Shown piece by piece: positions 1 to 64,000 of a DNA stretch of 64,000 nucleotides. The DNA comes from Natronosalvus caseinilyticus. Lineage in GTDB: Archaea; Halobacteriota; Halobacteria; Halobacteriales; Natrialbaceae. The notes under the pieces were generated by a model. The model was given only the letters and a program-made list of their open reading frames with translations. It made no database searches and had not been told where the DNA came from. The stretch is taken from contig NZ_CP071596.1 of the NCBI RefSeq assembly GCF_017357105.1, positions 1,302,001-1,366,000 on the forward strand. The letters run 5' to 3'. The first letter of the stretch is position 1, and each line of letters starts with the position of its first letter. A program made the position numbers and the translations under genes.

Positions 1-1
1 T

Positions 2-298
2 CGAGTGGTCGACCGGCTGGCCGACAGCGGGTACGGCGATGCTCCGGTCCTCTTCGACAGCGGCATCCGTCGCGGTGCAGACGCCGTCATGGCCCTCGCT
101 CTCGGTGCCGAGATGGTGCTTCTGGGACGTCCTTACGTCTACGGACTCGCGATCGACGGCGAAGACGGGGTGCGGGAAGTCTGCCGGAACTTCCTGGCGG
201 ATCTCGACCTGACGCTCGGGCTGGCGGGTCACGCGTCCGTTGCGGAGCTGGAACGGTCGTCGATCGTCCCCGCCGACGGTTCGTTCGAACTCGAGTGA
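2..298 (+). CDS. FMN-dependent alpha-hydroxy-acid dehydrogenase (lactate 2-monooxygenase/oxidase type), C-terminal part
   Basis: The gene enters from outside the window and only its last ~98 residues are visible. They carry the phosphate-binding end of the FMN TIM barrel: a [18 protein letters not shown] stretch followed by [10 protein letters not shown]. Both are hallmarks of the glycolate oxidase/lactate 2-monooxygenase family, which oxidises L-2-hydroxy acids such as L-lactate in the cytoplasm. The C-terminal tail ([17 protein letters not shown]) also fits that family. The gene ends just before rpsL on the same strand, about 165 nt upstream of the rpsL start, so it is not tightly coupled to the ribosomal genes. 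The exact substrate cannot be decided from this fragment. Confidence 0.85.
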
Positions 299-431
299 CG
301 GCGCCTCAGTGGCGCCGAGTGACCATAGACCGCGCTGAGCCCGTAACTCGAGACCACGAAACGCCCTCAGATCTCTCGATGGGGTTCGATAAAGCGCTCT
401 CGAGGCGTTTCTCCCGGAAGCAAAAGGGGAT

Positions 432-440
432 GCTTAAGTG
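432..440 (+). promoter_or_regulatory. Possible TATA box of rpsL
   Basis: GCTTAAGTG is centred about 27 nt before the rpsL ATG, the spacing expected for a leaderless haloarchaeal transcript. It follows a purine-rich stretch (AGCAAAAGGGGA) that could act as BRE. The match to a haloarchaeal TATA box is only moderate. Confidence 0.4.
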
Positions 441-462
441 CCTTCGTCGGATAGCCATCGCC

Positions 463-891
463 ATGGCAAACGGCAAATACGCCGCGCGCAAACTCAAGAA
501 GGACCGCCAGAACCAGCGGTGGTCCGACTCTGACTACGCGCGCCGAGCACGCGGCCTGCGCGAGAAATCGGACCCGCTCGAGGGTGCGCCCCAGGCTCGC
601 GGTATCGTCCTCGAAAAGGTCGGCATCGAAGCGAAACAGCCCAACTCGGCCATCCGAAAGTGTGTCCGCGTCCAGCTGATCAAGAACGGCAAGCAGGTCA
701 CGGCGTTCTGTCCTGGCGACGGGGCGATCTCGTTCATCGACGAACACGACGAGGTCACCATCGCCGGTATCGGTGGCGCGAAGGGTCGTGCCATGGGTGA
801 CCTCTCGGGCGTCAACTACAAGGTCGACAAGGTCAACGGTGTCGCCATGCTCGAACTGGTTCGCGGCAACGCAGAGAAACCGGTGCGATAA
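463..891 (+). CDS. rpsL: 30S ribosomal protein S12 (uS12)
   Basis: The 142-residue protein has the length of haloarchaeal uS12. It has the basic N-terminus [13 protein letters not shown], the conserved decoding-centre loop KQPNSAIRK at residues 58-66, and PGDGA at 84-88. uS12 sits at the interface side of the 30S subunit and helps monitor codon-anticodon pairing. The frame is open further upstream, but that extension has no uS12 similarity. The ATG at 463 gives the known N-terminus and lies about 27 nt after a TATA-like box. rpsG starts one base after the stop, so the two are certainly cotranscribed. Confidence 0.98.
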
Positions 892-892
892 C

Positions 893-1501
893 ATGAGCGA
901 ACAGGAACAACCCGAACCCGACGCGCCCGCCGGCGGCAGCGACCTCACTGCAAAGCTCTTTGGTACGTGGGACGTCTCCGAGATCGCCTACAACGACCCC
1001 TCGACCGAGCGCTACCTGGCGGTGACGCCAATCGCGCACACGGCGGGTCGCCACGCGAGCAAGCAGTTCAAGAAGTCCGAACTCTCCGTCGTCGAGCGAC
1101 TGGCCAACCGCCTGATGCAGACCGAGGAGAACACGGGCAAGAAACAGCAGACCCTGAAGATTATTCGCGACGCGTTCGAGATCGTCAACGACCGCACCGA
1201 GGAGAACCCCGTCCAGGTCCTCGTCACCGCTGTCGAGAACGCGGCGCCACGCGAGGAGACCGTCCGCCTGAAGTACGGCGGTATCTCGGTCCCCAAGGCC
1301 GTCGACGTCGCGCCCCAGCGCCGCGTCGACCAGGCCCTGAAGTTCATCGCCGAAGGTGCACACAGCGCCTCGTTCAAGTCGCCGACGTCGGCTTCGGAAG
1401 CGCTCGCCAGCCAGCTCATCGGCGCGTCGAACTACGACGTCCAGACGTACGCGATCAACCAGAAAGAGGAGAAAGAACGCGTCGCGGCCGCTGCGAGATA
1501 A
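893..1501 (+). CDS. rpsG: 30S ribosomal protein S7 (uS7)
   Basis: The 202-residue protein organises the head of the 30S subunit by binding the 3' major domain of 16S rRNA. It has the archaeal uS7 pattern: an acidic ~20-residue N-terminal extension, then KLFGTWDVSEI, GRHASKQFKKSELSVVERL, ENPVQVLVTAVENAAPREE and VAPQRRVDQALKFIAEGA. The start ATG is one nucleotide after the rpsL stop. In many haloarchaea this pair continues toward aEF-2. Here about 5 kb of other genes, on both strands, lies between them. Confidence 0.98.
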   Translation: MSEQEQPEPDAPAGGSDLTAKLFGTWDVSEIAYNDPSTERYLAVTPIAHTAGRHASKQFKKSELSVVERLANRLMQTEENTGKKQQTLKIIRDAFEIVNDRTEENPVQVLVTAVENAAPREETVRLKYGGISVPKAVDVAPQRRVDQALKFIAEGAHSASFKSPTSASEALASQLIGASNYDVQTYAINQKEEKERVAAAAR

Positions 1502-1503
1502 CG

Positions 1504-1530
1504 CGTTTCGTTTTTTGGTTTCGCTCTTTT
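1504..1530 (+). terminator. T-rich terminator after rpsG
   Basis: The rpsG stop is followed at once by CGTTTCG, a six-T run at 1511-1516 and a second short T run at 1527-1530. Archaeal transcription commonly ends at such oligo-T tracts without a strong hairpin, so this is the likely end of the rpsL-rpsG transcript. Confidence 0.6.
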
Positions 1531-1790
1531 CCAATTTCGATCCGATTTCGGTTACCAATTGGTGGCCTTGCCTACCGACTACTGACTATCGAGCTCGAGT
1601 TGCCTCTCACATCGAGCCAGCATGCCTCGAGCGCGCTCGACGTTTGTTACCATCCTCCTCGAGTGTGAGCTCGAGTTCGACCTCGTGAGTGACACTGCTG
1701 ATCCAGTCAGTGTACGCCGTACGAACCAGTCGCGACTGATAACAACCTTCTCTGACCAGTTTGCTTGCACTTGCCGGCAAGGCGAGTCAG
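1531..1790. other. Non-coding gap between rpsG and the HalX gene
   Basis: I see no gene here. The stretch is rich in CTCGAG-type sequence and contains no recognisable RNA gene. Its end leads into the promoter of the HalX gene. Confidence 0.5.
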
Positions 1791-1791
1791 A

Positions 1792-1797
1792 TTTATA
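1792..1797 (+). promoter_or_regulatory. TATA box of the HalX response-regulator gene
   Basis: TTTATA lies about 33 nt before the GTG start at 1828, in an otherwise GC-rich stretch. The transcript would be leaderless or have a leader of only a few bases, which supports the GTG start over the longer open frame. Confidence 0.6.
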
Positions 1798-1827
1798 GGC
1801 CCCGCGCGTGGATTCTACGTACTAACT

Positions 1828-2397
1828 GTGTTGTCTATTACGTCACCTCGCATCTTCGCCGTTCACCACGACGTTTCTCGAGTGGTATCGGATGCTGAGG
1901 TCCTCTCCGCGGTGTACGACGTTCGCTGCATCGACTTCGACCGATCGATCCTGGATCAACTCGAGGCGGGCGACGACGTCATCCTCGTCGACTGGGAACT
2001 CGAGAGTCCGGACCCCAGAGGGGTACTCGATGCGCTCAGCCAGAGCGCGCCATCGACGCCTATCCTCGCAGTCGCGAGCGACGTCCCGACGGACGACCCC
2101 GTCGACCGTGGTGCCGACGAGTATCTGGTGACGCCCGTCTCGGTCGAGAAACTGCGGTCGACGATCGATCGACTGGTTCTCCAGCACGCCTACGAGGAGG
2201 CGATGTGCGAGTACTTTCGACTCGCGACAGAGCGGGCGTTACTCGAGAACGAACGCGAAGCGGGTGTCGATGTCGACGAACGATACGAACAGGTAGTGGC
2301 TGACTTGCACGAGTGGCGAGAACGAGCGGATTCGATCAGAGCGGAGTTCTCGCGCGAGGGGTTCGACCGGGCACTTCGTCGGTTACTCAGTGAATAA
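1828..2397 (+). CDS. HalX-domain response regulator with degenerate receiver
   Basis: The 189-residue protein has a two-part layout. Residues 8-115 resemble a response-regulator receiver. The likely phospho-acceptor is Asp55 in ILVDWEL, and GADEYLVTPVS (96-106) matches the usual GADDYLTKPF motif with Thr102 in place of the conserved Lys. The usual acidic pair of strand 1 is reduced to HHD (13-15). Residues ~116-189 are charged and helical, matching the haloarchaeal HalX output domain, whose mode of action is unknown. The GTG start fits the TATA spacing. The gene heads an accessory block with a small membrane peptide, a CHAT protein and a DUF7504 protein, a link suggested only by position. Loss of the Lys suggests altered or no phosphorelay. 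Confidence 0.85.
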   Translation: MLSITSPRIFAVHHDVSRVVSDAEVLSAVYDVRCIDFDRSILDQLEAGDDVILVDWELESPDPRGVLDALSQSAPSTPILAVASDVPTDDPVDRGADEYLVTPVSVEKLRSTIDRLVLQHAYEEAMCEYFRLATERALLENEREAGVDVDERYEQVVADLHEWRERADSIRAEFSREGFDRALRRLLSE

Positions 2398-2401
2398 CGA
2401 A

Positions 2402-2557
2402 TTTTTACGGTAGTTTTCTGACCGAACCCGACGCCGTCTTCTTTTTCTATTCTCTCTGGCTGTTTAAATATTTATACTATCAGGTTTTCACATGGATTCT
2501 GTGTCTGATTTATTAAAATAAATTCATTACGGGTCGGTACCATGGGTTGGATGTACC
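2402..2557 (+). promoter_or_regulatory. AT-rich promoter region before the small membrane-peptide gene
   Basis: This short stretch is far more AT-rich than its surroundings. It has two TATA-like blocks, TTTAAATATTTATA at 2463-2476 and TTATTAAAATAAAT at about 2510-2524. The second is at a suitable distance for a transcript with a short leader into the gene at 2558. A T-rich run at 2403-2407 probably ends the HalX transcript. A nine-codon reading frame from the ATG at 2492 is also present, but its reality is doubtful. Confidence 0.5.
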
Positions 2558-2686
2558 ATGACGGAACTTAGCGACTACCTGAAGAACCACCCACGAATGA
2601 TTGGCGTCCTGTTCACGGCCATGCTGTTGCTGTCCCAGGCCGGAACGGTTGCGGCGGGGAACAGCGGTGCTTACACCGGCCCTTAA
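2558..2686 (+). CDS. Small membrane peptide, DUF7503-like (42 aa)
   Basis: The frame encodes a polar N-terminus (MTELSDYLKNHPRMIG), one hydrophobic segment at about residues 14-34 (VLFTAMLLLSQAGTVAA) and a short Gly/Tyr-rich tail ending YTGP. I recognise this shape as a haloarchaeal micro-protein family (DUF7503-like). The hydrophobic part could be a membrane anchor or a signal peptide cut after VAA. A dedicated AT-rich promoter region precedes it. It converges on the CHAT gene with only 4 nt between the stop codons, so the two transcripts would overlap. Function is unknown. A role as substrate, activator or membrane anchor for the CHAT protein is inference. Confidence 0.7.
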   Translation: MTELSDYLKNHPRMIGVLFTAMLLLSQAGTVAAGNSGAYTGP

Positions 2687-2690
2687 ACAC

Positions 2691-4745
2691 TTACAACCCA
2701 TCTATGGAGAAATCCTTACTCCATTGAATTTCGCCCTCGTATAGTATCGGTACGTCCTCTAAATCCAGAAATTGACTGAGTTCTGACTCTGTTAGTGAAA
2801 ACGGTCCGGCTTTTCCTGAAGTGAGGAAATACGAATCGTTCGATTCGACGTAAGGAACAAATATAGTTCCTTTCCGTAATTCACTCGTTTCGTAGGTGTC
2901 GAGGATAATATCTGCTCTAGACCCCTTTTTTTCTATAATACAAACATTTGGTGGACCCGTTTCCGACTGCGCTATAGAGATTAATCCGTTTCCGACCATT
3001 CGGTACTGTTGTCCTACAAGAGTCTTCCTTCGCGCCACGTCGAGTGCAGCATAGAGCGGGTAGCCTCGATTTAGCACTCGGGCAATCATACTGCCCATGC
3101 GAATCGCGCCGCTGTTGATTACGTCACCGAGTGTGACAATTCCTCCAGAACTTCCGGCTTCCACCAGATGAAGCCCCTGGTTGCGCGACTGACACGCGTT
3201 GAGCAAGAATGCTTTTGCGCCGACTTTCTCGAGCGTCGTTCCCGATAATTTGCCGTCCGAGCACTGGAACCCCTCTCGATCGATGTGGCCGATGTAGTGT
3301 ACAAAATCGCTCTCTTTGGCCAACACATCTCTGAGCTCGTCTCTCGTCAGAGAATAGTACTCGGCCACGTTGAACGGGAGTTCGTCGCGATTACCGTAAA
3401 TCCCGTTCACAGTCTCGAGTTCATCTTTCATCTCCGAGTCATTACAGACGACTTTAATCTCGATTGGATCCTCTCGTGGCTCTCGACCGATACTGTGAGT
3501 AAAGGCGGACAGGGGTGTTGTGCTTATCAAAGTCGTCGAGTCGTCGGTTTTCCAATGCTGTTCGATTGTTGGTATGTCATGAACCTGAGCATGGATGTCG
3601 GGCTTCTCCGCACCTCGAGAAGTACTCACTCCCCGTGTGAACTCTTGAATCGCTTCACGTTGTACTGGGGCTTCTGGCGAAGCGCGGTTGGTTTGCTGTA
3701 TCTGGACGATTGCGAGATCGTTCGCGATATAGGGTAGAAACGTAATACTCTCTGACGTCGGCTTTAAATGGACTTCGAGACGCCACTCGGGGATGACTGG
3801 TTCGATTGTCGAAAATGGCGTCGAGAGATATTTCTCAAGTTGTTTGGGGAGGGGTTGTTCGTACACCTGCTCTAAATCGAACGGAAGGGATGGTTCGATC
3901 GCCTGTCGTTCGTGTAATGGTACGGGAGTCATCCCTTCGGTGCGTACGATACAGTCGAGGAAGAAGATCTGTTTGAGTAACCGTTCGACGGTTTCTTCGA
4001 AACCACCGTCACTGGTCAGCGAGTAAGATAGCCCGGCATCGGTCGTTACCCTTGATGCCTCTCCGGAGATGACCTCCGCGCCGAGATAGTACGCGAGTGG
4101 GGCTACAACGTATACATTCTCGAGACTCGGCGGAACTTCGATCTGTATTCCAGTTTCCGGCCGGTCAAACCCGTTCGGAATCGATAACGTCTCTCCGAGT
4201 TCGAGCGCTGGTGGATGTCCTCTGAGCGTTGGATAGGATCGTTCGGGAGTGGTGGTTTTTAACGCTGACCCGAAGGCCGTAACTGCTTCCATGAGGTCTG
4301 CTGGCTCCTCTGTCGTGGTAATCGTTCCTGCAGGGCGCGTATGTGATGAACGGGTTCCAACGATCACTCGGGTTGCATCGTCAAGAGTGATGTGTGTTTG
4401 TTGACTATCTGCGTAGATATGCATCGAACTTTTAAAATGAAGATAGATCTTGAACGGTGTCGAGAGATCGAGGGTGTACGCCCCTTCTGGAAGTAATTGC
4501 TGTTCTCCTGGACGAACCTCGTGGACCATCGCCCCTGTCTCGTCGCGGACGTACACGAGGTCGTTCGTCGGTAGTGTGACGCTCTCGACTTCGATTTCGA
4601 CGGCCGAATCGACCGGATACTGCAAACAATCGTCGCTGACCGGCTCCGGCGACACCGACTCGTGAGTCGTCAACCGGTAGCGATGACGCTCTATCTGATC
4701 GATGATCTCGAGCCCGCCATCGACTGCTTCGAATGTCGGCTTCAT
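2691..4745 (-). CDS. CHAT-domain protein (putative caspase-like cysteine protease), haloarchaeal type
   Basis: The 684-residue protein appears soluble. Residues ~1-150 look beta-rich, including a VYVRDETGAMVHEVRPGE stretch. A middle region (~190-420) has no family I can name. The C-terminal part (~425-620) carries the CHAT fold signature: His487 in FVHYIGHIDREGF and Cys518 in AFLLNACQSRNQG, followed by GGIVTLGDV and an ARVLNRGYPLYAALDVARR helix. CHAT proteins are caspase-clan (C14) cysteine peptidases, and some bacterial ones act in defence or cell death. The gene lies 67 nt after the DUF7504 gene on the same strand, so an operon is likely. It converges on the DUF7503-like peptide gene. Codon use is slightly more AT-rich than its neighbours. 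Protease activity is inferred from the intact dyad only. Confidence 0.8.
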   Translation of the reverse strand: MKPTFEAVDGGLEIIDQIERHRYRLTTHESVSPEPVSDDCLQYPVDSAVEIEVESVTLPTNDLVYVRDETGAMVHEVRPGEQQLLPEGAYTLDLSTPFKIYLHFKSSMHIYADSQQTHITLDDATRVIVGTRSSHTRPAGTITTTEEPADLMEAVTAFGSALKTTTPERSYPTLRGHPPALELGETLSIPNGFDRPETGIQIEVPPSLENVYVVAPLAYYLGAEVISGEASRVTTDAGLSYSLTSDGGFEETVERLLKQIFFLDCIVRTEGMTPVPLHERQAIEPSLPFDLEQVYEQPLPKQLEKYLSTPFSTIEPVIPEWRLEVHLKPTSESITFLPYIANDLAIVQIQQTNRASPEAPVQREAIQEFTRGVSTSRGAEKPDIHAQVHDIPTIEQHWKTDDSTTLISTTPLSAFTHSIGREPREDPIEIKVVCNDSEMKDELETVNGIYGNRDELPFNVAEYYSLTRDELRDVLAKESDFVHYIGHIDREGFQCSDGKLSGTTLEKVGAKAFLLNACQSRNQGLHLVEAGSSGGIVTLGDVINSGAIRMGSMIARVLNRGYPLYAALDVARRKTLVGQQYRMVGNGLISIAQSETGPPNVCIIEKKGSRADIILDTYETSELRKGTIFVPYVESNDSYFLTSGKAGPFSLTESELSQFLDLEDVPILYEGEIQWSKDFSIDGL

Positions 4746-4812
4746 CTCAGTAGTCTCTGAAGTCGACCCCGTCCAGGCTGGGACACCTGATCGGTGCCTC
4801 GATGCGTCCCAC

Positions 4813-5562
4813 TCACTGGGTTATCGGTACCCAGCCGGTGGAGAGATTGCTCTCTGTGAGCAACCATCGCTCCTGGGCGACGCCGTTCCGTTCTCGAAGT
4901 TCGACGACGACGTCGAACAGGGGGGTGAGGATCGAAACGGTGCTCGCATCGCGTTCGATGGGGAGCTGGTAGTGGGCGATGCCGCCGGCCGCTCGAGTCC
5001 GTCCGTTGAGTAAGTGCAGACACTGGAACACGGCTTCCTTGCCGTACTCCTCGAGGAACGGCACGAGCGAGTCGACGCCAACGCGAAGCATGCCGGGTTC
5101 GAGGCCGCTGTCGCCATCGCGTTCGAATCGTTCGATGGCGCTCGAGACGGCGACGCCGACGTCGCCGAGGGTTTCGGCGGTCGTCATTGGCGCTTCGGTA
5201 CCTGGTGTCGGTGGTGCTGACGGAGTCGCGATTCCCGTCGTCTTCGCCGTTTCCGCCGTTTCCGTCGTCCCCGCCGAGACGCTACGGGCCGTGCCCTGGT
5301 AACTGACGATTTCGGCGGTCCCGGAACCTGCGTCGTCGACCAGGCGCTCGATGTCGAACTCCGTCCCAGGCGTCGAAATCACGATGCGCTTCCGATCTTC
5401 CTCGGGAGCCGTTCCGAGCAACCGGCTAGCGATCACCTGTCGCTGGTCGGCCTCGACGACACCGGTCACGAGGACGCTCGCCCCTCGTCGTTTCAACCGG
5501 GATAGTTCGTCGGCAAATGCGCGCTCCGTCGTCCCATCACGACAATCCTTCCCCGAAAGCAT
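4813..5562 (-). CDS. DUF7504-like protein (RAD55/KaiC-related, no Walker A)
   Basis: The start chosen (ATG at 5562) gives 249 residues beginning MLSGKDCRDG. A longer frame from 5622 exists, but its extra residues overlap a TATA-like TTTAATG near 5600 that fits the shorter form. The N-terminal ~70 residues (RGASVLVTGVVEADQRQVIA, then RIVISTPGT) resemble the first strands of a RecA/KaiC fold without a P-loop. A Ser/Thr/Ala-rich linker spans ~90-140. The C-terminal half has LRVGVDSLVPFLEEYG, FQCLHLLNGRTRAAGG and RWLLTESNL...WVPI, matching haloarchaeal DUF7504 as I remember it. It lies upstream of the CHAT gene, probably in one operon. Function unknown; a regulatory or scaffold role is speculative. 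Confidence 0.65.
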   Translation of the reverse strand: MLSGKDCRDGTTERAFADELSRLKRRGASVLVTGVVEADQRQVIASRLLGTAPEEDRKRIVISTPGTEFDIERLVDDAGSGTAEIVSYQGTARSVSAGTTETAETAKTTGIATPSAPPTPGTEAPMTTAETLGDVGVAVSSAIERFERDGDSGLEPGMLRVGVDSLVPFLEEYGKEAVFQCLHLLNGRTRAAGGIAHYQLPIERDASTVSILTPLFDVVVELRERNGVAQERWLLTESNLSTGWVPITQ

Positions 5563-5691
5563 CAGTAGTATGTTCCACACGTATGAAGTATCGAACATTA
5601 AACGTTTGGGTCGAGACGACACCCCACGCGCGAGAAGGACGGCTAACTTCGAGCGGGAGGGACGACTAAATTCGCAGTGGTCGCCCGTCGG

Positions 5692-6453
5692 TCAATCCGC
5701 CGCTCGAGTCCCCTCGCCGACGTACGACCGGGTGGTCTCGACGAGCACCTGCCGATAGGTGCTCGGGTCGGGATCCTGGCTGAGTTCCCGGAACCGCCGC
5801 CGGAACGCCTCGAAGTCGATCTGGGGGGCGTCCATCGCCGCTGCATGGGCGAGGTCGTACAGGCGATGGTCGGCCTCGAGCAAGTCGTGTCGCTCGGCGA
5901 GTGCGAGCGCGAAGGCCGCGTTGACGGCGGTGATATCGGGATCGGCGGCAGGTGAGAGTCGTTCGACGCCAGGGGTCGATCCCGGCGGCGTCGCCGGCCG
6001 ATCACGGAGGGCGGTCGCGAGCGAGGACTCGAGGAACGCCAGTAGCTTTTCCCCGGGACCGACCGAGAGCGTGATGTCGTCGGCGTAGATGTCTTTCATG
6101 TGGTTGGCGATCTGGTAGCAGTGTGAGAGCTTGTACTGCTCGACGCGTTGCCCGGCCAGCGCGAGGTAGAGAACCTCCGCCGTCGACTGGACGTGTGAGG
6201 GGTGGTCCTGCTCGTGGCGGGCCATGTGTGCGAACTCGTGAAGCGCGAGTTCGCGCGCCATCGCCGAGGACGCAGCCTGCCTCGAGATGTTGAGCACGTG
6301 TCGGTCGTCGTGGTGAGCGGCCCAGGTCCGCTCGTCGGGGTCGTCACGCAGGTGGACGTAGACGGGGAGTGAGAGGTCACACTCGGTTTCGAACAGGTCC
6401 TGGGCGCTGAGAAACGGGGCGGCGGGTCCCGGTCCCTGTATGCGCAAATCCAT
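5692..6453 (-). CDS. DUF5781 family protein, putative HExxH metallopeptidase
   Basis: The 253-residue protein starts MDLRIQGPGPAAPFLSA and contains HEFAH at 72-76, the zinc-binding and catalytic motif of many metallopeptidases, inside ARELALHEFAHMARHE. Further conserved-looking blocks are VYVHLRDDPDERTWAAHHDD and HCYQIANHMKDIYADDITL. It matches the haloarchaeal DUF5781 family, often found next to aEF-2. Earlier in-frame starts exist, but those 91 residues have no family resemblance and overlap the divergent promoter region of aEF-2. The gene is transcribed away from aEF-2. No signal peptide or membrane segment is visible, so a cytoplasmic role is expected. The substrate is unknown. Confidence 0.85.
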   Translation of the reverse strand: MDLRIQGPGPAAPFLSAQDLFETECDLSLPVYVHLRDDPDERTWAAHHDDRHVLNISRQAASSAMARELALHEFAHMARHEQDHPSHVQSTAEVLYLALAGQRVEQYKLSHCYQIANHMKDIYADDITLSVGPGEKLLAFLESSLATALRDRPATPPGSTPGVERLSPAADPDITAVNAAFALALAERHDLLEADHRLYDLAHAAAMDAPQIDFEAFRRRFRELSQDPDPSTYRQVLVETTRSYVGEGTRAAD

Positions 6454-6649
6454 GTGTGTCCCTAACAGGGGTCGGGCGCCTATGGCTCTTACGCCGGGAT
6501 TCGTCGGCTGAGGCGCGAGCACCGATCGTTGGGTGCGTGCTATTCTCTCACGCAAATTGGTCAATTCGAGTCTCGAGGCGCGTTTCGGGCCCGTTCTCGC
6601 CGAGACGAAACAGCACCCTTTTGACCCCGCTACCGGTACAGGTGGATAT

Positions 6650-8836
6650 ATGGGCCGACGCAAAAAGATCGTCCAAGAGTGTGAACGGCTGATGGACGAC
6701 CCGGAGAACATCCGGAACATCGCCATCGCCGCTCACGTCGACCACGGAAAAACGACCCTCTCCGACAACCTCCTCGCGGGCGCCGGTATGATCTCCGATG
6801 ATACTGCCGGCCAGCAGCTCGCGATGGACACGGAAGAAGACGAGCAGGAACGTGGGATCACCATCGACGCGGCGAACGTCTCGATGACCCACGAGTACGA
6901 GGATACCAACCACCTCATCAACCTCATCGACACGCCGGGCCACGTCGACTTCGGTGGCGACGTCACCCGGGCGATGCGCGCCGTCGACGGTGCGCTCGTC
7001 GTCGTCGACGCCGTCGAGGGTGCCATGCCCCAGACCGAAACGGTCCTGCGGCAGGCCCTTCGCGAGGGCGTCAAGCCCGCGCTGTTCATCAACAAGGTCG
7101 ATCGCCTGATCTCCGAACTGCAGGAAGGCCCACAGGAGATGCAAGAGCGTCTCCTCTCGGTCATCCACGACGTCAACGACCTCATCCGCGGCATGACCGA
7201 GGAGATGGACGACGTCGACGACTGGTCCGTCTCCGTCGAAGACGGCACCGTCGGCTTCGGCTCCGCCCTCTACAAGTGGGGCGTCTCGATGCCGTCGATG
7301 CAGCGCACCGGCATGGACTTCGGCGACATCATGGAACTCGAGCGCAACGACGAGCGCCAGGAACTCCACGAGCGGACGCCGCTCTCGGACGTCGTGCTGG
7401 ACATGGTCTGTGAGCACTTCCCGAATCCGGTCGACGCCCAGCCCCGTCGTATCCCCCGGATCTGGCGCGGCGACAGCGAGTCCGAACTCGCCGAGACGAT
7501 GCGATTCGTCGACGAGTCCGGCGAGGTCGTCTTCATGGTCACCGACATCTCCATGGACCCCCACGCCGGTGAAATCGCTTCGGGCCGCGTCTTCTCGGGC
7601 ACCCTCGAGAAGGGCCAGGAGCTATACGTGTCGGGCACCGCAGGCACGAACCGCGTCCAGTCCGTCGGCATCTACATGGGTGGCGAGCGCGAGGAAGTCG
7701 AGAACGTCCCTGCAGGGAACATCGCCGCAGTCACCGGCCTGCGCGACGCCATCGCCGGCTCGACCGTCTCGAGCATCGAGATGACGCCGTTCGAGTCCAT
7801 CGAGCACATCTCCGAGCCCGTCATCACGAAGGCGGTCGAGGCGAAGACGATGGACGACCTGCCGAAGCTCATCGAAACGCTTCGCCAGGTCTCGAAGGAA
7901 GACCCCACGATCCAGATCACGATCAACGAGGACACCGGCGAGCACCTGATCTCCGGGCAGGGTGAACTTCACCTCGAGGTCATCACCCAGCGTATCGAGG
8001 CCAACCAGGGCATCCCGGTCAACACCGGTGAACCGATCGTCGTCTACCGCGAGGCCGTCCAGCGACCGAGCGACACGGTCGAGGGCATCTCGCCCAACCG
8101 CCACAACCGTTTCTACATCTCCGCCGAGCCGCTGACCCAGGAGCTGATCGAGACGATCCAGCTCGGCGAAGCCTCGATGGACATGCCCGAACTCGAGCGC
8201 CGCGAAGCGCTCCAGGAGGCCGGCCTCGACAAGGACACCTCCCAGAACGTCGAGCACATCCACGGGACGAACATCCTCATCGACGACACGAAGGGGATTC
8301 AGCACCTGAACGAGACGATGGAACTCGTCATCGAGGGGCTCGAGGAGGCCCTCGACAACGGGCCACTGGCCGCCGAGCCGGTCCAGGGAACCCTGATCCG
8401 GCTGCACGACGCGAAGCTCCACGAGGACACCATCCATCGCGGTCCGGCACAGGTCATCCCCGCGACGCGGGAGGCCGTCCACAAGTCGCTGATCGACGCC
8501 CACATCAAGCTGCTCGAGCCGATGCAGGACGTCCGGATCGACGTGCCCAACGAGCACATGGGCGCCGCCTCCGGCGAGATCCAGGGCCGCCGTGGCCAGG
8601 TTGACGACATGTACCAGGAGGGCGACCTCATGGTCGTCGAAGGCGTCGCGCCGGTCGAAGAGATGATCGGGTTCTCGAGCGACATCCGTTCGGCCACCGA
8701 GGGTCGTGCGGCCTGGAACACCGAGAACGCCGGCTTCGACGTCATGGCCGACTCGCTCCAGCGCGAGACGATCATGGAGATCCGCGAGCGCAAGGGCATG
8801 AAGCTCGAGTTGCCGCCGTCGATCGACTACATCTAA
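6650..8836 (+). CDS. fusA: Translation elongation factor aEF-2
   Basis: The 728-residue GTPase moves tRNA-mRNA through the ribosome after peptide bond formation. The G1 motif AHVDHGKT is at 28-35, switch I RGITI at 68-72, G3 DTPGHVDF at 94-101 and G4 NKVD at 148-151. Domain II follows ([16 protein letters not shown]). The C-terminal domains include [15 protein letters not shown] with His596, the residue modified to diphthamide in archaea and eukaryotes. The ATG at 6650 matches the archaeal N-terminus [12 protein letters not shown]; the frame is open upstream but that part is not conserved. Codon use is strongly biased, as expected for a highly expressed gene. Confidence 0.98.
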
Positions 8837-8913
8837 TCGCTCGGCTCCACTTTCTCTCGATTTTGCGTCCACCGAGCGGCGACTCGGCCGAATTGGTCGT
8901 CCGAACCCGGCTA

Positions 8914-9657
8914 TTACTCGACGACGTTACGCAGCGTTCCCACGCCCTCGTACGTGATCTCGACGGTATCGCCGGGCTCGAGCAGACCCGGATTCGCCGG
9001 GCTGCCGAAGGCGACCACGTCGCCGGGTCGGAGGGTGAACCGCTCAGAGAGGAAGGCGACGACTTCGAAGGGATCGAACAGCATCAACTCGGTGCTCGCC
9101 TCCTGGCGACGCTCCCCGGCGACGTCGGTCCACATCTCGAGGCGCGTCGGATCGACGTCGGTCACGAGCCACGGGCCCAGCGGCGCCGACCCGTCGAAGG
9201 CCTTCCGGGCGGTTCGACCCTGCTGGTCGAGGGCGTCGACATCGTTTACGATCGTGTAGCCGCGGACGACTTCGGGGACCTGTTCGGGCTCGAGGTTCCG
9301 ACAGCGTCGGTCGATCACCGCCGCCAGCTCGCCCGCGTAGGTCAGTTCGTCGGTGAACGCCGGGTACGGAATCGGCTGTCCGTGTCCGAGCACGGAGGTG
9401 GGAGGTTTGATGAAGAAGTCCGGTTCGTCCGGGCGCTCGTAGTTCATCTGCTCGAGCGTGTCGGCGTAGTTTCTCCCGACGCAGTACAGCGCCGAGGGCT
9501 CACACGGTGGGAGGAGGCGGCCGTCCCGGCCGACCTCGTAGGTGCCGTCGTCGGCGCGGAGGACGGCGCCGTCGTAGCCGTCGTCGGGGGTTGCGGTCCC
9601 GACCTCGAGCTGGCCCGAGATGGGGCCATTGGGCGTTAACAGTCTCGCGAGTCGCAT
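8914..9657 (-). CDS. Fumarylacetoacetate hydrolase (FAH) family protein
   Basis: The 247-residue protein starts MRLARLLTPNGPISG; in-frame sequence further upstream is not conserved. It has the FAH fold signatures YCVGRNYADTLEQM, PDFFIKPPTSVLGHGQPIPYP, ELTYAGELAAVIDRR (metal-binding acidic residues) and GYTIVNDVDALDQQ, then DVVAFGSPANPGLLEPGDTVEI at the C-terminus. Members are Mg/Mn enzymes that cleave carbon-carbon bonds or decarboxylate acylpyruvates and 2-hydroxyhepta-2,4-diene-1,7-dioate-type compounds. The substrate cannot be predicted. It is transcribed divergently from the D-lactate dehydrogenase gene, with 133 nt between the starts. Confidence 0.88.
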   Translation of the reverse strand: MRLARLLTPNGPISGQLEVGTATPDDGYDGAVLRADDGTYEVGRDGRLLPPCEPSALYCVGRNYADTLEQMNYERPDEPDFFIKPPTSVLGHGQPIPYPAFTDELTYAGELAAVIDRRCRNLEPEQVPEVVRGYTIVNDVDALDQQGRTARKAFDGSAPLGPWLVTDVDPTRLEMWTDVAGERRQEASTELMLFDPFEVVAFLSERFTLRPGDVVAFGSPANPGLLEPGDTVEITYEGVGTLRNVVE

Positions 9658-9790
9658 ACGGGAGACTCTCGAGGCGAGCGACGTATGTCTGCTGGTCGAT
9701 TCGGACGGCGTCTCTGTCGATCCAGTATAATTTCTTCGTGAGACACTACCTGGCACAGCATATTTCACCGCCCTCCGTGTACGAGGGGGC

Positions 9791-12700
9791 ATGGCAGTTG
9801 AGGACGTTCCGCCCGTGGCAGGCGACGCCGGATTGCACCTCGAGTCGACCGGCAGGGACCACCCACCCGTTGAGGAGTACGCCGCTCTCGCCCAGGCGCT
9901 CGAGACGCGCCTCGAGGGCGAGATCGCTTTCGACGAGTACGCGCAAGTGCTGTACGCCACCGACGGGAGCATCTACCAGGCCCGCCCGGCCGGCGTCGTC
10001 CACCCGACGAACGTCGACGACGTGCGTGCGGCCGTTCGAACGGCTGCCGAGTTCGACGTGCCGATCCTCCCCCGCGGGGCCGGTTCGTCGCTGGCCGGGC
10101 AGGCCGTCGGTCCGGGTTGCGTCGTCCTCGATTTCACCACGCACATGGACGACGTCCTCGAAGTCGACCCCGACGACCGTCGGGCGGTCGTCCAGCCCGG
10201 CGTCGTCCAGGATCACCTCGACGCCCACCTCGAGCCTCACGGGCTCAAGTTCGCGCCAGATCCGGCCTCGTCGAACCGGGCGACGATCGGCGGTGGCATC
10301 GGCAACAACTCGACCGGCGCGCACTCGGTTCGCTACGGGATCACCGACGCCTACGTCGAGGCGTGCGAGGTCGTCCTCGCCGACGGCTCGTTGCTCCACG
10401 CGCGGGAAGTCGTCCTCGACGGACCGGAGTGGGACGCCATCGTCGCGAAAGACGACCGGGAAGCCCGCATCTACAAGACGGTTCGCGGCCTGGTCGAGGA
10501 CCACGAGGCCGAAATCGAGGCGCGCTACCCCGACCTCAAACGGTCGGTCAGTGGCTACAACCTCCAGAAGGTGATCTACGAGACCGACGACGGCGAGCGG
10601 GCGATCAACCTCTCGAAGCTGCTGGTGGGCGCCGAGGGGACGCTGGGAATCGTCGTCGAGGCGACTCTCTCGCTCGTGAGTGTGCCCGAGGAGACGGCGC
10701 TGGTCGTGTACTCCTTCACGGACCTGATCGACGCACTCGCCGCCGTCCCGCGCGCGCTCGCCCACGACGTCAGCGCCGTCGAGTTGATGGACGACGAGGT
10801 GTTCCGCCTCGCCCGCGAGTCGGAAGGCTACGCGGCCTACGCCGAGGCAATCCCCGAGGAGGCCGCGGCCGCGCTCACGCTCGAGTTCGACTCGGAACTG
10901 GTCGAGGACTTCGAGGCGGCCATCGAAAAAACGACCGTCGAGTTCGTCGACGACGGCGACGCCTTCGACGTCGTCAAGGCCTACACCGACGACGACCAGG
11001 CCGACCTCTGGAAGCTCCGGAAGGCGGCGATCCCGCTCCTGATGAGCATGGACGGCGACCCCAAGCCCTACCCGTTCATCGAGGACGCCTCCGTGCCGCC
11101 GGCCGAGCTGGCCACCTACGTCCGCCGGTTCGAGGAGATCCTGCGCGACCACGGCACCTCGGCGGCGTACTTCGCCCACGCGGGCGCCGGCACCCTCCAC
11201 ATTCGCCCTATCCTGAACCTCAAGGACGAGGACGGCGTCGAGACGATGCAGGCCATCACTGAGGACGTGACCGACCTCGTACTCGAGCACGACGGCGCCT
11301 TCTCCGGGGAACACGGCGACGGGAAGGCCCGGACGGCGTTCACGCCCAAGATGTACGGTGAGGACCTCTGGCGGGCGTTCAAGAAACTCAAGACGGCCTT
11401 CGACCCGGAGTGGCGCCTCCACCCCGGCAACGTCGTCTACCGCGACGGCCCGGACGACGTCGGTCCCGATACCGAGCGAGGCGTCGGCGCCGACATGCAC
11501 GACAACCTGCGGTACGGGCCCGCCTACCGCTCGCTCGAGCCGCGGTCGACGCTCTCGTTCGCCGAGGAGGGCGGCTTCGCTCACCTCGTCGAATTGTGTA
11601 ACGGCTGTGGCACCTGCCGCCAGACCGATAGCGACGTGATGTGCCCGACCTATCGGGCCTCCGGCGAGGAAATCCAGACGACGCGCGGCCGGGCGAACCT
11701 GCTCCGGGCGGCTATTTCGGGTGAACTCCCGCCCGAGGAGCTCCACTCCGAACGGTTCCAGTCCGAGGTCCTCGACCTCTGCGTCGGCTGTAAGGGCTGC
11801 TCGAGTGACTGCCCGACGGGCGTCGACCTGGCGAAGCTCAAGACGGCGGTCAAACACCAGTACCACCAGGATCAGGGTGCGAGTCTCCGGACGAAGCTGT
11901 TCACGAACATCGACCGACTGGCGGCCCTCGCGAGTGCCGCCGCGCCCGTCTCGAACCGTGTGCCCGACCTGCCGGGCGTTCGATCCGCGATGGAGCGGAT
12001 CCTGGGAATCGCTCGCGACCGTCATCTGCCATCGTTCGAACGGGAGACGTTCAACGACTGGTGGGACGAACGCGGCGGTCCTGCCGTTCCGGAATCCGAC
12101 GCCGAGGCCGCCGTCGTCCTCTTTCCCGACACCTTCACTACCTACAGCGACCCCGGCCCCGGGAAAGCCGCGGTTCGCCTGCTCGAGGCTGCCGGTGTTC
12201 ACGTTCGCGTTCCGACCGACCTCGCCCCCAGTGGCCGGGCGGCCTACTCGACGGGTCTGCTCGACGAGGCCCGAAACCGGGCGAAACGCAACGTCCGCGC
12301 GCTGGCTCCCTACGCCGACCGCGGCTGGTCGGTCGTCTTCGTCGAGCCCTCTGACGCCGTCATGTTCCAGGACGAGTACCGCGACCTGCTCGCCGGCGGT
12401 GCGGACGTCGACCCGCGGGCGCTCGAGGCCGTCTCGAGCGCGTCGCTCGCCGTCCTCGAGTACGTCGACCGGGCGGGGCTCGACCGGGAACTCGAGTTCG
12501 ATGCGCCGAGTGAGTCACTTACCTACCACGGCCACTGCAACCAGAAGGCGCAGGGCACCGATCACCACGCCGTGGGCGTCCTCCGTCGGGCCGGCTACGC
12601 CGTCGATCCGCTGGACTCGACGTGCTGTGGGATGGCTGGCTCGTTCGGCTACGAGGCCGAACACTACGACCTGTCGCTGGCCATCGGGGCCCTGCTCGCC

Positions 12701-12853
12701 GACCAGGTCGAGTCGAGTCCGGGCGACCGCGTGACGGCCACCGGCACCTCCTGTCGGAGCCAGCTCGCGCAGGTGCTCTCGGGCGAGAGCGAGGACGAGA
12801 TGGAGCGCCCACCCCATCCCGTGGAACTGGTCGAGCGAGCGCGCCTCGAGTGA
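9791..12853 (+). CDS. FAD-binding and Fe-S-binding D-lactate dehydrogenase (GlcD-GlpC fusion)
   Basis: The 1,020-residue protein fuses an FAD oxidase to an iron-sulfur electron-transfer module. The FAD-binding_4 domain carries PRGAGSSLAGQAVG at 94-107 and GGGIGNNSTGAHS, followed by a FAD-oxidase C-terminal domain. Two ferredoxin-type Cys clusters follow (Cys603/606/609/618 and Cys664/667/670/674), then CCG-type motifs: Cys916 in HGHCNQKAQG and Cys945-Cys946 in CCGMAGSFG. This layout is typical of quinone-linked D-lactate or 2-hydroxyacid dehydrogenases bound peripherally to the membrane. The enzyme would oxidise D-lactate to pyruvate and pass electrons to menaquinone. With the L-lactate-type enzyme at the window start it suggests lactate use, though other 2-hydroxy acids are possible. 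Confidence 0.9.
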   Translation: MAVEDVPPVAGDAGLHLESTGRDHPPVEEYAALAQALETRLEGEIAFDEYAQVLYATDGSIYQARPAGVVHPTNVDDVRAAVRTAAEFDVPILPRGAGSSLAGQAVGPGCVVLDFTTHMDDVLEVDPDDRRAVVQPGVVQDHLDAHLEPHGLKFAPDPASSNRATIGGGIGNNSTGAHSVRYGITDAYVEACEVVLADGSLLHAREVVLDGPEWDAIVAKDDREARIYKTVRGLVEDHEAEIEARYPDLKRSVSGYNLQKVIYETDDGERAINLSKLLVGAEGTLGIVVEATLSLVSVPEETALVVYSFTDLIDALAAVPRALAHDVSAVELMDDEVFRLARESEGYAAYAEAIPEEAAAALTLEFDSELVEDFEAAIEKTTVEFVDDGDAFDVVKAYTDDDQADLWKLRKAAIPLLMSMDGDPKPYPFIEDASVPPAELATYVRRFEEILRDHGTSAAYFAHAGAGTLHIRPILNLKDEDGVETMQAITEDVTDLVLEHDGAFSGEHGDGKARTAFTPKMYGEDLWRAFKKLKTAFDPEWRLHPGNVVYRDGPDDVGPDTERGVGADMHDNLRYGPAYRSLEPRSTLSFAEEGGFAHLVELCNGCGTCRQTDSDVMCPTYRASGEEIQTTRGRANLLRAAISGELPPEELHSERFQSEVLDLCVGCKGCSSDCPTGVDLAKLKTAVKHQYHQDQGASLRTKLFTNIDRLAALASAAAPVSNRVPDLPGVRSAMERILGIARDRHLPSFERETFNDWWDERGGPAVPESDAEAAVVLFPDTFTTYSDPGPGKAAVRLLEAAGVHVRVPTDLAPSGRAAYSTGLLDEARNRAKRNVRALAPYADRGWSVVFVEPSDAVMFQDEYRDLLAGGADVDPRALEAVSSASLAVLEYVDRAGLDRELEFDAPSESLTYHGHCNQKAQGTDHHAVGVLRRAGYAVDPLDSTCCGMAGSFGYEAEHYDLSLAIGALLADQVESSPGDRVTATGTSCRSQLAQVLSGESEDEMERPPHPVELVERARLE

Positions 12854-12913
12854 CCGAGGGGGATTTGCGTAAGTGGGGTCCACACCTTAGTTCCGGAGTG
12901 GTGAACTGCCGGT

Positions 12914-13315
12914 ATGGCATCGATCCCAGCCGACTTCCAGGACCTGTTCGAGAAACAGACGTTCGCCCACGTCGCCACCCTGCTCCCGGATGGGGCACCC
13001 CACGTCACCCCGGTGTGGGTCGACTACGACGCCGACGCGGATCGCCTGCTGGTGAACACCGAGCGTGACCGGCGCAAGACGAAGAACGCCCGGAACGATT
13101 CGCGGATCGCGATCAGCATGACCGACCCGGACAACCCGTACCGGATGCTGTCGGTGACGGGCGAGGTCGACGAGGTCACGACGGACGGTGCACGCGAGCA
13201 CATCGACGAGCTGGCCCAACGCTACATGGGCGAGGACGAGTACCCGAATCCGATCCAGTCCGAACGCGTCATCATTTCGATCGAGCCCGAGCACGTCAGC
13301 AGCTTCGAGGGGTGA
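12914..13315 (+). CDS. PPOX-class F420-dependent oxidoreductase family protein
   Basis: The 133-residue split-barrel protein begins with PADFQDLFEKQTFAHVATL, then DGAPHVTPVWVDYD and LLVNTERDRRKTKNARND, the recognisable pyridoxamine-5'-phosphate-oxidase-like flavin-binding strands. RVIISIEPEHVSSFEG closes it. In haloarchaea, which make coenzyme F420, such proteins are usually annotated as F420- or FMN-dependent reductases of unknown substrate. It starts 61 nt after the lactate dehydrogenase gene on the same strand and may be read with it, though it has room for its own promoter. Substrate unknown. Confidence 0.85.
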   Translation: MASIPADFQDLFEKQTFAHVATLLPDGAPHVTPVWVDYDADADRLLVNTERDRRKTKNARNDSRIAISMTDPDNPYRMLSVTGEVDEVTTDGAREHIDELAQRYMGEDEYPNPIQSERVIISIEPEHVSSFEG

Positions 13316-13544
13316 CCCTGGCAGTGGGGCTACCGGCGACCTCGTCGCACTCGAGCCCCGAAGCCGACGGCGCTCTCTCGGTGTTGCTGATCGACGACGC
13401 TGGAATCCGTCGTTGGCGTATGCTCTTCGACTCGAGGCCGGGTCGTGCTCGTCGAACCCTCTTCGACTTCGAACAGCGCGGCGCCGCTGTCGGCCCTCGA
13501 GCGATGGCGGGGGCATTTTGCTCCCTCGAGTCGAAGTCACGCCG

Positions 13545-14549
13545 ATGGCGTACCGGATCGGCCTGACCGGCGACGTGATGCTCGGCCGACTCGTGAATAC
13601 CCGTCAGCGGCGTCGACCTCCCGAGGCGGTATGGGGCGATCTGCTGGACCGACTTCGTTCCTGCGACGGGTTGTGCATCAACCTCGAGTGCTGCCTGTCG
13701 ACGCGGGGAGAGCCCTGGCGTCGAACCGACCGGGCGTTTCACTTTCGAGCAGACCCGACGTGGGCGATTCCCGCGCTCGAGCGTGCCGGCGTCGACGTCT
13801 GCGCGCTCGCGAACAACCACGTGCTCGACTTCGAGGAGGAGGCGCTGCGCGATACGCTCGACGCGCTCGACGCGGCGGGCATCGCTCGCACCGGCGCGGG
13901 ACGAAGGCTCGAGGAGGCGTTGGACCCCGCGGTCGTCGCGGTCGGTGACCTCGCGGTCGCCGTCGTCGCGTTCACCGACAACGTCCCCGAGTACGCCGCC
14001 AGCGAAACGACGTCCGGCACGGCGTACATCAAGATCGACGTCGACGACGACGAGACGCGCGAAACCGTTCGGGAAGCGCTCGCCCGCGCTCGAGAACCGG
14101 ATCCGGATCTTGTGATCGCGTCGCTCCACTGGGGCCCAAACATGGTCGAGCGCCCGCCCGACGAGTTCCGGGCGTTCGGACGCTGGCTCGTCGACGAGGG
14201 TGTCGACGTCGTCCACGGCCACAGCGCCCACGTCTTTCACGGCATCGAGGTACACGACGGAAAACCAATCTTGTACGATACCGGCGACTTCGTCGACGAC
14301 TACGCGGTCGACCGACGCCTCCACAACGATCGAAGCTTCCTGTTCGAACTCGAGGTCGACGACGGACGACTCACCGAGCTCCGGTTGCGCCCGACCGAGA
14401 TCGACGACTGTACGGTTCACACGGCCTCTCCCGACGCGGCCGAATGGAGTCGAGAGCGGATGCGCTCGCTTTCCAGCGAGTACGGGACGACCTTCAAGCG
14501 CGAGGGTGCGGATCTCGTGCTGTCGCTCGAGGGCGACGAAATCGACTGA
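13545..14549 (+). CDS. CapA-family protein (poly-gamma-glutamate synthesis/metallophosphatase-like)
   Basis: The 334-residue protein begins MAYRIGLTGDVMLGR, the first metal-binding motif of the CapA fold. It continues with INLECCLSTRG, CALANNHVLDF (Asn-His pair), VIASLHWGPNMVERPPDE and VVHGHSAHVFHGIEV, all typical of this calcineurin-like superfamily. CapA proteins take part in poly-gamma-glutamate capsule formation in bacteria, but many family members in archaea have no known substrate. No signal peptide is seen, unlike membrane-anchored bacterial CapA. The 230 nt before it contain no clear gene. The ATG at 13545 is the start that brings the GDVMLGR motif to its normal N-terminal place. Confidence 0.85.
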   Translation: MAYRIGLTGDVMLGRLVNTRQRRRPPEAVWGDLLDRLRSCDGLCINLECCLSTRGEPWRRTDRAFHFRADPTWAIPALERAGVDVCALANNHVLDFEEEALRDTLDALDAAGIARTGAGRRLEEALDPAVVAVGDLAVAVVAFTDNVPEYAASETTSGTAYIKIDVDDDETRETVREALARAREPDPDLVIASLHWGPNMVERPPDEFRAFGRWLVDEGVDVVHGHSAHVFHGIEVHDGKPILYDTGDFVDDYAVDRRLHNDRSFLFELEVDDGRLTELRLRPTEIDDCTVHTASPDAAEWSRERMRSLSSEYGTTFKREGADLVLSLEGDEID

Positions 14550-14661
14550 ATGACTGAGCGTGTCGTTCACCAGGGTCACTCGAACGTCGTAGGAACCCCG
14601 GACCCTGACAAGTACCCCGTACTTTGGCAAGTGTTAACCTACCACTCGTGGTTGCACAGTC

Positions 14662-16194
14662 ATGGCTACCCAGGATCGGCCGGTTGGCGACCTCGACCAC
14701 GACGAGTTTCGGGCGATCGGTTACCGGACCGTCGACCTGATCGCTGACTACTACGAGCGCATCGACGACCGCCTCGTCTACGTCCAGGCTGATCCCGAGG
14801 ACGTCGTCGCGGCGTTCGACGAACCCCTTCCCGAGCGCGGTGAGGATCCGGAACGAATCCTCGACGCCGTCGAGGAGTCGGTCATCCCGTACGCGACCCA
14901 CAACCCTTCGCCGCGGTACTTCGGCTTCGTGATGGGGTCCGGAACGCCGCTCGCCCCGCTGGCCGACGCCATCGCGGCGACGGTCAACATGAACGTCGGC
15001 GGGTGGCATCCGGCACCGTCCGGAACCGAGATCGAACGGCGGTGCGTCCGCTGGCTGGCCGAGGCGATCGGCTACGCGCCCGACACCGGTGGCCTCCTCA
15101 CCAGCGGCGGGACGATGGCCAACTTCACCGCCCTCATGACCGCACTGCGCGATCACACGGCGTACGAGACGACGGAGGCCGGGCTCCAGGGGGACCACCC
15201 GCGATACACGCTCTACGTCGCCGACCACGAGGGCCACTCGAGCGTCGTCCGGGCAGCGGACATGCTCAACCTCGGTCGCGACGCCGTGCGACGAGTGCCG
15301 AGTCGCGACGACTTCACGATGGACGTAGACGCCCTCGAACGACTGCTCGAGACCGATCGAGAGGCGGGGGCCGAACCCTTCTGCGTCGTCGGCCAGGCCG
15401 GGTCGATCAACGTGAGTGCCATCGACCCCCTCCGGGCTATCGCCGACGTCTGTGCCGAACACGAGTGCTGGTTTCACGTCGACGGCGCGTGCGGTGCGGT
15501 GGGGGCGATGGTTCCCGAACTCGAGTCGCGATACGACGGCATGGAGCGCGCCGACTCCGTAACGCTCGACCCGCACAAGTGGCTGTTCGTTCCCTACGAG
15601 TGTGGCGCAGTGCTCGTCCACGACCAGGAGTGCCTCGCGAAGACGTTCGCGATGGACGCGTCGTATCTCCGGGGATCGGTCGCGGAGACGCCACAGGAGT
15701 TCGACTTCTACGAGTTCGGCCCGCAACTGTCCCGCGGCTTCCGCGCGTTGAAGCTCTGGATATCCATGAAGTACTACGGATTGGAGGGTTACCGGGAGCT
15801 ATTGCGAACGAGCGTTCGCTGTGCCGAACACCTCGATACGCTCGTTCGTACCCACGAGGACTTCCTGGCCGTTCAGGAACCGAACCTGTTCATCTACTCG
15901 TTCAGGTACGTGCCCGGCGACCTTCAGATGACGCTGGCCGACCCACCGGACGTGCCACTGGCGCGGGTTGACCAGTACCTGGACGAACTCAACCAGGCGA
16001 TCACCGACGAGGTCGTCCGGAGCGGCCTCGCGTTCCTCACGACGACGACCATCCGCGGTCGACGGGCGCTCCGCATGTCTATCTGCAGCCACCGGACGAC
16101 CGAGGCGGACGTCGAGACGGTGTTCGACGCGCTGGCTGAGACGGGCGCCCGAATCGACGAGGAGTGGCGCCCGAAGGCGAGTCTGCCGGTCTGA
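14662..16194 (+). CDS. PLP-dependent group II decarboxylase (aromatic-L-amino-acid/tyrosine decarboxylase-like)
   Basis: The 510-residue protein has the fold type I group II decarboxylase layout. An N-terminal segment ([20 protein letters not shown]) is followed by [54 protein letters not shown] with Asp274 (contact to the PLP pyridine nitrogen) and DPHKWLF with Lys306 (Schiff base). It resembles aromatic amino-acid decarboxylases and related aspartate/glutamate enzymes, so the substrate is uncertain. In haloarchaea, aspartate 1-decarboxylase for beta-alanine or polyamine-linked roles is also possible. The 112-nt gap before the gene has a TGTTAAC sequence about 25-30 nt before the ATG. No partner gene is adjacent. 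Confidence 0.88.
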
Positions 16195-16279
16195 GGAGTG
16201 CGTTCGGAACCCGCTGGAACGGCTCGTCTCCCTGGCCGGGTTCGAAGTACCTTTGATCCCCGGATACAGACTCCCCGCT

Positions 16280-17155
16280 ATGTCCATGCACGTCGGCGCA
16301 CACGTGTCCATCTCCGGATCGCGCGTCTCCTCTGACGACGAGACACCACCGTACAGCGACGTCCGCAACGCCGTTCACCGACAGCTCGCATTCGGCGGCA
16401 ACTGCGGGCAGATCTTCACCACCTCCCCGCAGGTCTGGGCTCAGCCCGAAATTAGCGAGGAGGCCGCCTCCGGCTTCCGCGAGGAGACCGACGAGTTGCT
16501 CGAGGGCCCCTGGGTGATCCACTCGGCCTATCTGGTCAACCTCTGTACGCCCAAGGAGGGCCTCCGGGAGAAGTCGATGGCGAGCATGCAGGCCGAACTC
16601 GACGCCGCCGACCAGCTGGGGATCCCGTACGTGAACGTTCATCTGGGAGCTCACACCGGCGCGGGCGTCGAGGGCGGCCTCGACAACGCCGCGGGCGTCA
16701 TCGACGACCTCGAGGTGCCCGAGGACGTGACTATCCTGATCGAATCCGACGCCGGCAGCGGCACCAAGCTGGGCGGCGAATTTGAGCACCTCGCGGGCAT
16801 TATCGACCGTACTGACGAGGACATCGGCATCTGCATCGACACCGCCCACACCCTCGTCGCGGGCAACGATCTCACGACGCCCGAAGCCGTCGACGAGACC
16901 GTCGAGCGCTTCGACGACGTGGTCGGCCTCGAGCACCTCGAGTACATCCACCTCAACGACTCGAAACACGACGTGGGCACCCACAAGGACGAACACGCGC
17001 TCATCGGCGAGGGGTACATCGGCGAGGACGGGATGCGCGCGATCGTGAACCATCCCGACCTCCGGGACCTGCCGTTCGCACTCGAGACGCCTACCGAGGA
17101 CGGGAAGGGCTTCGCGTGGAACATTGCGAAGGTCAAGGAATTGCGCGAGGAGTAG
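16280..17155 (+). CDS. nfo: Endonuclease IV (AP endonuclease, deoxyribonuclease IV)
   Basis: The 291-residue TIM-barrel protein cuts the backbone 5' of abasic sites in base excision repair. It begins [14 protein letters not shown], the family N-terminus, and shows the trinuclear zinc ligands in order: [10 protein letters not shown] (His), [14 protein letters not shown] (Glu), [12 protein letters not shown] (Asp, His), [11 protein letters not shown]...DEHALIGEG (His, Asp, His) and [10 protein letters not shown] (Glu). The frame is open upstream, overlapping the previous gene, but the ATG at 16280 gives the conserved start. It stands alone on its transcript as far as the sequence shows. Confidence 0.95.
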
Positions 17156-17245
17156 CCTCCGTATAGCAACCGTTCGGACGGGTTCTCGAGTTAGAGGGTG
17201 CATTGAAAGCACGTCTATTTTACCGGCAGTCGTGGTGGTTCCGGT

Positions 17246-17593
17246 ATGGCAGACGACGAACACGAACACGAACACGAGACCGAGACCGAAACCGAAACCG
17301 AAGCAGAATCGCAAGTCGACGAGACAGAAACCGAATCCGACGAAACGGAACGCGAAGGCGAGCGGGTGATGAGCCGGTCGGACGGCGCGGCAATCTTACG
17401 CGAAGTCGCTGACGGCGTCGAGAACGGGACGATCGACATCGAGGGAGAGGACGGCTTCACAGTGGACGTCCCAGAACGCTTCGAACTGGAAGTCGAGTAC
17501 GAGGTCACCGACGACGAGGCCGAGTTCGAAGTCGAACTCGAGTGGCCGATGGAAGACGGCGAAGCGGTGGCCCCGGACGACGATCACGATTGA
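17246..17593 (+). CDS. amphi-Trp domain-containing protein
   Basis: The 115-residue, extremely acidic protein has two parts. The first ~40 residues are a simple EH/ET repeat (DEHEHEHETETETETEAE) encoded by a GAACAC/GAAACC-type tandem repeat. Residues ~42-105 form the amphi-Trp domain: SRSDGAAILREVADGVENG, then TVDVPERFELEVEYEV and EFEVELEWP with the single conserved Trp. The domain is a short amphipathic unit found often in haloarchaea and its function is not established. No neighbours suggest a role. The repeat could vary in length between strains. Confidence 0.85.
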   Translation: MADDEHEHEHETETETETEAESQVDETETESDETEREGERVMSRSDGAAILREVADGVENGTIDIEGEDGFTVDVPERFELEVEYEVTDDEAEFEVELEWPMEDGEAVAPDDDHD

Positions 17594-18034
17594 TAGAGCA
17601 AGACCGCGTCCACTCCACCAACCGAGCCCGAAACTGGGAATCTCTGTTGAACCCCTCATCATCGGACAAAACGTGTCTGTTGCATACAGAGGTTCCATGC
17701 AGCACGATGGCTTCTTTTGTGACGGAAACGTTGAACCAGCTACTCGCTGAGAGTGTGAATTGCGTGTTTTGGGTTACCGAGGAGTCCGAACATTGCCCCG
17801 TCTGCGGTTCCGTTTCTGGAGATAGAGTGTTCCAACGATTTCCGTACCGATAATCGGGCGAATGAACATCCCGATAAAGGCTCTTGTGACAGAGGTTGTT
17901 GATAGCCTCGAGAACGTTGTGGGAGTTGGGTTGGAGTCGATGTGTGGCTCCTTGAGGCCGAGTAACCTCGGGAGTTGAGAGTCTGAGGTGGCGGTCTGTG
18001 CCTAGTTAAGCGGCGAGGTTCGCGAGATGCGCCG
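17594..18034. other. Gene-poor gap with a possible zinc-knuckle ORF remnant
   Basis: No convincing gene is seen in this 440-nt stretch. A short plus-strand frame from the ATG at 17707 to 17853 (48 codons) ends in EHCPVCGSVSGDRVFQRF, with one CPxCG pair, and could be a fragment of a zinc-ribbon protein or transposase. The string GGGTTACCGAGGAG at about 17770 recurs with one change near 18440, so both may come from the same decayed element. Confidence 0.35.
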
Positions 18035-18352
18035 TCAGGACTCGCGCCACTTGTGGCCGCACTCGACGCAGGTGAACAGCCGAAACTCGTAGGAGCCGCC
18101 CGGCTTCGGCATCATCTCGTAGTAGGCCCGGTCGCTGTCGCAGTCGTCCGTCGGACAGGGCTCCTCCATCGTCTCGGTGGAGCCCTGGGTCGCGTCGACT
18201 ACGGCGGGTGCCCCGTCGTCCCGCTGTCCATTCTGGGTTGCCATCGCCGCTTCTGCTTGCGAGTCCCGCGGCTCCTCGTTCTCACAGGAGCGACACACCC
18301 ACGTGTCGCCCTCCGTGTGCATCATCGAACCACACTCGTCACAGAATTGCAT
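18035..18352 (-). CDS. TFS/RPC11-like zinc-ribbon transcription factor lacking the acidic tip
   Basis: The 105-residue protein starts MQFCDECGSMM, an N-terminal zinc ribbon (CxxC...CRSC). A ~40-residue low-complexity linker leads to a C-terminal TFIIS-type ribbon, CPTDDCDSDRAYYEMM...FTCVECGHKWRES. In true TFS/TFIIS the hairpin tip carries an Asp-Glu pair that enters the RNA polymerase active site and drives cleavage of backtracked RNA. Here the aligned positions read PGGSYEF, so that pair is missing. The protein is therefore probably a paralogue that binds polymerase without cleavage activity, perhaps inhibitory or modulatory like divergent archaeal TFS copies. A TATA box 28 nt upstream gives a leaderless transcript. 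Confidence 0.82.
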   Translation of the reverse strand: MQFCDECGSMMHTEGDTWVCRSCENEEPRDSQAEAAMATQNGQRDDGAPAVVDATQGSTETMEEPCPTDDCDSDRAYYEMMPKPGGSYEFRLFTCVECGHKWRES

Positions 18353-18378
18353 ATAAAGGAGGAATACACGGGTGTCGG

Positions 18379-18384
18379 ATATAT
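18379..18384 (-). promoter_or_regulatory. TATA box of the TFS-like gene
   Basis: ATATAT on the minus strand is centred about 29 nt before the ATG at 18352, the expected place for a leaderless archaeal transcript. Confidence 0.65.
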
Positions 18385-18451
18385 GTGTTAACTTCCGATC
18401 CGTCGTGGATGTCAGGCACCTGCTCATGCTGACTGTACTGGGTTACCGAAG

Positions 18452-18472
18452 AGGCAACGTTTGATGTTGCCT
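18452..18472. repeat. Inverted repeat AGGCAAC/GTTGCCT
   Basis: Two perfect 7-bp arms, AGGCAAC and GTTGCCT, flank a 7-nt spacer about 100 bp upstream of the TFS-like gene and 120 bp before the IS element. It could be a regulator-binding site or a remnant of element ends. Confidence 0.5.
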
Positions 18473-18594
18473 GACAACTACCAACTGGCCACGGGGTGTA
18501 GTAGATATTGCTCAGAATCTCGGGACGAAAGTGGACGTCGGTGTCGGAGCCATCGGAATTATGCGGGAATACTCGTCAGTATACCGGTAAACAA

Positions 18595-18616
18595 CCTCGG
18601 GCGCGGTGGCCCGAGG
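18595..18616 (-). repeat. Terminal hairpin of the IS200/IS605 element (tnpB side)
   Basis: CCTCGGGC and GCCCGAGG form an 8-bp stem around a short loop containing GGTG. It is the kind of subterminal hairpin bound by the Y1 transposase, and it also lies at the 3' end of the expected tnpB-linked guide RNA. The same loop and core occur at 31331-31352. Confidence 0.75.
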
Positions 18617-18720
18617 CTTTTCTAATTTCCTCAGCCGTGCGCTAGCACTCCCTGTTCCGCAAGGGAACGGGATGAGGTTGGGCGGCTTACGCGCCCCGAC
18701 CCGGACAGACGCACCAATCG
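18595..18720 (-). ncRNA. Putative omega RNA (tnpB 3'-end guide RNA scaffold)
   Basis: In IS200/IS605 elements the tnpB 3' end and following right end give an RNA that guides TnpB, with the guide taken from flanking DNA just outside the element. Here that scaffold would be read on the minus strand across the tnpB stop (18631) to the hairpin, and the guide would start just left of 18595. This is inferred from element architecture; the 5' limit is arbitrary. Confidence 0.35.
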
Positions 18721-19959
18721 CACCTGCGGTTGGGTTTTGTGAGTCCGGTAATTCGTACCGTTACTGTCGAGTTTCGTCGTCTCGCGCCACGCGATGTTCA
18801 CCGACGCATTCCGATCAGCGTGGTCTTGCACCACGTCACACTCGTCGTTCGTACAGCGGAACCGGCATCCCTGCCGATACCCACGTTCGCCACAGCACGA
18901 ACACGTCTGTGAGTTGTAGTACGCGTCCACCGTATCCGTCGGAATCTCTCGCCACGTCGCCTTGTACGAGACAAATTTCTCGAACTTGTGGAACGGTAGT
19001 TTGTGCAACCGACGGTTCAAATACGTCCCGTACTGCATTTTGTCGCGGATACCGCTCATATCCTCGAACACGATAACCGGGTTCGAGAACTGTTCTGCGA
19101 ACTCCACGACAGCACGGGAGAGACGATGGAGTGTCCATTCGGTGAATCGCTCTTCTTTGTCACCGAGTTTCTAATGGATACTGGTCTTGCCGTGTTCCTG
19201 ACAGCGAGTGGTGATGGTGTGGTAGCGTTGGCGTTCCTGCTTCACCCGTCCGTAGTCGAGGACGAGTGTGCCCTTCGTCTGCATCGTCTCGCGGTCGAGG
19301 GCGGTGAGAGCGACGTTACGCTCGTTGATGTCTACGCCAACCACAGTATCAGCGGTGTCGGATTCGGGCACGTCTAACTCGCGTGTGACCATGACGTGTA
19401 GGTAGTACACGCCATCTCGGTACAGGAGTTCGGCCTGCCCCACATCCACCTCCTCCGACGTGATGGCCTCACGAAGTTCGTCCATCGCGCCCGGTTCACC
19501 GCGCAGATGCCCCTTTACTTCCTTGTAGGGTTTCGGGCTGATGCGAAACTGGACGCGGTTCGTGTCGTCCACGGTGAGGCGGTAGCCTTCCGTGTGCGCC
19601 ATGACGAGCGGGTACACACCAGATTTGTCCGTACTCGGCGGCGTCAGCTTCCCTCCGTCAGAGTCGTCTTGATTCTCCCACCACTCTTTGAGTGACTGGT
19701 AGGAGTCCCACGTTTGGAGGGCTTTGCCGACGACCGCGCATTTGTTGTTCCGCAAAAAGTCGTCGCGGTCAACCTCTCGTTGTATCTCGGTGCGAGTGTA
19801 CCCTTGTTGTTTGAGGCGGATGGTGTCGTTGAATATCTCGCGTGATGCGAGGCGGGCGTCGTGAAGCCACGACCGTTCACCAGACGAGATGTGAAGGCGC
19901 GTCTGAATCGTCTTCGTGGCTTCTTCACCCATACTTTGACGGTTGTCCCGATTAGTCAT
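18631..19959 (-). pseudogene. tnpB: TnpB RNA-guided endonuclease, interrupted by one in-frame amber codon
   Basis: The frame from the ATG at 19959 would give a ~442-residue TnpB but meets TAG at 19171-19173 (codon 263). Reading continues in the same frame with full similarity to the end, so this is a single nonsense change, not a frameshift. All catalytic parts remain on both sides: the RuvC-I Asp in VVGVDINERN before the stop, then the RuvC-II Glu in VFEDMSGIR, the zinc finger CSCCGERG...CTNDEC and the RuvC-III Asp in DHADRNASVN. TnpB is a guided nuclease that favours retention of its element. A 262-residue product would lack half the nuclease domain. An internal ATG at 19107 could start a separate C-terminal piece, and amber readthrough is possible. 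It is divergent from tnpA by 17 nt. Confidence 0.88.
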
Positions 19960-19976
19960 AAATTTAGGGATTAGGG

Positions 19977-20384
19977 ATGGAAGAGTACCGAACTCATGCA
20001 CATTCGGTTAGTTCCTGCAAGTATCACTTCGTGTGGTGCCCGAAGTATCGCCACTCAGTTCTCGATGTAGTGGAGAGCGACGTGAGAGAGTTGTTTGGTG
20101 AGACTGCTGGCCACTTCGGGCACGAGATTCTGGCGTTGGAGATTGCAGACGACCACGTACACCTGTTCGTGCAAACTGACCCGAAGCACAGTCCGGCGGA
20201 CATCGCTCGGCAATTCAAGTCGTACTCTGGCAAGCACTTGCTGGAGCGGTATCCCGAGATTCGAGAGGCGTATTTCTGGGGTGGTGGGTTCTGGAAGGTC
20301 GGGTACTACGTGGGGATGACAGGAGCGGTATCGGAGGAAGTGGTTGAACGGTATATCGAGGAGACGGAACACGCGCCGGAGTGA
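19977..20384 (+). CDS. tnpA: IS200/IS605 Y1-family transposase TnpA
   Basis: The 135-residue protein has the complete Y1 HUH fold: HFVWCPKYRHSVL near the N-terminus, the metal-binding pair His60/His62 in ADDHVHLFVQ, FKSYSGKHLLERYPE, and the catalytic tyrosine (Y110 or Y111) in FWKVGYYVGMTGAVS. It nicks and joins single-stranded DNA at the element ends. Its length is normal and no stop or frameshift is seen, so the element may still be mobile even though tnpB is interrupted. Its ATG lies 17 nt from the divergent tnpB start, so both promoters share this spacer and the neighbouring coding ends. Confidence 0.93.
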   Translation: MEEYRTHAHSVSSCKYHFVWCPKYRHSVLDVVESDVRELFGETAGHFGHEILALEIADDHVHLFVQTDPKHSPADIARQFKSYSGKHLLERYPEIREAYFWGGGFWKVGYYVGMTGAVSEEVVERYIEETEHAPE

Positions 20385-20518
20385 CGCGCTTCACCCCTGC
20401 CCACGGTGGGATGGGGAACTCGCGCTGTTTTTCCTTTAGAAGATCTGATTCGAGGAGACTCGAACTCCGGTAGACGGTTGCACGGACTGTCGCGATTCGT
20501 TCGGCCACGACCGGTCGG

Positions 20519-20650
20519 TCAGCGAGCATCCTGATCTTCTCGGTCGTCGTCTCGTTCTCGCGATCGCCACCAGGTGATGGCAATCGATGGGAGAAATAGC
20601 ACGACTCCTATCACCAGCACGAATAGCACCATCCCGAGCGTCTCGAGCAT
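20519..20650 (-). CDS. Small single-pass membrane protein (43 aa), unknown
   Basis: The minus-strand frame encodes MLETLG, a strongly hydrophobic segment at about residues 7-26 (MVLFVLVIGVVLFLPSIAIT), then TWWRSRERDDDREDQDAR, a charged tail. This is a textbook single-pass micro-protein: hydrophobic helix, Trp pair at the interface, and an acidic/basic tail. It starts about 240 nt before the divergent methyltransferase gene and ends about 80 nt beyond the IS right end. I do not recognise a family. Coding status rests on composition only. Confidence 0.5.
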   Translation of the reverse strand: MLETLGMVLFVLVIGVVLFLPSIAITWWRSRERDDDREDQDAR

Positions 20651-20751
20651 TGGTCTCGAGAGATGGTACGGTGAGGTGTGTTGTACCTCTTGCGGGTGGA
20701 CTAGTCAGACAGTACCGCTGGGCTGTGGATCTCGTCGTCTCGTCGTCCGGC

Positions 20752-20811
20752 GGCTGCTCGAGCCCGTTCGGAGGCTGCTCGAGCCCGTTCGAAGCCCTCT
20801 CGAGTCTCGAC
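20752..20811. repeat. Short direct repeats before the methyltransferase gene
   Basis: A 19-nt unit, GGCTGCTCGAGCCCGTTCG, occurs twice at 20752-20770 and 20773-20791. It is followed by a 22-nt string (20790-20811, starting CGAAGCCCTC) that recurs exactly at 20956-20977 inside the methyltransferase gene. The latter suggests a local duplication of coding sequence into the upstream region. Confidence 0.6.
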
Positions 20812-20893
20812 TCGACACGCCAGCGGCTGCGCTCCCTCGAGACACCCGCCACAATCCAGACGCCTTTTTACCCGCTACCTACAATCTCGAGGC

Positions 20894-21724
20894 GTGCGCG
20901 CGTTCTCCGAAGCCTACCTCCGCCGGACCCGCGAGGGCATGTGGGCCGACTCCCGCGAAGCCCTCTCGAGTCTCGACCTCGGCTCCCGCGAGCGCGTCCT
21001 CGACGTGGGCTGTGGCTCGGGCGAACTCACTCGCGTCCTCGCCGAGGAGTGTCCTGGCGAGGTCGTCGGGTGTGACGTCGACCGGTCGTTGCTCGAGTTC
21101 GCTCGCGAGCCGTTGGATCCCGAGCAGGCGTCGGCCATCCCCGTCGTCCAGGGCGACGCCACCCGCCTCCCCTTCGCCGACGACAGCTTCGACCTCGTGC
21201 TCTGTCAGGCCCTCCTGATCAACCTGCCCGACCCGGCCGCGGCCGTCCGGGAGTTCTCCCGCGTCTCGAGCGAGGGCGTCGCTGCCGTCGAACCCGACAA
21301 TGGCGCCGTCACCGTCGAGTCCACGGTCCCCCGAGAGGCACCCCTCGAGCGCCGCGCTCGCCGGGCGTACCTCGGGGGCATCGAAACGGACGTCACTCTC
21401 GGGGCGGGCGCCAGCGAGGTGTTCGAGTCCGTCGGCCTCGAGGACGTCACCACCGCCCGCTACGACCACGAGCGCTCGATCGAGCCGCCTTACGACGAGC
21501 ACGCGCTGACGGTCGCCCGACGGAAGGCGACGGGGGCCGGCCTGGCCGACGACCGGGCGACGATGCTCGAGAGCGACCTCACTGGCGAGGGGTACGACGA
21601 CCTGCGTCGAGCCTGGCGCGAGATGGGACGGGACGTGATCGAGCAGATGCAAGCGGGCACCTACGAACGGACGGAGACGGTGCCGTTCTACGTGACGTCA
21701 GGCCGGGTGTCGGGCCTCGAGTGA
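20894..21724 (+). CDS. Class I SAM-dependent methyltransferase
   Basis: The 276-residue protein has the Rossmann-like SAM-binding signature VLDVGCGSGELTRVLA (motif I, residues ~35-50), an acidic loop VVGCDVDRSLLEFA, GDATRLPFADDSFDLVLCQALL (motifs III-IV) and a VEPDN strand. The C-terminal ~120 residues would form the substrate cap and have no family I can name. It resembles the Methyltransf_11/25 group, which includes small-molecule and quinone methylases; the substrate is unknown. The GTG at 20894 is the first start in frame and leaves a complete fold. A TTTTTA string about 25 nt upstream is a weak promoter candidate. Confidence 0.85.
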   Translation: MRAFSEAYLRRTREGMWADSREALSSLDLGSRERVLDVGCGSGELTRVLAEECPGEVVGCDVDRSLLEFAREPLDPEQASAIPVVQGDATRLPFADDSFDLVLCQALLINLPDPAAAVREFSRVSSEGVAAVEPDNGAVTVESTVPREAPLERRARRAYLGGIETDVTLGAGASEVFESVGLEDVTTARYDHERSIEPPYDEHALTVARRKATGAGLADDRATMLESDLTGEGYDDLRRAWREMGRDVIEQMQAGTYERTETVPFYVTSGRVSGLE

Positions 21725-21751
21725 GGCGGATCGATCGTCCGCCTCGGGTCC

Positions 21752-22108
21752 TCACACGTCGGGAACCCCGGTGGCTTCGACTCCCGTCACGCCGACGATA
21801 TTGAGCGCGTACAGCGCGGCAAACACGGTGATCCACGCGAGGAGGGCGATCATCGCGGCCCCGGTCCACTCCGCCGAGTAGCGCCAGTTGATCACGCCGA
21901 CGTAGGCCACGAGCGCGACGAGCGGCCCGACGAGGGGAATCCACCCGACGAGCGCCCCGGCGACGGCCCAGACGATCGCGCCGAGCAACGCGGTGACGAT
22001 CGCGTGATCGAAGTCCTTCGCGCCGACGATGATCCGCGCTCCGACGTAGATGCCCACCGCGCCGAGCAGCAGGCTGACGAGGAAGACGATGGCTGTGGCA
22101 ACGACCAT
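21752..22108 (-). CDS. Four-helix integral membrane protein, unknown
   Basis: The 118-residue protein is nearly all hydrophobic, with four predicted membrane helices: ~2-24 (VVATAIVFLVSLLLGAVGIY), ~36-58 (HAIVTALLGAIVWAVAGALVG), ~60-78 (PLVGPLVALVAYVGVI) and ~86-106 (GAAMIALLAWITVFAALYAL). Similar short polytopic proteins are common in haloarchaea and mostly uncharacterised. It converges on the methyltransferase gene (27 nt between stops) and is divergent from uvrA. No motif indicates transport or catalysis. Confidence 0.72.
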   Translation of the reverse strand: MVVATAIVFLVSLLLGAVGIYVGARIIVGAKDFDHAIVTALLGAIVWAVAGALVGWIPLVGPLVALVAYVGVINWRYSAEWTGAAMIALLAWITVFAALYALNIVGVTGVEATGVPDV

Positions 22109-22359
22109 ACGAGATGTACGACACTCGTTCGAACGAATGCGCTGCTTGCATCTGCTTCCCCGACAGCCGTAAGCACTTCTTACTCCGCCTCTCGTGCGTC
22201 TCGTCTCCGGTCGTCGCTCGAGCGATTCGACAGCAGTCTGGCCCACGATAGCACGTCTCGAGATGAACCGCTTTCAGACCCGTTAAGTCGCTTCGGCTAC
22301 TGGCTATGGTACATGAATCGAGCCGCCGAACGACCGCGCAAATCGAGACGAGGTCAGCG

Positions 22360-25311
22360 ATGAGCAAGGACCAGATCGAAGTCCGTGGGGCACAGGAACA
22401 CAACCTCAAGGACGTCGACGTCTCGATTCCGCGCGAATCGTTCACCGTCGTCACCGGCCTCTCCGGGTCCGGAAAGTCCTCCCTCGCGTTCGACACGATC
22501 TACGCCGAAGGCCAGCGCCGCTACATCGAGAGTCTCTCGGCGTACGCCCGCAACTTCCTGGGGCAGATGGACAAACCCCAGGTCGAGACCGTCGAAGGGC
22601 TCTCGCCCGCCATCTCCATCGATCAGAAGAACGCGGCGAACAATCCCCGGTCGACCGTCGGGACCGTCACCGAGTTACACGACTACCTCCGCCTGCTCTA
22701 CGCCCGCGTCGGCACGCAGTACGACCCGATCACGGGCGAGGAGGTCGGCACCCAGAGCGCCCAGGATATGGTCCAGCAGGTGATGGCCCTGCCCGAGGGC
22801 ACCCGTGCGAAGATCGCCGCCCCGATCGTCCGCGACCAGAAGGGGGCCTTCGAGGACCTGTTCGAGGAACTCCTGACCGAGGGGTACTCTCGAGTCGAAG
22901 TCGACGGCGAAGAAGTCGACCTCGCGACCGAGAAACCCGACCTCGACAAGAACTACGACCACACCATCGACGTGATCGTCGACCGCGTGAAGATCAGCGA
23001 GGAGGCCCGTCCCCGGATCACCGACAGCGTCGAGACGGTCCTCGAGGAAGCCGACGGCGTCCTCAAGCTCATCATCCCCGACTCGGGCGACGAGATTGAC
23101 CTGGGATCGAACACCCGCTCGACGGGCGACCTGGCTGGTGAGGGCGACGACCGCCTGACCGTCGAGTTCTCGACGGCGCTGGGAAATCCGAACAGCGACT
23201 TCCAGTTCAGCGAAATCGAAACCCGTAGCTTCTCGTTCAACAGTCCGCACGGCGCCTGTCCCGAGTGTGAGGGGTTGGGCAAGACCAAAGAGGTCGACGA
23301 GGACCTGGTGATCCAGGATCCCTCGAAGTCGCTCAAGCACGTCTTCGAACCCTGGAGCTACAACCGCTCGTACTACCAGACGCGACTCGACGCGGTGGCC
23401 GACCACTTCGATGTGAGCCTCGAGACGCCGTGGGAAGACCTTGACGCGAGTATCCAGGATCAGTTCCTCTACGGCACGAACCGCCAGGTCGTCTTCAAAC
23501 GCCGCACCAAAAACGGCATCCGGCGCAAGACCAAGCGCTTCGAGGGCGTCATTCCGAACCTCGACCGGCGCTACCTCGAGACCGACTCCGACGGCACCCG
23601 CGATCACATCGAGAAGTACATGGCCGTCACGGAGTGTCCGGCCTGTGACGGCTCCCGGCTGAAAGAACAGTCCCGCCACGTTCGCGTCGGCGGAACCTCG
23701 ATCGACGAGGTGAACCGGCTGTCCATCGGCGACGCCCTCGAGCACTTCGAGGGGCTCGAGGCCGAGTTATCGGGTCGCGACCTCACCATCGCCGAGGAGA
23801 TCCTCAAAGAGATTCGCGCCCGCCTGGGCTTCATGTGCGAGGTCGGCCTCGAGTACCTCACGCTCGACCGGGAGGCCTCCACCCTCTCGGGCGGCGAGAG
23901 CCAGCGCATTCGGCTGGCAACCCAGGTCGGCTCCGGCCTCGTCGGCGTGCTCTACGTGCTGGACGAGCCCTCCATCGGGCTCCACCAGCGCGACAACGAT
24001 CGGCTGCTCGACACGCTCTGTGAGCTTCGCGACATCGGCAACACGCTGCTCGTCGTCGAACACGACGAGGAGACGATGCGTCGGGCCGACCAGGTCATCG
24101 ACATGGGTCCTGGGCCCGGGAAACGCGGCGGCGAAGTCGTCGTCAACGGACCGCTCGAGGAAGTCAAGGCCTGCGAGGAGTCGATCACGGGCGACTACCT
24201 CTCCGGGCGGAAGGGGATTCCCGTCCCCGAGGAGCGCCGCGAGCCACAGGGCGCGCTGACGATCCGCGGGGCCCGCCAGCACAACCTCGATGACGTGGAC
24301 GTGGACATCCCGCTGGGGTGTTTCACGGCGATCACGGGCGTCTCGGGCTCTGGAAAGTCGACCCTGATGCACAAGGTGCTCTACAAGGCGCTGGCGCGGG
24401 AGATGAACGACAACACTTCCGTGATTCCGGGCGATCACGACGCCATCGAGGGGATCGAGGACGTCGAGACCGTTCGACTGATCGACCAGTCGCCCATCGG
24501 GCGCACCCCGCGTTCGAACCCGGCGACGTACACCGGCGTCTTCGACTACATCCGCGAACTGTTCGCCCAGACCAAACTCGCCAAACAGCGCGGCTACGAG
24601 AAGGGGCGGTTCTCCTTCAACGTCAAGGAGGGCCGCTGTGCGGAGTGTGGCGGTCAGGGAACGGTCAAGATCGAGATGAACTTCCTCTCGGACGTCTACG
24701 TCCCCTGCGAAGCCTGCGGCGGCGCCCGGTACAACGACGCCACCCTCGACGTCACCTACAAGGACAAGACCATCGCGGACGTCCTCGAAATGTCCGTCGA
24801 GGAGGCCTACGACTTCTTCGAGTCCTCGAGCCAGCTTCGTCGCCGCCTCCAGCTCCTGAAAGACGTCGGCCTCGATTACATGAAGCTGGGCCAGCCCTCG
24901 ACCACGCTCTCCGGTGGGGAAGCCCAGCGGATCAAGCTCGCCGAGGAACTCGGCAAGCGGGACACGGGCAACACGCTCTACTTACTCGACGAGCCCACGA
25001 CGGGACTGCACTCGGAAGACGAGCGCAAACTCATCGACGTGCTCCACCGCCTGACGGACAACGACAACACCGTCGTCGTCATCGAGCACGAACTCGACCT
25101 CGTGAAGAACGCCGACCACATCATCGACCTCGGCCCCGAGGGCGGCGAGAACGGCGGCGAGGTCGTTGCGACGGGTACGCCCGAGGCGGTCGCCCGGAGC
25201 GAAAACTCCTACACGGGGCTGTACCTCCGGGACCTGCTTCCGGGCGTGGACCTCGAGGGCCCACGCGGCGAGCGCGTCGAACCGATGACGATGCCGATGG
25301 ACGACGACTGA
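22360..25311 (+). CDS. uvrA: Excinuclease ABC subunit UvrA
   Basis: The 983-residue ATPase finds DNA lesions and loads UvrB in nucleotide excision repair. Two ABC modules are present. The first has Walker A GLSGSGKSSLAF near the N-terminus and signature LSGGESQRIRLATQVG. The second has Walker A GVSGSGKSTLM and signature LSGGEAQRIKLAEELG, then LLDEPTTGLHSEDERKL. Zinc-binding motifs are visible as CPECEGLG with a later CPACDG, and CAECGGQG with CEACGG. The start MSKDQIEVRGAQEHNLKDV at 22360 is the family N-terminus. The upstream open frame is not conserved. In haloarchaea uvrA usually stands apart from uvrB/uvrC, as here. Confidence 0.97.
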   Translation: MSKDQIEVRGAQEHNLKDVDVSIPRESFTVVTGLSGSGKSSLAFDTIYAEGQRRYIESLSAYARNFLGQMDKPQVETVEGLSPAISIDQKNAANNPRSTVGTVTELHDYLRLLYARVGTQYDPITGEEVGTQSAQDMVQQVMALPEGTRAKIAAPIVRDQKGAFEDLFEELLTEGYSRVEVDGEEVDLATEKPDLDKNYDHTIDVIVDRVKISEEARPRITDSVETVLEEADGVLKLIIPDSGDEIDLGSNTRSTGDLAGEGDDRLTVEFSTALGNPNSDFQFSEIETRSFSFNSPHGACPECEGLGKTKEVDEDLVIQDPSKSLKHVFEPWSYNRSYYQTRLDAVADHFDVSLETPWEDLDASIQDQFLYGTNRQVVFKRRTKNGIRRKTKRFEGVIPNLDRRYLETDSDGTRDHIEKYMAVTECPACDGSRLKEQSRHVRVGGTSIDEVNRLSIGDALEHFEGLEAELSGRDLTIAEEILKEIRARLGFMCEVGLEYLTLDREASTLSGGESQRIRLATQVGSGLVGVLYVLDEPSIGLHQRDNDRLLDTLCELRDIGNTLLVVEHDEETMRRADQVIDMGPGPGKRGGEVVVNGPLEEVKACEESITGDYLSGRKGIPVPEERREPQGALTIRGARQHNLDDVDVDIPLGCFTAITGVSGSGKSTLMHKVLYKALAREMNDNTSVIPGDHDAIEGIEDVETVRLIDQSPIGRTPRSNPATYTGVFDYIRELFAQTKLAKQRGYEKGRFSFNVKEGRCAECGGQGTVKIEMNFLSDVYVPCEACGGARYNDATLDVTYKDKTIADVLEMSVEEAYDFFESSSQLRRRLQLLKDVGLDYMKLGQPSTTLSGGEAQRIKLAEELGKRDTGNTLYLLDEPTTGLHSEDERKLIDVLHRLTDNDNTVVVIEHELDLVKNADHIIDLGPEGGENGGEVVATGTPEAVARSENSYTGLYLRDLLPGVDLEGPRGERVEPMTMPMDDD

Positions 25312-25489
25312 AGGACGTATCGGCTTCCGTCGTCCAGGTCTCCTGTTTTGGATCGCAGATCATCAGTCTCGACGAACTCGCAAGTTCCGTCCGATCTGAT
25401 GGGCGAGAAACGCAGTGTGGGCGCCCGCGACTGTAGGTGGGGGCCAATCGATGTGGTCAGCCGCCCAGCGGAGCGGTCAATCGAGGAGA

Positions 25490-26239
25490 TTAGCCGCCCA
25501 GGTAGAGCCTGCCGACCTCGTCGTCCTCGAGCAGCGCGTCGGCGCGCCCCTCGAATCGGACGCTGCCCTGGTCGAGGACGTAGCCACGGTCGGAAATTCC
25601 CAGTCCCTTTTTGGCGTTTTGTTCGACCATCAGGATCGACGTGTCCATCTCGTTGACCGTCCGGACCTCGGCGAACACGTCGTCGGCCGTGTTCGGCGCG
25701 AGTCCGGCGGAGGGCTCGTCGATCAACAGGACGTCGGGCTCCATCACCAGCGCTCGAGCGAGCGCGAGGATCTGGCGCTGGCCGCCCGAGAGGTTCCGGG
25801 CCTTCTGCGTGCGCTTTTCCTCCAGGAGCGGGAACCGCTCGTACAGTTCGTCGAGCACCGGCTCGAGGTCGTCCTTTCGGGCCACGCCCCCCATCCGGAG
25901 GTTCTCGGCGATGGTGAGCGAGCCGAAGACGTTCTCGGTCTGGGGCACGTAGCCGATGCCCTCCCGGACGATGTCTTCAGGGGCCATGCCGCCGATGTCC
26001 TCGCCGTGATAGCGGACGGCACCCGTCCAGGGCGTCAGCATCCCGAAGGCCGTCTTCAACACTGTCGACTTCCCGGCCCCGTTCGGCCCGATCAGACAGA
26101 CGATTTCGTCGGTGTCGAGGTGCAACGAGCAGTCGTCGAGCACCTGCACCTCGCCGTAGCCGCTGTCGACCCCCTCGAGGCTGAGGACGGCGTTTTCGGC
26201 CGCGGTCGTCCCATCCTCGAGGTCTCGAGTCGCGCTCAC
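25490..26239 (-). CDS. livF: Branched-chain amino-acid ABC transporter, ATP-binding protein LivF
   Basis: The 249-residue ATPase has Walker A GPNGAGKST, signature LSGGQRQILALARAL, Walker B VLLIDEPSAGLAP and the His of the switch region replaced in context as MVEQNAKKGL, all typical of LivF. The GTG start at 26239 overlaps the livG stop (GTGA), so translation is coupled. It is the last gene of a five-gene minus-strand operon, livK-livH-livM-livG-livF. Together these import leucine, isoleucine, valine or related amides and short carboxylates. Its partner in the nucleotide-binding heterodimer is LivG. Confidence 0.93.
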   Translation of the reverse strand: MSATRDLEDGTTAAENAVLSLEGVDSGYGEVQVLDDCSLHLDTDEIVCLIGPNGAGKSTVLKTAFGMLTPWTGAVRYHGEDIGGMAPEDIVREGIGYVPQTENVFGSLTIAENLRMGGVARKDDLEPVLDELYERFPLLEEKRTQKARNLSGGQRQILALARALVMEPDVLLIDEPSAGLAPNTADDVFAEVRTVNEMDTSILMVEQNAKKGLGISDRGYVLDQGSVRFEGRADALLEDDEVGRLYLGG

Positions 26240-27048
26240 GCGCCACCACCGAGATAGGCGTCGATGACGCGGTCGTTCGCGCGGATCTCGTCGGGTCGGC
26301 CTTCCGTGAGGACGCTCCCCTGATCGAGGACGATGATCGGATCTGCGAGGTTCATGATGAACTCCATGTCGTGTTCGATGATCAAGAACGTGATTCCCTG
26401 CTCGTTGAGCCGCTCGATCTGGACGGCTAGTTTGTTCGCCAGCGTCGGGTTCACTCCGGCGACCGGCTCGTCGAGCAGCAGGATTTCGGGCTCGGCGAGC
26501 ATCGCCCGGGCCAGTTCGACCAGTTTCATCTGTCCGCCCGAGAGGTCCGTCGCGGGCTGGGTCGCGAGGTGATCGATCTCGAACTCCTCGAGGATCCGTT
26601 CGACGCGCTCGAGGTTCTCGCGTTCGGCCTCGCCAACTCGCGAGGGAGCGGTGAACAGCTCGAAGAACGACTCGCCGGGCTGGTTCTGGGGCCCGACGAG
26701 CATCGCCTCGCGGACGGTCATCCCCTCGACCTTGCGGGGGGTCTGGAACGTCCGGATGAGGCCGTGGTTCGCGACCTCGTAGGGTTCTAACCCGGTGACG
26801 TCGGTACCGTCGACGGTGACCGTGCCACCCTCGGGTTCGTAAAAGCCCGAGATGAGATTGAAGAGAGTCGACTTGCCGGCCCCGTTCGGCCCGATGAGAC
26901 CGGTGATCGAGCCGCGTTCGACCGCGAAGCTCGCGTGGTCGGTGACCTGGAGCGCGCCGAAGGACTTCTGGAGGTCCTCGACGCGAAGCAGGACGTCGTT
27001 TTTCGCCATGTGGGCGTTCGTTCGAGCGTTGGCTGTGGATTCACTCAT
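26236..27048 (-). CDS. livG: Branched-chain amino-acid ABC transporter, ATP-binding protein LivG
   Basis: The 270-residue ATPase carries Walker A GPNGAGKSTLFNLISG, signature DLSGGQMKLVELARAM, Walker B ILLLDEPVAGVNP and the switch His in LIIEHDMEFIM. LivG-type proteins are longer than LivF because of an extra helical insert, as here. The ATG at 27048 overlaps the last eight bases of livM and gives a 24-residue lead before MAKNDVLLRVEDLQKSFG. The internal ATG of MAKND is an alternative start. Confidence 0.92.
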   Translation of the reverse strand: MSESTANARTNAHMAKNDVLLRVEDLQKSFGALQVTDHASFAVERGSITGLIGPNGAGKSTLFNLISGFYEPEGGTVTVDGTDVTGLEPYEVANHGLIRTFQTPRKVEGMTVREAMLVGPQNQPGESFFELFTAPSRVGEAERENLERVERILEEFEIDHLATQPATDLSGGQMKLVELARAMLAEPEILLLDEPVAGVNPTLANKLAVQIERLNEQGITFLIIEHDMEFIMNLADPIIVLDQGSVLTEGRPDEIRANDRVIDAYLGGGA

Positions 27049-28222
27049 CGGTTTCACCGCCGTTGGACTGTGGCACGCCACGGTCGGGTCGAGACGGTGC
27101 CTCGCGCCCGATTGCGCTCGGCCAGATCAACTCTCGCTGCGGCGGGAGGATTCCCTGTGGCCGGAATCGCATGACCAGGATGATCAAGAGGCCGATCATC
27201 AGCAGCCGCAACGGTGCCGCGTCGAGGGGCAGCCACGAAATGTCGTTCGCGAACCGGGACCCTTCGCGGATGGCGACGACGACGAACCCGCCCAGTAAGG
27301 CCCCGCGATTCGAACCGCTGCCGCCGAGAATAACCGCGACCCAGACGTAGAACGTCGTGATCGGGTCGAGATCCCCCGGGTTGACGAAGAGATTGAGGTG
27401 CGCGTAGAAGACGCCTGCAAGCGCCATGATGAGACTGCCCAGCACGAACGCCTGCATCTTGTAGCTGTACGTGTTCTTCCCGAGTGCCTTCGCCAGGTCC
27501 TCGTCGGCCCGAATCGTGCGCTGCAGTCGCCCCCACGGTGAGCGCTGGGCCCGCCGGAGAATCAAAAACGCCGCGCCCAGAAATCCCAACAACAGCGTCA
27601 CGTTGAGCAACTGGCGCCAGAACGGCGTCCCGAGAACCACGGGCGATCCCGGGACGATGGCGATCTCGAGGCCGGGCATCGACTGCGGGAACTCGCCTAG
27701 GAGCGGCCACCCGTCGAAGAAACTGGGAATGCCGCGAATCCCGGCACTGCCGTTGGTCCACTGGCGTTCGTTCTGCAAGACCAGCCGGAGCACCTCCGCC
27801 AGTCCGAGCGTGGCGATAGCGAGGTAATCGGCCCGTAGACGAAGCGTCGGAATACCGATGGCGACGGCGACAATCGCGGCCAGCACTAGTCCGATAGCGA
27901 GCCCGAAAATCGGATTGAATCCGCCGGCAATCGGCGAGTTGCTCCCGGTCATCAGCGCCGCGCCGTAGGCGCCGATGCCGAAGAAGGCGGCGACGCTGAA
28001 GTTGATCAGACCGGTGAACCCCCACTGGCTGTTGAGTCCCAGCGAGAGCAGCGCGTACATCCCCGCCAGGCCGAACAGGAACAGGAAGTACGAGGCGCCG
28101 AGAGCGCCGGTGAGAAGTGCGATCACCAGCCCAAACACGAGGACGCTCAGCGCCATGGTGAGACGCTTTTCCGCGTTCGTCAGGTTCGACCAGTAAGCCC
28201 CGAAATCGAATCGATCGGTCAC
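27041..28222 (-). CDS. livM: Branched-chain amino-acid ABC transporter permease LivM
   Basis: The 393-residue membrane protein has about ten helices. It shows the LivM consensus stretches LLSLGLNSQWGFTGLINFSV, RLRADYLAIATLGLAEVLR and GVFYAHLNLFVNPG, with the cytoplasmic ABC-coupling loop around RTIRADEDLAKALGKNTYS. The C-terminal ~40 residues are a charged tail (PPQRELIWPSAIG to GGETDE). It starts one base after livH ends and overlaps livG, so the operon is tightly packed. The substrate is set by LivK and cannot be fixed from the permease. Confidence 0.92.
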   Translation of the reverse strand: MTDRFDFGAYWSNLTNAEKRLTMALSVLVFGLVIALLTGALGASYFLFLFGLAGMYALLSLGLNSQWGFTGLINFSVAAFFGIGAYGAALMTGSNSPIAGGFNPIFGLAIGLVLAAIVAVAIGIPTLRLRADYLAIATLGLAEVLRLVLQNERQWTNGSAGIRGIPSFFDGWPLLGEFPQSMPGLEIAIVPGSPVVLGTPFWRQLLNVTLLLGFLGAAFLILRRAQRSPWGRLQRTIRADEDLAKALGKNTYSYKMQAFVLGSLIMALAGVFYAHLNLFVNPGDLDPITTFYVWVAVILGGSGSNRGALLGGFVVVAIREGSRFANDISWLPLDAAPLRLLMIGLLIILVMRFRPQGILPPQRELIWPSAIGREAPSRPDRGVPQSNGGETDE

Positions 28223-28223
28223 G

Positions 28224-29153
28224 TCAGATCCCCTCCCCGCCCGCGGTTCCGTCGCCGGCGATGCCGGTCGGACGAACGAGCAAGACGACGACCATGATCA
28301 CGAACGCGACCGCGGGGCCGTAGTCGACGCCGATCGGGATGCCCACGCGAGAGAGCAGCGGCGTCATCTCGACGACCATGCCGATGAGAAAGCCCCCGAG
28401 CATCGCGCCGTACACCGAGCCGATTCCGCCGAGGATCACCGCAGCGAAGATAACCAGCAGGACGCTAAATCCCACCCGCGGCGTCAGAGCGTTGTAGAGC
28501 CCCAGGAACGCGCCGCCCGCCCCCGCCAGTCCCGCGCCCAGAACCCACGACCACAGCTTGATTCGGTGGGTTCGGATACCGCTGGCTCGAGCGAGGTCGG
28601 GGTTGTCGGCCATCGCCCGCATCTTGCGCCCGAGGTCGGTGTACTGGAGCAGGACGTGAACGCCGACGACGAGAACGAGCGCGGAAATGACGATGGCGAG
28701 GTCGTGGGGGGTGACCCGAACGCCGTAGGCGATCAGCTCCTCGATCGGCCGCTGGGCGGGGATGTCGAACTGGTTCCGACCGGCACCGAAGCCGAGTTGG
28801 ATCAGCGCCCGGTAGACGAACGCAACCCCGATCGAGGTGATGAGGAGGCCGATGGAGCCGATGTCCAGAGGCTCGTAGACGATTTTTTCGGTGATAATAG
28901 CAACGACGGCGGCGACCGCAATGCCGACCAGTACGGCGACGAAAAAGCCGACTGGCAGCGCGAGGACGGTGGTGCCGAGGCCACCGATCGCGCCGAAGGC
29001 GATGAACGCCGCGTACCCGCCGACCGTCATGGTATCGCCGTGGGCGAAGTTAGCGAAACCGGCGATGGAGTAGATGATCGCGAGGCCGATGCTCCCGAGA
29101 ACGATGATGCTGCTGTAGACGACGCCGTTGGCCGCAAATTCGATGACAGACAT
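28224..29153 (-). CDS. livH: Branched-chain amino-acid ABC transporter permease LivH
   Basis: The 309-residue permease has about eight membrane helices and the LivH signatures GLAIIYSIAGFANFAHGDTM near the N-terminus and RKMRAMADNPDLARASGI (coupling loop), then GAGLAGAGGAFLGLYN and GGIGSVYGAMLGGFLIGM. It pairs with LivM to form the membrane channel. It begins 9 nt after the livK stop and ends one base before livM. Confidence 0.93.
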   Translation of the reverse strand: MSVIEFAANGVVYSSIIVLGSIGLAIIYSIAGFANFAHGDTMTVGGYAAFIAFGAIGGLGTTVLALPVGFFVAVLVGIAVAAVVAIITEKIVYEPLDIGSIGLLITSIGVAFVYRALIQLGFGAGRNQFDIPAQRPIEELIAYGVRVTPHDLAIVISALVLVVGVHVLLQYTDLGRKMRAMADNPDLARASGIRTHRIKLWSWVLGAGLAGAGGAFLGLYNALTPRVGFSVLLVIFAAVILGGIGSVYGAMLGGFLIGMVVEMTPLLSRVGIPIGVDYGPAVAFVIMVVVLLVRPTGIAGDGTAGGEGI

Positions 29154-29162
29154 TGGATGGAC

Positions 29163-30470
29163 CTACGACTGCCGGAACTCGATCGCCTCGTAGTCGTGGT
29201 CCTGGACTTCGAAGACGACGAGACTGCCCCGTGGGTCGCCGTTCTCGTCGAAGTCGATCGGCCCGCTGACCCCCTGATAGTCGATGTCGGACGCCGACCC
29301 GCCGTCGGCCAGGATCGTGTGGGCGTCCTCGTAGGTGAAGACCTCCTCGCCCTCGGGCCGGGTCACGTCGCGGACGACCTCGCCGAGCGCCTCGCCAGAG
29401 AAGTCGTCGGCGGCCGCGATCGAGAGGGCAGCCGTCACCACGCAATCGTAGGCGAAGGCCGACCAGGCCGTGGGGGCCTCGTCGTACTCCTCCTCGAAGG
29501 CCGCCGCGAAGTCCTGATAGTTGTCCTGGTCCTCCGGGGCTGCCGGCTCGACGAGTTTCATCCCATCCATGCTGCCTTCCGGCGTGTTCTCGATGACGGT
29601 GTCCCCGCGGTTCGAGTCGGCACCGTAGAGCTGTGGTTCGTACCCGCTCTCGAACATATCGGTCACCATCGTCGCGAACTCCTGCTGGTAGGTGATACAG
29701 AGCCACGCTTCGGCCTCGGAGCTGTTCATCTCCGAAACCAGACTCGAGTACGACGCTTCCTCGGCATTGTGGGCGCTATCGTAGGCGATAGTCCCCTCGT
29801 AGGCCTCCGCGAACGCATCGTAGAGGCTCTCGCCGAACTCGTCGTTGATGTACGTGACCGCGACTTCGTCGTAGCCGTCCTCCGCGATGATATCCGCGAG
29901 GGCGATCGATTGTGTCCGCCCGCTCGGGGACATTCGGAGCAGTCCGGGGAAATCCGTCAGTCCGAGCCCCGTCGAATTCTGGCTCAACTGGACGACCTCC
30001 GTATCCTGGATCACGCTCTCGTAAATCGACAGCGAGACGCCCGATCCGACGGCGCCGATGAGAAACGGTACGTTGTCCTGGTTGACCAGTTTCTGGGCGG
30101 CCGAGACGCCGGCCTGACTCTCGCTCTCTGAGTCCTCGACGATGATCTCGAGTTCGCCGTCGCCGACTCCCACCTCGTTGACGTGCTCGAGCGCCAGGTC
30201 CTTCGCGCGCTGGTTCCGTTCGCCGAAGTCGGCCAGCGAGCCGGTTAGGGAGTCGACCATTCCGATCTCGTAGACCGTCTCGTCGCCGTTCCCGTCCCCG
30301 TTGCCGTTGCCGTTTCCATCGCCGCCATTCCCATTCCCGTTTCCGTTCCCGTTTCCATTGCCCTCCTCGTCCGTCGTACTAATGCACCCGGCGACAGCTG
30401 CCAACCCTGCAGCTCCACTGTACGTCAGCACCTTCCGACGACTCGGTCGTAACGTGTCATCCATTGCCAT
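29163..30470 (-). CDS. livK: Branched-chain amino-acid ABC transporter substrate-binding lipoprotein LivK-like
   Basis: The 435-residue protein has a Tat-type signal: Arg11-Arg12 in LRPSRRKVLTYSG, a short hydrophobic core, and a lipobox AVAGC with Cys29 as lipid anchor. A low-complexity Gly-Asn linker (residues ~38-60) follows, typical of haloarchaeal surface lipoproteins. The rest is a periplasmic-binding type I fold: YEIGMVDSLTGSLADFGERN, VNQDNVPFLIGAVGSG, FPGLLRMSPSGRTQSIALAD, DEVAVTYINDEFGESLYDAF and a C-terminal GPIDFDENGDPRGSLVVFEV. It captures the substrate outside the cell for LivHMGF and heads the operon. The start at 30470 gives the best Tat signal. Confidence 0.92.
   Translation of the reverse strand: MAMDDTLRPSRRKVLTYSGAAGLAAVAGCISTTDEEGNGNGNGNGNGNGGDGNGNGNGDGNGDETVYEIGMVDSLTGSLADFGERNQRAKDLALEHVNEVGVGDGELEIIVEDSESESQAGVSAAQKLVNQDNVPFLIGAVGSGVSLSIYESVIQDTEVVQLSQNSTGLGLTDFPGLLRMSPSGRTQSIALADIIAEDGYDEVAVTYINDEFGESLYDAFAEAYEGTIAYDSAHNAEEASYSSLVSEMNSSEAEAWLCITYQQEFATMVTDMFESGYEPQLYGADSNRGDTVIENTPEGSMDGMKLVEPAAPEDQDNYQDFAAAFEEEYDEAPTAWSAFAYDCVVTAALSIAAADDFSGEALGEVVRDVTRPEGEEVFTYEDAHTILADGGSASDIDYQGVSGPIDFDENGDPRGSLVVFEVQDHDYEAIEFRQS
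30290..30365. repeat. Low-complexity Gly-Asn-coding repeat in livK
   Basis: A near-perfect tandem of 6-nt units encoding Gly-Asn on the minus strand forms the spacer between the lipid anchor and the binding domain. The tctC gene at ~57,590-57,680 has a similar tract. Replication slippage could change its length. Confidence 0.7.
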
Positions 30471-30697
30471 ATCTATCGTAGTAGTTTCGAACAAGACGCC
30501 TTAGCTTTGACCCCCTAACCACGGGCAACCAATCGACTATCTTCCCTAATCTCGTATTTCGCGTGCGACACACTCGAATCAGACCGGCGTGACTCGTACG
30601 ACGCGTTCGAGCACCACGCCCTCGAGGTGGCCGGGGGATCGGCGTCTCCTGAGTGCCTGAAACGGACGTGCGTTACTGTTGTGCGAGGGGCCACCGA

Positions 30698-31159
30698 TCA
30701 GGCGAACGCCGCGTACACGAGCAGGCTCACGAGCCCACCGAGGATCGCCGCGCTGAGAAACAGCAACGACGGAGACGCCAGCGTCGGCCGTGCTGGCTCG
30801 CCAGTTCCCGTCTCCCGCCACGGATCCAGCACGTCCGCGATTGTGTACACACTCACCGCACCCAGGAAGAGCGCGATGGCGCCGAATACGCTGGCATCGT
30901 ACCGTGCGCGGACGAACGGCCGGTCGAGGGTGTGGTGAAACGCGAACAGGTCGGCCCACGCGGTATCGTGGAAGGCCTCCAGCTGGGCCTGGTGCACCGG
31001 CGTGACGTGATAGAAATCCGGGCCCAGACCCCAGATACCGCCGATGACGACCAGCCACAACGGCCACCGTCCGTCGATGTCGTACCGGGCCGCCAGCGGC
31101 GCTGCCACCAGGAGGACGAGCGAGGCACCGACGAGGAAGTGAACGATCGCGGGGGCCAT
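30698..31159 (-). CDS. Membrane protein, unknown (four helices)
   Basis: The 153-residue protein has about four membrane helices: ~4-24 (AIVHFLVGASLVLLVAAPLA), ~34-48 (LWLVVIGGIWGLGPD), ~92-108 (SVFGAIALFLGAVSVYTIA) and ~128-152. The loop after helix 2 has GPDFYHV, and later FHDTAWADLFAFHHTLD contains several His and Asp residues. This layout is reminiscent of the YdjM-like membrane metal-dependent hydrolase group (His/Asp-rich), but the match is loose. It follows livK on the same strand about 230 nt upstream, so it is a separate unit. Function not assigned. Confidence 0.7.
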   Translation of the reverse strand: MAPAIVHFLVGASLVLLVAAPLAARYDIDGRWPLWLVVIGGIWGLGPDFYHVTPVHQAQLEAFHDTAWADLFAFHHTLDRPFVRARYDASVFGAIALFLGAVSVYTIADVLDPWRETGTGEPARPTLASPSLLFLSAAILGGLVSLLVYAAFA

Positions 31160-31330
31160 CTCGAGACGTGACTGTGCGGCCGTCGGCCGTAAGTACGAGC
31201 GCCGTAACGTGGAGTCATCGGTGGTTTACGGATCGCTATGGTCGGTTACGCTGTTCGTTCCTGCGTTCGGAAGGATCTACAGCTTCTCGCTAGTTTTGCG
31301 GAACGAACGGGGTAATAGCCTGGTGAAGTA

Positions 31331-31727
31331 CCACGGGCGCGGTGGCCCGTGGCTTCGCCATGGTCTCTGGCACGAGGCCAGCGGAACGACCGGTGGCGAA
31401 TTTAATTCCGCCCGCGCTCGTCTCTGGCGAGACTCGCGTAGAACCAGTAACACCCGAACACACTGGGAGTGCCACCGCAACAGAGGTTGTCTGTTGCTGC
31501 CGTGGCGGGTGTGTCCGTGGGCGTCCGCCCCTTCACGAGGGCGCGACACAGGCCCGGCGCACCGCGTCTTACCCCGAAATGGGTGCGCGGGTTTTGCGAG
31601 GCCGATAACGTGGGTTCCAATCAACAGTACGGCGTTCCGATACTTAAAAACGGGGACGCAGCCGAGCGGACGCGCTTCACCCCCGCCCACGGTGGGGCAG
31701 GGAACTCGCGCTGCTTTTCGTTTAGAA
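31331..31727. mobile_element. MITE-like non-autonomous element with IS200/IS605 ends
   Basis: The element begins with the hairpin CCACGGGC...GCCCGTGG (31331-31352), with the same GCGGTGG core as the IS at 18595. It ends with the same right-end string, GACGCGCTTCACCCC...GCCCACGGTGGG...ACTCGCGCTG...TTTAGAA (to 31727). Between the ends are only ~300 bp with no tnpA or tnpB. Minus-strand frames across it look like noise or vestige. It could be moved in trans by the Y1 transposase at 19977 if that enzyme is active. It sits between livK and the ROK gene, clear of both. Confidence 0.8.
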
Positions 31728-31835
31728 CGATCGAGCAGGGAATCGATCCGGGCTCGAGTGAACAAATCTCTCTCGCTGACTCCGGCGCTTCGGTCGCTTT
31801 CGTGCTTTCTACCTGAGGTACCTGGCAGAACCGCC

Positions 31836-31861
31836 TCGAGACTCGTAAACTCGAGTCTCGA
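31836..31861. repeat. Inverted repeat upstream of the ROK gene
   Basis: Ten-base arms TCGAGACTCG and CGAGTCTCGA flank a 6-nt loop (TAAACT). A second imperfect pair, CCTCA...TGAGG, follows at about 31871-31894. It lies ~160-180 nt before the ROK start and could be an operator or part of a leader structure. Confidence 0.5.
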
Positions 31862-32018
31862 CGGGAACTGCCTCACTAACGAGTCACTAATGAGGTCAAT
31901 TAGGCGTGAACTTCCTCAATTCGACGCCTACGTCGGTGGTTTGAGGAACGATGTTCTCGACGCTCACGCCCGCTTAGCATCAACATACCTTTACCCCCTT
32001 ACCGATTTCTCGAGTCCA

Positions 32019-32954
32019 ATGGATCGGATAGCCGTCTTCGGCATTGGCAGTACGAATTTTCGCTCCGTTCTCGGATCGCCATCTGAAGGATTCCTGGAGG
32101 AAGTCACGACCGAACCGACGCGACCGTACGAACTCGAGACCCAGACGCTCGAGGCGCTCGAGCGCCTGGCCGCAAAAGTGGACGGCGACCTCGACGGAGT
32201 CGGCATCGCCACGGCCGGCCTCGTTGACGACGCAGGCACGGTCTTTTCGTTCGACACGCCCGGTGGAGAGACCGTTCCCCAGGTGCGACTCGGTGAGCGA
32301 ATCGAGGCGTCGTTCGGCCTCCCGACCGCGGTCGCGAACGACTGCACTGCCTCGGCGCTCGGGGAGTACGCCTTCGGCGCCGGCGCTGACGGGGACTATC
32401 GAACGGTCGCCCACGTCACCTTCGGAACCGGAATCGGCGGCGGCGTCGTCGAAGACGGGCACCTGCTCCGGGGCGAACACGGCCACGCCGGCGAGGTCGG
32501 CCTGCTTCCGATCGTCGCGGACGGAGACCTCGAGAGCTGTGGGGTCCGCGGGGCGTGGGAGGCGTACTGCTCCGGGCGGGGAATCGGGCAGTACGTTCGC
32601 TCCCTGCTCGCCGAGGAGTCCCGGGAGACGACGCTCGATTACGAGACCGTGACCGCCGAGGCGGTGTTCGAGGCCGTCGACGCTGGCGACCAGGTTGCCG
32701 AGGACTACCTCGATCGAATCGGTCGGCTGAACGCCGCTGGCCTCGGCGGGGTCTGTAACGCCCACGACCCGGGGTTGGTGACGGTGGGTGGTGGCGTCGC
32801 GCTGAACAACGCCGAGGTCCTCCTCGAGGCCATCGAGGCTCACCTCGACGACTATCTGTTCGTGGATCGACCAGCACTCGAGGTGACGCCACTCGGGGAC
32901 TTCATCGGGCTGTACGGGGCGCTGGCCCTAGCCGACCGAAACGGCCGGGAGTGA
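32019..32954 (+). CDS. ROK family sugar kinase-like protein
   Basis: The 311-residue protein has the actin-like ATPase fold of ROK kinases: FGIGSTNFRS (phosphate 1), GIATAGLVDDAG, VANDCTASALGEYAFGAG, FGTGIGGGVVEDGHLLRG (phosphate 2) and TVGGGVALNN near the end. ROK proteins phosphorylate glucose, fructose or N-acyl hexosamines, or act as sugar-sensing repressors; no DNA-binding domain is present, so a kinase is expected. The usual zinc motif CxCGxxGCxE is largely lost: the aligned stretch is ESCGVRGAWE, with one of three Cys kept. The ATG at 32019 is chosen because the frame upstream runs through non-coding DNA and the MITE. Confidence 0.88.
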   Translation: MDRIAVFGIGSTNFRSVLGSPSEGFLEEVTTEPTRPYELETQTLEALERLAAKVDGDLDGVGIATAGLVDDAGTVFSFDTPGGETVPQVRLGERIEASFGLPTAVANDCTASALGEYAFGAGADGDYRTVAHVTFGTGIGGGVVEDGHLLRGEHGHAGEVGLLPIVADGDLESCGVRGAWEAYCSGRGIGQYVRSLLAEESRETTLDYETVTAEAVFEAVDAGDQVAEDYLDRIGRLNAAGLGGVCNAHDPGLVTVGGGVALNNAEVLLEAIEAHLDDYLFVDRPALEVTPLGDFIGLYGALALADRNGRE

Positions 32955-33081
32955 GGAGGCGAATGCGTTCTCGCCGTTCTCGAATCCTGCGAGGCACTGT
33001 CGATCGAGATTCTGGAGACTCGTCGAGTGGCTCGTACTCCTCCCCTACGCATATGTGTCGAGCCGATGTAGTCCGTCTGGT

Positions 33082-33840
33082 ATGACGCCAACCCCTAACG
33101 GAGTCGAATTTCACCGGTCGTCCGACCCCGACGCGGTGCAACCGACGCTGATCGAGGGACTGCCAGGACACGGGCTGGTCGCTTCAATCGCGGTCGATCA
33201 ACTCACCGACCAGCTGGAACTCGAGCAGTACGGATCGATTCGGTCCGAATCGTTTCCGCCCGTTGCCTCGTTCGCGGACGGACTCGTCCAGGACACGGTT
33301 CGCGTCTACGGCGGGACGGATCCCGACGTCCTCACCCTGCAGAGCGACGTGCCGATTCCGGAAGAGGCGTTCGCCGACCTGAGCCGGTGCGTGCTGGACG
33401 AACTGGCCGACGACTTCAGCCGGGCGATCTTCCTCGCCGGGGCGCCCGCCCAGTCCGAGGAGCAACGGGGGGAGGTCACCGGCGCCGCGACGACCGAATC
33501 CTTGCGGGGCGACCTTGAGGCGGCAGGCATCGAACTCGCGGTGGACTCCGGGGCCGTCGGCGGCGTAACCGGCGCCCTCGTCTCCGCGTGTTACCAGGCT
33601 GACGTGCCGGCAGCACTCCTGCTCGTCCGCGCGGATCCGCGAGTCCCCGACCCGGCCGCGGCCCGGTCGGTCATCGAGAACGCACTCGAGCCGCTCGTCG
33701 AGTTCGACGTCGACACCGACGAACTCCGCGAGCAAGCTGAGGAGATTCAACGCCAGAAACAACAGCTCGCCCAGCAGATGCAGCCCCAGGGTCAAGACCA
33801 GCAAGAAGAACCGATGCAAGCGCGGGGAATGTTCCGGTAA
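33082..33840 (+). CDS. PAC2 family protein (proteasome assembly chaperone-like)
   Basis: The 252-residue protein has the PAC2 pattern: PTLIEGLPGHGLVASIAVDQL, SESFPPVASFADG, DVLTLQSDVPIPEEAF, and GAVGGVTGALVSACYQADVPA followed by ADPRVPDPAAARSVIE. Eukaryotic PAC2 assists 20S proteasome ring assembly; archaeal members are inferred to do the same or act as ATP-grasp partners. Residues ~215-245 are a Gln-rich coiled coil (EEIQRQKQQLAQQMQPQ). A CGCATATGT box ~30 nt before the ATG suggests a nearly leaderless transcript. Confidence 0.88.
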   Translation: MTPTPNGVEFHRSSDPDAVQPTLIEGLPGHGLVASIAVDQLTDQLELEQYGSIRSESFPPVASFADGLVQDTVRVYGGTDPDVLTLQSDVPIPEEAFADLSRCVLDELADDFSRAIFLAGAPAQSEEQRGEVTGAATTESLRGDLEAAGIELAVDSGAVGGVTGALVSACYQADVPAALLLVRADPRVPDPAAARSVIENALEPLVEFDVDTDELREQAEEIQRQKQQLAQQMQPQGQDQQEEPMQARGMFR

Positions 33841-34041
33841 CGCTGTTCGTAGGATCGACCTCGCGACGTGCCCGTTCTGTGACTCGAATTGTAAACCTGA
33901 CCTCGAGCGCCGCGTTTCCAACGAGTGTCGAACGAGGGGTGTAAACGGGGCGCACGATCGGAGCGGAACGCGCATCGACAGTTACGAGTCCATCGGACGC
34001 GAACCGAGGATACCGTTCCAACGCACGTCCCATACAGCCGT

Positions 34042-34599
34042 ATGATACACCTGACACCGTTTCTCGTAGCCGAACTGTCGCTTACGATTGGCGGAAACCT
34101 CGAGGCGGTCGTCGAGTCGGCGACGGGCTGGCCCGGAATGGGTATCATATTCGCCTACTCGTTTCTGATCGCGTTCGCCCTTCCTGGACCGAGCGAAATC
34201 GTCCTGCTCGCTCCCCTCGATCTGGGGCTTCCCTCGTGGGCGCATCTCTCGACTATCATGCTCGTGAGTGCACTCGGAAAGGCCGCCGGGAGCGTCTTCG
34301 CCTTTCACATCGGCCAGGAGGTCAAACAATCCGGGCCGATCGTCCGCTGGGTTCGGCGCTCGAGATGGGACGTCCTGGAGTGGTCGGAGAAGCGATCTAC
34401 CCAGCTTGCACGGCGATACGGGTACGCCGGTCTCGCGTTGGCGCTGTCGGTTCCGTTCTTTCCCGACACCATATCGATCTACGCATTCGCGGTCCTCGAG
34501 AAGAACTACCTGCGATTCGCGATTGCGACGTTCGTCGGCAGTCTCGGGCGACTTCTCGTGACTGCTGGACTCGTCGGCGGGGCATCGGTTGCGGTTTAG
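34042..34599 (+). CDS. VTT-domain (DedA/YqaA-like) membrane protein
   Basis: The 185-residue protein has about five hydrophobic segments and VTT-like features: AYSFLIAFALPGPSEIVLLAPLDLG, a re-entrant-type loop SALGKAAGSVFAFHIGQ (Gly-rich, with Lys and Glu/Gln), RYGYAGLALALSVPFFPDTISIYAF and FVGSLGRLLVTAG. VTT/DedA proteins are lipid scramblases or transporters needed for membrane homeostasis in bacteria and eukaryotes. The role in archaeal ether-lipid membranes is not known. It ends 42 nt before the aldo/keto reductase gene on the same strand. Confidence 0.78.
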   Translation: MIHLTPFLVAELSLTIGGNLEAVVESATGWPGMGIIFAYSFLIAFALPGPSEIVLLAPLDLGLPSWAHLSTIMLVSALGKAAGSVFAFHIGQEVKQSGPIVRWVRRSRWDVLEWSEKRSTQLARRYGYAGLALALSVPFFPDTISIYAFAVLEKNYLRFAIATFVGSLGRLLVTAGLVGGASVAV

Positions 34600-34641
34600 C
34601 CACTGGAACTCTTAACCCACTCGCAGTGGCAGTGACACTGT

Positions 34642-35646
34642 ATGCACTACCGACGACTCGGAACGACGGGACTGCAGGTCTCGCCGCTCTGTCTCGGCAC
34701 GTGGCGCTTCGGTCAGGAATCGAACGGAGTCCTCGAAACCGACCGTGAGACGGCCCACGACCTGCTGTCGGCGTTCGCCGATCGGGGCGGGAACTTCATC
34801 GATACCGCCAACGGCTACGGTGACGGCGACTCCGAGCGCTGGATCGGCGAGTGGCTCGACGAGCGCGACCGCGAGGACTACGTCATCGCCTCGAAGTGCT
34901 TCTGGTCGACCGTCTCGCGCTTCCAGGAGAACCTCTCGAAGAAGAACGTCCGGGCCGAGGTCGAGGGCTCGCTTGAGCGCCTCGGGACGGACTATCTCGA
35001 CGTGCTCTACCTCCACCGGTTCGACGACGAGACGCCCATCGAGCAGACGCTTCGGGCCGTCGACGACCTCGTGAGCGACGGCAAGGTCCACTCCGTCGGC
35101 CTCTCGACGGCCGACGCCTGGAAGCTCACGAAGGGGTTGTGGAAAGCCGACGTCAACAACTACGAGGCGTTCACGGTCACCCAGCCCCTCTTCCACGCGG
35201 CGTACTACGAGGACGTCGCCGAGTACCTCGACGTCTGTGCCGACCAGGACCTGGCGGTCTGTCCGTACTCGCCGCTGGCCGGTGGCTTCCTGACCGGGAA
35301 GTACGAACGCGCCGGTGAGGACACCTACGACCTGGACGCCCCGGAGGGGACGCGCGCCCAGCTCGACGACCGCTTTCTGGACTACTACGTCTCCGAGCGC
35401 GGCTGGCATGTCCTCGAGGCGGTCCGGGAGATCGCCGACGAGTGCGACGCCTCGCCCGCCCAGGTCGCAATTCGCTGGTTGATCGACCAGCCCGACTTCG
35501 ACTGCGTCCCGATCATCGGCGCGCGGACGGTCGACCAGCTCGAGGAGAACCTCGGCGCGCTCGAGGTCGACCTCTCGGACGAGCAGTTCGATCGCATCCT
35601 CGAGGCGCGTTACGACGAGCACGGCAAGCTGTACAGGACTGGGTAG
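34642..35646 (+). CDS. Aldo/keto reductase
   Basis: The 334-residue TIM-barrel oxidoreductase has the AKR tetrad: Asp54 and Tyr59 in NFIDTANGYGDGDSE, Lys85 in IASKCFW and His125 in LYLHRFDDE. The NADP(H)-binding end is IRWLIDQPDFDCVPIIGART. It most resembles the plant-auxin/potassium-channel beta (AKR6/11-13) group found widely in haloarchaea. It reduces aldehydes or sugars with NADPH; substrate unknown. It follows the VTT gene closely and could share its transcript. Confidence 0.93.
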   Translation: MHYRRLGTTGLQVSPLCLGTWRFGQESNGVLETDRETAHDLLSAFADRGGNFIDTANGYGDGDSERWIGEWLDERDREDYVIASKCFWSTVSRFQENLSKKNVRAEVEGSLERLGTDYLDVLYLHRFDDETPIEQTLRAVDDLVSDGKVHSVGLSTADAWKLTKGLWKADVNNYEAFTVTQPLFHAAYYEDVAEYLDVCADQDLAVCPYSPLAGGFLTGKYERAGEDTYDLDAPEGTRAQLDDRFLDYYVSERGWHVLEAVREIADECDASPAQVAIRWLIDQPDFDCVPIIGARTVDQLEENLGALEVDLSDEQFDRILEARYDEHGKLYRTG

Positions 35647-35883
35647 TGGACGACATCGGGACGCGATTCGGTTTCTGAACGGTGCGACGCAGACGGTCGT
35701 AGACGCCTTCGCAGTCGGTCTCGAGCGGTCTCGAAATCGAGAACGTATTGCATCGGCGCCAACTGCTGCCAGGCGCGCTGGGAGTGAACTTCGATCACCT
35801 CGTCGAGTTCGATTCACAGACTCACGGCGTGCGACGGCGACGAAGATTGAAGCGAGGCGACGGTGTCGAACTACCTGTATCGC

Positions 35884-36207
35884 ATGACCGACGACGTAGC
35901 GTGGATGGATCCGTCCGATCGCCCGATTCTGGTCGAACTCGCGACGCATCTCGGGTGGGTCACGCCTGAGAGTCTCTCGCTCAATCTGCCCTACACGGCC
36001 TCGCACGTGACGAAACGGTGCCGAACGTTCGAGACGTACGACCTGGTCGTCGCCCACGACGAGGCGACCGCCTACCGCATCTCGAGGCTCGGTCGTCGCC
36101 TGCTCTTCGAAAACGCGTCCATCGGGGAATTTTCGGGAGAAGGAAACGAACGGAACGCGGACGGTGCGACGACGCTCGAGTTCACCGACGGAACGCTCGA
36201 GGGTTGA
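35884..36207 (+). CDS. Winged-helix DNA-binding protein (PhiH1 repressor-like)
   Basis: The 107-residue protein starts MTDDVAWMDPSDRPILVEL, followed by a wHTH (ATHLGWVTPESLSLNLPYTASHVTKRCRTFETYDLV) and a wing, TAYRISRLGRRLLF. The pattern matches haloarchaeal repressors of the PhiH1 type. An acidic 30-residue tail follows. A GTG start at 35863 would add seven residues; the ATG is preferred because it begins the conserved part. Such genes are often of viral or plasmid origin, but no other viral gene is near. Confidence 0.78.
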   Translation: MTDDVAWMDPSDRPILVELATHLGWVTPESLSLNLPYTASHVTKRCRTFETYDLVVAHDEATAYRISRLGRRLLFENASIGEFSGEGNERNADGATTLEFTDGTLEG

Positions 36208-36405
36208 TTGCATCGAGGGATACCGACGCCGGTCCCCGAGAGGGAACCGGACTCGAGAGATGGCGAGCAATGGCTTTTTCGTCTCGCCCCCTGACGTTTC
36301 GGTGATGAACCCAGGTATCGCGAGGCGGGCCGGTGGCCTCGCCGACCCGTCGACCGCTGTCTCCCTCCGTCGAACGACCAACCGCGCAGTACCTCTCGAG
36401 GTCCG

Positions 36406-37122
36406 ATGAGTCGCAGTCTCGGCGTCACAGACGCACTTCGCGAGGTGATCCCCGAGTGGTCGCTTGAACTGTTCGTCGTCCTCTCGATGCTCGGCGACCT
36501 CGTGGTGATCGTCCCAGCGCTCGCCGTCCTCTACCTGTCGGACGTGGGACGAAGCCTCGCTCGAGGCGATCGATCGAAGCCGCTGTGCTCGACTCGGACG
36601 GCGTTTCTCGTGGCGGTCGTCTTCGGCGGGTGCGCCCTGGTCGTGCTCCTGAAGGGGCTGTTCGCGCTTTCGCGTCCTCCTGCCGAGATCCAGGTGACCG
36701 ACCCGAGTGCGTACGGCTTCCCGAGCGGACACACGATGGGCGCGACGATTTTCTTCGGTGCGCTCGCGACGTGGTTCCCGGTCGGACGTCGGTGGACTCG
36801 ATTCGCGGGTGCCGGGCTGGTAATCTCGCTGGTGGCCGTCGCCCGGCTCGTGCTTGGCGTCCACTACCTCGTTGACGTCCTTGCCGCCGTGATCTTTGGA
36901 GCCGGGTATCTCGTCGCGATCGCGTGGCTCGCGAAGGGGCGCCCCGAGCGCGCGTTCGGCGTGGCGATCGGCATCGCCGTTCTGGCAGCGGTGGTGACGG
37001 GTGGGAGTACTCGAGCCCTGTTGGCGCTCGTAGGGACGGTCGGCGGGGGCGTCGGGTGGCAGGTCGTCGAGCTCCCCTCGGCTCGAGCGCGGATGGTGGA
37101 CCTGGTCGGACAGACCAAATGA
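36406..37122 (+). CDS. PAP2-family phosphatase, integral membrane
   Basis: The 238-residue protein has about six membrane helices and the three-part acid phosphatase signature: KGLFALSRP (C1), YGFPSGHTMGAT (C2, PSGH) and SLVAVARLVLGVHYLVDVLA (C3, with catalytic His). PAP2 enzymes remove phosphate from lipids or isoprenoid diphosphates at the outer membrane face. In haloarchaea these often act on polyprenyl or archaeal lipid phosphates, but the substrate is not shown by sequence. A C-terminal helix pair lies after the catalytic core. Confidence 0.9.
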   Translation: MSRSLGVTDALREVIPEWSLELFVVLSMLGDLVVIVPALAVLYLSDVGRSLARGDRSKPLCSTRTAFLVAVVFGGCALVVLLKGLFALSRPPAEIQVTDPSAYGFPSGHTMGATIFFGALATWFPVGRRWTRFAGAGLVISLVAVARLVLGVHYLVDVLAAVIFGAGYLVAIAWLAKGRPERAFGVAIGIAVLAAVVTGGSTRALLALVGTVGGGVGWQVVELPSARARMVDLVGQTK

Positions 37123-37339
37123 TGGCTCCTCTCTGGACGTTCTGACATCTGATTCTGGTATCTGACTCGACGGTTCTTCACGTGGGATACAGAACCCACG
37201 GACCGATACTGGAGGTGTCCTCTTTCGTCGGGTGAGTTCCTCTATCGACCGCTGTCGGTCGTGCTCGAATCTTGGTCAGTCACCTTTCGGTCATCGAGGA
37301 CCGTAACCCAGGATGAGAGATGACTGCCCAGGCCAACCG

Positions 37340-37807
37340 TCACTCTTCTTGCTCTTCCACCCAACCGACCGAGAGCCAGACGGATTCGAACGTGCGGACG
37401 GTGTCGATGAAGTCGTCGGGGTCGACCGGTTTCTCGAGATAGGCGTCGGCGTCGGGGACGATCGATCTCACGAAATCGTGTTGCGCTTCTGACGTCGTCA
37501 GGACGATGATCGGAAGCCGCTCGAACTCGGAATCCGCTCTAATTTTCTGGAGGACCTCGTCGCCGTTCATTCGCGGGAGGTTCAGGTCGAGGAGGACGAC
37601 GTGAGGCCGCGGCGCATCCGTGTACTCACCACGCTGGTAGAGAAAGTCGAGGGCGCGAACGCCGTCGTTCACGACGTAGAGCGTGTTCGCGATTCGGCCG
37701 TCCTTGAAGGCCTCTTCGGTGAGGCGAACGTCGCCGGCGTTGTCTTCGACGAGCAAAATATCCGCCGACTGATGAAAGGAGGGCAACTGATTATTTACGA
37801 TCTTCAT
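37340..37807 (-). CDS. Rcp1-type stand-alone response regulator
   Basis: The 155-residue protein is a single receiver domain with all key residues: acidic Asp22 in ILLVEDNAGDV, phospho-acceptor Asp74 in VVLLDLNLPRMNGDEVL, Thr104/Thr105 in IIVLTTSEAQ and Lys126 in YLEKPVD. The LPRMNG and EKPVDPDDFI wording matches the Rcp1 group of phytochrome-linked regulators common in haloarchaea, where partner histidine kinases lie elsewhere. The ATG at 37807 gives MKIVNNQLPSF; a longer frame exists but is not conserved. No kinase gene is adjacent. It is separated by a poly-G tract from a membrane HTH gene on the same strand. Confidence 0.9.
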   Translation of the reverse strand: MKIVNNQLPSFHQSADILLVEDNAGDVRLTEEAFKDGRIANTLYVVNDGVRALDFLYQRGEYTDAPRPHVVLLDLNLPRMNGDEVLQKIRADSEFERLPIIVLTTSEAQHDFVRSIVPDADAYLEKPVDPDDFIDTVRTFESVWLSVGWVEEQEE

Positions 37808-37906
37808 CGCGTTATCCCTCCATGTCCGAACGTTCGAATCCGTTTGATATGGGCGTTCTGACCAATTCTTCAAACTCGACAGATAATTCTCATTAACCGG
37901 GGTGGT

Positions 37907-37918
37907 GGGGGGGGGGGG
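37907..37918. repeat. Poly-G tract of 12 bases
   Basis: Twelve consecutive G lie between two genes that both read on the minus strand, 12 nt beyond the stop of the upstream HTH gene and ~100 nt before the response-regulator start. GG and GTGG precede the run. Confidence 0.9.
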
Positions 37919-37930
37919 ACTGACTCTTCG

Positions 37931-38650
37931 TCAATCCGTCCACTGTCCCAGCTCCGACGTCGTTTCGAATTCGCCACGGGCCTCTGGCGCCAACCGTGAA
38001 AGCACCGTCGTGCTACCACGTTCCTGCTCGACCAGTCCTTTGGTCTCGAGGCGTTCCAGATGGTGTGACACCGTACTGTCAGACCGATCGACTTCGTCCG
38101 CTAGATCCGTCACGCTGACGGGTTCGAGGCGAGCGATTGCCTCGAGGATGTCTCCGGTCGGTTCGTGGGTGAGCGCGGCACGAAGGTGGTTCGTGTCGCT
38201 TCCGGCGGGATAGTACCAGAGCTTCCCGAATACCGTCACGGATGCGAGTAACTCCGCCTGTTCGAGGACCTCGAGGTGATACCGGAGCGTCGAACGGTGG
38301 AGGTCGTGGGACTCCCGAAGATCACCGAGGTATATTCCGGACGTCTGGTGGACCGTCTCGTACAGTTCCTGACGGACGTCGTGATCCAGCGGATCGGAAC
38401 TCCTGGAGTGGGCGTGTCCGGCCAGAAAGACGATAGACGTGACCGTGGAGGACGATACCGAGAGCGTCGTCTCGGACGACGTGCTATCGACCGTGTCGGA
38501 GGGCTCGATCAATCCCGAATCGTTACGACTGTGTGTCGTGGGTTCGCTCGTTGATTCTCCGACGACGAGGCCGGTCGCCGCGAAGCTGTTCAGGACGAGG
38601 ACGATTCCGACGGCTGCGATCAGGACGGTCCGGGTTGGTCGAATGAGCAT
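37931..38650 (-). CDS. Membrane-anchored tandem winged-helix regulator
   Basis: The 239-residue protein has one N-terminal membrane helix at about 8-30 (TVLIAAVGIVLVLNSFAATGLVV), a Ser/Thr-rich external linker (30-75), a second hydrophobic stretch around 71-78, and two wHTH domains. The first (~90-150) includes IYLGDLRESHDLHRSTLRYHLEVLEQAELL. The second (~165-225) includes VSVTDLADEVDRSDSTVSHHLERLETKGLV, ArsR-like. It may transmit a membrane or surface signal straight to DNA. This type of membrane-linked HTH is common in haloarchaea and poorly studied. Confidence 0.82.
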   Translation of the reverse strand: MLIRPTRTVLIAAVGIVLVLNSFAATGLVVGESTSEPTTHSRNDSGLIEPSDTVDSTSSETTLSVSSSTVTSIVFLAGHAHSRSSDPLDHDVRQELYETVHQTSGIYLGDLRESHDLHRSTLRYHLEVLEQAELLASVTVFGKLWYYPAGSDTNHLRAALTHEPTGDILEAIARLEPVSVTDLADEVDRSDSTVSHHLERLETKGLVEQERGSTTVLSRLAPEARGEFETTSELGQWTD

Positions 38651-38792
38651 GGGTTCTGCCGTTCGATCGTCGTTGTTCGAATCGGATCAGCGGCGGTGCA
38701 CACGGGCAGACCCGTGGATTTCGGTCGTCCGTGGACGCTACCGGGAGGTGAGCGACTTTTACCGATACTGTGACTGGTCAATGTCGTTAGCT

Positions 38793-38799
38793 AAAAAAA
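38793..38799 (-). terminator. Oligo-T terminator after the gene at 38835
   Basis: On the minus strand seven consecutive T (38799-38793) lie about 40 nt beyond the stop codon of the 111-residue gene, a likely archaeal termination site. Confidence 0.55.
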
Positions 38800-38834
38800 G
38801 CACACTTACTTCTGCCGGATTTTCTGAGACGTTC

Positions 38835-39170
38835 TTACTCGAGACTACGGACAAAGCTTCCGAATGTGTCGGCGAGTTCGTGTGCTCGTTCGTCGGAGTT
38901 GCGTGTCGTAAACCGAACGATGATTGTGTCCTTCTCGTCCGTGTAACGAGCGCTCTCGAGTTGTTCGGTTCCCTTCCAGATCCCGGCGACCTCGACCAGT
39001 CCATGCTCTCTGTGAACGTACGTTTCTCCTTGTTCAATCTTCCGATACGAACCGGCTCTCACTGTGGATTTGGGCCTATTTCCAGTACTATTGGTCGCTG
39101 TCTTCCGTTTCGTATCATCCGCGGTTCGCCCGTTTTCACTCAGATCAGTAGGGCCTCGCGAATTGCTCAT
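38835..39170 (-). CDS. Hypothetical small protein (111 aa), unknown
   Basis: The first ~38 residues are polar and disordered (Asn/Thr/Ser-rich). Residues ~39-110 form a compact domain, SYRKIEQGETYVHREHGLVEVAGIWKGTE then DTIIVRFTTRNSDERAHELADTFGSFV. This resembles a small beta-rich domain with a C-terminal helix. The YVHREHGLVEVAGIW stretch hints at a known haloarchaeal small domain, but I cannot name it. A strong TATA box 28 nt upstream and a T-run terminator downstream support a real single-gene transcript. Confidence 0.65.
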   Translation of the reverse strand: MSNSRGPTDLSENGRTADDTKRKTATNSTGNRPKSTVRAGSYRKIEQGETYVHREHGLVEVAGIWKGTEQLESARYTDEKDTIIVRFTTRNSDERAHELADTFGSFVRSLE

Positions 39171-39193
39171 CGACGTGCACTATTTCGAAATCA

Positions 39194-39202
39194 TATTTAA
39201 AA
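39194..39202 (-). promoter_or_regulatory. TATA box of the gene at 38835-39170
   Basis: TTTTAAATA on the minus strand is centred 28 nt before the ATG at 39170, which predicts a leaderless transcript. Confidence 0.65.
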
Positions 39203-39391
39203 CATGAGAACGATAGTACGAGGTCGAACCCCTTCGCGCTCCGTTTCACCAGATGACACGGTTTTAATGACTGGTGAAGCGATTCCAGAACCGAATCAGT
39301 CCAACTGTCCGATATGGACGGGGCCGCTATTCGAAGGATGTTCCGAATACAGAACCGGAACCCCTCTGGCGAATAACGAGGCACATCTCGG

Positions 39392-40357
39392 TTATTCGTG
39401 AATGCCCATCGCGCTAATTTGCTCCTGGTACCGGTTTCGAATCGTGACCTCGGTCACCTGGGCAACGTTCGCGACTTCCCGCTGGGTCTTCTTCTTGTTA
39501 CAGAGGAGCGCCGCGGCATAGATGGCGGCTGCGGCATATCCCGTCGGTGACTTCCCCGACAACATCCCCTTTTCGGCCGTGGTGTCGATAATCTCGTTGG
39601 CCTTCGATTGCACTTCCTCGGGCAACTCGAGTTCGGAACAGAAGCGAGGGACGTACTTCTTCGGATCGACGGGCTGCATCTCGAGGCCGAGTTCCTTCGA
39701 GATGTACCGATACGTGCGGCCGATCTCCATCCGGTCGACCCGGGAGACGGCGGCAATTTCGTCGAGGGATCGCGGAATCCCCTCCATCCGACAGGCCGCG
39801 TACAACGTGCTCGTGGAGACGCCCTCGATGGACCGCCCGCGGATGAGGTCCTCCTCGAGCGCGCGTCGATAGAGCACGCTCGCGACTTCCCGAACGGAGC
39901 GCGGAACACCCAGGGCGGAGGCCATGCGATCGGTCTCGGAGAGCGCGAACTGGAGGTTCCGTTCGCCGGCGTCCTTCGTCCGGATTCGCTCCTGCCACTT
40001 GCGCAGCCGGTTCATCTGACTGCGCTTTTCCGAGGAGAGTGATCGTCCGTAGGCGTCCTGGTTCTTCCAGTCGATCGTCGTGGTGAGCCCCTTGTCGTGC
40101 ATCGTCTGCGTCGTCGGCGCACCGACGCGCGACTTGCTGTCGCGCTCGGCCGCGTTGAACGCTCGCCACTCCGGCCCCCGGTCGATCGTCTCCTCTTCCA
40201 GAATCAGTCCGCAGTCCTCACAGCTAATCTCGCTCCCGTCCGCGCTTCTCGAGAGCGACGTCGACTCACACTCCGGGCAGGTTCGAACACCCTCTTCTCC
40301 AGTAGTTTCGCGTTCTGTCTGATTCGTGTGCTCTGTCTGGGAAGTCAGGCGTTCCAT
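39392..40357 (-). CDS. tfb: Transcription initiation factor IIB (TFB)
   Basis: The 321-residue protein bridges TBP-TATA and RNA polymerase. It has an N-terminal zinc ribbon (Cys27/30/46/49, CPEC...CEDC), the B-reader/linker [31 protein letters not shown], and two cyclin-like repeats at ~120-215 and ~220-315 (e.g. [16 protein letters not shown] and [18 protein letters not shown]). The second includes the recognition helix [21 protein letters not shown] that contacts BRE. Haloarchaea carry several TFB paralogues with different promoter sets. This one sits at the edge of a catabolic island. All expected parts are present. Confidence 0.95.
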
Positions 40358-40998
40358 TACCTCTCATTATTCCTCGAGAGAGTTAAACACTGGGTGGATT
40401 CGGGGCGGTGTGTCTGAGTGATGGCAACCTCTTCAAACGTCATATCTGTTGCAGGCCTATTGGTAATAAATGTGATATTGATTTATCGGCATATATTGTG
40501 AATAGCTTGCAATATATGGGGTATAAATTCTTTCCTAACACCGGTATACTAGAATCGTAAAAACATGGCTAAATTGTAGAATTCTTGCTCGATAGTCTGA
40601 ATATATTTGCTTAAATTGGAATAATATCGATATTTAGCGATAATAGTGGCCTAAATATCCCTTTCTAATAGTATTAGTGATTGATTCGACTCTGTCGAGC
40701 AAAATCTGCCCAATATATGGTCTAAATACTCAATATGCGCATTCCCTGCTTCATAACTCGTGGGTGAAATTGGATGAAAATACGGTATATTGATTGAGCA
40801 ATTAACACACTACTATTGAGCAACCTAATCAAAGTATATGCTATGTGGTAGGTAATCAACCCCCTGTGTAGCTATATCCACAATATGATGTCTCTCCTGG
40901 GTTAATACCCGTTGCCCTTTACTCTCTTTCTCGTGTCTTGTTCACACACAACTTGCCGTGACAAAGAGGTACAAGCCATTTTAGCATGAAAATGAGCT
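40358..40998. other. AT-rich intergenic region with repeated CAATATATG motifs
   Basis: The ~640-nt gap is the most AT-rich stretch in the window and contains no gene I can support. It holds a perfect inverted repeat CATATATTG/CAATATATG with an 11-nt spacer (about 40484-40518), another CAATATATGG copy at 40711-40720, and several TAAATAT strings (TCTAAATAC, CCTAAATAT). TTGAGCAA-like pairs occur near 40793-40822. It includes the promoters of tfb (minus) and the acyl-CoA dehydrogenase (plus). It marks the left border of the catabolic island. Confidence 0.55.
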
Positions 40999-42168
40999 AT
41001 GGAATTCGGTCTCGAGCAGGAGCAACAGCTGATTCGACGAGAGATTCGAGCGCTCTGTGAGCAGTTTGGAGATAACTACTGGCGAGAGAAGGACCAATAC
41101 CACGAATACCCAACTGCGTTCTTTGACGCATTCGCCGATGGCGGGTGGTGCGGATTGACGATTCCAACGGCTTACGGTGGCGAAGGATACGGTATTCAGG
41201 AAGCGGCGCTCGTTCAACAAGAAGTCGCTCGTTCAGGGGCGGCAATGGCCGGAACCTCTGTGACGTCTCATCACGTCTTCAGCACCGCTCCATTAGTCGA
41301 GTTTGGTAATGAAGCCCACCGCGAGCGATACCTCCCGCAAATCGCCCGTGGTGATGTTCAGGTATGTACTGGTGTTACTGAACCAAATGCCGGACTTGAC
41401 ACGTCGAGAATCGAGACCACGGCTACCCGTAACGGTTCCGAGTACGTGATCGATGGCCAGAAAATCTGGACGTCGAAGGCCCAACACGCGGACGTAATCA
41501 TGTTACTAGCACGGACGACGCCTCGTGAGGAATCGAATCGATTTGGCGGTCTCTCGTTGTTCTTCACCGAGTTCAACGCTGATAGTCCCAGTATAGAGGT
41601 AAACGAGATAGCCAAGGCTGGTCGCGGTGCCTCCGATTCGAACGAGGTTTGGTTCGACGGTGCTCGAATTCCAGCGGCCGACCGAATCGGCGAGGAAGGC
41701 GAGGGATTTCGATACTTACTCGAGTTCGCAAACTCCGAACGAATTGCTCTCGCGGCGTGTTCGATCGGTACCGGTCAGCGAGCAATTGAGAAAGCGGCCG
41801 CCTATGCAAACGAGCGTGTCGTCTTCGGCAATCCGATCGGATCCTACCAAGCTATCCAACACCCGCTCGCTGATTCTTGGAGTAAACTCGAGCAGGCCGA
41901 GCTCATGCTTCGGAAGGCCGCCTGGTCATACGACGCCAACGAAAACTGTGGAGGGATCGCCAATGCGGTTAAACTACGAGCAAGTGAGGACGCGCTTGAA
42001 GCCTGTGAACGGGCAATCCGCGTTCACGGTGGGATGGGATATGCGAAAGAGTACGACGTTGAGCGCTACTGGAGGGAGCTAATGATCAATGTGCTTGCTC
42101 CGATCTCAAATGAGATGGTCAAAAATTACCTTGCGACACACGAGCTGGGACTACCACGGTCGTACTGA
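40999..42168 (+). CDS. Acyl-CoA dehydrogenase family protein
   Basis: The 389-residue flavoprotein has the acyl-CoA dehydrogenase layout: helical N-terminus, CTGVTEPNAGLDTSRIETTA (FAD/substrate loop), KIWTSKAQHAD, a beta domain, then RIALAACSIGTGQRAIEKAAAYANERVVFGNPI and C-terminal RVHGGMGYAKEYDVERYWRE. It introduces an alpha-beta double bond into an acyl-CoA using FAD and electron-transfer flavoprotein. The chain or branch specificity is not visible. It is the leftmost gene of the island and is transcribed toward the convergent MFS gene. Codon use is more AT-rich than genes to the left. Confidence 0.92.
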   Translation: MEFGLEQEQQLIRREIRALCEQFGDNYWREKDQYHEYPTAFFDAFADGGWCGLTIPTAYGGEGYGIQEAALVQQEVARSGAAMAGTSVTSHHVFSTAPLVEFGNEAHRERYLPQIARGDVQVCTGVTEPNAGLDTSRIETTATRNGSEYVIDGQKIWTSKAQHADVIMLLARTTPREESNRFGGLSLFFTEFNADSPSIEVNEIAKAGRGASDSNEVWFDGARIPAADRIGEEGEGFRYLLEFANSERIALAACSIGTGQRAIEKAAAYANERVVFGNPIGSYQAIQHPLADSWSKLEQAELMLRKAAWSYDANENCGGIANAVKLRASEDALEACERAIRVHGGMGYAKEYDVERYWRELMINVLAPISNEMVKNYLATHELGLPRSY

Positions 42169-42246
42169 TTTCACACCTGGTTCCGACTATACTACGTTCG
42201 TGTCCTTCCGTTAGCGTTTTTGCACTAGGTTCTTGAATTGAATTAC

Positions 42247-43461
42247 TCAGAGTTTGAACACAGTCAAAAGTAATCCGACAGTGCCGATCGCCGCTAGAAC
42301 GAGAAATCCGCCGTCGAGATGTCCGAAATCACCGAGAATTCCGATGATTGCCGCACTCGTCGCACCGAGGGTCATCCATCCGGCTTTTAGCGTTCCTAAC
42401 CCTGTTCCTTTCATATCGTCGGGAAGCGACTCGGCGATGTGAGTCTGTGTCACCACTGCACATCCATTGAGTACGCTGAGAACGATGGTAACGGCTACGA
42501 TCGAAACGAGGCCACTGACGAAGGGCAGTACCCAGAGGGCGGTAACGCTCACTCCTAGAATGCCGATCAGTGACAATCGTGTTCCGTAGCGATCCCTGCT
42601 GCTACCGGCGATCGGCTGAACAATAAAAGAGGCTGCGAAAAACAGGCCGAACAGTGTCGAAGCGAGTTCCGGTGAGAGACCTTTTACCTCGTTCAAGTAC
42701 AGGGGATAAAACCCTGAAAATCCCTGGAACATGAACGAAAAACTCACCTGAATAGCGACGACTGTCGGAATCGTACCGCTTGAGATTCCCGTTCTGATTC
42801 GTTTGAGGGTCCGCCACGAGAGTTCTTCGACGGCGCTCACTGTCTCTGAGGTTCGAGGGGGAACCGAGAGCCAAAGTGCCACAGCGACGACGAAAAACGG
42901 AGCAACGAGCGCGCCGAAACTGTATCTCCAAGCAATAGCAGCGGCAATAACCGTCGATACGACGGGAAGAATAGCATTTCCAGCGCTCCCCGCAGCCATT
43001 GTGATGCCAATCGCGGACCCGGCTCGCTCATCGTAGATGTCGGTGAAGACGGTAAATCGTGTCGGCCCAAACAGTGCCGTTGCGAAGCCGAACGTAATCG
43101 TCGCGAGAAAGAGCATCCAGACGTTCACTGAGAGTGCAACACCGAGCACCGTCAGGCCCGCAAGCACCGTACTGATGACGAGAATACGCCCCTCCCCTAC
43201 TCGATCTCCCAGTACTCCACCAGGAATGTGCCCCACCGCGTATGCGACCCACAGAAGCATGAGCAACAGCCCAGTTGTGCCCAGCCCAATACCGAGGTCA
43301 TCTCGGAAGAACGGAGCAAGAGCGGGATAGACGAGCCGAACACCAATAGAAAGGAACCAACCGGCGCTGATCGACAGGAGTATCCAGCCCCGTCCGTCAC
43401 GCCATAGCTCCGCCGACGCCTGTCGAATGCCTTCGAGTGATCGTTTCGCGAACGTTAGCAC
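42247..43461 (-). CDS. MFS transporter
   Basis: The 404-residue permease has about twelve membrane helices in two halves, with the MFS loop 2-3 motif seen as GHIPGGVLGDRVGEGRIL (G-x-x-x-D-R-x-G) and its weaker counterpart PIAGSSRDRYGTRL. It resembles organic-anion or sugar-acid carriers of the ACS-type group. It is the last gene of the minus-strand run that starts with the amidohydrolase at 47173. It may import or export the compound processed by that run. Confidence 0.9.
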   Translation of the reverse strand: MLTFAKRSLEGIRQASAELWRDGRGWILLSISAGWFLSIGVRLVYPALAPFFRDDLGIGLGTTGLLLMLLWVAYAVGHIPGGVLGDRVGEGRILVISTVLAGLTVLGVALSVNVWMLFLATITFGFATALFGPTRFTVFTDIYDERAGSAIGITMAAGSAGNAILPVVSTVIAAAIAWRYSFGALVAPFFVVAVALWLSVPPRTSETVSAVEELSWRTLKRIRTGISSGTIPTVVAIQVSFSFMFQGFSGFYPLYLNEVKGLSPELASTLFGLFFAASFIVQPIAGSSRDRYGTRLSLIGILGVSVTALWVLPFVSGLVSIVAVTIVLSVLNGCAVVTQTHIAESLPDDMKGTGLGTLKAGWMTLGATSAAIIGILGDFGHLDGGFLVLAAIGTVGLLLTVFKL

Positions 43462-43532
43462 GGATATCTAACCTACTCTTGTTCTACGTGATACGCTATT
43501 GATTGTTGTGAAACCGGACACGCACGACCTCT

Positions 43533-44717
43533 TCATTGCGTGACCGACTGGAGTTCCGTCTCTGAAAGTACTTCACCGAGTACCGAATCAGTGTGCTGGC
43601 CAAGGTTTGGCACTGTCCGATCCATTCCCGTTGACAGTCCTGAGAAACCGATCGGCACGGTGACGAATGTCATCTCCGTCTCCCCGATCGTTTTATCGAG
43701 CGTATACGATGCTTGGCGAAGATGCGGATCTTCAAACACCTCGACAGTGTCCTTTACAGGGGCACCAGGTACGCCGTACTCTTGGAATCTATCAAACCAC
43801 GTTTCGGCCGACTCGGACTCGAGAGCATCTTCGATTACTTCGCCGAGTATGGATCGGTTTGCTAACCGATCTGAGTTGGTTCGGAACCGCGGGTCATCGA
43901 CGAGTTCTGGTTGTTCGATTGCCGCACAGAATCGTTCCCAGGAACGCTCGCTCCCAACTGCGACAGCGAGCCACCCGTCAGCGGTTTCTACGAGTCGGTA
44001 TGGGGCCAACGATGGGTGTTCGCTTCCGTTTCGTGGATATGGGCTTCCCGTTGCGAACGTTCGTCCAGCGCGTTCTGTAAGCCAGGATACGAGACCGCCG
44101 AACATCGGGACGCGAATGTGCTGTCCCCCGCAAGAATCACTGACCGAGAGGGCCGAGGTTAAACCTATAACTGCGTACATACCCGCACAGATATCCCCGA
44201 TTGGAATACCGGGTCTGACTGGTGGCCCATTCGCTTCGCCGGTGATACTCATGCTGCCACTGAGTGCCTGTACAACCATGTCGAATGCTGGGAGGTCCTC
44301 GTAGGGTCCGTCGAGAAAGCCGGTAATCGAGCAGTAGAGTAAATCGGGATTGACGGCTGAGAGCTCGTTGTATCCGAGACCCCATCGCTTCATCGTCTGG
44401 GGTTTGTGATTTTCGAGGAGGATGTCGGCGGATTCGACGAGGCGCTCGAGCGCGGCAGCGCCTTCGGGGCTCGAGCAGTCGAGTTCGACGCTCTTTTTGC
44501 CGCCGTTGAGAGAGGCGAAGTACGCCGTTACGTCGCCGTCGATTCTTGGGTCAATGTTTCTCGTAATATCTCCAACACCTGGCCGTTCGATCTTGATGAT
44601 TTCTGCGCCTAAATCGCCGAGGATCTGGCTGGCGAAGGGACCGGAGAGCATCTGAGTGCAGTCGACGACGCGCAGTCCCTCGAGCGGCATCGATTGCGTG
44701 TGGGAATCAGCAGGCAT
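43533..44717 (-). CDS. CaiB/BaiF CoA-transferase family protein (copy 1)
   Basis: The 394-residue class III CoA-transferase shows the family start LEGLRVVDCTQMLSGPFASQILGDLGAEIIKIERPGVGD, NGGKKSVELD, and the catalytic Asp146 in PAFDMVVQALSG followed by SITGEANGPPVRPGIP. Such enzymes move CoA from succinyl-, acetyl- or formyl-CoA to a carboxylic acid through an aspartyl-CoA anhydride. It lies 24 nt after the PEP mutase-family gene on the same strand. The acceptor acid is unknown; a dicarboxylate is likely from the neighbours. Confidence 0.92.
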   Translation of the reverse strand: MPADSHTQSMPLEGLRVVDCTQMLSGPFASQILGDLGAEIIKIERPGVGDITRNIDPRIDGDVTAYFASLNGGKKSVELDCSSPEGAAALERLVESADILLENHKPQTMKRWGLGYNELSAVNPDLLYCSITGFLDGPYEDLPAFDMVVQALSGSMSITGEANGPPVRPGIPIGDICAGMYAVIGLTSALSVSDSCGGQHIRVPMFGGLVSWLTERAGRTFATGSPYPRNGSEHPSLAPYRLVETADGWLAVAVGSERSWERFCAAIEQPELVDDPRFRTNSDRLANRSILGEVIEDALESESAETWFDRFQEYGVPGAPVKDTVEVFEDPHLRQASYTLDKTIGETEMTFVTVPIGFSGLSTGMDRTVPNLGQHTDSVLGEVLSETELQSVTQ

Positions 44718-44741
44718 AGGTCTTCTCGCTGAGTGCTCTTG

Positions 44742-45647
44742 TTACTTCTTCCCCGAGGCTGCTTCGATGTCGTAGTAGTCTGGAAGGCCGATGATCTCCT
44801 CGATGTACGTTCGAAGGTCGCCATACTCCTCGGGATTCCAGCCCGTCTCACCGTTGTCACGGATATTCTCATACAGCGCTTTCATGTGCTTCGTAATCAC
44901 CACGGGGGCCGCGGTCGGATAGATGACCATTCCATATCCCAATTCCTCTAACTCTTCGGTCGTGGGCCGTGGGTCGTAGTTGTCCGAAAGGACGAACGTC
45001 ATCGGTCCCTCTGCGTGGTCTGCGACGTACTCCATCTCTTCCCACGTGCGGGGAAAGAGCATCCCTACCTCTGCGCCAGCCCCGAGATACTCGTTGACGC
45101 GATTGACTGCATCCTCGATGGTTTCGCTTTCTCGACGATTACCTCGATTGGCATCCGATCGAGCGATGAGGACGATATCACCGTCCGCATCTCGTCGAGC
45201 ACGGTCGGCAACCTCGATTTTTGTTTTCATCGAGTCGATATCGGTGATATGGTGGCGTCCTTCGTGGTAGTGGAGGCGTTTCGGGTATACCTGATCCTCG
45301 ATGTGCATTCCGGCGATACCTGAATTGATGAAATGGTTGACCGTCCGGTGGGTGTGTGCCGGATCGCCGAAGCCAGCGTTGCCATCAACGACGAGCGGGA
45401 CGTCAACTGCATAGGTTATTTCCCGGGCACGGTCACTCATCTCGGTCATCGTGGCCATCGGTTCGGTGACGGCCGTCGCCGCGCCAGTCGCGTATCCGCC
45501 GAGATAGACGGTATCGAAGCCGACATCAGTCGCGATCGTCGCTGTTAGGGCGTCAACCGCGCCGGGAGCGACGACGAGGTCCTCGCTCAGGATCGCCTCA
45601 CGAAGCTGTTGGGCGTTTGATTTCGATGTCTCGGACACGTTTATCAC
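44742..45647 (-). CDS. Isocitrate lyase/PEP mutase-superfamily protein lacking the catalytic Cys
   Basis: The 301-residue alpha/beta-barrel has the family markers VAPGAVDALTATIA, YLGGYATG, VPLVVDGNAGFGD (Mg-binding region) and GMHIEDQVYPKR. Lyases of the methylisocitrate and 2,3-dimethylmalate type carry KRCGH; here the stretch reads KRLHYH, with Leu125 at the Cys position. It may be an oxaloacetate-decarboxylase-like or other non-lyase member, or cleave a malate-type acid by a different acid/base residue. The stop-start overlap with the Rieske gene (4 nt) shows coupling. The other copy in the island, at 56380, keeps the Cys. Confidence 0.86.
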   Translation of the reverse strand: MINVSETSKSNAQQLREAILSEDLVVAPGAVDALTATIATDVGFDTVYLGGYATGAATAVTEPMATMTEMSDRAREITYAVDVPLVVDGNAGFGDPAHTHRTVNHFINSGIAGMHIEDQVYPKRLHYHEGRHHITDIDSMKTKIEVADRARRDADGDIVLIARSDANRGNRRESETIEDAVNRVNEYLGAGAEVGMLFPRTWEEMEYVADHAEGPMTFVLSDNYDPRPTTEELEELGYGMVIYPTAAPVVITKHMKALYENIRDNGETGWNPEEYGDLRTYIEEIIGLPDYYDIEAASGKK

Positions 45648-46000
45648 CGGACCACGAATATCGACTCATTTTCGATTTCGACGTTGTACGTCGGTACTTT
45701 GTACTTCGAATTGTGGATATTCTCGCCGTTGGTTACATCGAACAGCCAGCCATGCCATGGGCACGTAATGTGTTTTTCGTCGTCATCATAGTTCCAATCC
45801 CACCCGTTGTCCTCTACATAGGTTTCACCAGTGAGTTTACCTTCACAGAGGGGGCCTGCCTGGTGGACGCAGTAATTCGCGATCGCGTGATACTCACCGT
45901 CGATCTGGAAGACGGCGATCTCTTGGCCGTTGATTTCGGTGATGACTCTCGATCCGTCAGTGAGTTCGTCAGTCGTGGCGACTTTGTGTTTGCTCGGCAT
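45644..46000 (-). CDS. Rieske [2Fe-2S] ferredoxin
   Basis: The 118-residue protein has both cluster-binding boxes: Cys44 and His46 in NYCVHQAGPLCEG, and Cys80 and His83 in ITCPWHGWLFDV. With no other domain, it is a soluble Rieske ferredoxin of the type that serves dioxygenases or other oxygenases. A loop of about 20 residues rich in Asp, Trp and Tyr (NGWDWNYDDD) precedes the second box. No oxygenase large subunit is present in the window. It may be an electron carrier for an enzyme elsewhere or a subunit of the amidohydrolase-linked reaction. It overlaps the lyase gene by 4 nt. Confidence 0.93.
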   Translation of the reverse strand: MPSKHKVATTDELTDGSRVITEINGQEIAVFQIDGEYHAIANYCVHQAGPLCEGKLTGETYVEDNGWDWNYDDDEKHITCPWHGWLFDVTNGENIHNSKYKVPTYNVEIENESIFVVR

Positions 46001-46045
46001 AGTGTTTTATTTCTAACTTCTAAATCGGAGCTTTGCTTTGGTTCC

Positions 46046-47173
46046 TTAAAGATCGAGTAACTCTCTTGCCGTTTCTCCCATGATATTTTCGACTGTCTCA
46101 CGATCGAAGTGTCCCCGAATGCGATTAAACAGCTCGCTCGGCGGGTCGAAGTCCGAGTGGGGCAAGTCAGAAGAGTACATGATGTTATTCGGCCCGGCCA
46201 TCTCGATTGCCATTGCGAGATGTCTCGGGTTATCTTCGGTATGACCGAGCGGTTGAGTCGTGAAGTATATCTGGTCGTGAATGTACTCACTCGGCATCTT
46301 CTCGAGAAGTGGGAGTTCGTAGTTCATCTCGAGGTAGTGGTCGTCCATCCGCCACATCAGGTAGGGAATCCAACCGACGCCCGACTCCTGGAAGACGAAG
46401 TCAAGGTCTGGAAACCGTTCCGGTGCGCCCTGAAAGATGAGCGACGAGAGGTTCCACATCTGGCTGAACGGATGGATGATTACGTGATCTTCGGTGTACG
46501 TCTGATTGTACATCCGCTGGAGGGGGAACACATGGCTGGTGTTCGTGGACGCACCGTGGAAGAACACGGGAAGGCCGTTGTCTTCCGCCGCCTGGTAGAT
46601 CGGATCATATCGATCGTGACCGGCCGGAGGGATGACGCCGGTCGATGGAAACGCGACGCCAACGATGTCTTTTTCGCCCGCCATTCGGTCGATCTCTTCG
46701 GCCATCATCTCGGGACGGTGGTGAGAGACGAGCAAATTCGCCTTGAGCCGGTGGTTGCCCTCGTCAAGGAAGTTATCGAGCAACCAGTTGTTGTATGCCT
46801 TTGTAAGTGCCACAGCGATTCGTTCGTTGTTCACTGTCGGTAACACGAGATTGAGGCCCGGATCGACGATTCCGTAATCGATGTTGAATTCGTCGAGTTC
46901 GTTGAGCTTTTTATCGACGGTGTTCGTATCGGCACTCCATCCACCCCGCTCAGCGTGAAGGCTCGGCGGCAACGAGTGGGTCAACGAGTAAATATCGCGC
47001 TCCGGATGTTCGGTCCGTTCAACGATCCACTTTGCTCCCTCGTATTGGTCGTCTATGTACGGAAGGAGATCGTCGATCGTCTCTCTGATATGGGCGTCGG
47101 TGTCGACGATTACGTCGAGTTCGTCTAGATTACGTATGCGTTGACTCTCGGCAGTGTTACTGGGTGACCCCAT
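46046..47173 (-). CDS. Amidohydrolase-2 family protein (ACMSD-like decarboxylase/hydrolase)
   Basis: The 375-residue metal-dependent TIM-barrel protein has VIVDTDAHIRE (Asp24, Asp26, His28) near the N-terminus, NLLVSHHRPEMM, GVAFPSTGVIPP, VFFHGAST, DHVIIHPFSQ and MYSSDLPHSDFDPP near the end. The amidohydrolase-2 group includes decarboxylases of aromatic or unsaturated acids (ACMSD, gamma-resorcylate and 5-carboxyvanillate enzymes) and 4-oxalomesaconate-type hydratases. The ATG at 47173 gives MGSPSNTAESQR; a longer frame has no family support. It heads the minus-strand run 47173-42247 (amidohydrolase, Rieske, lyase, CoA-transferase, MFS) and is divergent from the leuCD-like pair. Confidence 0.87.
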   Translation of the reverse strand: MGSPSNTAESQRIRNLDELDVIVDTDAHIRETIDDLLPYIDDQYEGAKWIVERTEHPERDIYSLTHSLPPSLHAERGGWSADTNTVDKKLNELDEFNIDYGIVDPGLNLVLPTVNNERIAVALTKAYNNWLLDNFLDEGNHRLKANLLVSHHRPEMMAEEIDRMAGEKDIVGVAFPSTGVIPPAGHDRYDPIYQAAEDNGLPVFFHGASTNTSHVFPLQRMYNQTYTEDHVIIHPFSQMWNLSSLIFQGAPERFPDLDFVFQESGVGWIPYLMWRMDDHYLEMNYELPLLEKMPSEYIHDQIYFTTQPLGHTEDNPRHLAMAIEMAGPNNIMYSSDLPHSDFDPPSELFNRIRGHFDRETVENIMGETARELLDL

Positions 47174-47353
47174 GTTTGGTACTCTAACCCATCCCTCGAT
47201 AGTCCTTATACTTTCTGGTGACAGCAGTCTGTTCGTGTTACTGCCAACGAACATTTTGAAGTAGTCTGTCACAATCGGCATTTTCAGACGAACTACACAA
47301 GTGTAAGGTTGCTAATAGATAACTATTTCCGGGACAAAGCCTACCGACTGCCT

Positions 47354-48607
47354 ATGGGGCAGACCATCGCCCAGAAGGTCATAGCCGACCATTCGGACGC
47401 GACAGACGTCGATCCAGGCGATCTCGTCGACGTCACACCCGATTGGATCCTGGCGAACGACCTCTCAATGTACCGCGGAATGGAACGAATGGATGACCTC
47501 GGATACGGACGGATCGCTGACCCGGATCGCGCGATTATTGCGTTTGATCATCACGTTCCCTCGAGCGATCCGACGATCACGACCCATATGAACGAGATGC
47601 GAAAGTGGCTCACCGAGCAAAACGTCGAGCACTTCTATGATTCGGGGGAGGGAATCCTTCACAACATCGTCGCAGAGAATGGGTACGCCCTACCTGGTCA
47701 ACTTATCATCGGATCGGATTCGCACACCACGACCCACGGAGCATTCGGAATGCTTTCGACCGGCATCTCTCATACCGACCTCGGACAGGCGCTGGGATCG
47801 GGCGAACTGTGGCTCAAGGTCCCGGAAACGCGCAGAGTAGTCGTCGACGAAGAACTTCCCGACGGAACTAGCGCTAAGGATCTCGGCCTCGCAATCATGG
47901 GGGAACTCACCGCCAGTAAGGCAATCTATGACACGATTGAATACTACGGCGCAGGAATAGAAGCTCTCCAGATGCACGAGCGACAGACGCTGACCAACTT
48001 TGCGGTCGAACTCGGTGCCCAGGCCGGAATCATTCCGGCTGACGATGTCACCGAATCCTACCTCAAGGGAAGAGCGCGAGAGTCATACGAACCGGTTGAA
48101 GCGGACGAGGACGCCGAGTATACGGCGACTCACGAACTCGAGGGTGGGGATATCGAGCCTCTCGTCGCAATGCCGTCGGCCGTCGACAACGTTGGAACGG
48201 TCGCGGAGAACGTCGGAACGACAGTCGATCAAGTGTTCGTCGGCACCTGCAATAACGGTCGGTTTGAAGATATCCAAGCGTTCGCCGACGTCCTGGGAAA
48301 CGATTCTGTCGCAAAGCACACCAAGTTGATCGTCGTTCCCGGCAGCAAGCAGGCCTACAAGCGAATGAACGAAGAAGGCATTACGAACCAGATTATGGAC
48401 GCTGGTGGCGTAGTTAACGCGCCCGGGTGCGGGCCCTGTTTCGGAGCTCACGGCGGTCTCCTCGGCGAGGGCGATACCTGCGTCGGAACGATGAACCGCA
48501 ACTTCCCTGGTCGAATGGGTCCAGGTGAAATTTATATTAGTAGCCCGGAAACGGCAGCAGCATCGGCAATGTACGGCGAAATCACCGATCCGAGGGAGGT
48601 GGTCTGA
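47354..48607 (+). CDS. Aconitase-family hydro-lyase large subunit (LeuC-like)
   Basis: The 417-residue protein begins MGQTIAQKVIADHS. It has the aconitase core with IIGSDSHTTTHGAFGMLSTGI and the three [4Fe-4S] ligands Cys299 (VGTCNNGRFED), Cys359 and Cys362 (PGCGPCFGAHGG). It is of the archaeal/isopropylmalate dehydratase LeuC2 type, which also includes homoaconitase, citraconate/methylitaconate-type and 2,3-dimethylmalate dehydratases. It overlaps the small subunit by one base. Its place in a catabolic island with two lyases argues for hydration or dehydration of a dicarboxylate in breakdown, not leucine synthesis. The exact substrate is not visible. Confidence 0.92.
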   Translation: MGQTIAQKVIADHSDATDVDPGDLVDVTPDWILANDLSMYRGMERMDDLGYGRIADPDRAIIAFDHHVPSSDPTITTHMNEMRKWLTEQNVEHFYDSGEGILHNIVAENGYALPGQLIIGSDSHTTTHGAFGMLSTGISHTDLGQALGSGELWLKVPETRRVVVDEELPDGTSAKDLGLAIMGELTASKAIYDTIEYYGAGIEALQMHERQTLTNFAVELGAQAGIIPADDVTESYLKGRARESYEPVEADEDAEYTATHELEGGDIEPLVAMPSAVDNVGTVAENVGTTVDQVFVGTCNNGRFEDIQAFADVLGNDSVAKHTKLIVVPGSKQAYKRMNEEGITNQIMDAGGVVNAPGCGPCFGAHGGLLGEGDTCVGTMNRNFPGRMGPGEIYISSPETAAASAMYGEITDPREVV

Positions 48608-49098
48608 TGCGGATCGAGGGACCTGCTCATGTGATCGGCGATGCGGTCGACACCGATCAAATTATCCCCGGAAAATACCTTCACCTGGACGATAAGAGCG
48701 ATTTTGGAGATCACGTGCTGGAGGGGTACGATCCGGGCCTTCCGAACCGTATCGAAACGGGCGATGTTATCGTCGCTGGAGAGAACCTCGGTCTCGGCTC
48801 CTCTCGCGAGGCCGCTCCGCTCGCGCTCAAATACGCAGGCGTTGGAGCTGTCATTGCCGAGTCATTCTCGCGGATCTTCTATCGAAACTGCATCAACGTC
48901 GGTCTACCTCTAGCAGAAGTTGACGACGTGACGTCATACGTCGATGACGGTGACGTCGTTGCTGTCGATCTTACGGAGGGAGAATTCACGCATGTCGATA
49001 GCGGAACGACGCTCCCCTCGGAGACGCTTCCCCCTAATCTTCAGGAGATACTCGATGCCGGTGGTCTCGTCGAATATCGAAAACAACAGATCGAATAG
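48607..49098 (+). CDS. Aconitase-family hydro-lyase small subunit (LeuD-like)
   Basis: The 163-residue swivel subunit has TDQIIPGKYLHLDD at 16-29 and LGLGSSREAAPLALK at 62-76. The usual motif is GSSREHAP; here the His is Ala69. This substrate-specificity region also differs between LeuD, homoaconitase and dimethylmalate/citraconate-type enzymes. ESFSRIFYRNCINVGLPL matches the conserved C-terminal part. It completes the heterodimeric hydro-lyase with the gene before it. Confidence 0.92.
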   Translation: MRIEGPAHVIGDAVDTDQIIPGKYLHLDDKSDFGDHVLEGYDPGLPNRIETGDVIVAGENLGLGSSREAAPLALKYAGVGAVIAESFSRIFYRNCINVGLPLAEVDDVTSYVDDGDVVAVDLTEGEFTHVDSGTTLPSETLPPNLQEILDAGGLVEYRKQQIE

Positions 49099-49809
49099 GA
49101 CGAACTGACCCTACCGGGTATTTTCAATCAGTCCCGTCGAGCGTCGACTCTATGGTGTCAATTGCCTAGCGGTGTTTCCGTGTCGTCGAAATTATCTCCG
49201 CTCCTAATGGATTCTACCGACTCTGGAGTTATTACCGCTTGCATCATCTATTTGTGACCGGTAGAAAAGCTCTCGATAATTATTCGCATGATTCGTGAAG
49301 CTACTGGTTAGCTTCAAGACATCCTCTCTCCATGCTCTGCGTTGTCACAAGACCCACATAGCGTGTTTCGACAATGCCGAAATATAGTGTGGGGGCAATT
49401 GAGGAGGAATTTCTGAGCATTACACCGATATGCTTGTAATAGCAGTGCGGGACGAAACATGAATTATGCGTTGTCCTTGCCTTCGATGGCCCTGATTCGG
49501 CCCCGTCTGCCGATCCCTGTAGTCGTAGGGACTCATATTCCTCGCCGAATCCTTCCTATCCTGTTCAAAATTCCAGAAGACATAATTTCGGTATCGTCGA
49601 AACACTGGGTCGGGGTTCCGTTTCGCCTGCACTAACACGTCGACTCGCTTCATTAGACAATTCATTCGGAAGAATACGTAGGTATCGCGGGAGAGATCGA
49701 ATTTCCCGCCTTCACTCCCGAACTAGATGATTTGGTTTCAGGTCAAATATAGAGCCGATAGGCGCGATAGTAAGAGATATGTGATGCTGGCGCGTGAATA
49801 GAGCTATCA
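49099..49809. other. Non-coding gap between the leuD-like gene and the IclR gene
   Basis: About 710 nt without a supportable gene. One minus-strand frame (49420-49665) has no recognisable similarity and is taken as chance. CAATTGCCTAG occurs at 49159-49169 and again before tctC at 57435-57445. A short hairpin-like GAAGCTACTGGTTAGCTTC lies near 49298. The promoter of the IclR gene should be within the last 100 nt. Confidence 0.5.
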
Positions 49810-50580
49810 ATGGCGTCCAATACGGGGGAACGACGCGGGATCAAAGCCACCAAGACGACGTTCGATATCATCGAAACGATCCATGAGCGGGGACACATTC
49901 GTCTGGTCGAGCTCGCAAACGAAGTCGGTATCGCCAATAGCACGGCGTTCGACCATCTCGCCACGCTCAAGGAACTCGGATACGTTGTCGAGGACGACGA
50001 TGGATTCCGACTGGGACTAAAACTTCTCGACCACGGAATGCAGGCGAAGTATCACTACCGCGAGTTGCACGAAGCCGCCAAACCCGTCCTTGAGCAGCTG
50101 GTCAACGAGACCGACGAAGCCGTTAATTTAGTCGTGGAGGAACACGACTACGCCGTGTACATCGCGCGTCTTACCGGTGATCGGGGCGTCCCGACAAACT
50201 CATGGGTCGGAAAGCGGAAACAGATCCATACGCTTTCGGCGGGAAAGGCAATTCTCGCCCACCTTCCCGACGAACGGGTTGACGACCTGACGAGGCGAAC
50301 CGGTTTGGTGGGGGTAACGGACGACACCATCACCGCTCAGGACGAACTCAAAGATGAACTTGCAGACATTCGTCAGCGCGGGGTTGCGTTCAACAACCGT
50401 GAGTCACACGAAAGCATTCGGGCCGTCGGTGCCCCCATCATCCTGAATGATACCGTTCACGGAGCCGTTTCGGTCGCTGGTCCCGCCAGACGATTGACCG
50501 GTGAGTATTTCAGAACCGAGATCCCCGACCTCTTGCTCGGGGCAGTCAACGAAATCGAACTCAAACTCGCTTACCAGTAA
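49810..50580 (+). CDS. IclR-family transcriptional regulator
   Basis: The 256-residue protein has an N-terminal wHTH (residues ~10-65; TTFDIIETIHERGHIRLVELANEVGIANSTAFDHLATLKELG) and a C-terminal effector-binding GAF-like IclR domain (~75-250; ETDEAVNLVVEEHDYAVYIARL, LSAGKAILAHL, RQRGVAFNNRESHESIRAVGAPI). IclR proteins respond to small carboxylates or aromatics and act as repressors or activators of catabolic genes. It stands immediately before the gcdH-like operon and is likely to control the island; the effector is probably the substrate or a CoA derivative of it. Confidence 0.93.
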   Translation: MASNTGERRGIKATKTTFDIIETIHERGHIRLVELANEVGIANSTAFDHLATLKELGYVVEDDDGFRLGLKLLDHGMQAKYHYRELHEAAKPVLEQLVNETDEAVNLVVEEHDYAVYIARLTGDRGVPTNSWVGKRKQIHTLSAGKAILAHLPDERVDDLTRRTGLVGVTDDTITAQDELKDELADIRQRGVAFNNRESHESIRAVGAPIILNDTVHGAVSVAGPARRLTGEYFRTEIPDLLLGAVNEIELKLAYQ

Positions 50581-50774
50581 GCGCTTTGCGGTGGAATCCT
50601 CCATGTCTCGTGTAGAATTGTTCGTTATATTTATTATTAAAATTCCAAGGTGTTTCGCGTCTCGGTCTGAACACTAATCCTTCTGTTCTCAGTGCGGGTG
50701 TACGCTCAGTATTCTGCCTCAAAAGTTGCGCCGCCTGCTGGAGTCAAACCGCAACATTTGGTCGATACAAAGAG

Positions 50775-50780
50775 TTATAT
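50775..50780 (+). promoter_or_regulatory. TATA box of the gcdH-like operon
   Basis: TTATAT lies 26-31 nt before the ATG at 50806, so the transcript should be leaderless. This supports 50806 over the longer upstream frame. Confidence 0.6.
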
Positions 50781-50805
50781 CATCGGTGTCGATATACTTC
50801 GTGTG

Positions 50806-51969
50806 ATGCTCGACTTCGTAGAGTTAGAGGCAGGTCTGAATAGTGAAGAGCGTCTCATTCGCGATACTGCCCGTGAGTTCGTCGAGAAGGAAGTTGCGCC
50901 TGATATCGGCGACCACTTCGAGAACGGGACCTTCCCCACCGAGTTGATCCCTGAGATGGGTGAGATGGGCTTTTACGCGCCGAACCTCGAGGGGTACGGC
51001 TCTCCGAACGTCTCCGAAACGGCCTACGGGCTGTTGATGCAGGAACTCGAGGCCTGTGACTCTGGCCTGCGGTCGATGGCCTCGGTTCAGGGCGCCCTGG
51101 TCATGTATCCTATCCACGCCTACGGGAGCGAGGCCCAGAAGGAAGCGTGGCTCCCCAAACTCGGGGCGGGCGAGGCCGTCGGCTGTTTCGGCCTCACGGA
51201 GCCCGAACACGGCTCAAATCCGTCGGGGATGGAGACCCGCGCCGAGAAGGATGCCGACGGCTACGTGCTCAACGGCTCGAAGACTTGGATCACGAACTCC
51301 CCTATCGCCGACGTGGCGGTCGTCTGGGCGAAGGATCGATCGAGCGACAATACGGTTCGTGGATTCCTAGTCGAGACCGATCGCGACGGGGTGTCAACCA
51401 ACAAGATCACCGAGAAGCTCTCGCTTCGGGCGTCGATCACGGGCGAAATCGGCCTGAACGATGTACGCGTGCCCGAGGAGAACGTCCTTCCGGGGGTCGA
51501 AGGGATGAAAGGGCCGCTGTCGTGTCTGACTCAGGCCCGGTACGGTATCGCCTGGGGCGCGGTCGGCGCAGCACGAGACTGTTTCGAGACCGCACGCCAG
51601 TATGCCACCGACCGCGAGCAATTCGGAGGGCCGATCGGTCGCTTCCAGCTTCAGCAGGACAAGCTAGCGGAGATGGCGACCCAGATAACGCTAGCGCAGT
51701 TGCTGGCTCACCGCCTCGCCGAACTCAAAGAACGCGGCGACTTGCGCCCGCAGCACGTCTCGATGGCCAAACGCAACAACGTCCGGATGGCTCGCGAGCA
51801 GTCTCGCGTGGCTCGCGAAATGCTCGGGGGCAACGGCATCACGACAGACTACTCGCCGATGCGCCACCTCGCGAACATGGAAACGGTCTACACCTACGAG
51901 GGAACCCACGATATCCACACGCTCGTGCTGGGCCACGATCTGACCGGAATTCCCGCCTACGACCAGTAA
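50806..51969 (+). CDS. Glutaryl-CoA dehydrogenase-like acyl-CoA dehydrogenase
   Basis: The 387-residue flavoprotein closely follows the glutaryl-CoA dehydrogenase pattern: RSMASVQGALVMYPIHAYGSE, GCFGLTEPEHGSNPSGMETRA, LNGSKTWITNSPIADVAVVWAK, LSLRASITGEIGLNDVRVPEENVLP, TQARYGIAWGAVGAARDC, MLGGNGITTDYSPMRHLANME and YEGTHDIHTLVLG with Glu365, the catalytic base. The enzyme oxidises and decarboxylates glutaryl-CoA to crotonyl-CoA plus CO2, passing electrons to ETF. It is followed by an SUGCT-like CoA-transferase 8 nt later, the usual partner that makes glutaryl-CoA. Non-decarboxylating relatives exist, so substrate identity is probable, not proven. Confidence 0.9.
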   Translation: MLDFVELEAGLNSEERLIRDTAREFVEKEVAPDIGDHFENGTFPTELIPEMGEMGFYAPNLEGYGSPNVSETAYGLLMQELEACDSGLRSMASVQGALVMYPIHAYGSEAQKEAWLPKLGAGEAVGCFGLTEPEHGSNPSGMETRAEKDADGYVLNGSKTWITNSPIADVAVVWAKDRSSDNTVRGFLVETDRDGVSTNKITEKLSLRASITGEIGLNDVRVPEENVLPGVEGMKGPLSCLTQARYGIAWGAVGAARDCFETARQYATDREQFGGPIGRFQLQQDKLAEMATQITLAQLLAHRLAELKERGDLRPQHVSMAKRNNVRMAREQSRVAREMLGGNGITTDYSPMRHLANMETVYTYEGTHDIHTLVLGHDLTGIPAYDQ

Positions 51970-51977
51970 GCATACAC

Positions 51978-53210
51978 ATGGTTGGAGAAGCACGCGATCC
52001 AGATACGGAGACCGGTCCGCTTGAGGGCGTTACCGTCGTCGACGCCTCACAGGTGCTCGTCGGCCCGTTCTGTACGATGCAGTTGGGAGATCTCGGCGCG
52101 GACGTGATCAAGGTCGAACGACCCGAGGTAGGCGACCAGACCCGAGGTTGGTATCCCCCGACGTTCAACAAGGATGAAAAATCCCTCAGCGCCTACTACG
52201 CGAGCGTCAACCGTAACAAGCGATCAGTTACGGTAAATCTCAAGGACGAACGAGGGCGTGGGATCCTTCGCGATCTCGTGCGTGAGGCGGACGTGTTCGT
52301 GGAAAACTTTCGAGTCGGAACGACGGAGAAATGGGGCTTAGGATACGAAGATCTAGCCGCAGAGAATCCCGATCTCGTCTACTGTTCGCTTTCGGGATAC
52401 GGCGAATGGGGGCCTCACGCCGAACGACCGGCCTACGATTTAATCATGCAGGCTGAAAGCGGGCTGATGAGCATCACAGGAGAGGCCGACGGGAATCCCG
52501 TCCGAGTCGGTGTTGCCATTGCTGACATCGGGGCAGGGATGTACGCCACTCAGGCAATCTTGGCCGCCCTCTTCCGACGGGAGTTCGCTGACGCGGGCGG
52601 CCAGAAAATCGACGTCAGTCTGTTCGACGGCCAGCTCGCTTGGATGTCCTATATGGCCAGCTACTACTTTGCGACAGGAGAGTCACCGGAGAAGATGGGA
52701 TCGAGGCATCCGACTATCGTACCGTACCAGGCGTTTTCAACTCAAGATGGCCACGTCGTTGTAGCTGCTGCCTCCGAAAAAATTTGGCAAAACCTGTGTA
52801 ACGCTCTCGAACGGCCCGACTTACTCGATGACGAACGGTTCAGCCGAAACGCTGATCGAGTCGACAACCGCGAGGCACTCGAAGCGATTCTTGCGGCTGA
52901 AATCGAGCCATACGACACAGAGGACATCGTCGCAGTACTTGAAGCAGCGGATGTACCGGCGTCACCAGTCTACGACATTGCGGACGCGTTCGGGCATCCG
53001 CAAGCGAAAGCCCGTGGGATGAAAGCAACCGTCGACCATCCGCGCGCTGGGGCCGTCGAAATGCCGTCGAGTCCAATGCACCTTTCGGCAACACCGACCA
53101 CCGTCCGTCGACACCCACCGGATTTAGGCGAACACACCGCATCCGTCCTCTCGGAGCTAGGGTACGACGACGAAACGATACGCAAATTTGACAACAATGA
53201 TGTTATCTAG
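51978..53210 (+). CDS. CaiB/BaiF CoA-transferase (copy 2), SUGCT-like (succinyl-CoA:glutarate CoA-transferase)
   Basis: The 410-residue class III CoA-transferase has LEGVTVVDASQVLVGPFCTMQLGDLGADVIKVERPEVGD, SVNRNKRSVTVNLKDERG and catalytic Asp154 in PAYDLIMQAESGLMSITGEADG. Together with the adjacent glutaryl-CoA dehydrogenase this fits succinyl-CoA:glutarate (or other dicarboxylate) CoA-transferase. The ATG at 51978 is 8 nt after the dehydrogenase stop; an upstream frame overlaps that gene out of frame and is rejected. It differs from copy 1 at 43533, so two distinct acids may be activated. Confidence 0.88.
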   Translation: MVGEARDPDTETGPLEGVTVVDASQVLVGPFCTMQLGDLGADVIKVERPEVGDQTRGWYPPTFNKDEKSLSAYYASVNRNKRSVTVNLKDERGRGILRDLVREADVFVENFRVGTTEKWGLGYEDLAAENPDLVYCSLSGYGEWGPHAERPAYDLIMQAESGLMSITGEADGNPVRVGVAIADIGAGMYATQAILAALFRREFADAGGQKIDVSLFDGQLAWMSYMASYYFATGESPEKMGSRHPTIVPYQAFSTQDGHVVVAAASEKIWQNLCNALERPDLLDDERFSRNADRVDNREALEAILAAEIEPYDTEDIVAVLEAADVPASPVYDIADAFGHPQAKARGMKATVDHPRAGAVEMPSSPMHLSATPTTVRRHPPDLGEHTASVLSELGYDDETIRKFDNNDVI

Positions 53211-53296
53211 TTTGATGGTTGGTTGGTTGCGAAATTCGCCACCTGACCTCGTCTCGGCTCAAGGACACGCGCTCGGCCGCTTTGACGAGGGATGCC

Positions 53297-54463
53297 ATGT
53301 CTAAAACGCACGTGGCTGGGATTGGACTCACACCTTTCGGGGCCCACGAAGGGCGCTCCGGACGAGATCTATTCGCGGAGGCTGGGTTGGCTGCGCTCAA
53401 TGATGCCAATGTACATCCTAATGCAGTCGAGGAGGTCTATTACGGCAATTTCATCGGTGAACTCGCTGAAGGGCAGGGTCACCAGGGGCCGCTGATGGCC
53501 GACGCGATTGGCGTGACTGCACCGACAAGACGACTTGAGGGCGCGTGTGCATCGAGCGGCTTAGCTGTTCGCGACGCCGTTCGAGCGATCGAATCCGGCC
53601 AGACGGATGTCGCTATCGTCGGCGGGATGGAACGGCTGACCAACATGAGTACGACGGCAGTTACCAGCGGGTTAGCGACAGCCGCTGATGCGGCGTACGA
53701 AGGCCGAGCAGGTATCACGTTCCCAGGCGCGTATGCGTTGATGGCGAACGCCTACTTCAATCAATATGGTGGATCGAGAACCGATCTCGCCCATATCGCG
53801 GTCAAGAATCATGCGAATGCGACCACGAACCCACACGCCCACTTTCCACGTTCGATCACCATCGACGAGGCTCTCAATGCACCAATGGTTGCCTCACCAC
53901 TCGGACTGTATGACGCGTGTCCGATCAGCGATGGGGCTGCTGCCCTCGTTTTGACCAGCGAACGGTACGCTGAATCTCGAAGCCTCGAGACTCCAGTCGC
54001 GATCACCGGGTCCGGTGCCGGATCTGACCGACTTGCACTCCAGGATCGGTCCTCAATAACGTACACGCCGGCAACCGAAGAAGCAGCAACCGACGCGTAC
54101 GACGCCGCCGGAATTGACCCGAAAGACATCGACTTCGCGGAAGTCCACGACTGCTTTACCATCGCGGAGGTACTGGCTCTCGAATCGCTGGGGCTCGCCG
54201 AACGCGGTAACGGTATTCGACATGCTCGAGACGGCGTGACAACCCCAGACGGGCGAATCCCGGTTAATCTATCCGGCGGGCTGAAAGCAAAAGGTCATCC
54301 AGTCGGTGCAACGGGCGCTGCACAAGTCGCCGCGGTCACCGGGTTGCTATCGGGGTCACATCCCAACGCGTCGAAAGTACCAGACGCCACAGTCGGCATA
54401 GCTCACAACGCAGGCGGAACGGTCGCAAGCGCTACTGTCCACGTATTGGAGGTGATCAAATGA
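53297..54463 (+). CDS. SCP2-type thiolase
   Basis: The 388-residue thiolase starts MSKTHVAGIGLTPFG and has nucleophile Cys84 in LEGACASSGLAVRD, His284 in AEVHDCFTIAEVLALE and His334 in GLKAKGHPVGATGAAQ. Archaeal SCP2-type thiolases pair with an OB-fold DUF35 protein, here the next gene (4-nt overlap). It could make or split acetoacetyl-CoA or a beta-keto-dicarboxyl-CoA. In this island cleavage after crotonyl-CoA formation is the simplest reading, though the same family also works with HMG-CoA synthase in mevalonate synthesis; no synthase is present here. Confidence 0.93.
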   Translation: MSKTHVAGIGLTPFGAHEGRSGRDLFAEAGLAALNDANVHPNAVEEVYYGNFIGELAEGQGHQGPLMADAIGVTAPTRRLEGACASSGLAVRDAVRAIESGQTDVAIVGGMERLTNMSTTAVTSGLATAADAAYEGRAGITFPGAYALMANAYFNQYGGSRTDLAHIAVKNHANATTNPHAHFPRSITIDEALNAPMVASPLGLYDACPISDGAAALVLTSERYAESRSLETPVAITGSGAGSDRLALQDRSSITYTPATEEAATDAYDAAGIDPKDIDFAEVHDCFTIAEVLALESLGLAERGNGIRHARDGVTTPDGRIPVNLSGGLKAKGHPVGATGAAQVAAVTGLLSGSHPNASKVPDATVGIAHNAGGTVASATVHVLEVIK

Positions 54464-54849
54464 GTGCCGGAGGCAACGAGGATGTCCCGGAGTACAATGA
54501 CTTTCTTGAGGCGGTCGATGCGGGTGACCCCTTCGCACTCGTCTGCCCAAACGATCATCACTGGATCCCCCCGCGGCGTGTCTGTCCGTCCTGCGGGTCG
54601 ACGGAGCTCCGTCGTGAATCCGTACCGACCACCGGTTCCGTCGTGACGTACACTCGAATCGAGGTTCCGCCATCTGAGTTTGTCGATGATGTCCCGTATA
54701 CGACTGGTATTGCCTCGTTCGGGCCTGTCTCGATCACTGGTTTGTTACGAGGGGTCGATCCCGCTAATCTCGAGATAGGACAAACTGTGACGCTCTTACT
54801 CGAGCACACAGCTGCTGATGAGGAAGTCGTTACGTTTCGGCCGAAGTGA
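54460..54849 (+). CDS. Zn-ribbon OB-fold protein (DUF35), thiolase partner
   Basis: The 129-residue protein has a short N-terminal helix (NDFLEAVDAGD), a rubredoxin-like zinc ribbon (Cys29, Cys42, Cys45; LVCPNDHHWIPPRRVCPSCGS), then an OB fold (GSVVTYTRIEVPPSEF, ITGLLRGVDPANLEIGQTVTLLLE). The normal first pair CxxC is here CPNDHH, so His33 or His34 may replace one Cys as zinc ligand. DUF35 proteins dock acyl-CoA to the thiolase or join it to HMG-CoA synthase in archaeal three-part complexes. It overlaps the thiolase gene by 4 nt (ATGA). Confidence 0.9.
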   Translation: MSAGGNEDVPEYNDFLEAVDAGDPFALVCPNDHHWIPPRRVCPSCGSTELRRESVPTTGSVVTYTRIEVPPSEFVDDVPYTTGIASFGPVSITGLLRGVDPANLEIGQTVTLLLEHTAADEEVVTFRPK

Positions 54850-54977
54850 TCAGATCGCGAGCGATACGATTGCGCCTGTTCGAGTGGACATCGGTTTTGC
54901 GACTTCAGTCCGGCAATCTACGCTACCCATGCGGTGTCAGACCGAAAACAAATACGTATTAGTTAATCGAGCCGTTT

Positions 54978-56372
54978 ATGCAGATCATGACCCCCGAGCG
55001 GGACCTCTGTACGTACTGTGCCGAACTCGAGTACACGCAACTTCCAGACGATGTGCAGAATTTGGCCGGTCAGTTTGTCCTGGATACCCTTGGAATCGCG
55101 ATCCGAGCGGCCGACAAAGATTCGAGCCGAGCCCTGACAGCTGGCGCAGACGACGTTCTAACCGGAACCCCGGAGTGTACCGTCTGGGCCACTGGCGACC
55201 GAGAGTCAGCCACGTACGCGGCGTTTGTGAACGCCTCGTTCGTTCACACGCTCGAACTCGACGACACCCATCGGGAAGCAGTGATTCATCCAGGAGCGCC
55301 TATCGTTCCGACTGCGTTCGCGATCGGCGAGCGCGAGGGAGCCACCGGCCACGACCTGCTCACAGCCGTCGTCGCTGGCTACGAGGTCGCTTGCCGACTG
55401 GGGATGGCTCTCAATAATCATCGCGTTCATCTCGAACGCGGATTTCATGGCACAGCGACGTGTGGCGTGTTCGGTGCGGCCGTCGCCGGGGGGTTACTCG
55501 CTGGTTTTGACGCGGACGAACTCGAGAACCTCCTCGGAATCACGCTCAGCCAGGCATCGGGTTCGCTGCAGTACAAAGCCAACGGCGCCTGGACCAAGCG
55601 GATTCATCCAGGACTGGCCGCACGAGACGCCGTACTCGCCGTGGCACTCGCAAAACAGGGGTTCAGAGGAGCGGCGGAACCGATTACCGGACGGCACGGC
55701 TTCCTCGAGATGTTCGGCGTTGATCCGGACGTAGAGCGGCTAACCGAAGGACTGGGCGACGACCACGAAATCCAGCGTACGGGGATCAAGCCGTATGCGT
55801 GCTGTCGGTACAACCACCCGGCGATTGACGCGACGCTCGAGGTGGTCATAGAACACGACATTGATCCGGAGGAGATTACGAATATTATGCTCGAAACGTT
55901 CGAAAGTGCATACGAACTGAGCCAGCCGGTGGAACGAAAAATACGCCCGGAGAACGTGGTCGATGCTCAGTTCAGTCCGCAGTACGCAGTCGCCGTCGCC
56001 GCAATCGACCGACAGGCGCTCGCATCGCAGTACACGCGTGAACGCCTCAATGATTCGGAGCTACGTTCGCTGTTAGAGCGGGTCACTGTTCGCGAAGCCG
56101 AATCGATGACCGAACACTTCCCGTCAGCCTGGCCAGCCCGGGTATCGGTTGAAACTAATCGCGGAACCTATACGGCCAGAGTCGATGGCCCCAGTGGCGA
56201 ACCGGAAGCGCGCCTGACCGAGACTGAAATGATCGAGAAGTTCCGATCCTTGACTGAACCACGAACCACAGCGACTGGGCAAGATGCCGTTGTTGAGGCG
56301 GTCCTTTCCCTCGAGTCACGCGACATCCGCGACGTGGCATCGACGATTGCGGGGGCGATCGATTCAAACTAA
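54978..56372 (+). CDS. MmgE/PrpD family protein
   Basis: The 464-residue all-helical family protein starts with YCAELEYTQLPDDVQNLAGQFVLDTLGIAI, followed by ASFVHTLELDDTHREAVIHPGAPIVPTAFAIGE, GTATCGVFGAAVAGG, GITLSQASGSLQYKANGAWTKRIHPGLAARD (a hallmark stretch), and YACCRYNHPAIDATLEV. The family includes 2-methylcitrate dehydratase, cis-aconitate decarboxylase and iminodisuccinate epimerase. It follows the thiolase/DUF35 pair by 128 nt on the same strand. The reaction could be dehydration of a methylcitrate- or malate-type acid, but no methylcitrate synthase is present. Confidence 0.9.
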   Translation: MQIMTPERDLCTYCAELEYTQLPDDVQNLAGQFVLDTLGIAIRAADKDSSRALTAGADDVLTGTPECTVWATGDRESATYAAFVNASFVHTLELDDTHREAVIHPGAPIVPTAFAIGEREGATGHDLLTAVVAGYEVACRLGMALNNHRVHLERGFHGTATCGVFGAAVAGGLLAGFDADELENLLGITLSQASGSLQYKANGAWTKRIHPGLAARDAVLAVALAKQGFRGAAEPITGRHGFLEMFGVDPDVERLTEGLGDDHEIQRTGIKPYACCRYNHPAIDATLEVVIEHDIDPEEITNIMLETFESAYELSQPVERKIRPENVVDAQFSPQYAVAVAAIDRQALASQYTRERLNDSELRSLLERVTVREAESMTEHFPSAWPARVSVETNRGTYTARVDGPSGEPEARLTETEMIEKFRSLTEPRTTATGQDAVVEAVLSLESRDIRDVASTIAGAIDSN

Positions 56373-56379
56373 CGCGGGG

Positions 56380-57312
56380 TCAATCCGTTATCGACTCGCC
56401 AAGTGTATCTTCGTATTTCTCCTGTTCCGTTTCGGGGAGGAATTGTTCCTCCCACTCGACGATCTGGGGGAACCCAGAAAACTCGTGAAGACCGCCGATC
56501 GGTAATTCATCCATCTCCTTGTAGACCTCGCCGACGGCATCAGTCCCCTCCGATTTCACCTTTACCGCTGCCTCGTACATCGAAATGATCGCCGTACGCG
56601 TACAGATTCCTGGATAGAGAAGAATGTCAAAGCCAGCTGACTCGAGTTCGTCTGCGTCCATCAGCGGCGAGATACCCGTACAGTTGTACAGGAGCGGGCC
56701 ATCAACGCCAGCGCCGACCTCCTCAACTTCGTCTGTGGTGGTCGGCCCCTCCACGAATGCGACGTCGGCGCCAGCGTCCAGAAACGCGTTCGCTCTGCTG
56801 ATTGCCTTCTTGACGGTCCCGTCGACGGCACCGAGCGCGTCGGTTCGAGCGATGATGACGAAGTCCTCGTCCCGTTCATCGCGAACGCTGGCGGCGGCTT
56901 CGACTTTTCCGACGGCTTCCTCCCTGCCGATCACCTGTCGCCCCTCGACGTGACCGCATCGTTTCGGAAACGTCTGGTCTTCAATCTGAATGCCGCCGAG
57001 GCCAGCGTTGATGTACTCCCTGACGGTCCGGATCGTATTGACCGCATTTCCGAAGCCGTTGTCCGCATCAGCGATCAGCGGCACATCGATCGTTTCCTGG
57101 ATATTTCTGGCATTACGGACCATCTCGGTCATCGTGATTAGTCCCGAATCGGGGTAACCAGTCGTCGACAGTGAGGTCCCGTAACCGGTCATGTAGGCCG
57201 CGTCGAACCCGACCTTGTCGATCACCCGTGCTGTCAACGGGTCGTGGGAGCCAGGACAGACGAGAATTTCGTCCTGTTCGAGTCGCTCTTTCAACTGCGT
57301 GCTGTAACGCAT
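56380..57312 (-). CDS. Isocitrate lyase/PEP mutase-superfamily lyase (methylisocitrate/dimethylmalate lyase-like)
   Basis: The 310-residue alpha/beta-barrel has YMTGYGTSLSTTGYPDSG, PLIADADNGFGNA (Mg site), GIQIEDQTFPKRCGHVEGRQVI with the full KRCGH motif at 117-121 (Cys119 catalytic), and ARTDALGAVDG. This pattern fits C-C lyases of the methylisocitrate and 2,3-dimethylmalate type, which release pyruvate from a C5-C7 di- or tricarboxylate. It converges on the MmgE/PrpD gene (7 nt between stops) and is divergent from tctC. Together with the LeuCD-like hydro-lyase it would give a hydratase-lyase route. Confidence 0.9.
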   Translation of the reverse strand: MRYSTQLKERLEQDEILVCPGSHDPLTARVIDKVGFDAAYMTGYGTSLSTTGYPDSGLITMTEMVRNARNIQETIDVPLIADADNGFGNAVNTIRTVREYINAGLGGIQIEDQTFPKRCGHVEGRQVIGREEAVGKVEAAASVRDERDEDFVIIARTDALGAVDGTVKKAISRANAFLDAGADVAFVEGPTTTDEVEEVGAGVDGPLLYNCTGISPLMDADELESAGFDILLYPGICTRTAIISMYEAAVKVKSEGTDAVGEVYKEMDELPIGGLHEFSGFPQIVEWEEQFLPETEQEKYEDTLGESITD

Positions 57313-57497
57313 ACTGAGGAACGATCCGTGTGCGTGGGGATAACAGTTGTGAAAACGGCACTACTCTTGATGTATGACTGTTGATAATTGTCCGAGGCTA
57401 TGATGTGAAAAACGGTTGTAGCGACATGTGGCAACAATTGCCTAGAGGGACTTTTTAATGATAGTCCTCGACAATCATCCGCCGGAGCCTAACAGCC
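57313..57497. promoter_or_regulatory. Divergent promoter region, lyase/tctC
   Basis: This spacer is AT-rich. A TATA-like CTTTTTAATG at 57451-57460 precedes tctC by ~40 nt and predicts a short leader. CAATTGCCTAG at 57435-57445 overlaps the expected BRE side and also occurs at 49159-49169 before the IclR gene, flanked in both by TGG and GG. It is a candidate IclR-operator half, but this is only pattern likeness. Confidence 0.5.
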
Positions 57498-58571
57498 ATG
57501 GATACGAATAGAAGAGAATTCGCGAAGAAGCTGGCGCTCGGCGGTGCGGGAATGTCACTGCTCGCAGGATGTCTCACCGACGATGGGGAAGGAAATGGGA
57601 ACGGAAACGGTAACGGAGGTAATGGAAACGGCAACGGAGGTAACGGGAACGGAAACGGAGGTAACGGGAACGGAAACGGTGGTGACGACTTCCCGGATGA
57701 AACGATCACACTCGTCGTGCCTGGAAGTGCTGGCGGAGGGACCGACACCTACTCTCGCGAACTCGGCCCGGCCCTAGGTGATGCACTCGGGGTTCCCGTC
57801 CAGATCGATAACCGGCCCGGTGGCAACCAGCTCATCGGCCCCGGTCACGTTGCGAATCAGGAAGCTGACGGCTACACAATCGCCGTCGTTAATCTCCCTG
57901 CCGTGCCCGCTGGCTGGCTAATCGAAGAGCCCGATTTCGACCTTCGGTCGTTTGAAGGTCTCGGTGGGTTCGCCGGTGAAGGCGCCGTCATGGTCGTCAA
58001 CAACGACTACGCAGATTGGGAGCCCGAAGAAGTCCTCGAGGCCTATCGAACCGGTGAGTTCTCGAATATCGGTGTCGTCCACCTGGGCAGTTTCCACATG
58101 ATGGGCGCCGTACTCGAATCGGAGGATTACTTCGACGTCTCCTTCGAGTGGGTCGGCTACCCGGACGCGGCCGAACACAATCGTGCGGTCGCTTCTGGTG
58201 AAATTCCGGCAGCGTTCTCTTCAGAAGCAGGAGCGAGTCAGCTTGTCAATGAGGGCGAGGTAACCCCGATGTTCACGACGAACGAGACGGACCTTTACGA
58301 TGTCCCTACTATCGAAGATATGGGTTACCCGCCGGCGGACTTCATCTCCCAGAGCCGGGGTTTCACCGTACTCGAGGACGTTCCGGACAACCGAAAGGAC
58401 ATCCTTGCCGACGGAATGGAAGAAGCGGTGACCAGTGATAGCGTTCAGGACTGGGCGGAATCGACCGGCCAGAACGTCTTCTACACCCCGCGCGAGGAGT
58501 TCGACGAGAACTTCCACCGGATCATTGACGAACTGCCGGATCTCATCGACCTCGATCAGTTCTCGGGATAA
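57498..58571 (+). CDS. tctC: Tripartite tricarboxylate transporter substrate-binding protein TctC
   Basis: The 357-residue protein has a Tat signal (Arg5-Arg6 in NRREFAKKL), lipobox LLAGC with Cys25, and a Gly-Asn linker (~32-62) as in the livK product. The Bug/TctC fold follows: ETITLVVPGSAGGGTDTYSRELGPALG, VPVQIDNRPGGNQLIGPGHVANQEADGYTIAV, and a C-terminal domain ending in FHRIIDELPDLIDL. TctC binds citrate, other tri- or dicarboxylates or small aromatics outside the cell and hands them to TctAB. It starts a three-gene operon and is the likely intake of the island's substrate. Confidence 0.93.
   Translation: MDTNRREFAKKLALGGAGMSLLAGCLTDDGEGNGNGNGNGGNGNGNGGNGNGNGGNGNGNGGDDFPDETITLVVPGSAGGGTDTYSRELGPALGDALGVPVQIDNRPGGNQLIGPGHVANQEADGYTIAVVNLPAVPAGWLIEEPDFDLRSFEGLGGFAGEGAVMVVNNDYADWEPEEVLEAYRTGEFSNIGVVHLGSFHMMGAVLESEDYFDVSFEWVGYPDAAEHNRAVASGEIPAAFSSEAGASQLVNEGEVTPMFTTNETDLYDVPTIEDMGYPPADFISQSRGFTVLEDVPDNRKDILADGMEEAVTSDSVQDWAESTGQNVFYTPREEFDENFHRIIDELPDLIDLDQFSG
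57590..57681. repeat. Gly-Asn coding repeat in tctC
   Basis: Tandem 12- and 15-nt units built on GGAAACGG/GGTAACGG encode Gly-Asn runs in the linker after the lipid anchor. The DNA resembles the livK repeat (30290-30365) and may have spread by gene conversion or arisen independently. Confidence 0.7.
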
Positions 58572-58602
58572 AAAACGAATAATAGCAGCAGGCCACTAAC
58601 CA

Positions 58603-59142
58603 ATGAAATCATCTCTAAATCGACTACGGGTAATCGACGGCGAGACAGTGTTCACGGGGATTCTCCTCGTTATTGCAGTGTACATGTTCGTCGAAGCTGC
58701 GACGTTTTCCTCTCGGGCAGCGACGTTTCCCCGAGCGATATCGGGGGCTGCAATAGTTGGGTGCGTACTGCTGCTGATTTCACCGTTTCTTCCCGGCCCG
58801 ATTCGATCGTTCGTCGAAGAGGACGCACGAATCGTTAAACAGGACGATGCCACAGCTAAAGCGGACGAGACGCCAGCCGACAGTGATCCTGAAGAGTCCG
58901 AGCTCAAACCGATCAATAGCGCCTATACAGCGCTGATGATCGGGGGATACGTGATCGTTGCGTATCTCGCCGGGTTCTTTGTCGCAACACCGCTGTTCGT
59001 CCTCGCGTACATATTTGTGTTCGACATTAATCGTCTGTACGGTTCGATGATCCTTATCGCGAGCGTTCTCGTGATAGCTGGACTCGAAAGAGCACTTAAT
59101 GCACCGTTGGACGAGGGACTCATCTTCACGGTGGGATTCTAA
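58603..59142 (+). CDS. tctB: Tripartite tricarboxylate transporter small membrane subunit TctB
   Basis: The 179-residue protein has about four membrane helices: ~16-31, ~42-62, ~109-128 (IGGYVIVAYLAGFFVATPLF) and ~146-162 (SMILIASVLVIAGLERAL). An acidic cytoplasmic loop rich in Asp/Glu and Ala (78-100) separates the second and third helices. This is the TctB shape. Its stop overlaps the tctA start (TAATG), so the two are coupled. TctB supports TctA, but its exact task is unknown. Confidence 0.87.
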   Translation: MKSSLNRLRVIDGETVFTGILLVIAVYMFVEAATFSSRAATFPRAISGAAIVGCVLLLISPFLPGPIRSFVEEDARIVKQDDATAKADETPADSDPEESELKPINSAYTALMIGGYVIVAYLAGFFVATPLFVLAYIFVFDINRLYGSMILIASVLVIAGLERALNAPLDEGLIFTVGF

Positions 59143-60623
59143 TGTACGACGCATTCCTCGAGGCGCTCTGGTACGTCCTCTCCGTCGAGACGTTACTGTG
59201 GATCCTGATGGGATTCTGTTTCGGCGTCATCCTCGGTGCAATTCCGGGCGTCGGAACAGCCGTCGGCATGGCACTCGTCTTGCCGCTCACAATCTTCGTT
59301 GATGGAACGACTGCCGTAATCCTCTTGACCTGTATCTACATGGGTGGGATGTACGGCGGGAGTATCTCCGCAATCCTGCTCAACGTTCCGGGGACAGCAG
59401 GTTCGGCAGCGACGACGTTCGACGGGTACCCAATGTCCCGAAAAGGACAGGCGGTCACCGCACTTTCGATTTCGGCTGCCTCGTCCGCAATTGGTGGACT
59501 GATCTCCGTGATCATCCTGTTTTTGATCACCCCATTTATTATCGAACTAGTCCTGTTGTTCAATTCACCAGACCTCTTCCTTGTCGCCTTGCTCGGGTTA
59601 GCGATGATTACCGTTGTCTCACGAGGTTCAATGGTGAAAGGGTTGACCATTGGTATGTTCGGCCTGCTGTTTTCGACCGTTGGTGTTTCACCAACTGCTC
59701 CTGACGTCCGGTATAACTTCGACAGCGTCCTGTTGTACGACGGTCTAAACATCGTCGCCGCATTACTCGGTCTGTTTGCGATCAGCGAGATGATCAAACT
59801 CGCCGCGGAACGAGGCGGAATCGCCAAATCCGACACCGAACTATCTGGGAGCGTCGCCGAAGGCATTGCCTTCACCATCTACCACCCGTGGTACGTGATC
59901 AAATCAAGTTTGATCGGCACGATCATTGGAGCGCTCCCAGGAGCCGGTTCGTCGATGGCGAACTTCGTTGCCTACAGCGAGGCGATGCGTTCGTCGGGCA
60001 TGGCTGATTCGTTCGGAAAGGGCGACAAACGCGGTGTTCTCGCGTCAGAGGCCTCGAATAACTCAGCCGTGGGTGGTGCACTCATCCCAACACTTTCGTT
60101 CGGTATTCCCGGAAGCGCGTCAACGGCCATCCTCCTCGGCGGGTTCCTCATGCACGGTCTGAACCCCGGCCCCTCGCTGTTCGGGTCGAATCTCAATATT
60201 ACCTTCAGTATCTACCTGGCCGTCGCGATTGGTGTTATCGTACTAATCCCGCTTCTCGGATTACTCGTAATCACCCAACTCGGTCACTTGACGAAGGTCA
60301 ACACCGATTACATCATCCCGATTATCGTCGTTCTCTCGATGGCGGGAATCTACACGTCCAACATCAGCTGGATTGATGTACTCACCGTCTTTCTCCTCGG
60401 AATTGGGGGCTATTACATGCGAAAGTATGACTTCTCCATCGTCGCCTTCTTGCTCGGAGCAATCCTGGGCCGAATGGCCGAAGAGAACCTCTTTCGCTCT
60501 CTGCAGATTTCAGGGGGATCGTACGAAATCTTCGTCGAAAGCCCACTCTCAATCGCGATCATCGTCATCACGTTGCTCATCGTCCTCTCACCACAGCTGC
60601 AAAAAATACGCGGGTTGGCGTGA
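59142..60623 (+). CDS. tctA: Tripartite tricarboxylate transporter large permease TctA
   Basis: The 493-residue permease has about twelve helices and the TctA signatures GFCFGVILGAIPGVGTAVGMAL near the N-terminus, YMGGMYGGSISAILLNVPGT, and a second inverted copy GTIIGALPGAGSSMANFVAY followed by ASNNSAVGGALIPTLSFGIPGS. These repeats form the substrate pore, driven by an ion gradient (sodium in known systems, apt for a halophile). With TctC and TctB it forms a complete secondary uptake system. Confidence 0.93.
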   Translation: MYDAFLEALWYVLSVETLLWILMGFCFGVILGAIPGVGTAVGMALVLPLTIFVDGTTAVILLTCIYMGGMYGGSISAILLNVPGTAGSAATTFDGYPMSRKGQAVTALSISAASSAIGGLISVIILFLITPFIIELVLLFNSPDLFLVALLGLAMITVVSRGSMVKGLTIGMFGLLFSTVGVSPTAPDVRYNFDSVLLYDGLNIVAALLGLFAISEMIKLAAERGGIAKSDTELSGSVAEGIAFTIYHPWYVIKSSLIGTIIGALPGAGSSMANFVAYSEAMRSSGMADSFGKGDKRGVLASEASNNSAVGGALIPTLSFGIPGSASTAILLGGFLMHGLNPGPSLFGSNLNITFSIYLAVAIGVIVLIPLLGLLVITQLGHLTKVNTDYIIPIIVVLSMAGIYTSNISWIDVLTVFLLGIGGYYMRKYDFSIVAFLLGAILGRMAEENLFRSLQISGGSYEIFVESPLSIAIIVITLLIVLSPQLQKIRGLA

Positions 60624-60754
60624 GGAGTCCTTAAACAACGATTCGTCACGGTTCTTTCTACTATCTCGCTTTCAAAAACGAGTGCTCATTCCAAGAATCG
60701 CTTTCGAACCCTCAACACTACAAAAGCCAGAGTTTCTGACGGCACGGTTGTCGG

Positions 60755-61186
60755 CTAGTTATCCACGATAGAGACGACAGCACAGGAAGCGTTGAGCAGA
60801 ATCGACTGAGCGGTGCTTCCAAAGACCGCTTTACCGGCAGGTGATCGACTTCGCGGCCCGACGACGATGTACCGTACATCGTGCGTGTTTGCGTATTCCA
60901 CGACCTCGCTTGGAGCATCACCGACGAGGCCGACGGGCGTGTATTCCCCGATAGTATCGACGTCCTCGGCGATTGACTCTGCGTGTTCGGTCGCGATTTC
61001 TCGAATTTCGGCCATATCGATTGGCTTTCCAGTCTCCTCGGCGTGATCTTGTTGCCGAGAGACGAACTCTGATTGCCTCATCACGTGAACAACGTGAAGT
61101 GGTTGATCAAATGCCTGGGCGAGTGCCGCCGCTTCCTTGACGACTCTTCGAGCGTGTGCTGATTGATCTACTGCTGCGACGATCAT
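60755..61186 (-). CDS. Universal stress protein UspA family
   Basis: The 143-residue single-domain Usp has MIVAAVDQSAHARRVVKEAA (strand 1 with Asp), LHVVHVM, and YIVVGPRSRSPAGKAVFGSTAQSILLNASCAVVSIV, where GPRxxxxxGxxxxGS matches the ATP-binding G-2x-G-9x-G(S/T) pattern in modified form. Usp proteins help survive starvation or stress; haloarchaea have many. It is alone on its transcript. The codon bias is like the island's. Confidence 0.92.
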   Translation of the reverse strand: MIVAAVDQSAHARRVVKEAAALAQAFDQPLHVVHVMRQSEFVSRQQDHAEETGKPIDMAEIREIATEHAESIAEDVDTIGEYTPVGLVGDAPSEVVEYANTHDVRYIVVGPRSRSPAGKAVFGSTAQSILLNASCAVVSIVDN

Positions 61187-61302
61187 AACACACCTATTCT
61201 CACCAACCCATATGGGTGTTGCTCTTGAACGATGTTTTGACGGCGATCGGTCTCGAACTCTCCATGAGTAGCTGTCTCGGCTTCACGATCTGAGAAACCG
61301 GA

Positions 61303-61797
61303 CTACGCCTCTACTGCCTTTACTTGGTCGAGAACGTGGTCAATCAGCTCACCGAAGTCCGGGTTCTCGTCTGCCCGGACCCACTTGTGAGCGACTGTCC
61401 TGTCGCTCTCGATGACGAAAACACTTCGTCGAGCACTTTCGATGGAACCGTACAGATCCGATCTCACGACGTCGTATTGTCGAATCACGTCGTGGTTCCA
61501 GTCAGACAGCATTGGAAAGTTTAGCCCTTCCTGTTCGATCCAGACATTCAATGCAAACGGTAGATCGACACTGATCCCGTATACCTGCGCATTAAGATCG
61601 TTGAATGCGTGTATCGAATCCCGAAACGCGCACATTTCGTCCGTACAACCGCTCGTAAATGCTGCAGGAAAGAACGCAAGTACGAGCGGTCCGTCTCCAA
61701 GTGCGTCGGAGAGGATGAACTCGGAGATGTCGTTATACGCGCTTCCACCAGCTTTTGGAATCGTGAAATCTGGGGCGATTTCCCCAACAGAAACCAT
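61303..61797 (-). CDS. Peroxiredoxin (AhpE/BCP-type)
   Basis: The 164-residue thioredoxin-fold protein starts MVSVGEIAPDFTIPKAGG and has the peroxidatic motif FFPAAFTSGCTDEMC, with peroxidatic Cys51 and Cys56, then YGISVDLPFALNVWIEQEGLNFPMLSDWNHDV. A GTG start at 61839 would add 14 residues; the ATG is preferred because it gives the family N-terminus. It reduces hydrogen peroxide or organic peroxides with thiol donors. It follows the gene at 61889 by about 90 nt and may share its transcript. Confidence 0.88.
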   Translation of the reverse strand: MVSVGEIAPDFTIPKAGGSAYNDISEFILSDALGDGPLVLAFFPAAFTSGCTDEMCAFRDSIHAFNDLNAQVYGISVDLPFALNVWIEQEGLNFPMLSDWNHDVIRQYDVVRSDLYGSIESARRSVFVIESDRTVAHKWVRADENPDFGELIDHVLDQVKAVEA

Positions 61798-61888
61798 ACC
61801 TGTATCTTCAAGTCCAGCTACATTAGATGTCACGGTCACGGCACTCTTTCTCCAAAGATGTCAGTGGTCTGGCGAGGTCCCCCTGCGA

Positions 61889-62272
61889 TTATTCCGGGCC
61901 GAGGGAATCGTTGACGAGTTGCCGAAATGCTTCGGAATCGATGTCGTAGACGCTAAATCCTCCGTCGTCTCGATACCGTTCGACTGTCTCAACAGGTTCG
62001 CCATCAATTCGTATCTCCCAGTCGTTTCCTGCCTGTGGGTCGAGAACCCGAAGCTGTATGGAAACGCCGTGTTCTTTCTCGAGTGCACGGATCACTTTCG
62101 GTGTGTAAGTGCCGTCGGAAAATTGCGGCGGTCTATACGGTCGCATGCCGTGTGCGTTGAATACCTCGATATTATTGCGCCACCACGGTTCGAACTTCGT
62201 GAGATCGGCATCCGTGTATGGATCCTCCTCGTCATATCCTGGAGGGGCATCTGCACTTCGGTCTGTAGCCAT
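61889..62272 (-). CDS. Conserved-looking hypothetical protein (127 aa)
   Basis: The protein starts MATDRSADAPPGYDEEDPY and contains KFEPWWRNNIEVFNAHGMRPYRPPQFSDG, YTPKVIRALEKEHGVSIQLRVLDP, NDWEIRIDGEPVETVERYRDDGGFSVYDI and a C-terminal acidic helix. The RPYRPPxFxDGTYTPxVI wording recalls haloarchaeal conserved proteins without assigned function; I cannot name a domain. A TATATAT box 25-31 nt upstream gives a leaderless transcript, supporting the start. It heads a possible two-gene unit with the peroxiredoxin, suggesting but not proving a stress role. Confidence 0.75.
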   Translation of the reverse strand: MATDRSADAPPGYDEEDPYTDADLTKFEPWWRNNIEVFNAHGMRPYRPPQFSDGTYTPKVIRALEKEHGVSIQLRVLDPQAGNDWEIRIDGEPVETVERYRDDGGFSVYDIDSEAFRQLVNDSLGPE

Positions 62273-62296
62273 AACCACGACTATGGGTTCTCGAGG

Positions 62297-62303
62297 TATA
62301 TAT
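62297..62303 (-). promoter_or_regulatory. TATA box of the 127-residue gene
   Basis: TATATAT is centred 28 nt before the ATG at 62272 and is read on the minus strand, giving a leaderless transcript. Confidence 0.65.
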
Positions 62304-62877
62304 TTCCGGGAGTTGTAAGTTCGAGCTCTTGCTCGTGGAATGCGACTGAATGATAATTGTCTCCGACGCTGGGGGTGACGGAAGATGATGGGATCTGGTC
62401 GGATGACTAGGCATTGTATGGTTAGCACCATTTATGAACGTTGATAGATTGGTAATCAAAAGTCCACTATATGGCATAATAGTGTGGTGTTTAATCAATA
62501 TAGGTCGTGCTCAGTCAACTTTCTCTCTGTGTTGTGAAAGCGATCAATAGGCAATTGAGGGTCGAAATTGCTTTCCGATCAGTTTCCAGATGATAGGCCC
62601 TAAATTACCAAAACCATAACAGAAAATTGCAGCCATCGACAGGAAACGTGCTGGCTGAGGATTTGTGTTTCTTAGTTGAGCTAGGTAGGAATGCGTAGCT
62701 GGATCGGTGCCTAGTCATCCAAAGCCAGCGACACTGAGAATAAGCTTTGACTTGATGACTATTGTAGTATTTGAACAAGACCAAAATAAATTCACACTGA
62801 CAATAATCTCATTGATAGCGACTCGCGACGACATTACCTCCCTCAGAACACGTTTGTTCCGATGGGCTGCACAGGAA
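62304..62877. other. Gene-poor AT-rich stretch
   Basis: No gene with protein-like character is seen. The stretch is visibly AT-rich, with short frames only. GGCAATTGAGGG near 62551 partly resembles the CAATTGCCT string noted near tctC. It separates the stress genes from the decayed pieces to the right. Confidence 0.5.
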
Positions 62878-62878
62878 C

Positions 62879-63093
62879 AACGCCCCCGTGGATATCGCCG
62901 TGCATTTCCACTTACTGCTCACGTCGGTCTGGGCGTTCCTGGTGGGGCTTACACTGTGGATTCCGACCCATTTCTGAGAGTGGATCGTCGCTGCTGTTCA
63001 TGCCGCTGGCGGTCTACGCCGGGTCCGGGTGCTCGACGCCCACGACGACGTCTCGCTGACGCTCGCGAATCTCCTGCTGCTCGTTGGACTGGG
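62879..63093 (+). pseudogene. Frameshifted membrane-protein fragment
   Basis: A plus-strand frame reads NAPVDIAVHFHLLLTSVWAF then LVGLTLWIPTHF, one clear membrane segment, and ends at a TGA. Reading then resumes in other frames as SGSSLLFMPLAVYAGSG or ...LDAHDDVSLTLANLLLLVGLGYS, again hydrophobic. The pieces look like one short membrane protein broken by frameshifts. I cannot name the family. Confidence 0.45.
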
Positions 63094-63366
63094 ATACTCT
63101 CCCTCGAGCTGGTCGAGAACTGACCCGGTTGCGCCCAATTCTCGTGCGCGTACGAACCACTGGTCTAACGCTTCTTCATCAGGGAGGCCTGTCTGGTACT
63201 CCGTGTCAAGGACGTCCTCACCAACGTACCACTCAATAACACCGAGACGCTCGGCTTCCTCGATAATACGGCAGGTCGTCCAAAACTCTCTCCACCTCGG
63301 TTTGGGATGAGAGTGGAATTCCCGCCGGAGTGTTGACAGTCGGTCGTGGTCACTGTGTTGACCCAT
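63094..63366 (-). pseudogene. M20-family metallopeptidase/amidohydrolase, N-terminal fragment
   Basis: From the ATG at 63366 about 91 codons read MGQHSDHDRLSTLRREFHSH, then PKPRWREFWTTCRIIEEAER and later LDQLEGEY. This matches the N-terminus of haloarchaeal M20 aminoacylase/amidohydrolases (LRRxxHxHPEPxWREF pattern). Similarity stops at about 63094, where the sequence passes into the membrane-protein fragment, so ~300 residues including most metal ligands are missing. It is a truncated remnant. Confidence 0.7.
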
Positions 63367-63698
63367 GCTACCAGGTTTGGTCGACACCATTTAATCATTT
63401 CTTACGTTAATTTGACGAAGTTGTGCTATATTTTACGAGATAGGAGGTTCTATCGTTTGATCGTCCGAAGTGAAGTCAATACACGATATCACAGAACTTA
63501 AGACTGTCAGTTGATTTGTTGAGTACTGTTCAGAGTAGAGACCGAAGGAGCGAGGCAGGGAACTCATGGTGTCAGAACCCACCGTCCTCAGCGGTCCCAG
63601 AACATAAGTTCAGTTTGGGTTTGTAGAGCGGGAGGCGACATCGTGTGAGCTGATGCGCCTTAGCATCTACCTCTATTTCCGTATTATCACCTTCAAGT
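63367..63698. other. Non-coding gap, possible element debris
   Basis: No gene is seen. GGCAGGGAACTCATGG near 63554 faintly resembles the right end of the IS200/IS605 elements (GGCAGGGAACTCGCGC at about 31697), and a GGACC/GGTCC-type hairpin follows near 63590. These may be debris of another insertion. Confidence 0.4.
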
Positions 63699-64000
63699 AC
63701 TGTCTATATATTCGAGATATTCGATGTCGATCGGGCTCGATCCACCGTTCACAACTGGGTACTGGAGCAGATTTACAGCCACGGAAGGCAAGTCCCGGAT
63801 CACGTCGCCGTTGACAAGACGGTGATCCAAGTCACCAACCAGCGCTACTGACTGTACTCCGTTGTCGATCCACAAACAAACGAATTCCTGTAAATCCAGC
63901 TGTTTCCGACGCGAATACCGCTGCCACCTCAAGTTTTCTTCCCGTACTTCCGAGATACGCGATGTCTCCGATGCCGTGTTTTTCGTCGATACAGCATCGT
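63699..64000 (+). pseudogene. IS6-family-like transposase fragment, degenerate
   Basis: The plus frame from about 63699 reads IFDVDRARSTVHNWVLEQIY, then VPDHVAVDKTVIQVTNQRY, a TGA where Trp is expected, LYSVVDPQTNEFL, a TAA, then LFPTR. After a frameshift DVSDAVFFVDTAS follows. Order and wording match haloarchaeal IS6-type DDE transposases (VHNWV, first catalytic Asp in HVALDE, here DK). Two stops and a frameshift make it a pseudogene; it runs off the window. The N-terminus is missing or beyond recognition. Confidence 0.75.

Follow-up and report, generated by a model that had tools for sequence, protein, structure and literature searches.

LeuCD-family genes are easily annotated as leucine synthesis, and two kinds of described system lie closest to the pair that we analyzed in the window (the whole 64,000-nt stretch of haloarchaeal DNA). 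The best solved matches of both window subunits are archaeal isopropylmalate/citramalate isomerase (IPMI) and methanogen homoaconitase (HACN) (4nqy/4kp1, 4kp2, 3vba, 2pkp), but the window pair stands apart from these in the tree, and its small subunit carries the loop YLHL where theirs read YLVY and YLRT. The other system is the hydratase DmdAB with dimethylmalate lyase of nicotinate fermentation, which resembles the window in having a LeuCD-type heterodimer and a PEP-mutase/isocitrate-lyase (ICL)-family lyase in one cluster.

A class-wide search found PrpF in 7 of 391 genomes and gave two loci for comparison, L163 and L164. L163 holds LeuCD-type genes, a PEP-mutase-family lyase, MutL, PrpF, a B12-binding protein, an amidohydrolase, and molybdenum-hydroxylase subunits, a layout that we take to be a nicotinate fermentation cluster. 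L164 holds LeuCD, a PEPM-family gene, PrpF, and PrpD. The hydratase-lyase pairing thus recurs in a nicotinate-type cluster and in L164. The DmdA and DmdB names of the L163 reference rest on gene context, and NCBIfam places even these proteins above its 3-isopropylmalate dehydratase cut-offs (LEU2, 717 vs 611; leud, 263 vs 246). Compared with this reference, the window proteins are 36% (LeuC), 42% (LeuD), and 44% (the lyase candidate PEPM2) identical. The window LeuC differs in falling into a clade of its own in the best tree, the window LeuD reads YLHL and GSSREA where the DmdB reference reads FLNT and GSSREH, and the window neighbors are CoA enzymes, a transporter, and a predicted oxygenase. 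The first PrpF search, which covered 22 genomes reached through loci, had given 10 stretches, in which PEPM2 had no match at E ≤ 1e-5. We note that our literature search found no source naming this locus; subscription papers lay mostly outside its reach, so absence is unproven.

The LeuCD pair and the leucine gene set

The pair consists of two genes, both placed by NCBIfam, Pfam, and aligned columns, LeuC also by the tree and LeuD also by loop and motif:

47354-48607, plus strand: LeuC-like large subunit, 417 aa
48607-49098, plus strand: LeuD-like small subunit, 163 aa, loop YLHL, motif GSSREA

LeuC and LeuD share one base at their junction (TGATG). LeuC scores 449 bits (cut-off 410) against TIGR02086, the NCBIfam subfamily of archaeal LeuC/homoaconitase large subunits, and LeuD scores 188 bits (cut-off 109) against TIGR02087, the NCBIfam LeuD/DmdB subfamily; each falls below the NCBIfam equivalog cut-offs listed. 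The Pfam scores, 296 bits for PF00330 in LeuC and 63 bits for PF00694 in LeuD, both exceed their cut-offs. Separate subunit genes above family cut-offs, three Fe-S cysteines, and the DSH and NRN motifs identify an aconitase-family heterodimeric hydro-lyase. The coupled heterodimer noticed in the first-pass annotation is therefore real, with overlapping genes that both score above family cut-offs.

That annotation had also seen no leucine-synthesis gene next to the pair and had suggested looking for a separate leuCD with leuA and leuB. Both points were borne out. No leucine-synthesis gene was found among the 18 translated neighbors at 40999-61186 (the last, a Usp-like ORF, named by eye). The 4.2-Mb host genome has six PF00330 matches in four places, and a second LeuC elsewhere in it scores 719 bits against a curated cut-off of 510, its LeuD also being above cut-off. 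Within the same 16 kb lie a ketol-acid reductoisomerase (ilvC-like), a LeuA-like gene, and a LeuB-family gene, the last two scoring under their subfamily cut-offs. Because this other leuCD sits beside leucine genes and the two LeuC proteins are 32% identical, we conclude that the window pair is not the leucine enzyme, and a role as biosynthetic isopropylmalate isomerase was rejected. The window LeuC is 37% identical to the aconitase-like protein of L009. LeuCD is probably a catabolic paralogue, which would hydrate a small, branched, unsaturated acid for a nearby enzyme to split.

The five-genome clade and its active-site residues

Among 292 Halobacteria genomes, LeuC matches at E ≤ 1e-100 occur in 31, and identity to the window LeuC is at least 60% in only four, its own included (own 100%, G282 86%, G265 61%, and G039 60%); the remaining matches among those listed are 41-45% identical. 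In a scan of public genomes, a relative was encoded in 464 of 493 stretches. Two of the best 80 of these 464 belong to the window group, L053, which we counted as the same record as G282, and L054 (58%); after them the score ranking continues with a match of 44% identity.

We built a maximum-likelihood tree of 74 rows: the window LeuC, 71 of 138 different LeuC rows, and two solved sequences. The bacterial-type LeuC of the window's genome is not one of the 74. The window, G282, G265, G039, and L054 form a clade with support of 100/100 on a long stem (1.1 changes per column), and the best tree places it apart from MJ IPMI, MJ HACN, and the DmdA reference of L163. Grouping of the clade with nine rows of a 43% haloarchaeal class has support of 69/93. 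As judged from sequence, the separation of these five haloarchaeal genomes as a group is new, with the deep branching order left loose by the tree.

The first-pass annotation had proposed such a large-subunit phylogeny and had named, as the outcome that would count against it, clustering with biosynthetic leuCD in a genome with no other leuCD. This was not the outcome: a second leuCD exists, and in the best tree the window LeuC separates from the solved archaeal isopropylmalate isomerase, from homoaconitase, and from DmdA. A union of the clade with DmdA plus L164 was not rejected (AU p 0.265, with one DmdA reference and one relative). The proposed analogy to a DmdA-like hydratase is compatible with that p value but sits less easily with the 36% identity to the nicotinate-cluster DmdA and with the clade of its own.

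Residues were counted from aligned columns of 141 LeuC and 150 LeuD rows. All 141 LeuC rows retain the three Fe-S cysteines, DSH, and R382/N383. Directly after the first Fe-S cysteine, position 300 is Asn in 5/5 clade rows; the 136 non-clade rows have Thr (133), Ser (2), or Ala (1). At position 79 the clade has Met, where the other rows mostly have His (101) or Gln (25). In LeuD, position 69 (the last of GSSREx) is Ala in all nine clade rows, which represent the five genomes, while the 141 non-clade rows have His (78), Gln (55), Thr (6), Glu (1), or Ser (1). Position 26 is polar, H or N. The LeuD loop, which we take to be a determinant of substrate specificity, reads YLHL in the window and G282 and YLNT in G265, G039, and L054, compared with YLVY in MJ IPMI, YLRT in MJ HACN, and FLNT in the DmdB reference. 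YLRT, presumably a homoaconitase trait of the small subunit, is absent from the window LeuD, which has YLHL instead. Taken from the alignments, the clade alters positions that are conserved elsewhere while the checked catalytic residues stay.

The genes around the 43% LeuCD class (L042 and L044-L052; 10 haloarchaeal genomes) were also recorded. CaiB, HMG-CoA-lyase-like, isochorismatase-family, and hydantoinase-like genes occur in 10/10 stretches, a luciferase-type (F420-like) oxidoreductase in 9/10, and a flavocytochrome-like gene at at least 67% in 8/10. This group has the look of a pathway that takes a cyclic imide or amide to a substituted maleate.

Neighboring genes, the lyase candidates, and a proposed pathway

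The following genes surround the pair:

43533-44717, minus strand: CaiB1, class III CoA-transferase (profile match)
44742-45647, minus strand: PEPM1, PEP-mutase/ICL-family protein with PKRLHY and without the lyase cysteine, probably no C-C lyase (motifs)
45644-46000, minus strand: Rieske ferredoxin, 118 aa, C-x-H...C-x2-H (motif)
46046-47281, minus strand: Amidohydro_2 protein, probable amidohydrolase-related dinuclear oxygenase; true start maybe near 47182
49810-50580, plus strand: IclR-family regulator (profile match)
50812-51969, plus strand: glutaryl-CoA-dehydrogenase-family protein (440 bits to 2eba)
51972-53210, plus strand: CaiB2, class III CoA-transferase, scoring best against the NCBIfam model for succinate--glutarate CoA-transferase (387 bits, under the cut-off of 750)
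53297-54463, plus strand: thiolase-domain protein (profile match)
54460-54849, plus strand: OB-fold partner protein (PF01796)
54978-56372, plus strand: MmgE/PrpD-family protein, far under PrpD equivalog cut-offs
56380-57312, minus strand: PEPM2, PEP-mutase/ICL-family protein with the PKRCGH lyase motif, proposed partner lyase (PF13714, motifs)
57498-60623, plus strand: tripartite tricarboxylate transporter TctC, TctB, and TctA (profile matches)

The minus-strand group runs divergently from LeuC, about 171 bases away, in the order Amidohydro_2 protein, Rieske ferredoxin, PEPM1, CaiB1, and then an MFS transporter; with the chosen starts, the gaps between the first four are 45, 5, and 24 bases. 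On the plus strand, the glutaryl-CoA dehydrogenase hints at a C5 acid among the products. This link to glutarate is weakened because 245 of 292 haloarchaeal genomes have such matches and because the window copy has a 96% identical twin in the same genome (G000:C1:3974893-3976056); it is perhaps a recent duplicate drawn into the cluster.

The whole genome has three PF13714 matches; PEPM1 and PEPM2 are the two above cut-off, and the third is below. PEPM1 lies 1.7 kb from the LeuCD pair and PEPM2 7.3 kb, with other genes between PEPM2 and LeuD. Lyases of the family carry K[KR]CGH, which we take to be the catalytic loop with its catalytic Cys, and most members carry DxDTGxG, an acidic motif that is presumably the metal site. 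PEPM2 has both (PKRCGH and DADNGFG, with Asn for the usual Thr) as well as ARTDA. PEPM1 reads PKRLHY, DGNAGFG, and ARSDA, and was rejected as a second lyase for want of the catalytic cysteine. Because of these PEPM1 motifs, only PEPM2 of the two looks like an active C-C lyase. The two PEP mutase-family lyases of the first-pass annotation do flank the pair as family members, but only one keeps lyase residues.

The best solved match of PEPM2 is dimethylmalate lyase (167 bits); the next matches, at 165, 164, and 159 bits, have other functions, and the match therefore names no substrate. A PEPM/ICL-family gene is found in the LeuCD neighborhood of 5/5 clade genomes. G282 shows the same arrangement as the window, and G265, G039, and L054 each have a PEPM gene that carries K-R-C-G-H and whose end lies 30, 3, and 9 bases, respectively, from LeuD. 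These three adjacent lyases form one subfamily, different from PEPM2. Another 18 haloarchaeal genomes contain members of the PEPM2 group at 56-63% identity, and PEPM2 may serve another substrate, because its relatives are mostly without LeuC and beside isochorismatase-family genes: none of the 14 stretches read (of 18) has LeuC at E ≤ 1e-12, and an isochorismatase-family gene adjoins the relative in 11 of the 14 (L205-L218, e.g., L208:3391-8965). The hydratase-lyase logic suggested in the first pass is thus partly supported, with one lyase: the separate paralogue and the PEPM-family gene throughout the clade speak for it, but the PEPM2 subfamily differs from that of the sister genomes and its relatives lack LeuC. 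Apart from this, one stretch was checked with Pfam, and there hydantoinase A and B lie upstream of the PEPM2 relative.

The best-supported account, at roughly even odds (about 0.5), is that LeuCD would act as a catabolic [4Fe-4S] hydratase feeding an isocitrate-lyase-type cleavage by PEPM2. We infer the reaction direction, the coupling to PEPM2, and the products. The tripartite transporter would import the substrate, LeuCD would hydrate a maleate-type acid, either 2-substituted or 2,3-disubstituted, yielding a substituted malate, and PEPM2 would cleave the C2-C3 bond of this malate to release a plain carboxylic acid and a 2-oxoacid (pyruvate or glyoxylate). The carboxylic acid would pass to the nearby CoA-transferases, acyl-CoA dehydrogenases, and thiolase. 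The clade, set apart by residues and neighborhood, offers a directly testable archaeal hydratase-lyase pair. Should LeuCD act on a substituted maleate, this would point to a pathway by which branched or imide-derived acids are catabolized in salt lakes.

Other readings divert the LeuCD product or change its identity. The hydroxy-diacid could instead be made into a CoA ester by CaiB1 or CaiB2 and then cleaved or oxidized, with PEPM2 belonging to a separate amide- or imide-derived pathway and lying close by chance. We consider this unlikely: CaiB with an HMG-CoA-lyase-like gene in 10/10 stretches of the 43% class and the isochorismatase-family genes beside PEPM2 relatives in 11/14 stretches point to it, but both PF00682 matches of the genome lie outside the window, and in the sister genomes a PEPM gene immediately adjoins LeuCD. 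The convergence of the PrpD-like gene and PEPM2, 7 bases apart, brings to mind a methylcitrate-type route, in which the PrpD-like protein would dehydrate a 2-methylcitrate-like acid, LeuCD would rehydrate it, and PEPM2 would release pyruvate and succinate or a homologue. PrpB is indeed the best NCBIfam model of PEPM2, but at 235 bits against a cut-off of 354, the PrpD-like protein misses the PrpD cut-offs by far (51.5 vs 950 and 27.6 vs 575), and the genome's single citrate synthase match is far from the window, with no second one found in the genome; this route is disfavored as quite improbable. That LeuCD is strictly a dimethylmaleate hydratase, its substrate being 2,3-dimethylmaleate and PEPM2 serving as the dimethylmalate lyase, strikes us as very unlikely. 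The unrejected union with DmdA (p 0.265), the resemblance of the sister YLNT loops to the FLNT of DmdB, and the top solved match of PEPM2 (167 bits, with other functions at 165, 164, and 159) favor it; DmdA's position elsewhere in the best tree and the window's YLHL count against it, and the PrpF, MutL, and B12-mutase genes of L163 were not seen among the window cluster genes examined.

A long shot is that the clade hydrates a homoaconitate-type substituted-maleate tricarboxylate such as 2-methyl-3-(2-carboxyethyl)maleate, which is ring-opened hematinic acid, from chlorophyll or haem breakdown. PEPM would then yield pyruvate and glutarate, the latter taken by CaiB2 and glutaryl-CoA dehydrogenase, and an undescribed archaeal route for tetrapyrrole-derived acids would follow. 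The hints are the polar LeuD position 26 (H/N), the tripartite tricarboxylate transporter, a glutaryl-CoA dehydrogenase and CaiB2-type gene in the G265 LeuCD cluster, and hydantoinase-type cyclic-amide hydrolase genes near LeuCD in three sister genomes; against them stand the absence of such a hydrolase among the window cluster genes examined and the spread of glutaryl-CoA dehydrogenase through 245 of 292 haloarchaeal genomes. We give hardly any credence to the idea that the pair is a surplus isomerase for the biosynthesis of leucine, or of isoleucine via citramalate: family membership speaks for it, but the separate leu gene set, the 32% identity, the catabolic neighbors, and the changed conserved residues all speak against it.

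A predicted dinuclear oxygenase beside the pair

The Amidohydro_2 protein matches 8sm7 (175 bits) and also the 6m1w chains. PMC10811679 describes amidohydrolase-related dinuclear oxygenases that were found through adjacent Rieske genes, and the metal ligands of AibH2 are named in PMC7782822. By motif and alignment to 8sm7, the matching residues in the window protein are D62, H64, H242, E299, D372, H375, and D377. Six metal ligands, an acidic second-shell residue, and an adjacent Rieske gene are thus present by motif, suggesting that 46046-47281 probably encodes an archaeal amidohydrolase-related dinuclear oxygenase. It shares its ligand pattern and neighboring Rieske ferredoxin with AibH2, SfbO, and PtmU3 but differs from them in sitting in an archaeal organic-acid cluster. 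Of 292 haloarchaea, 40 have a relative of this protein at E ≤ 1e-60.
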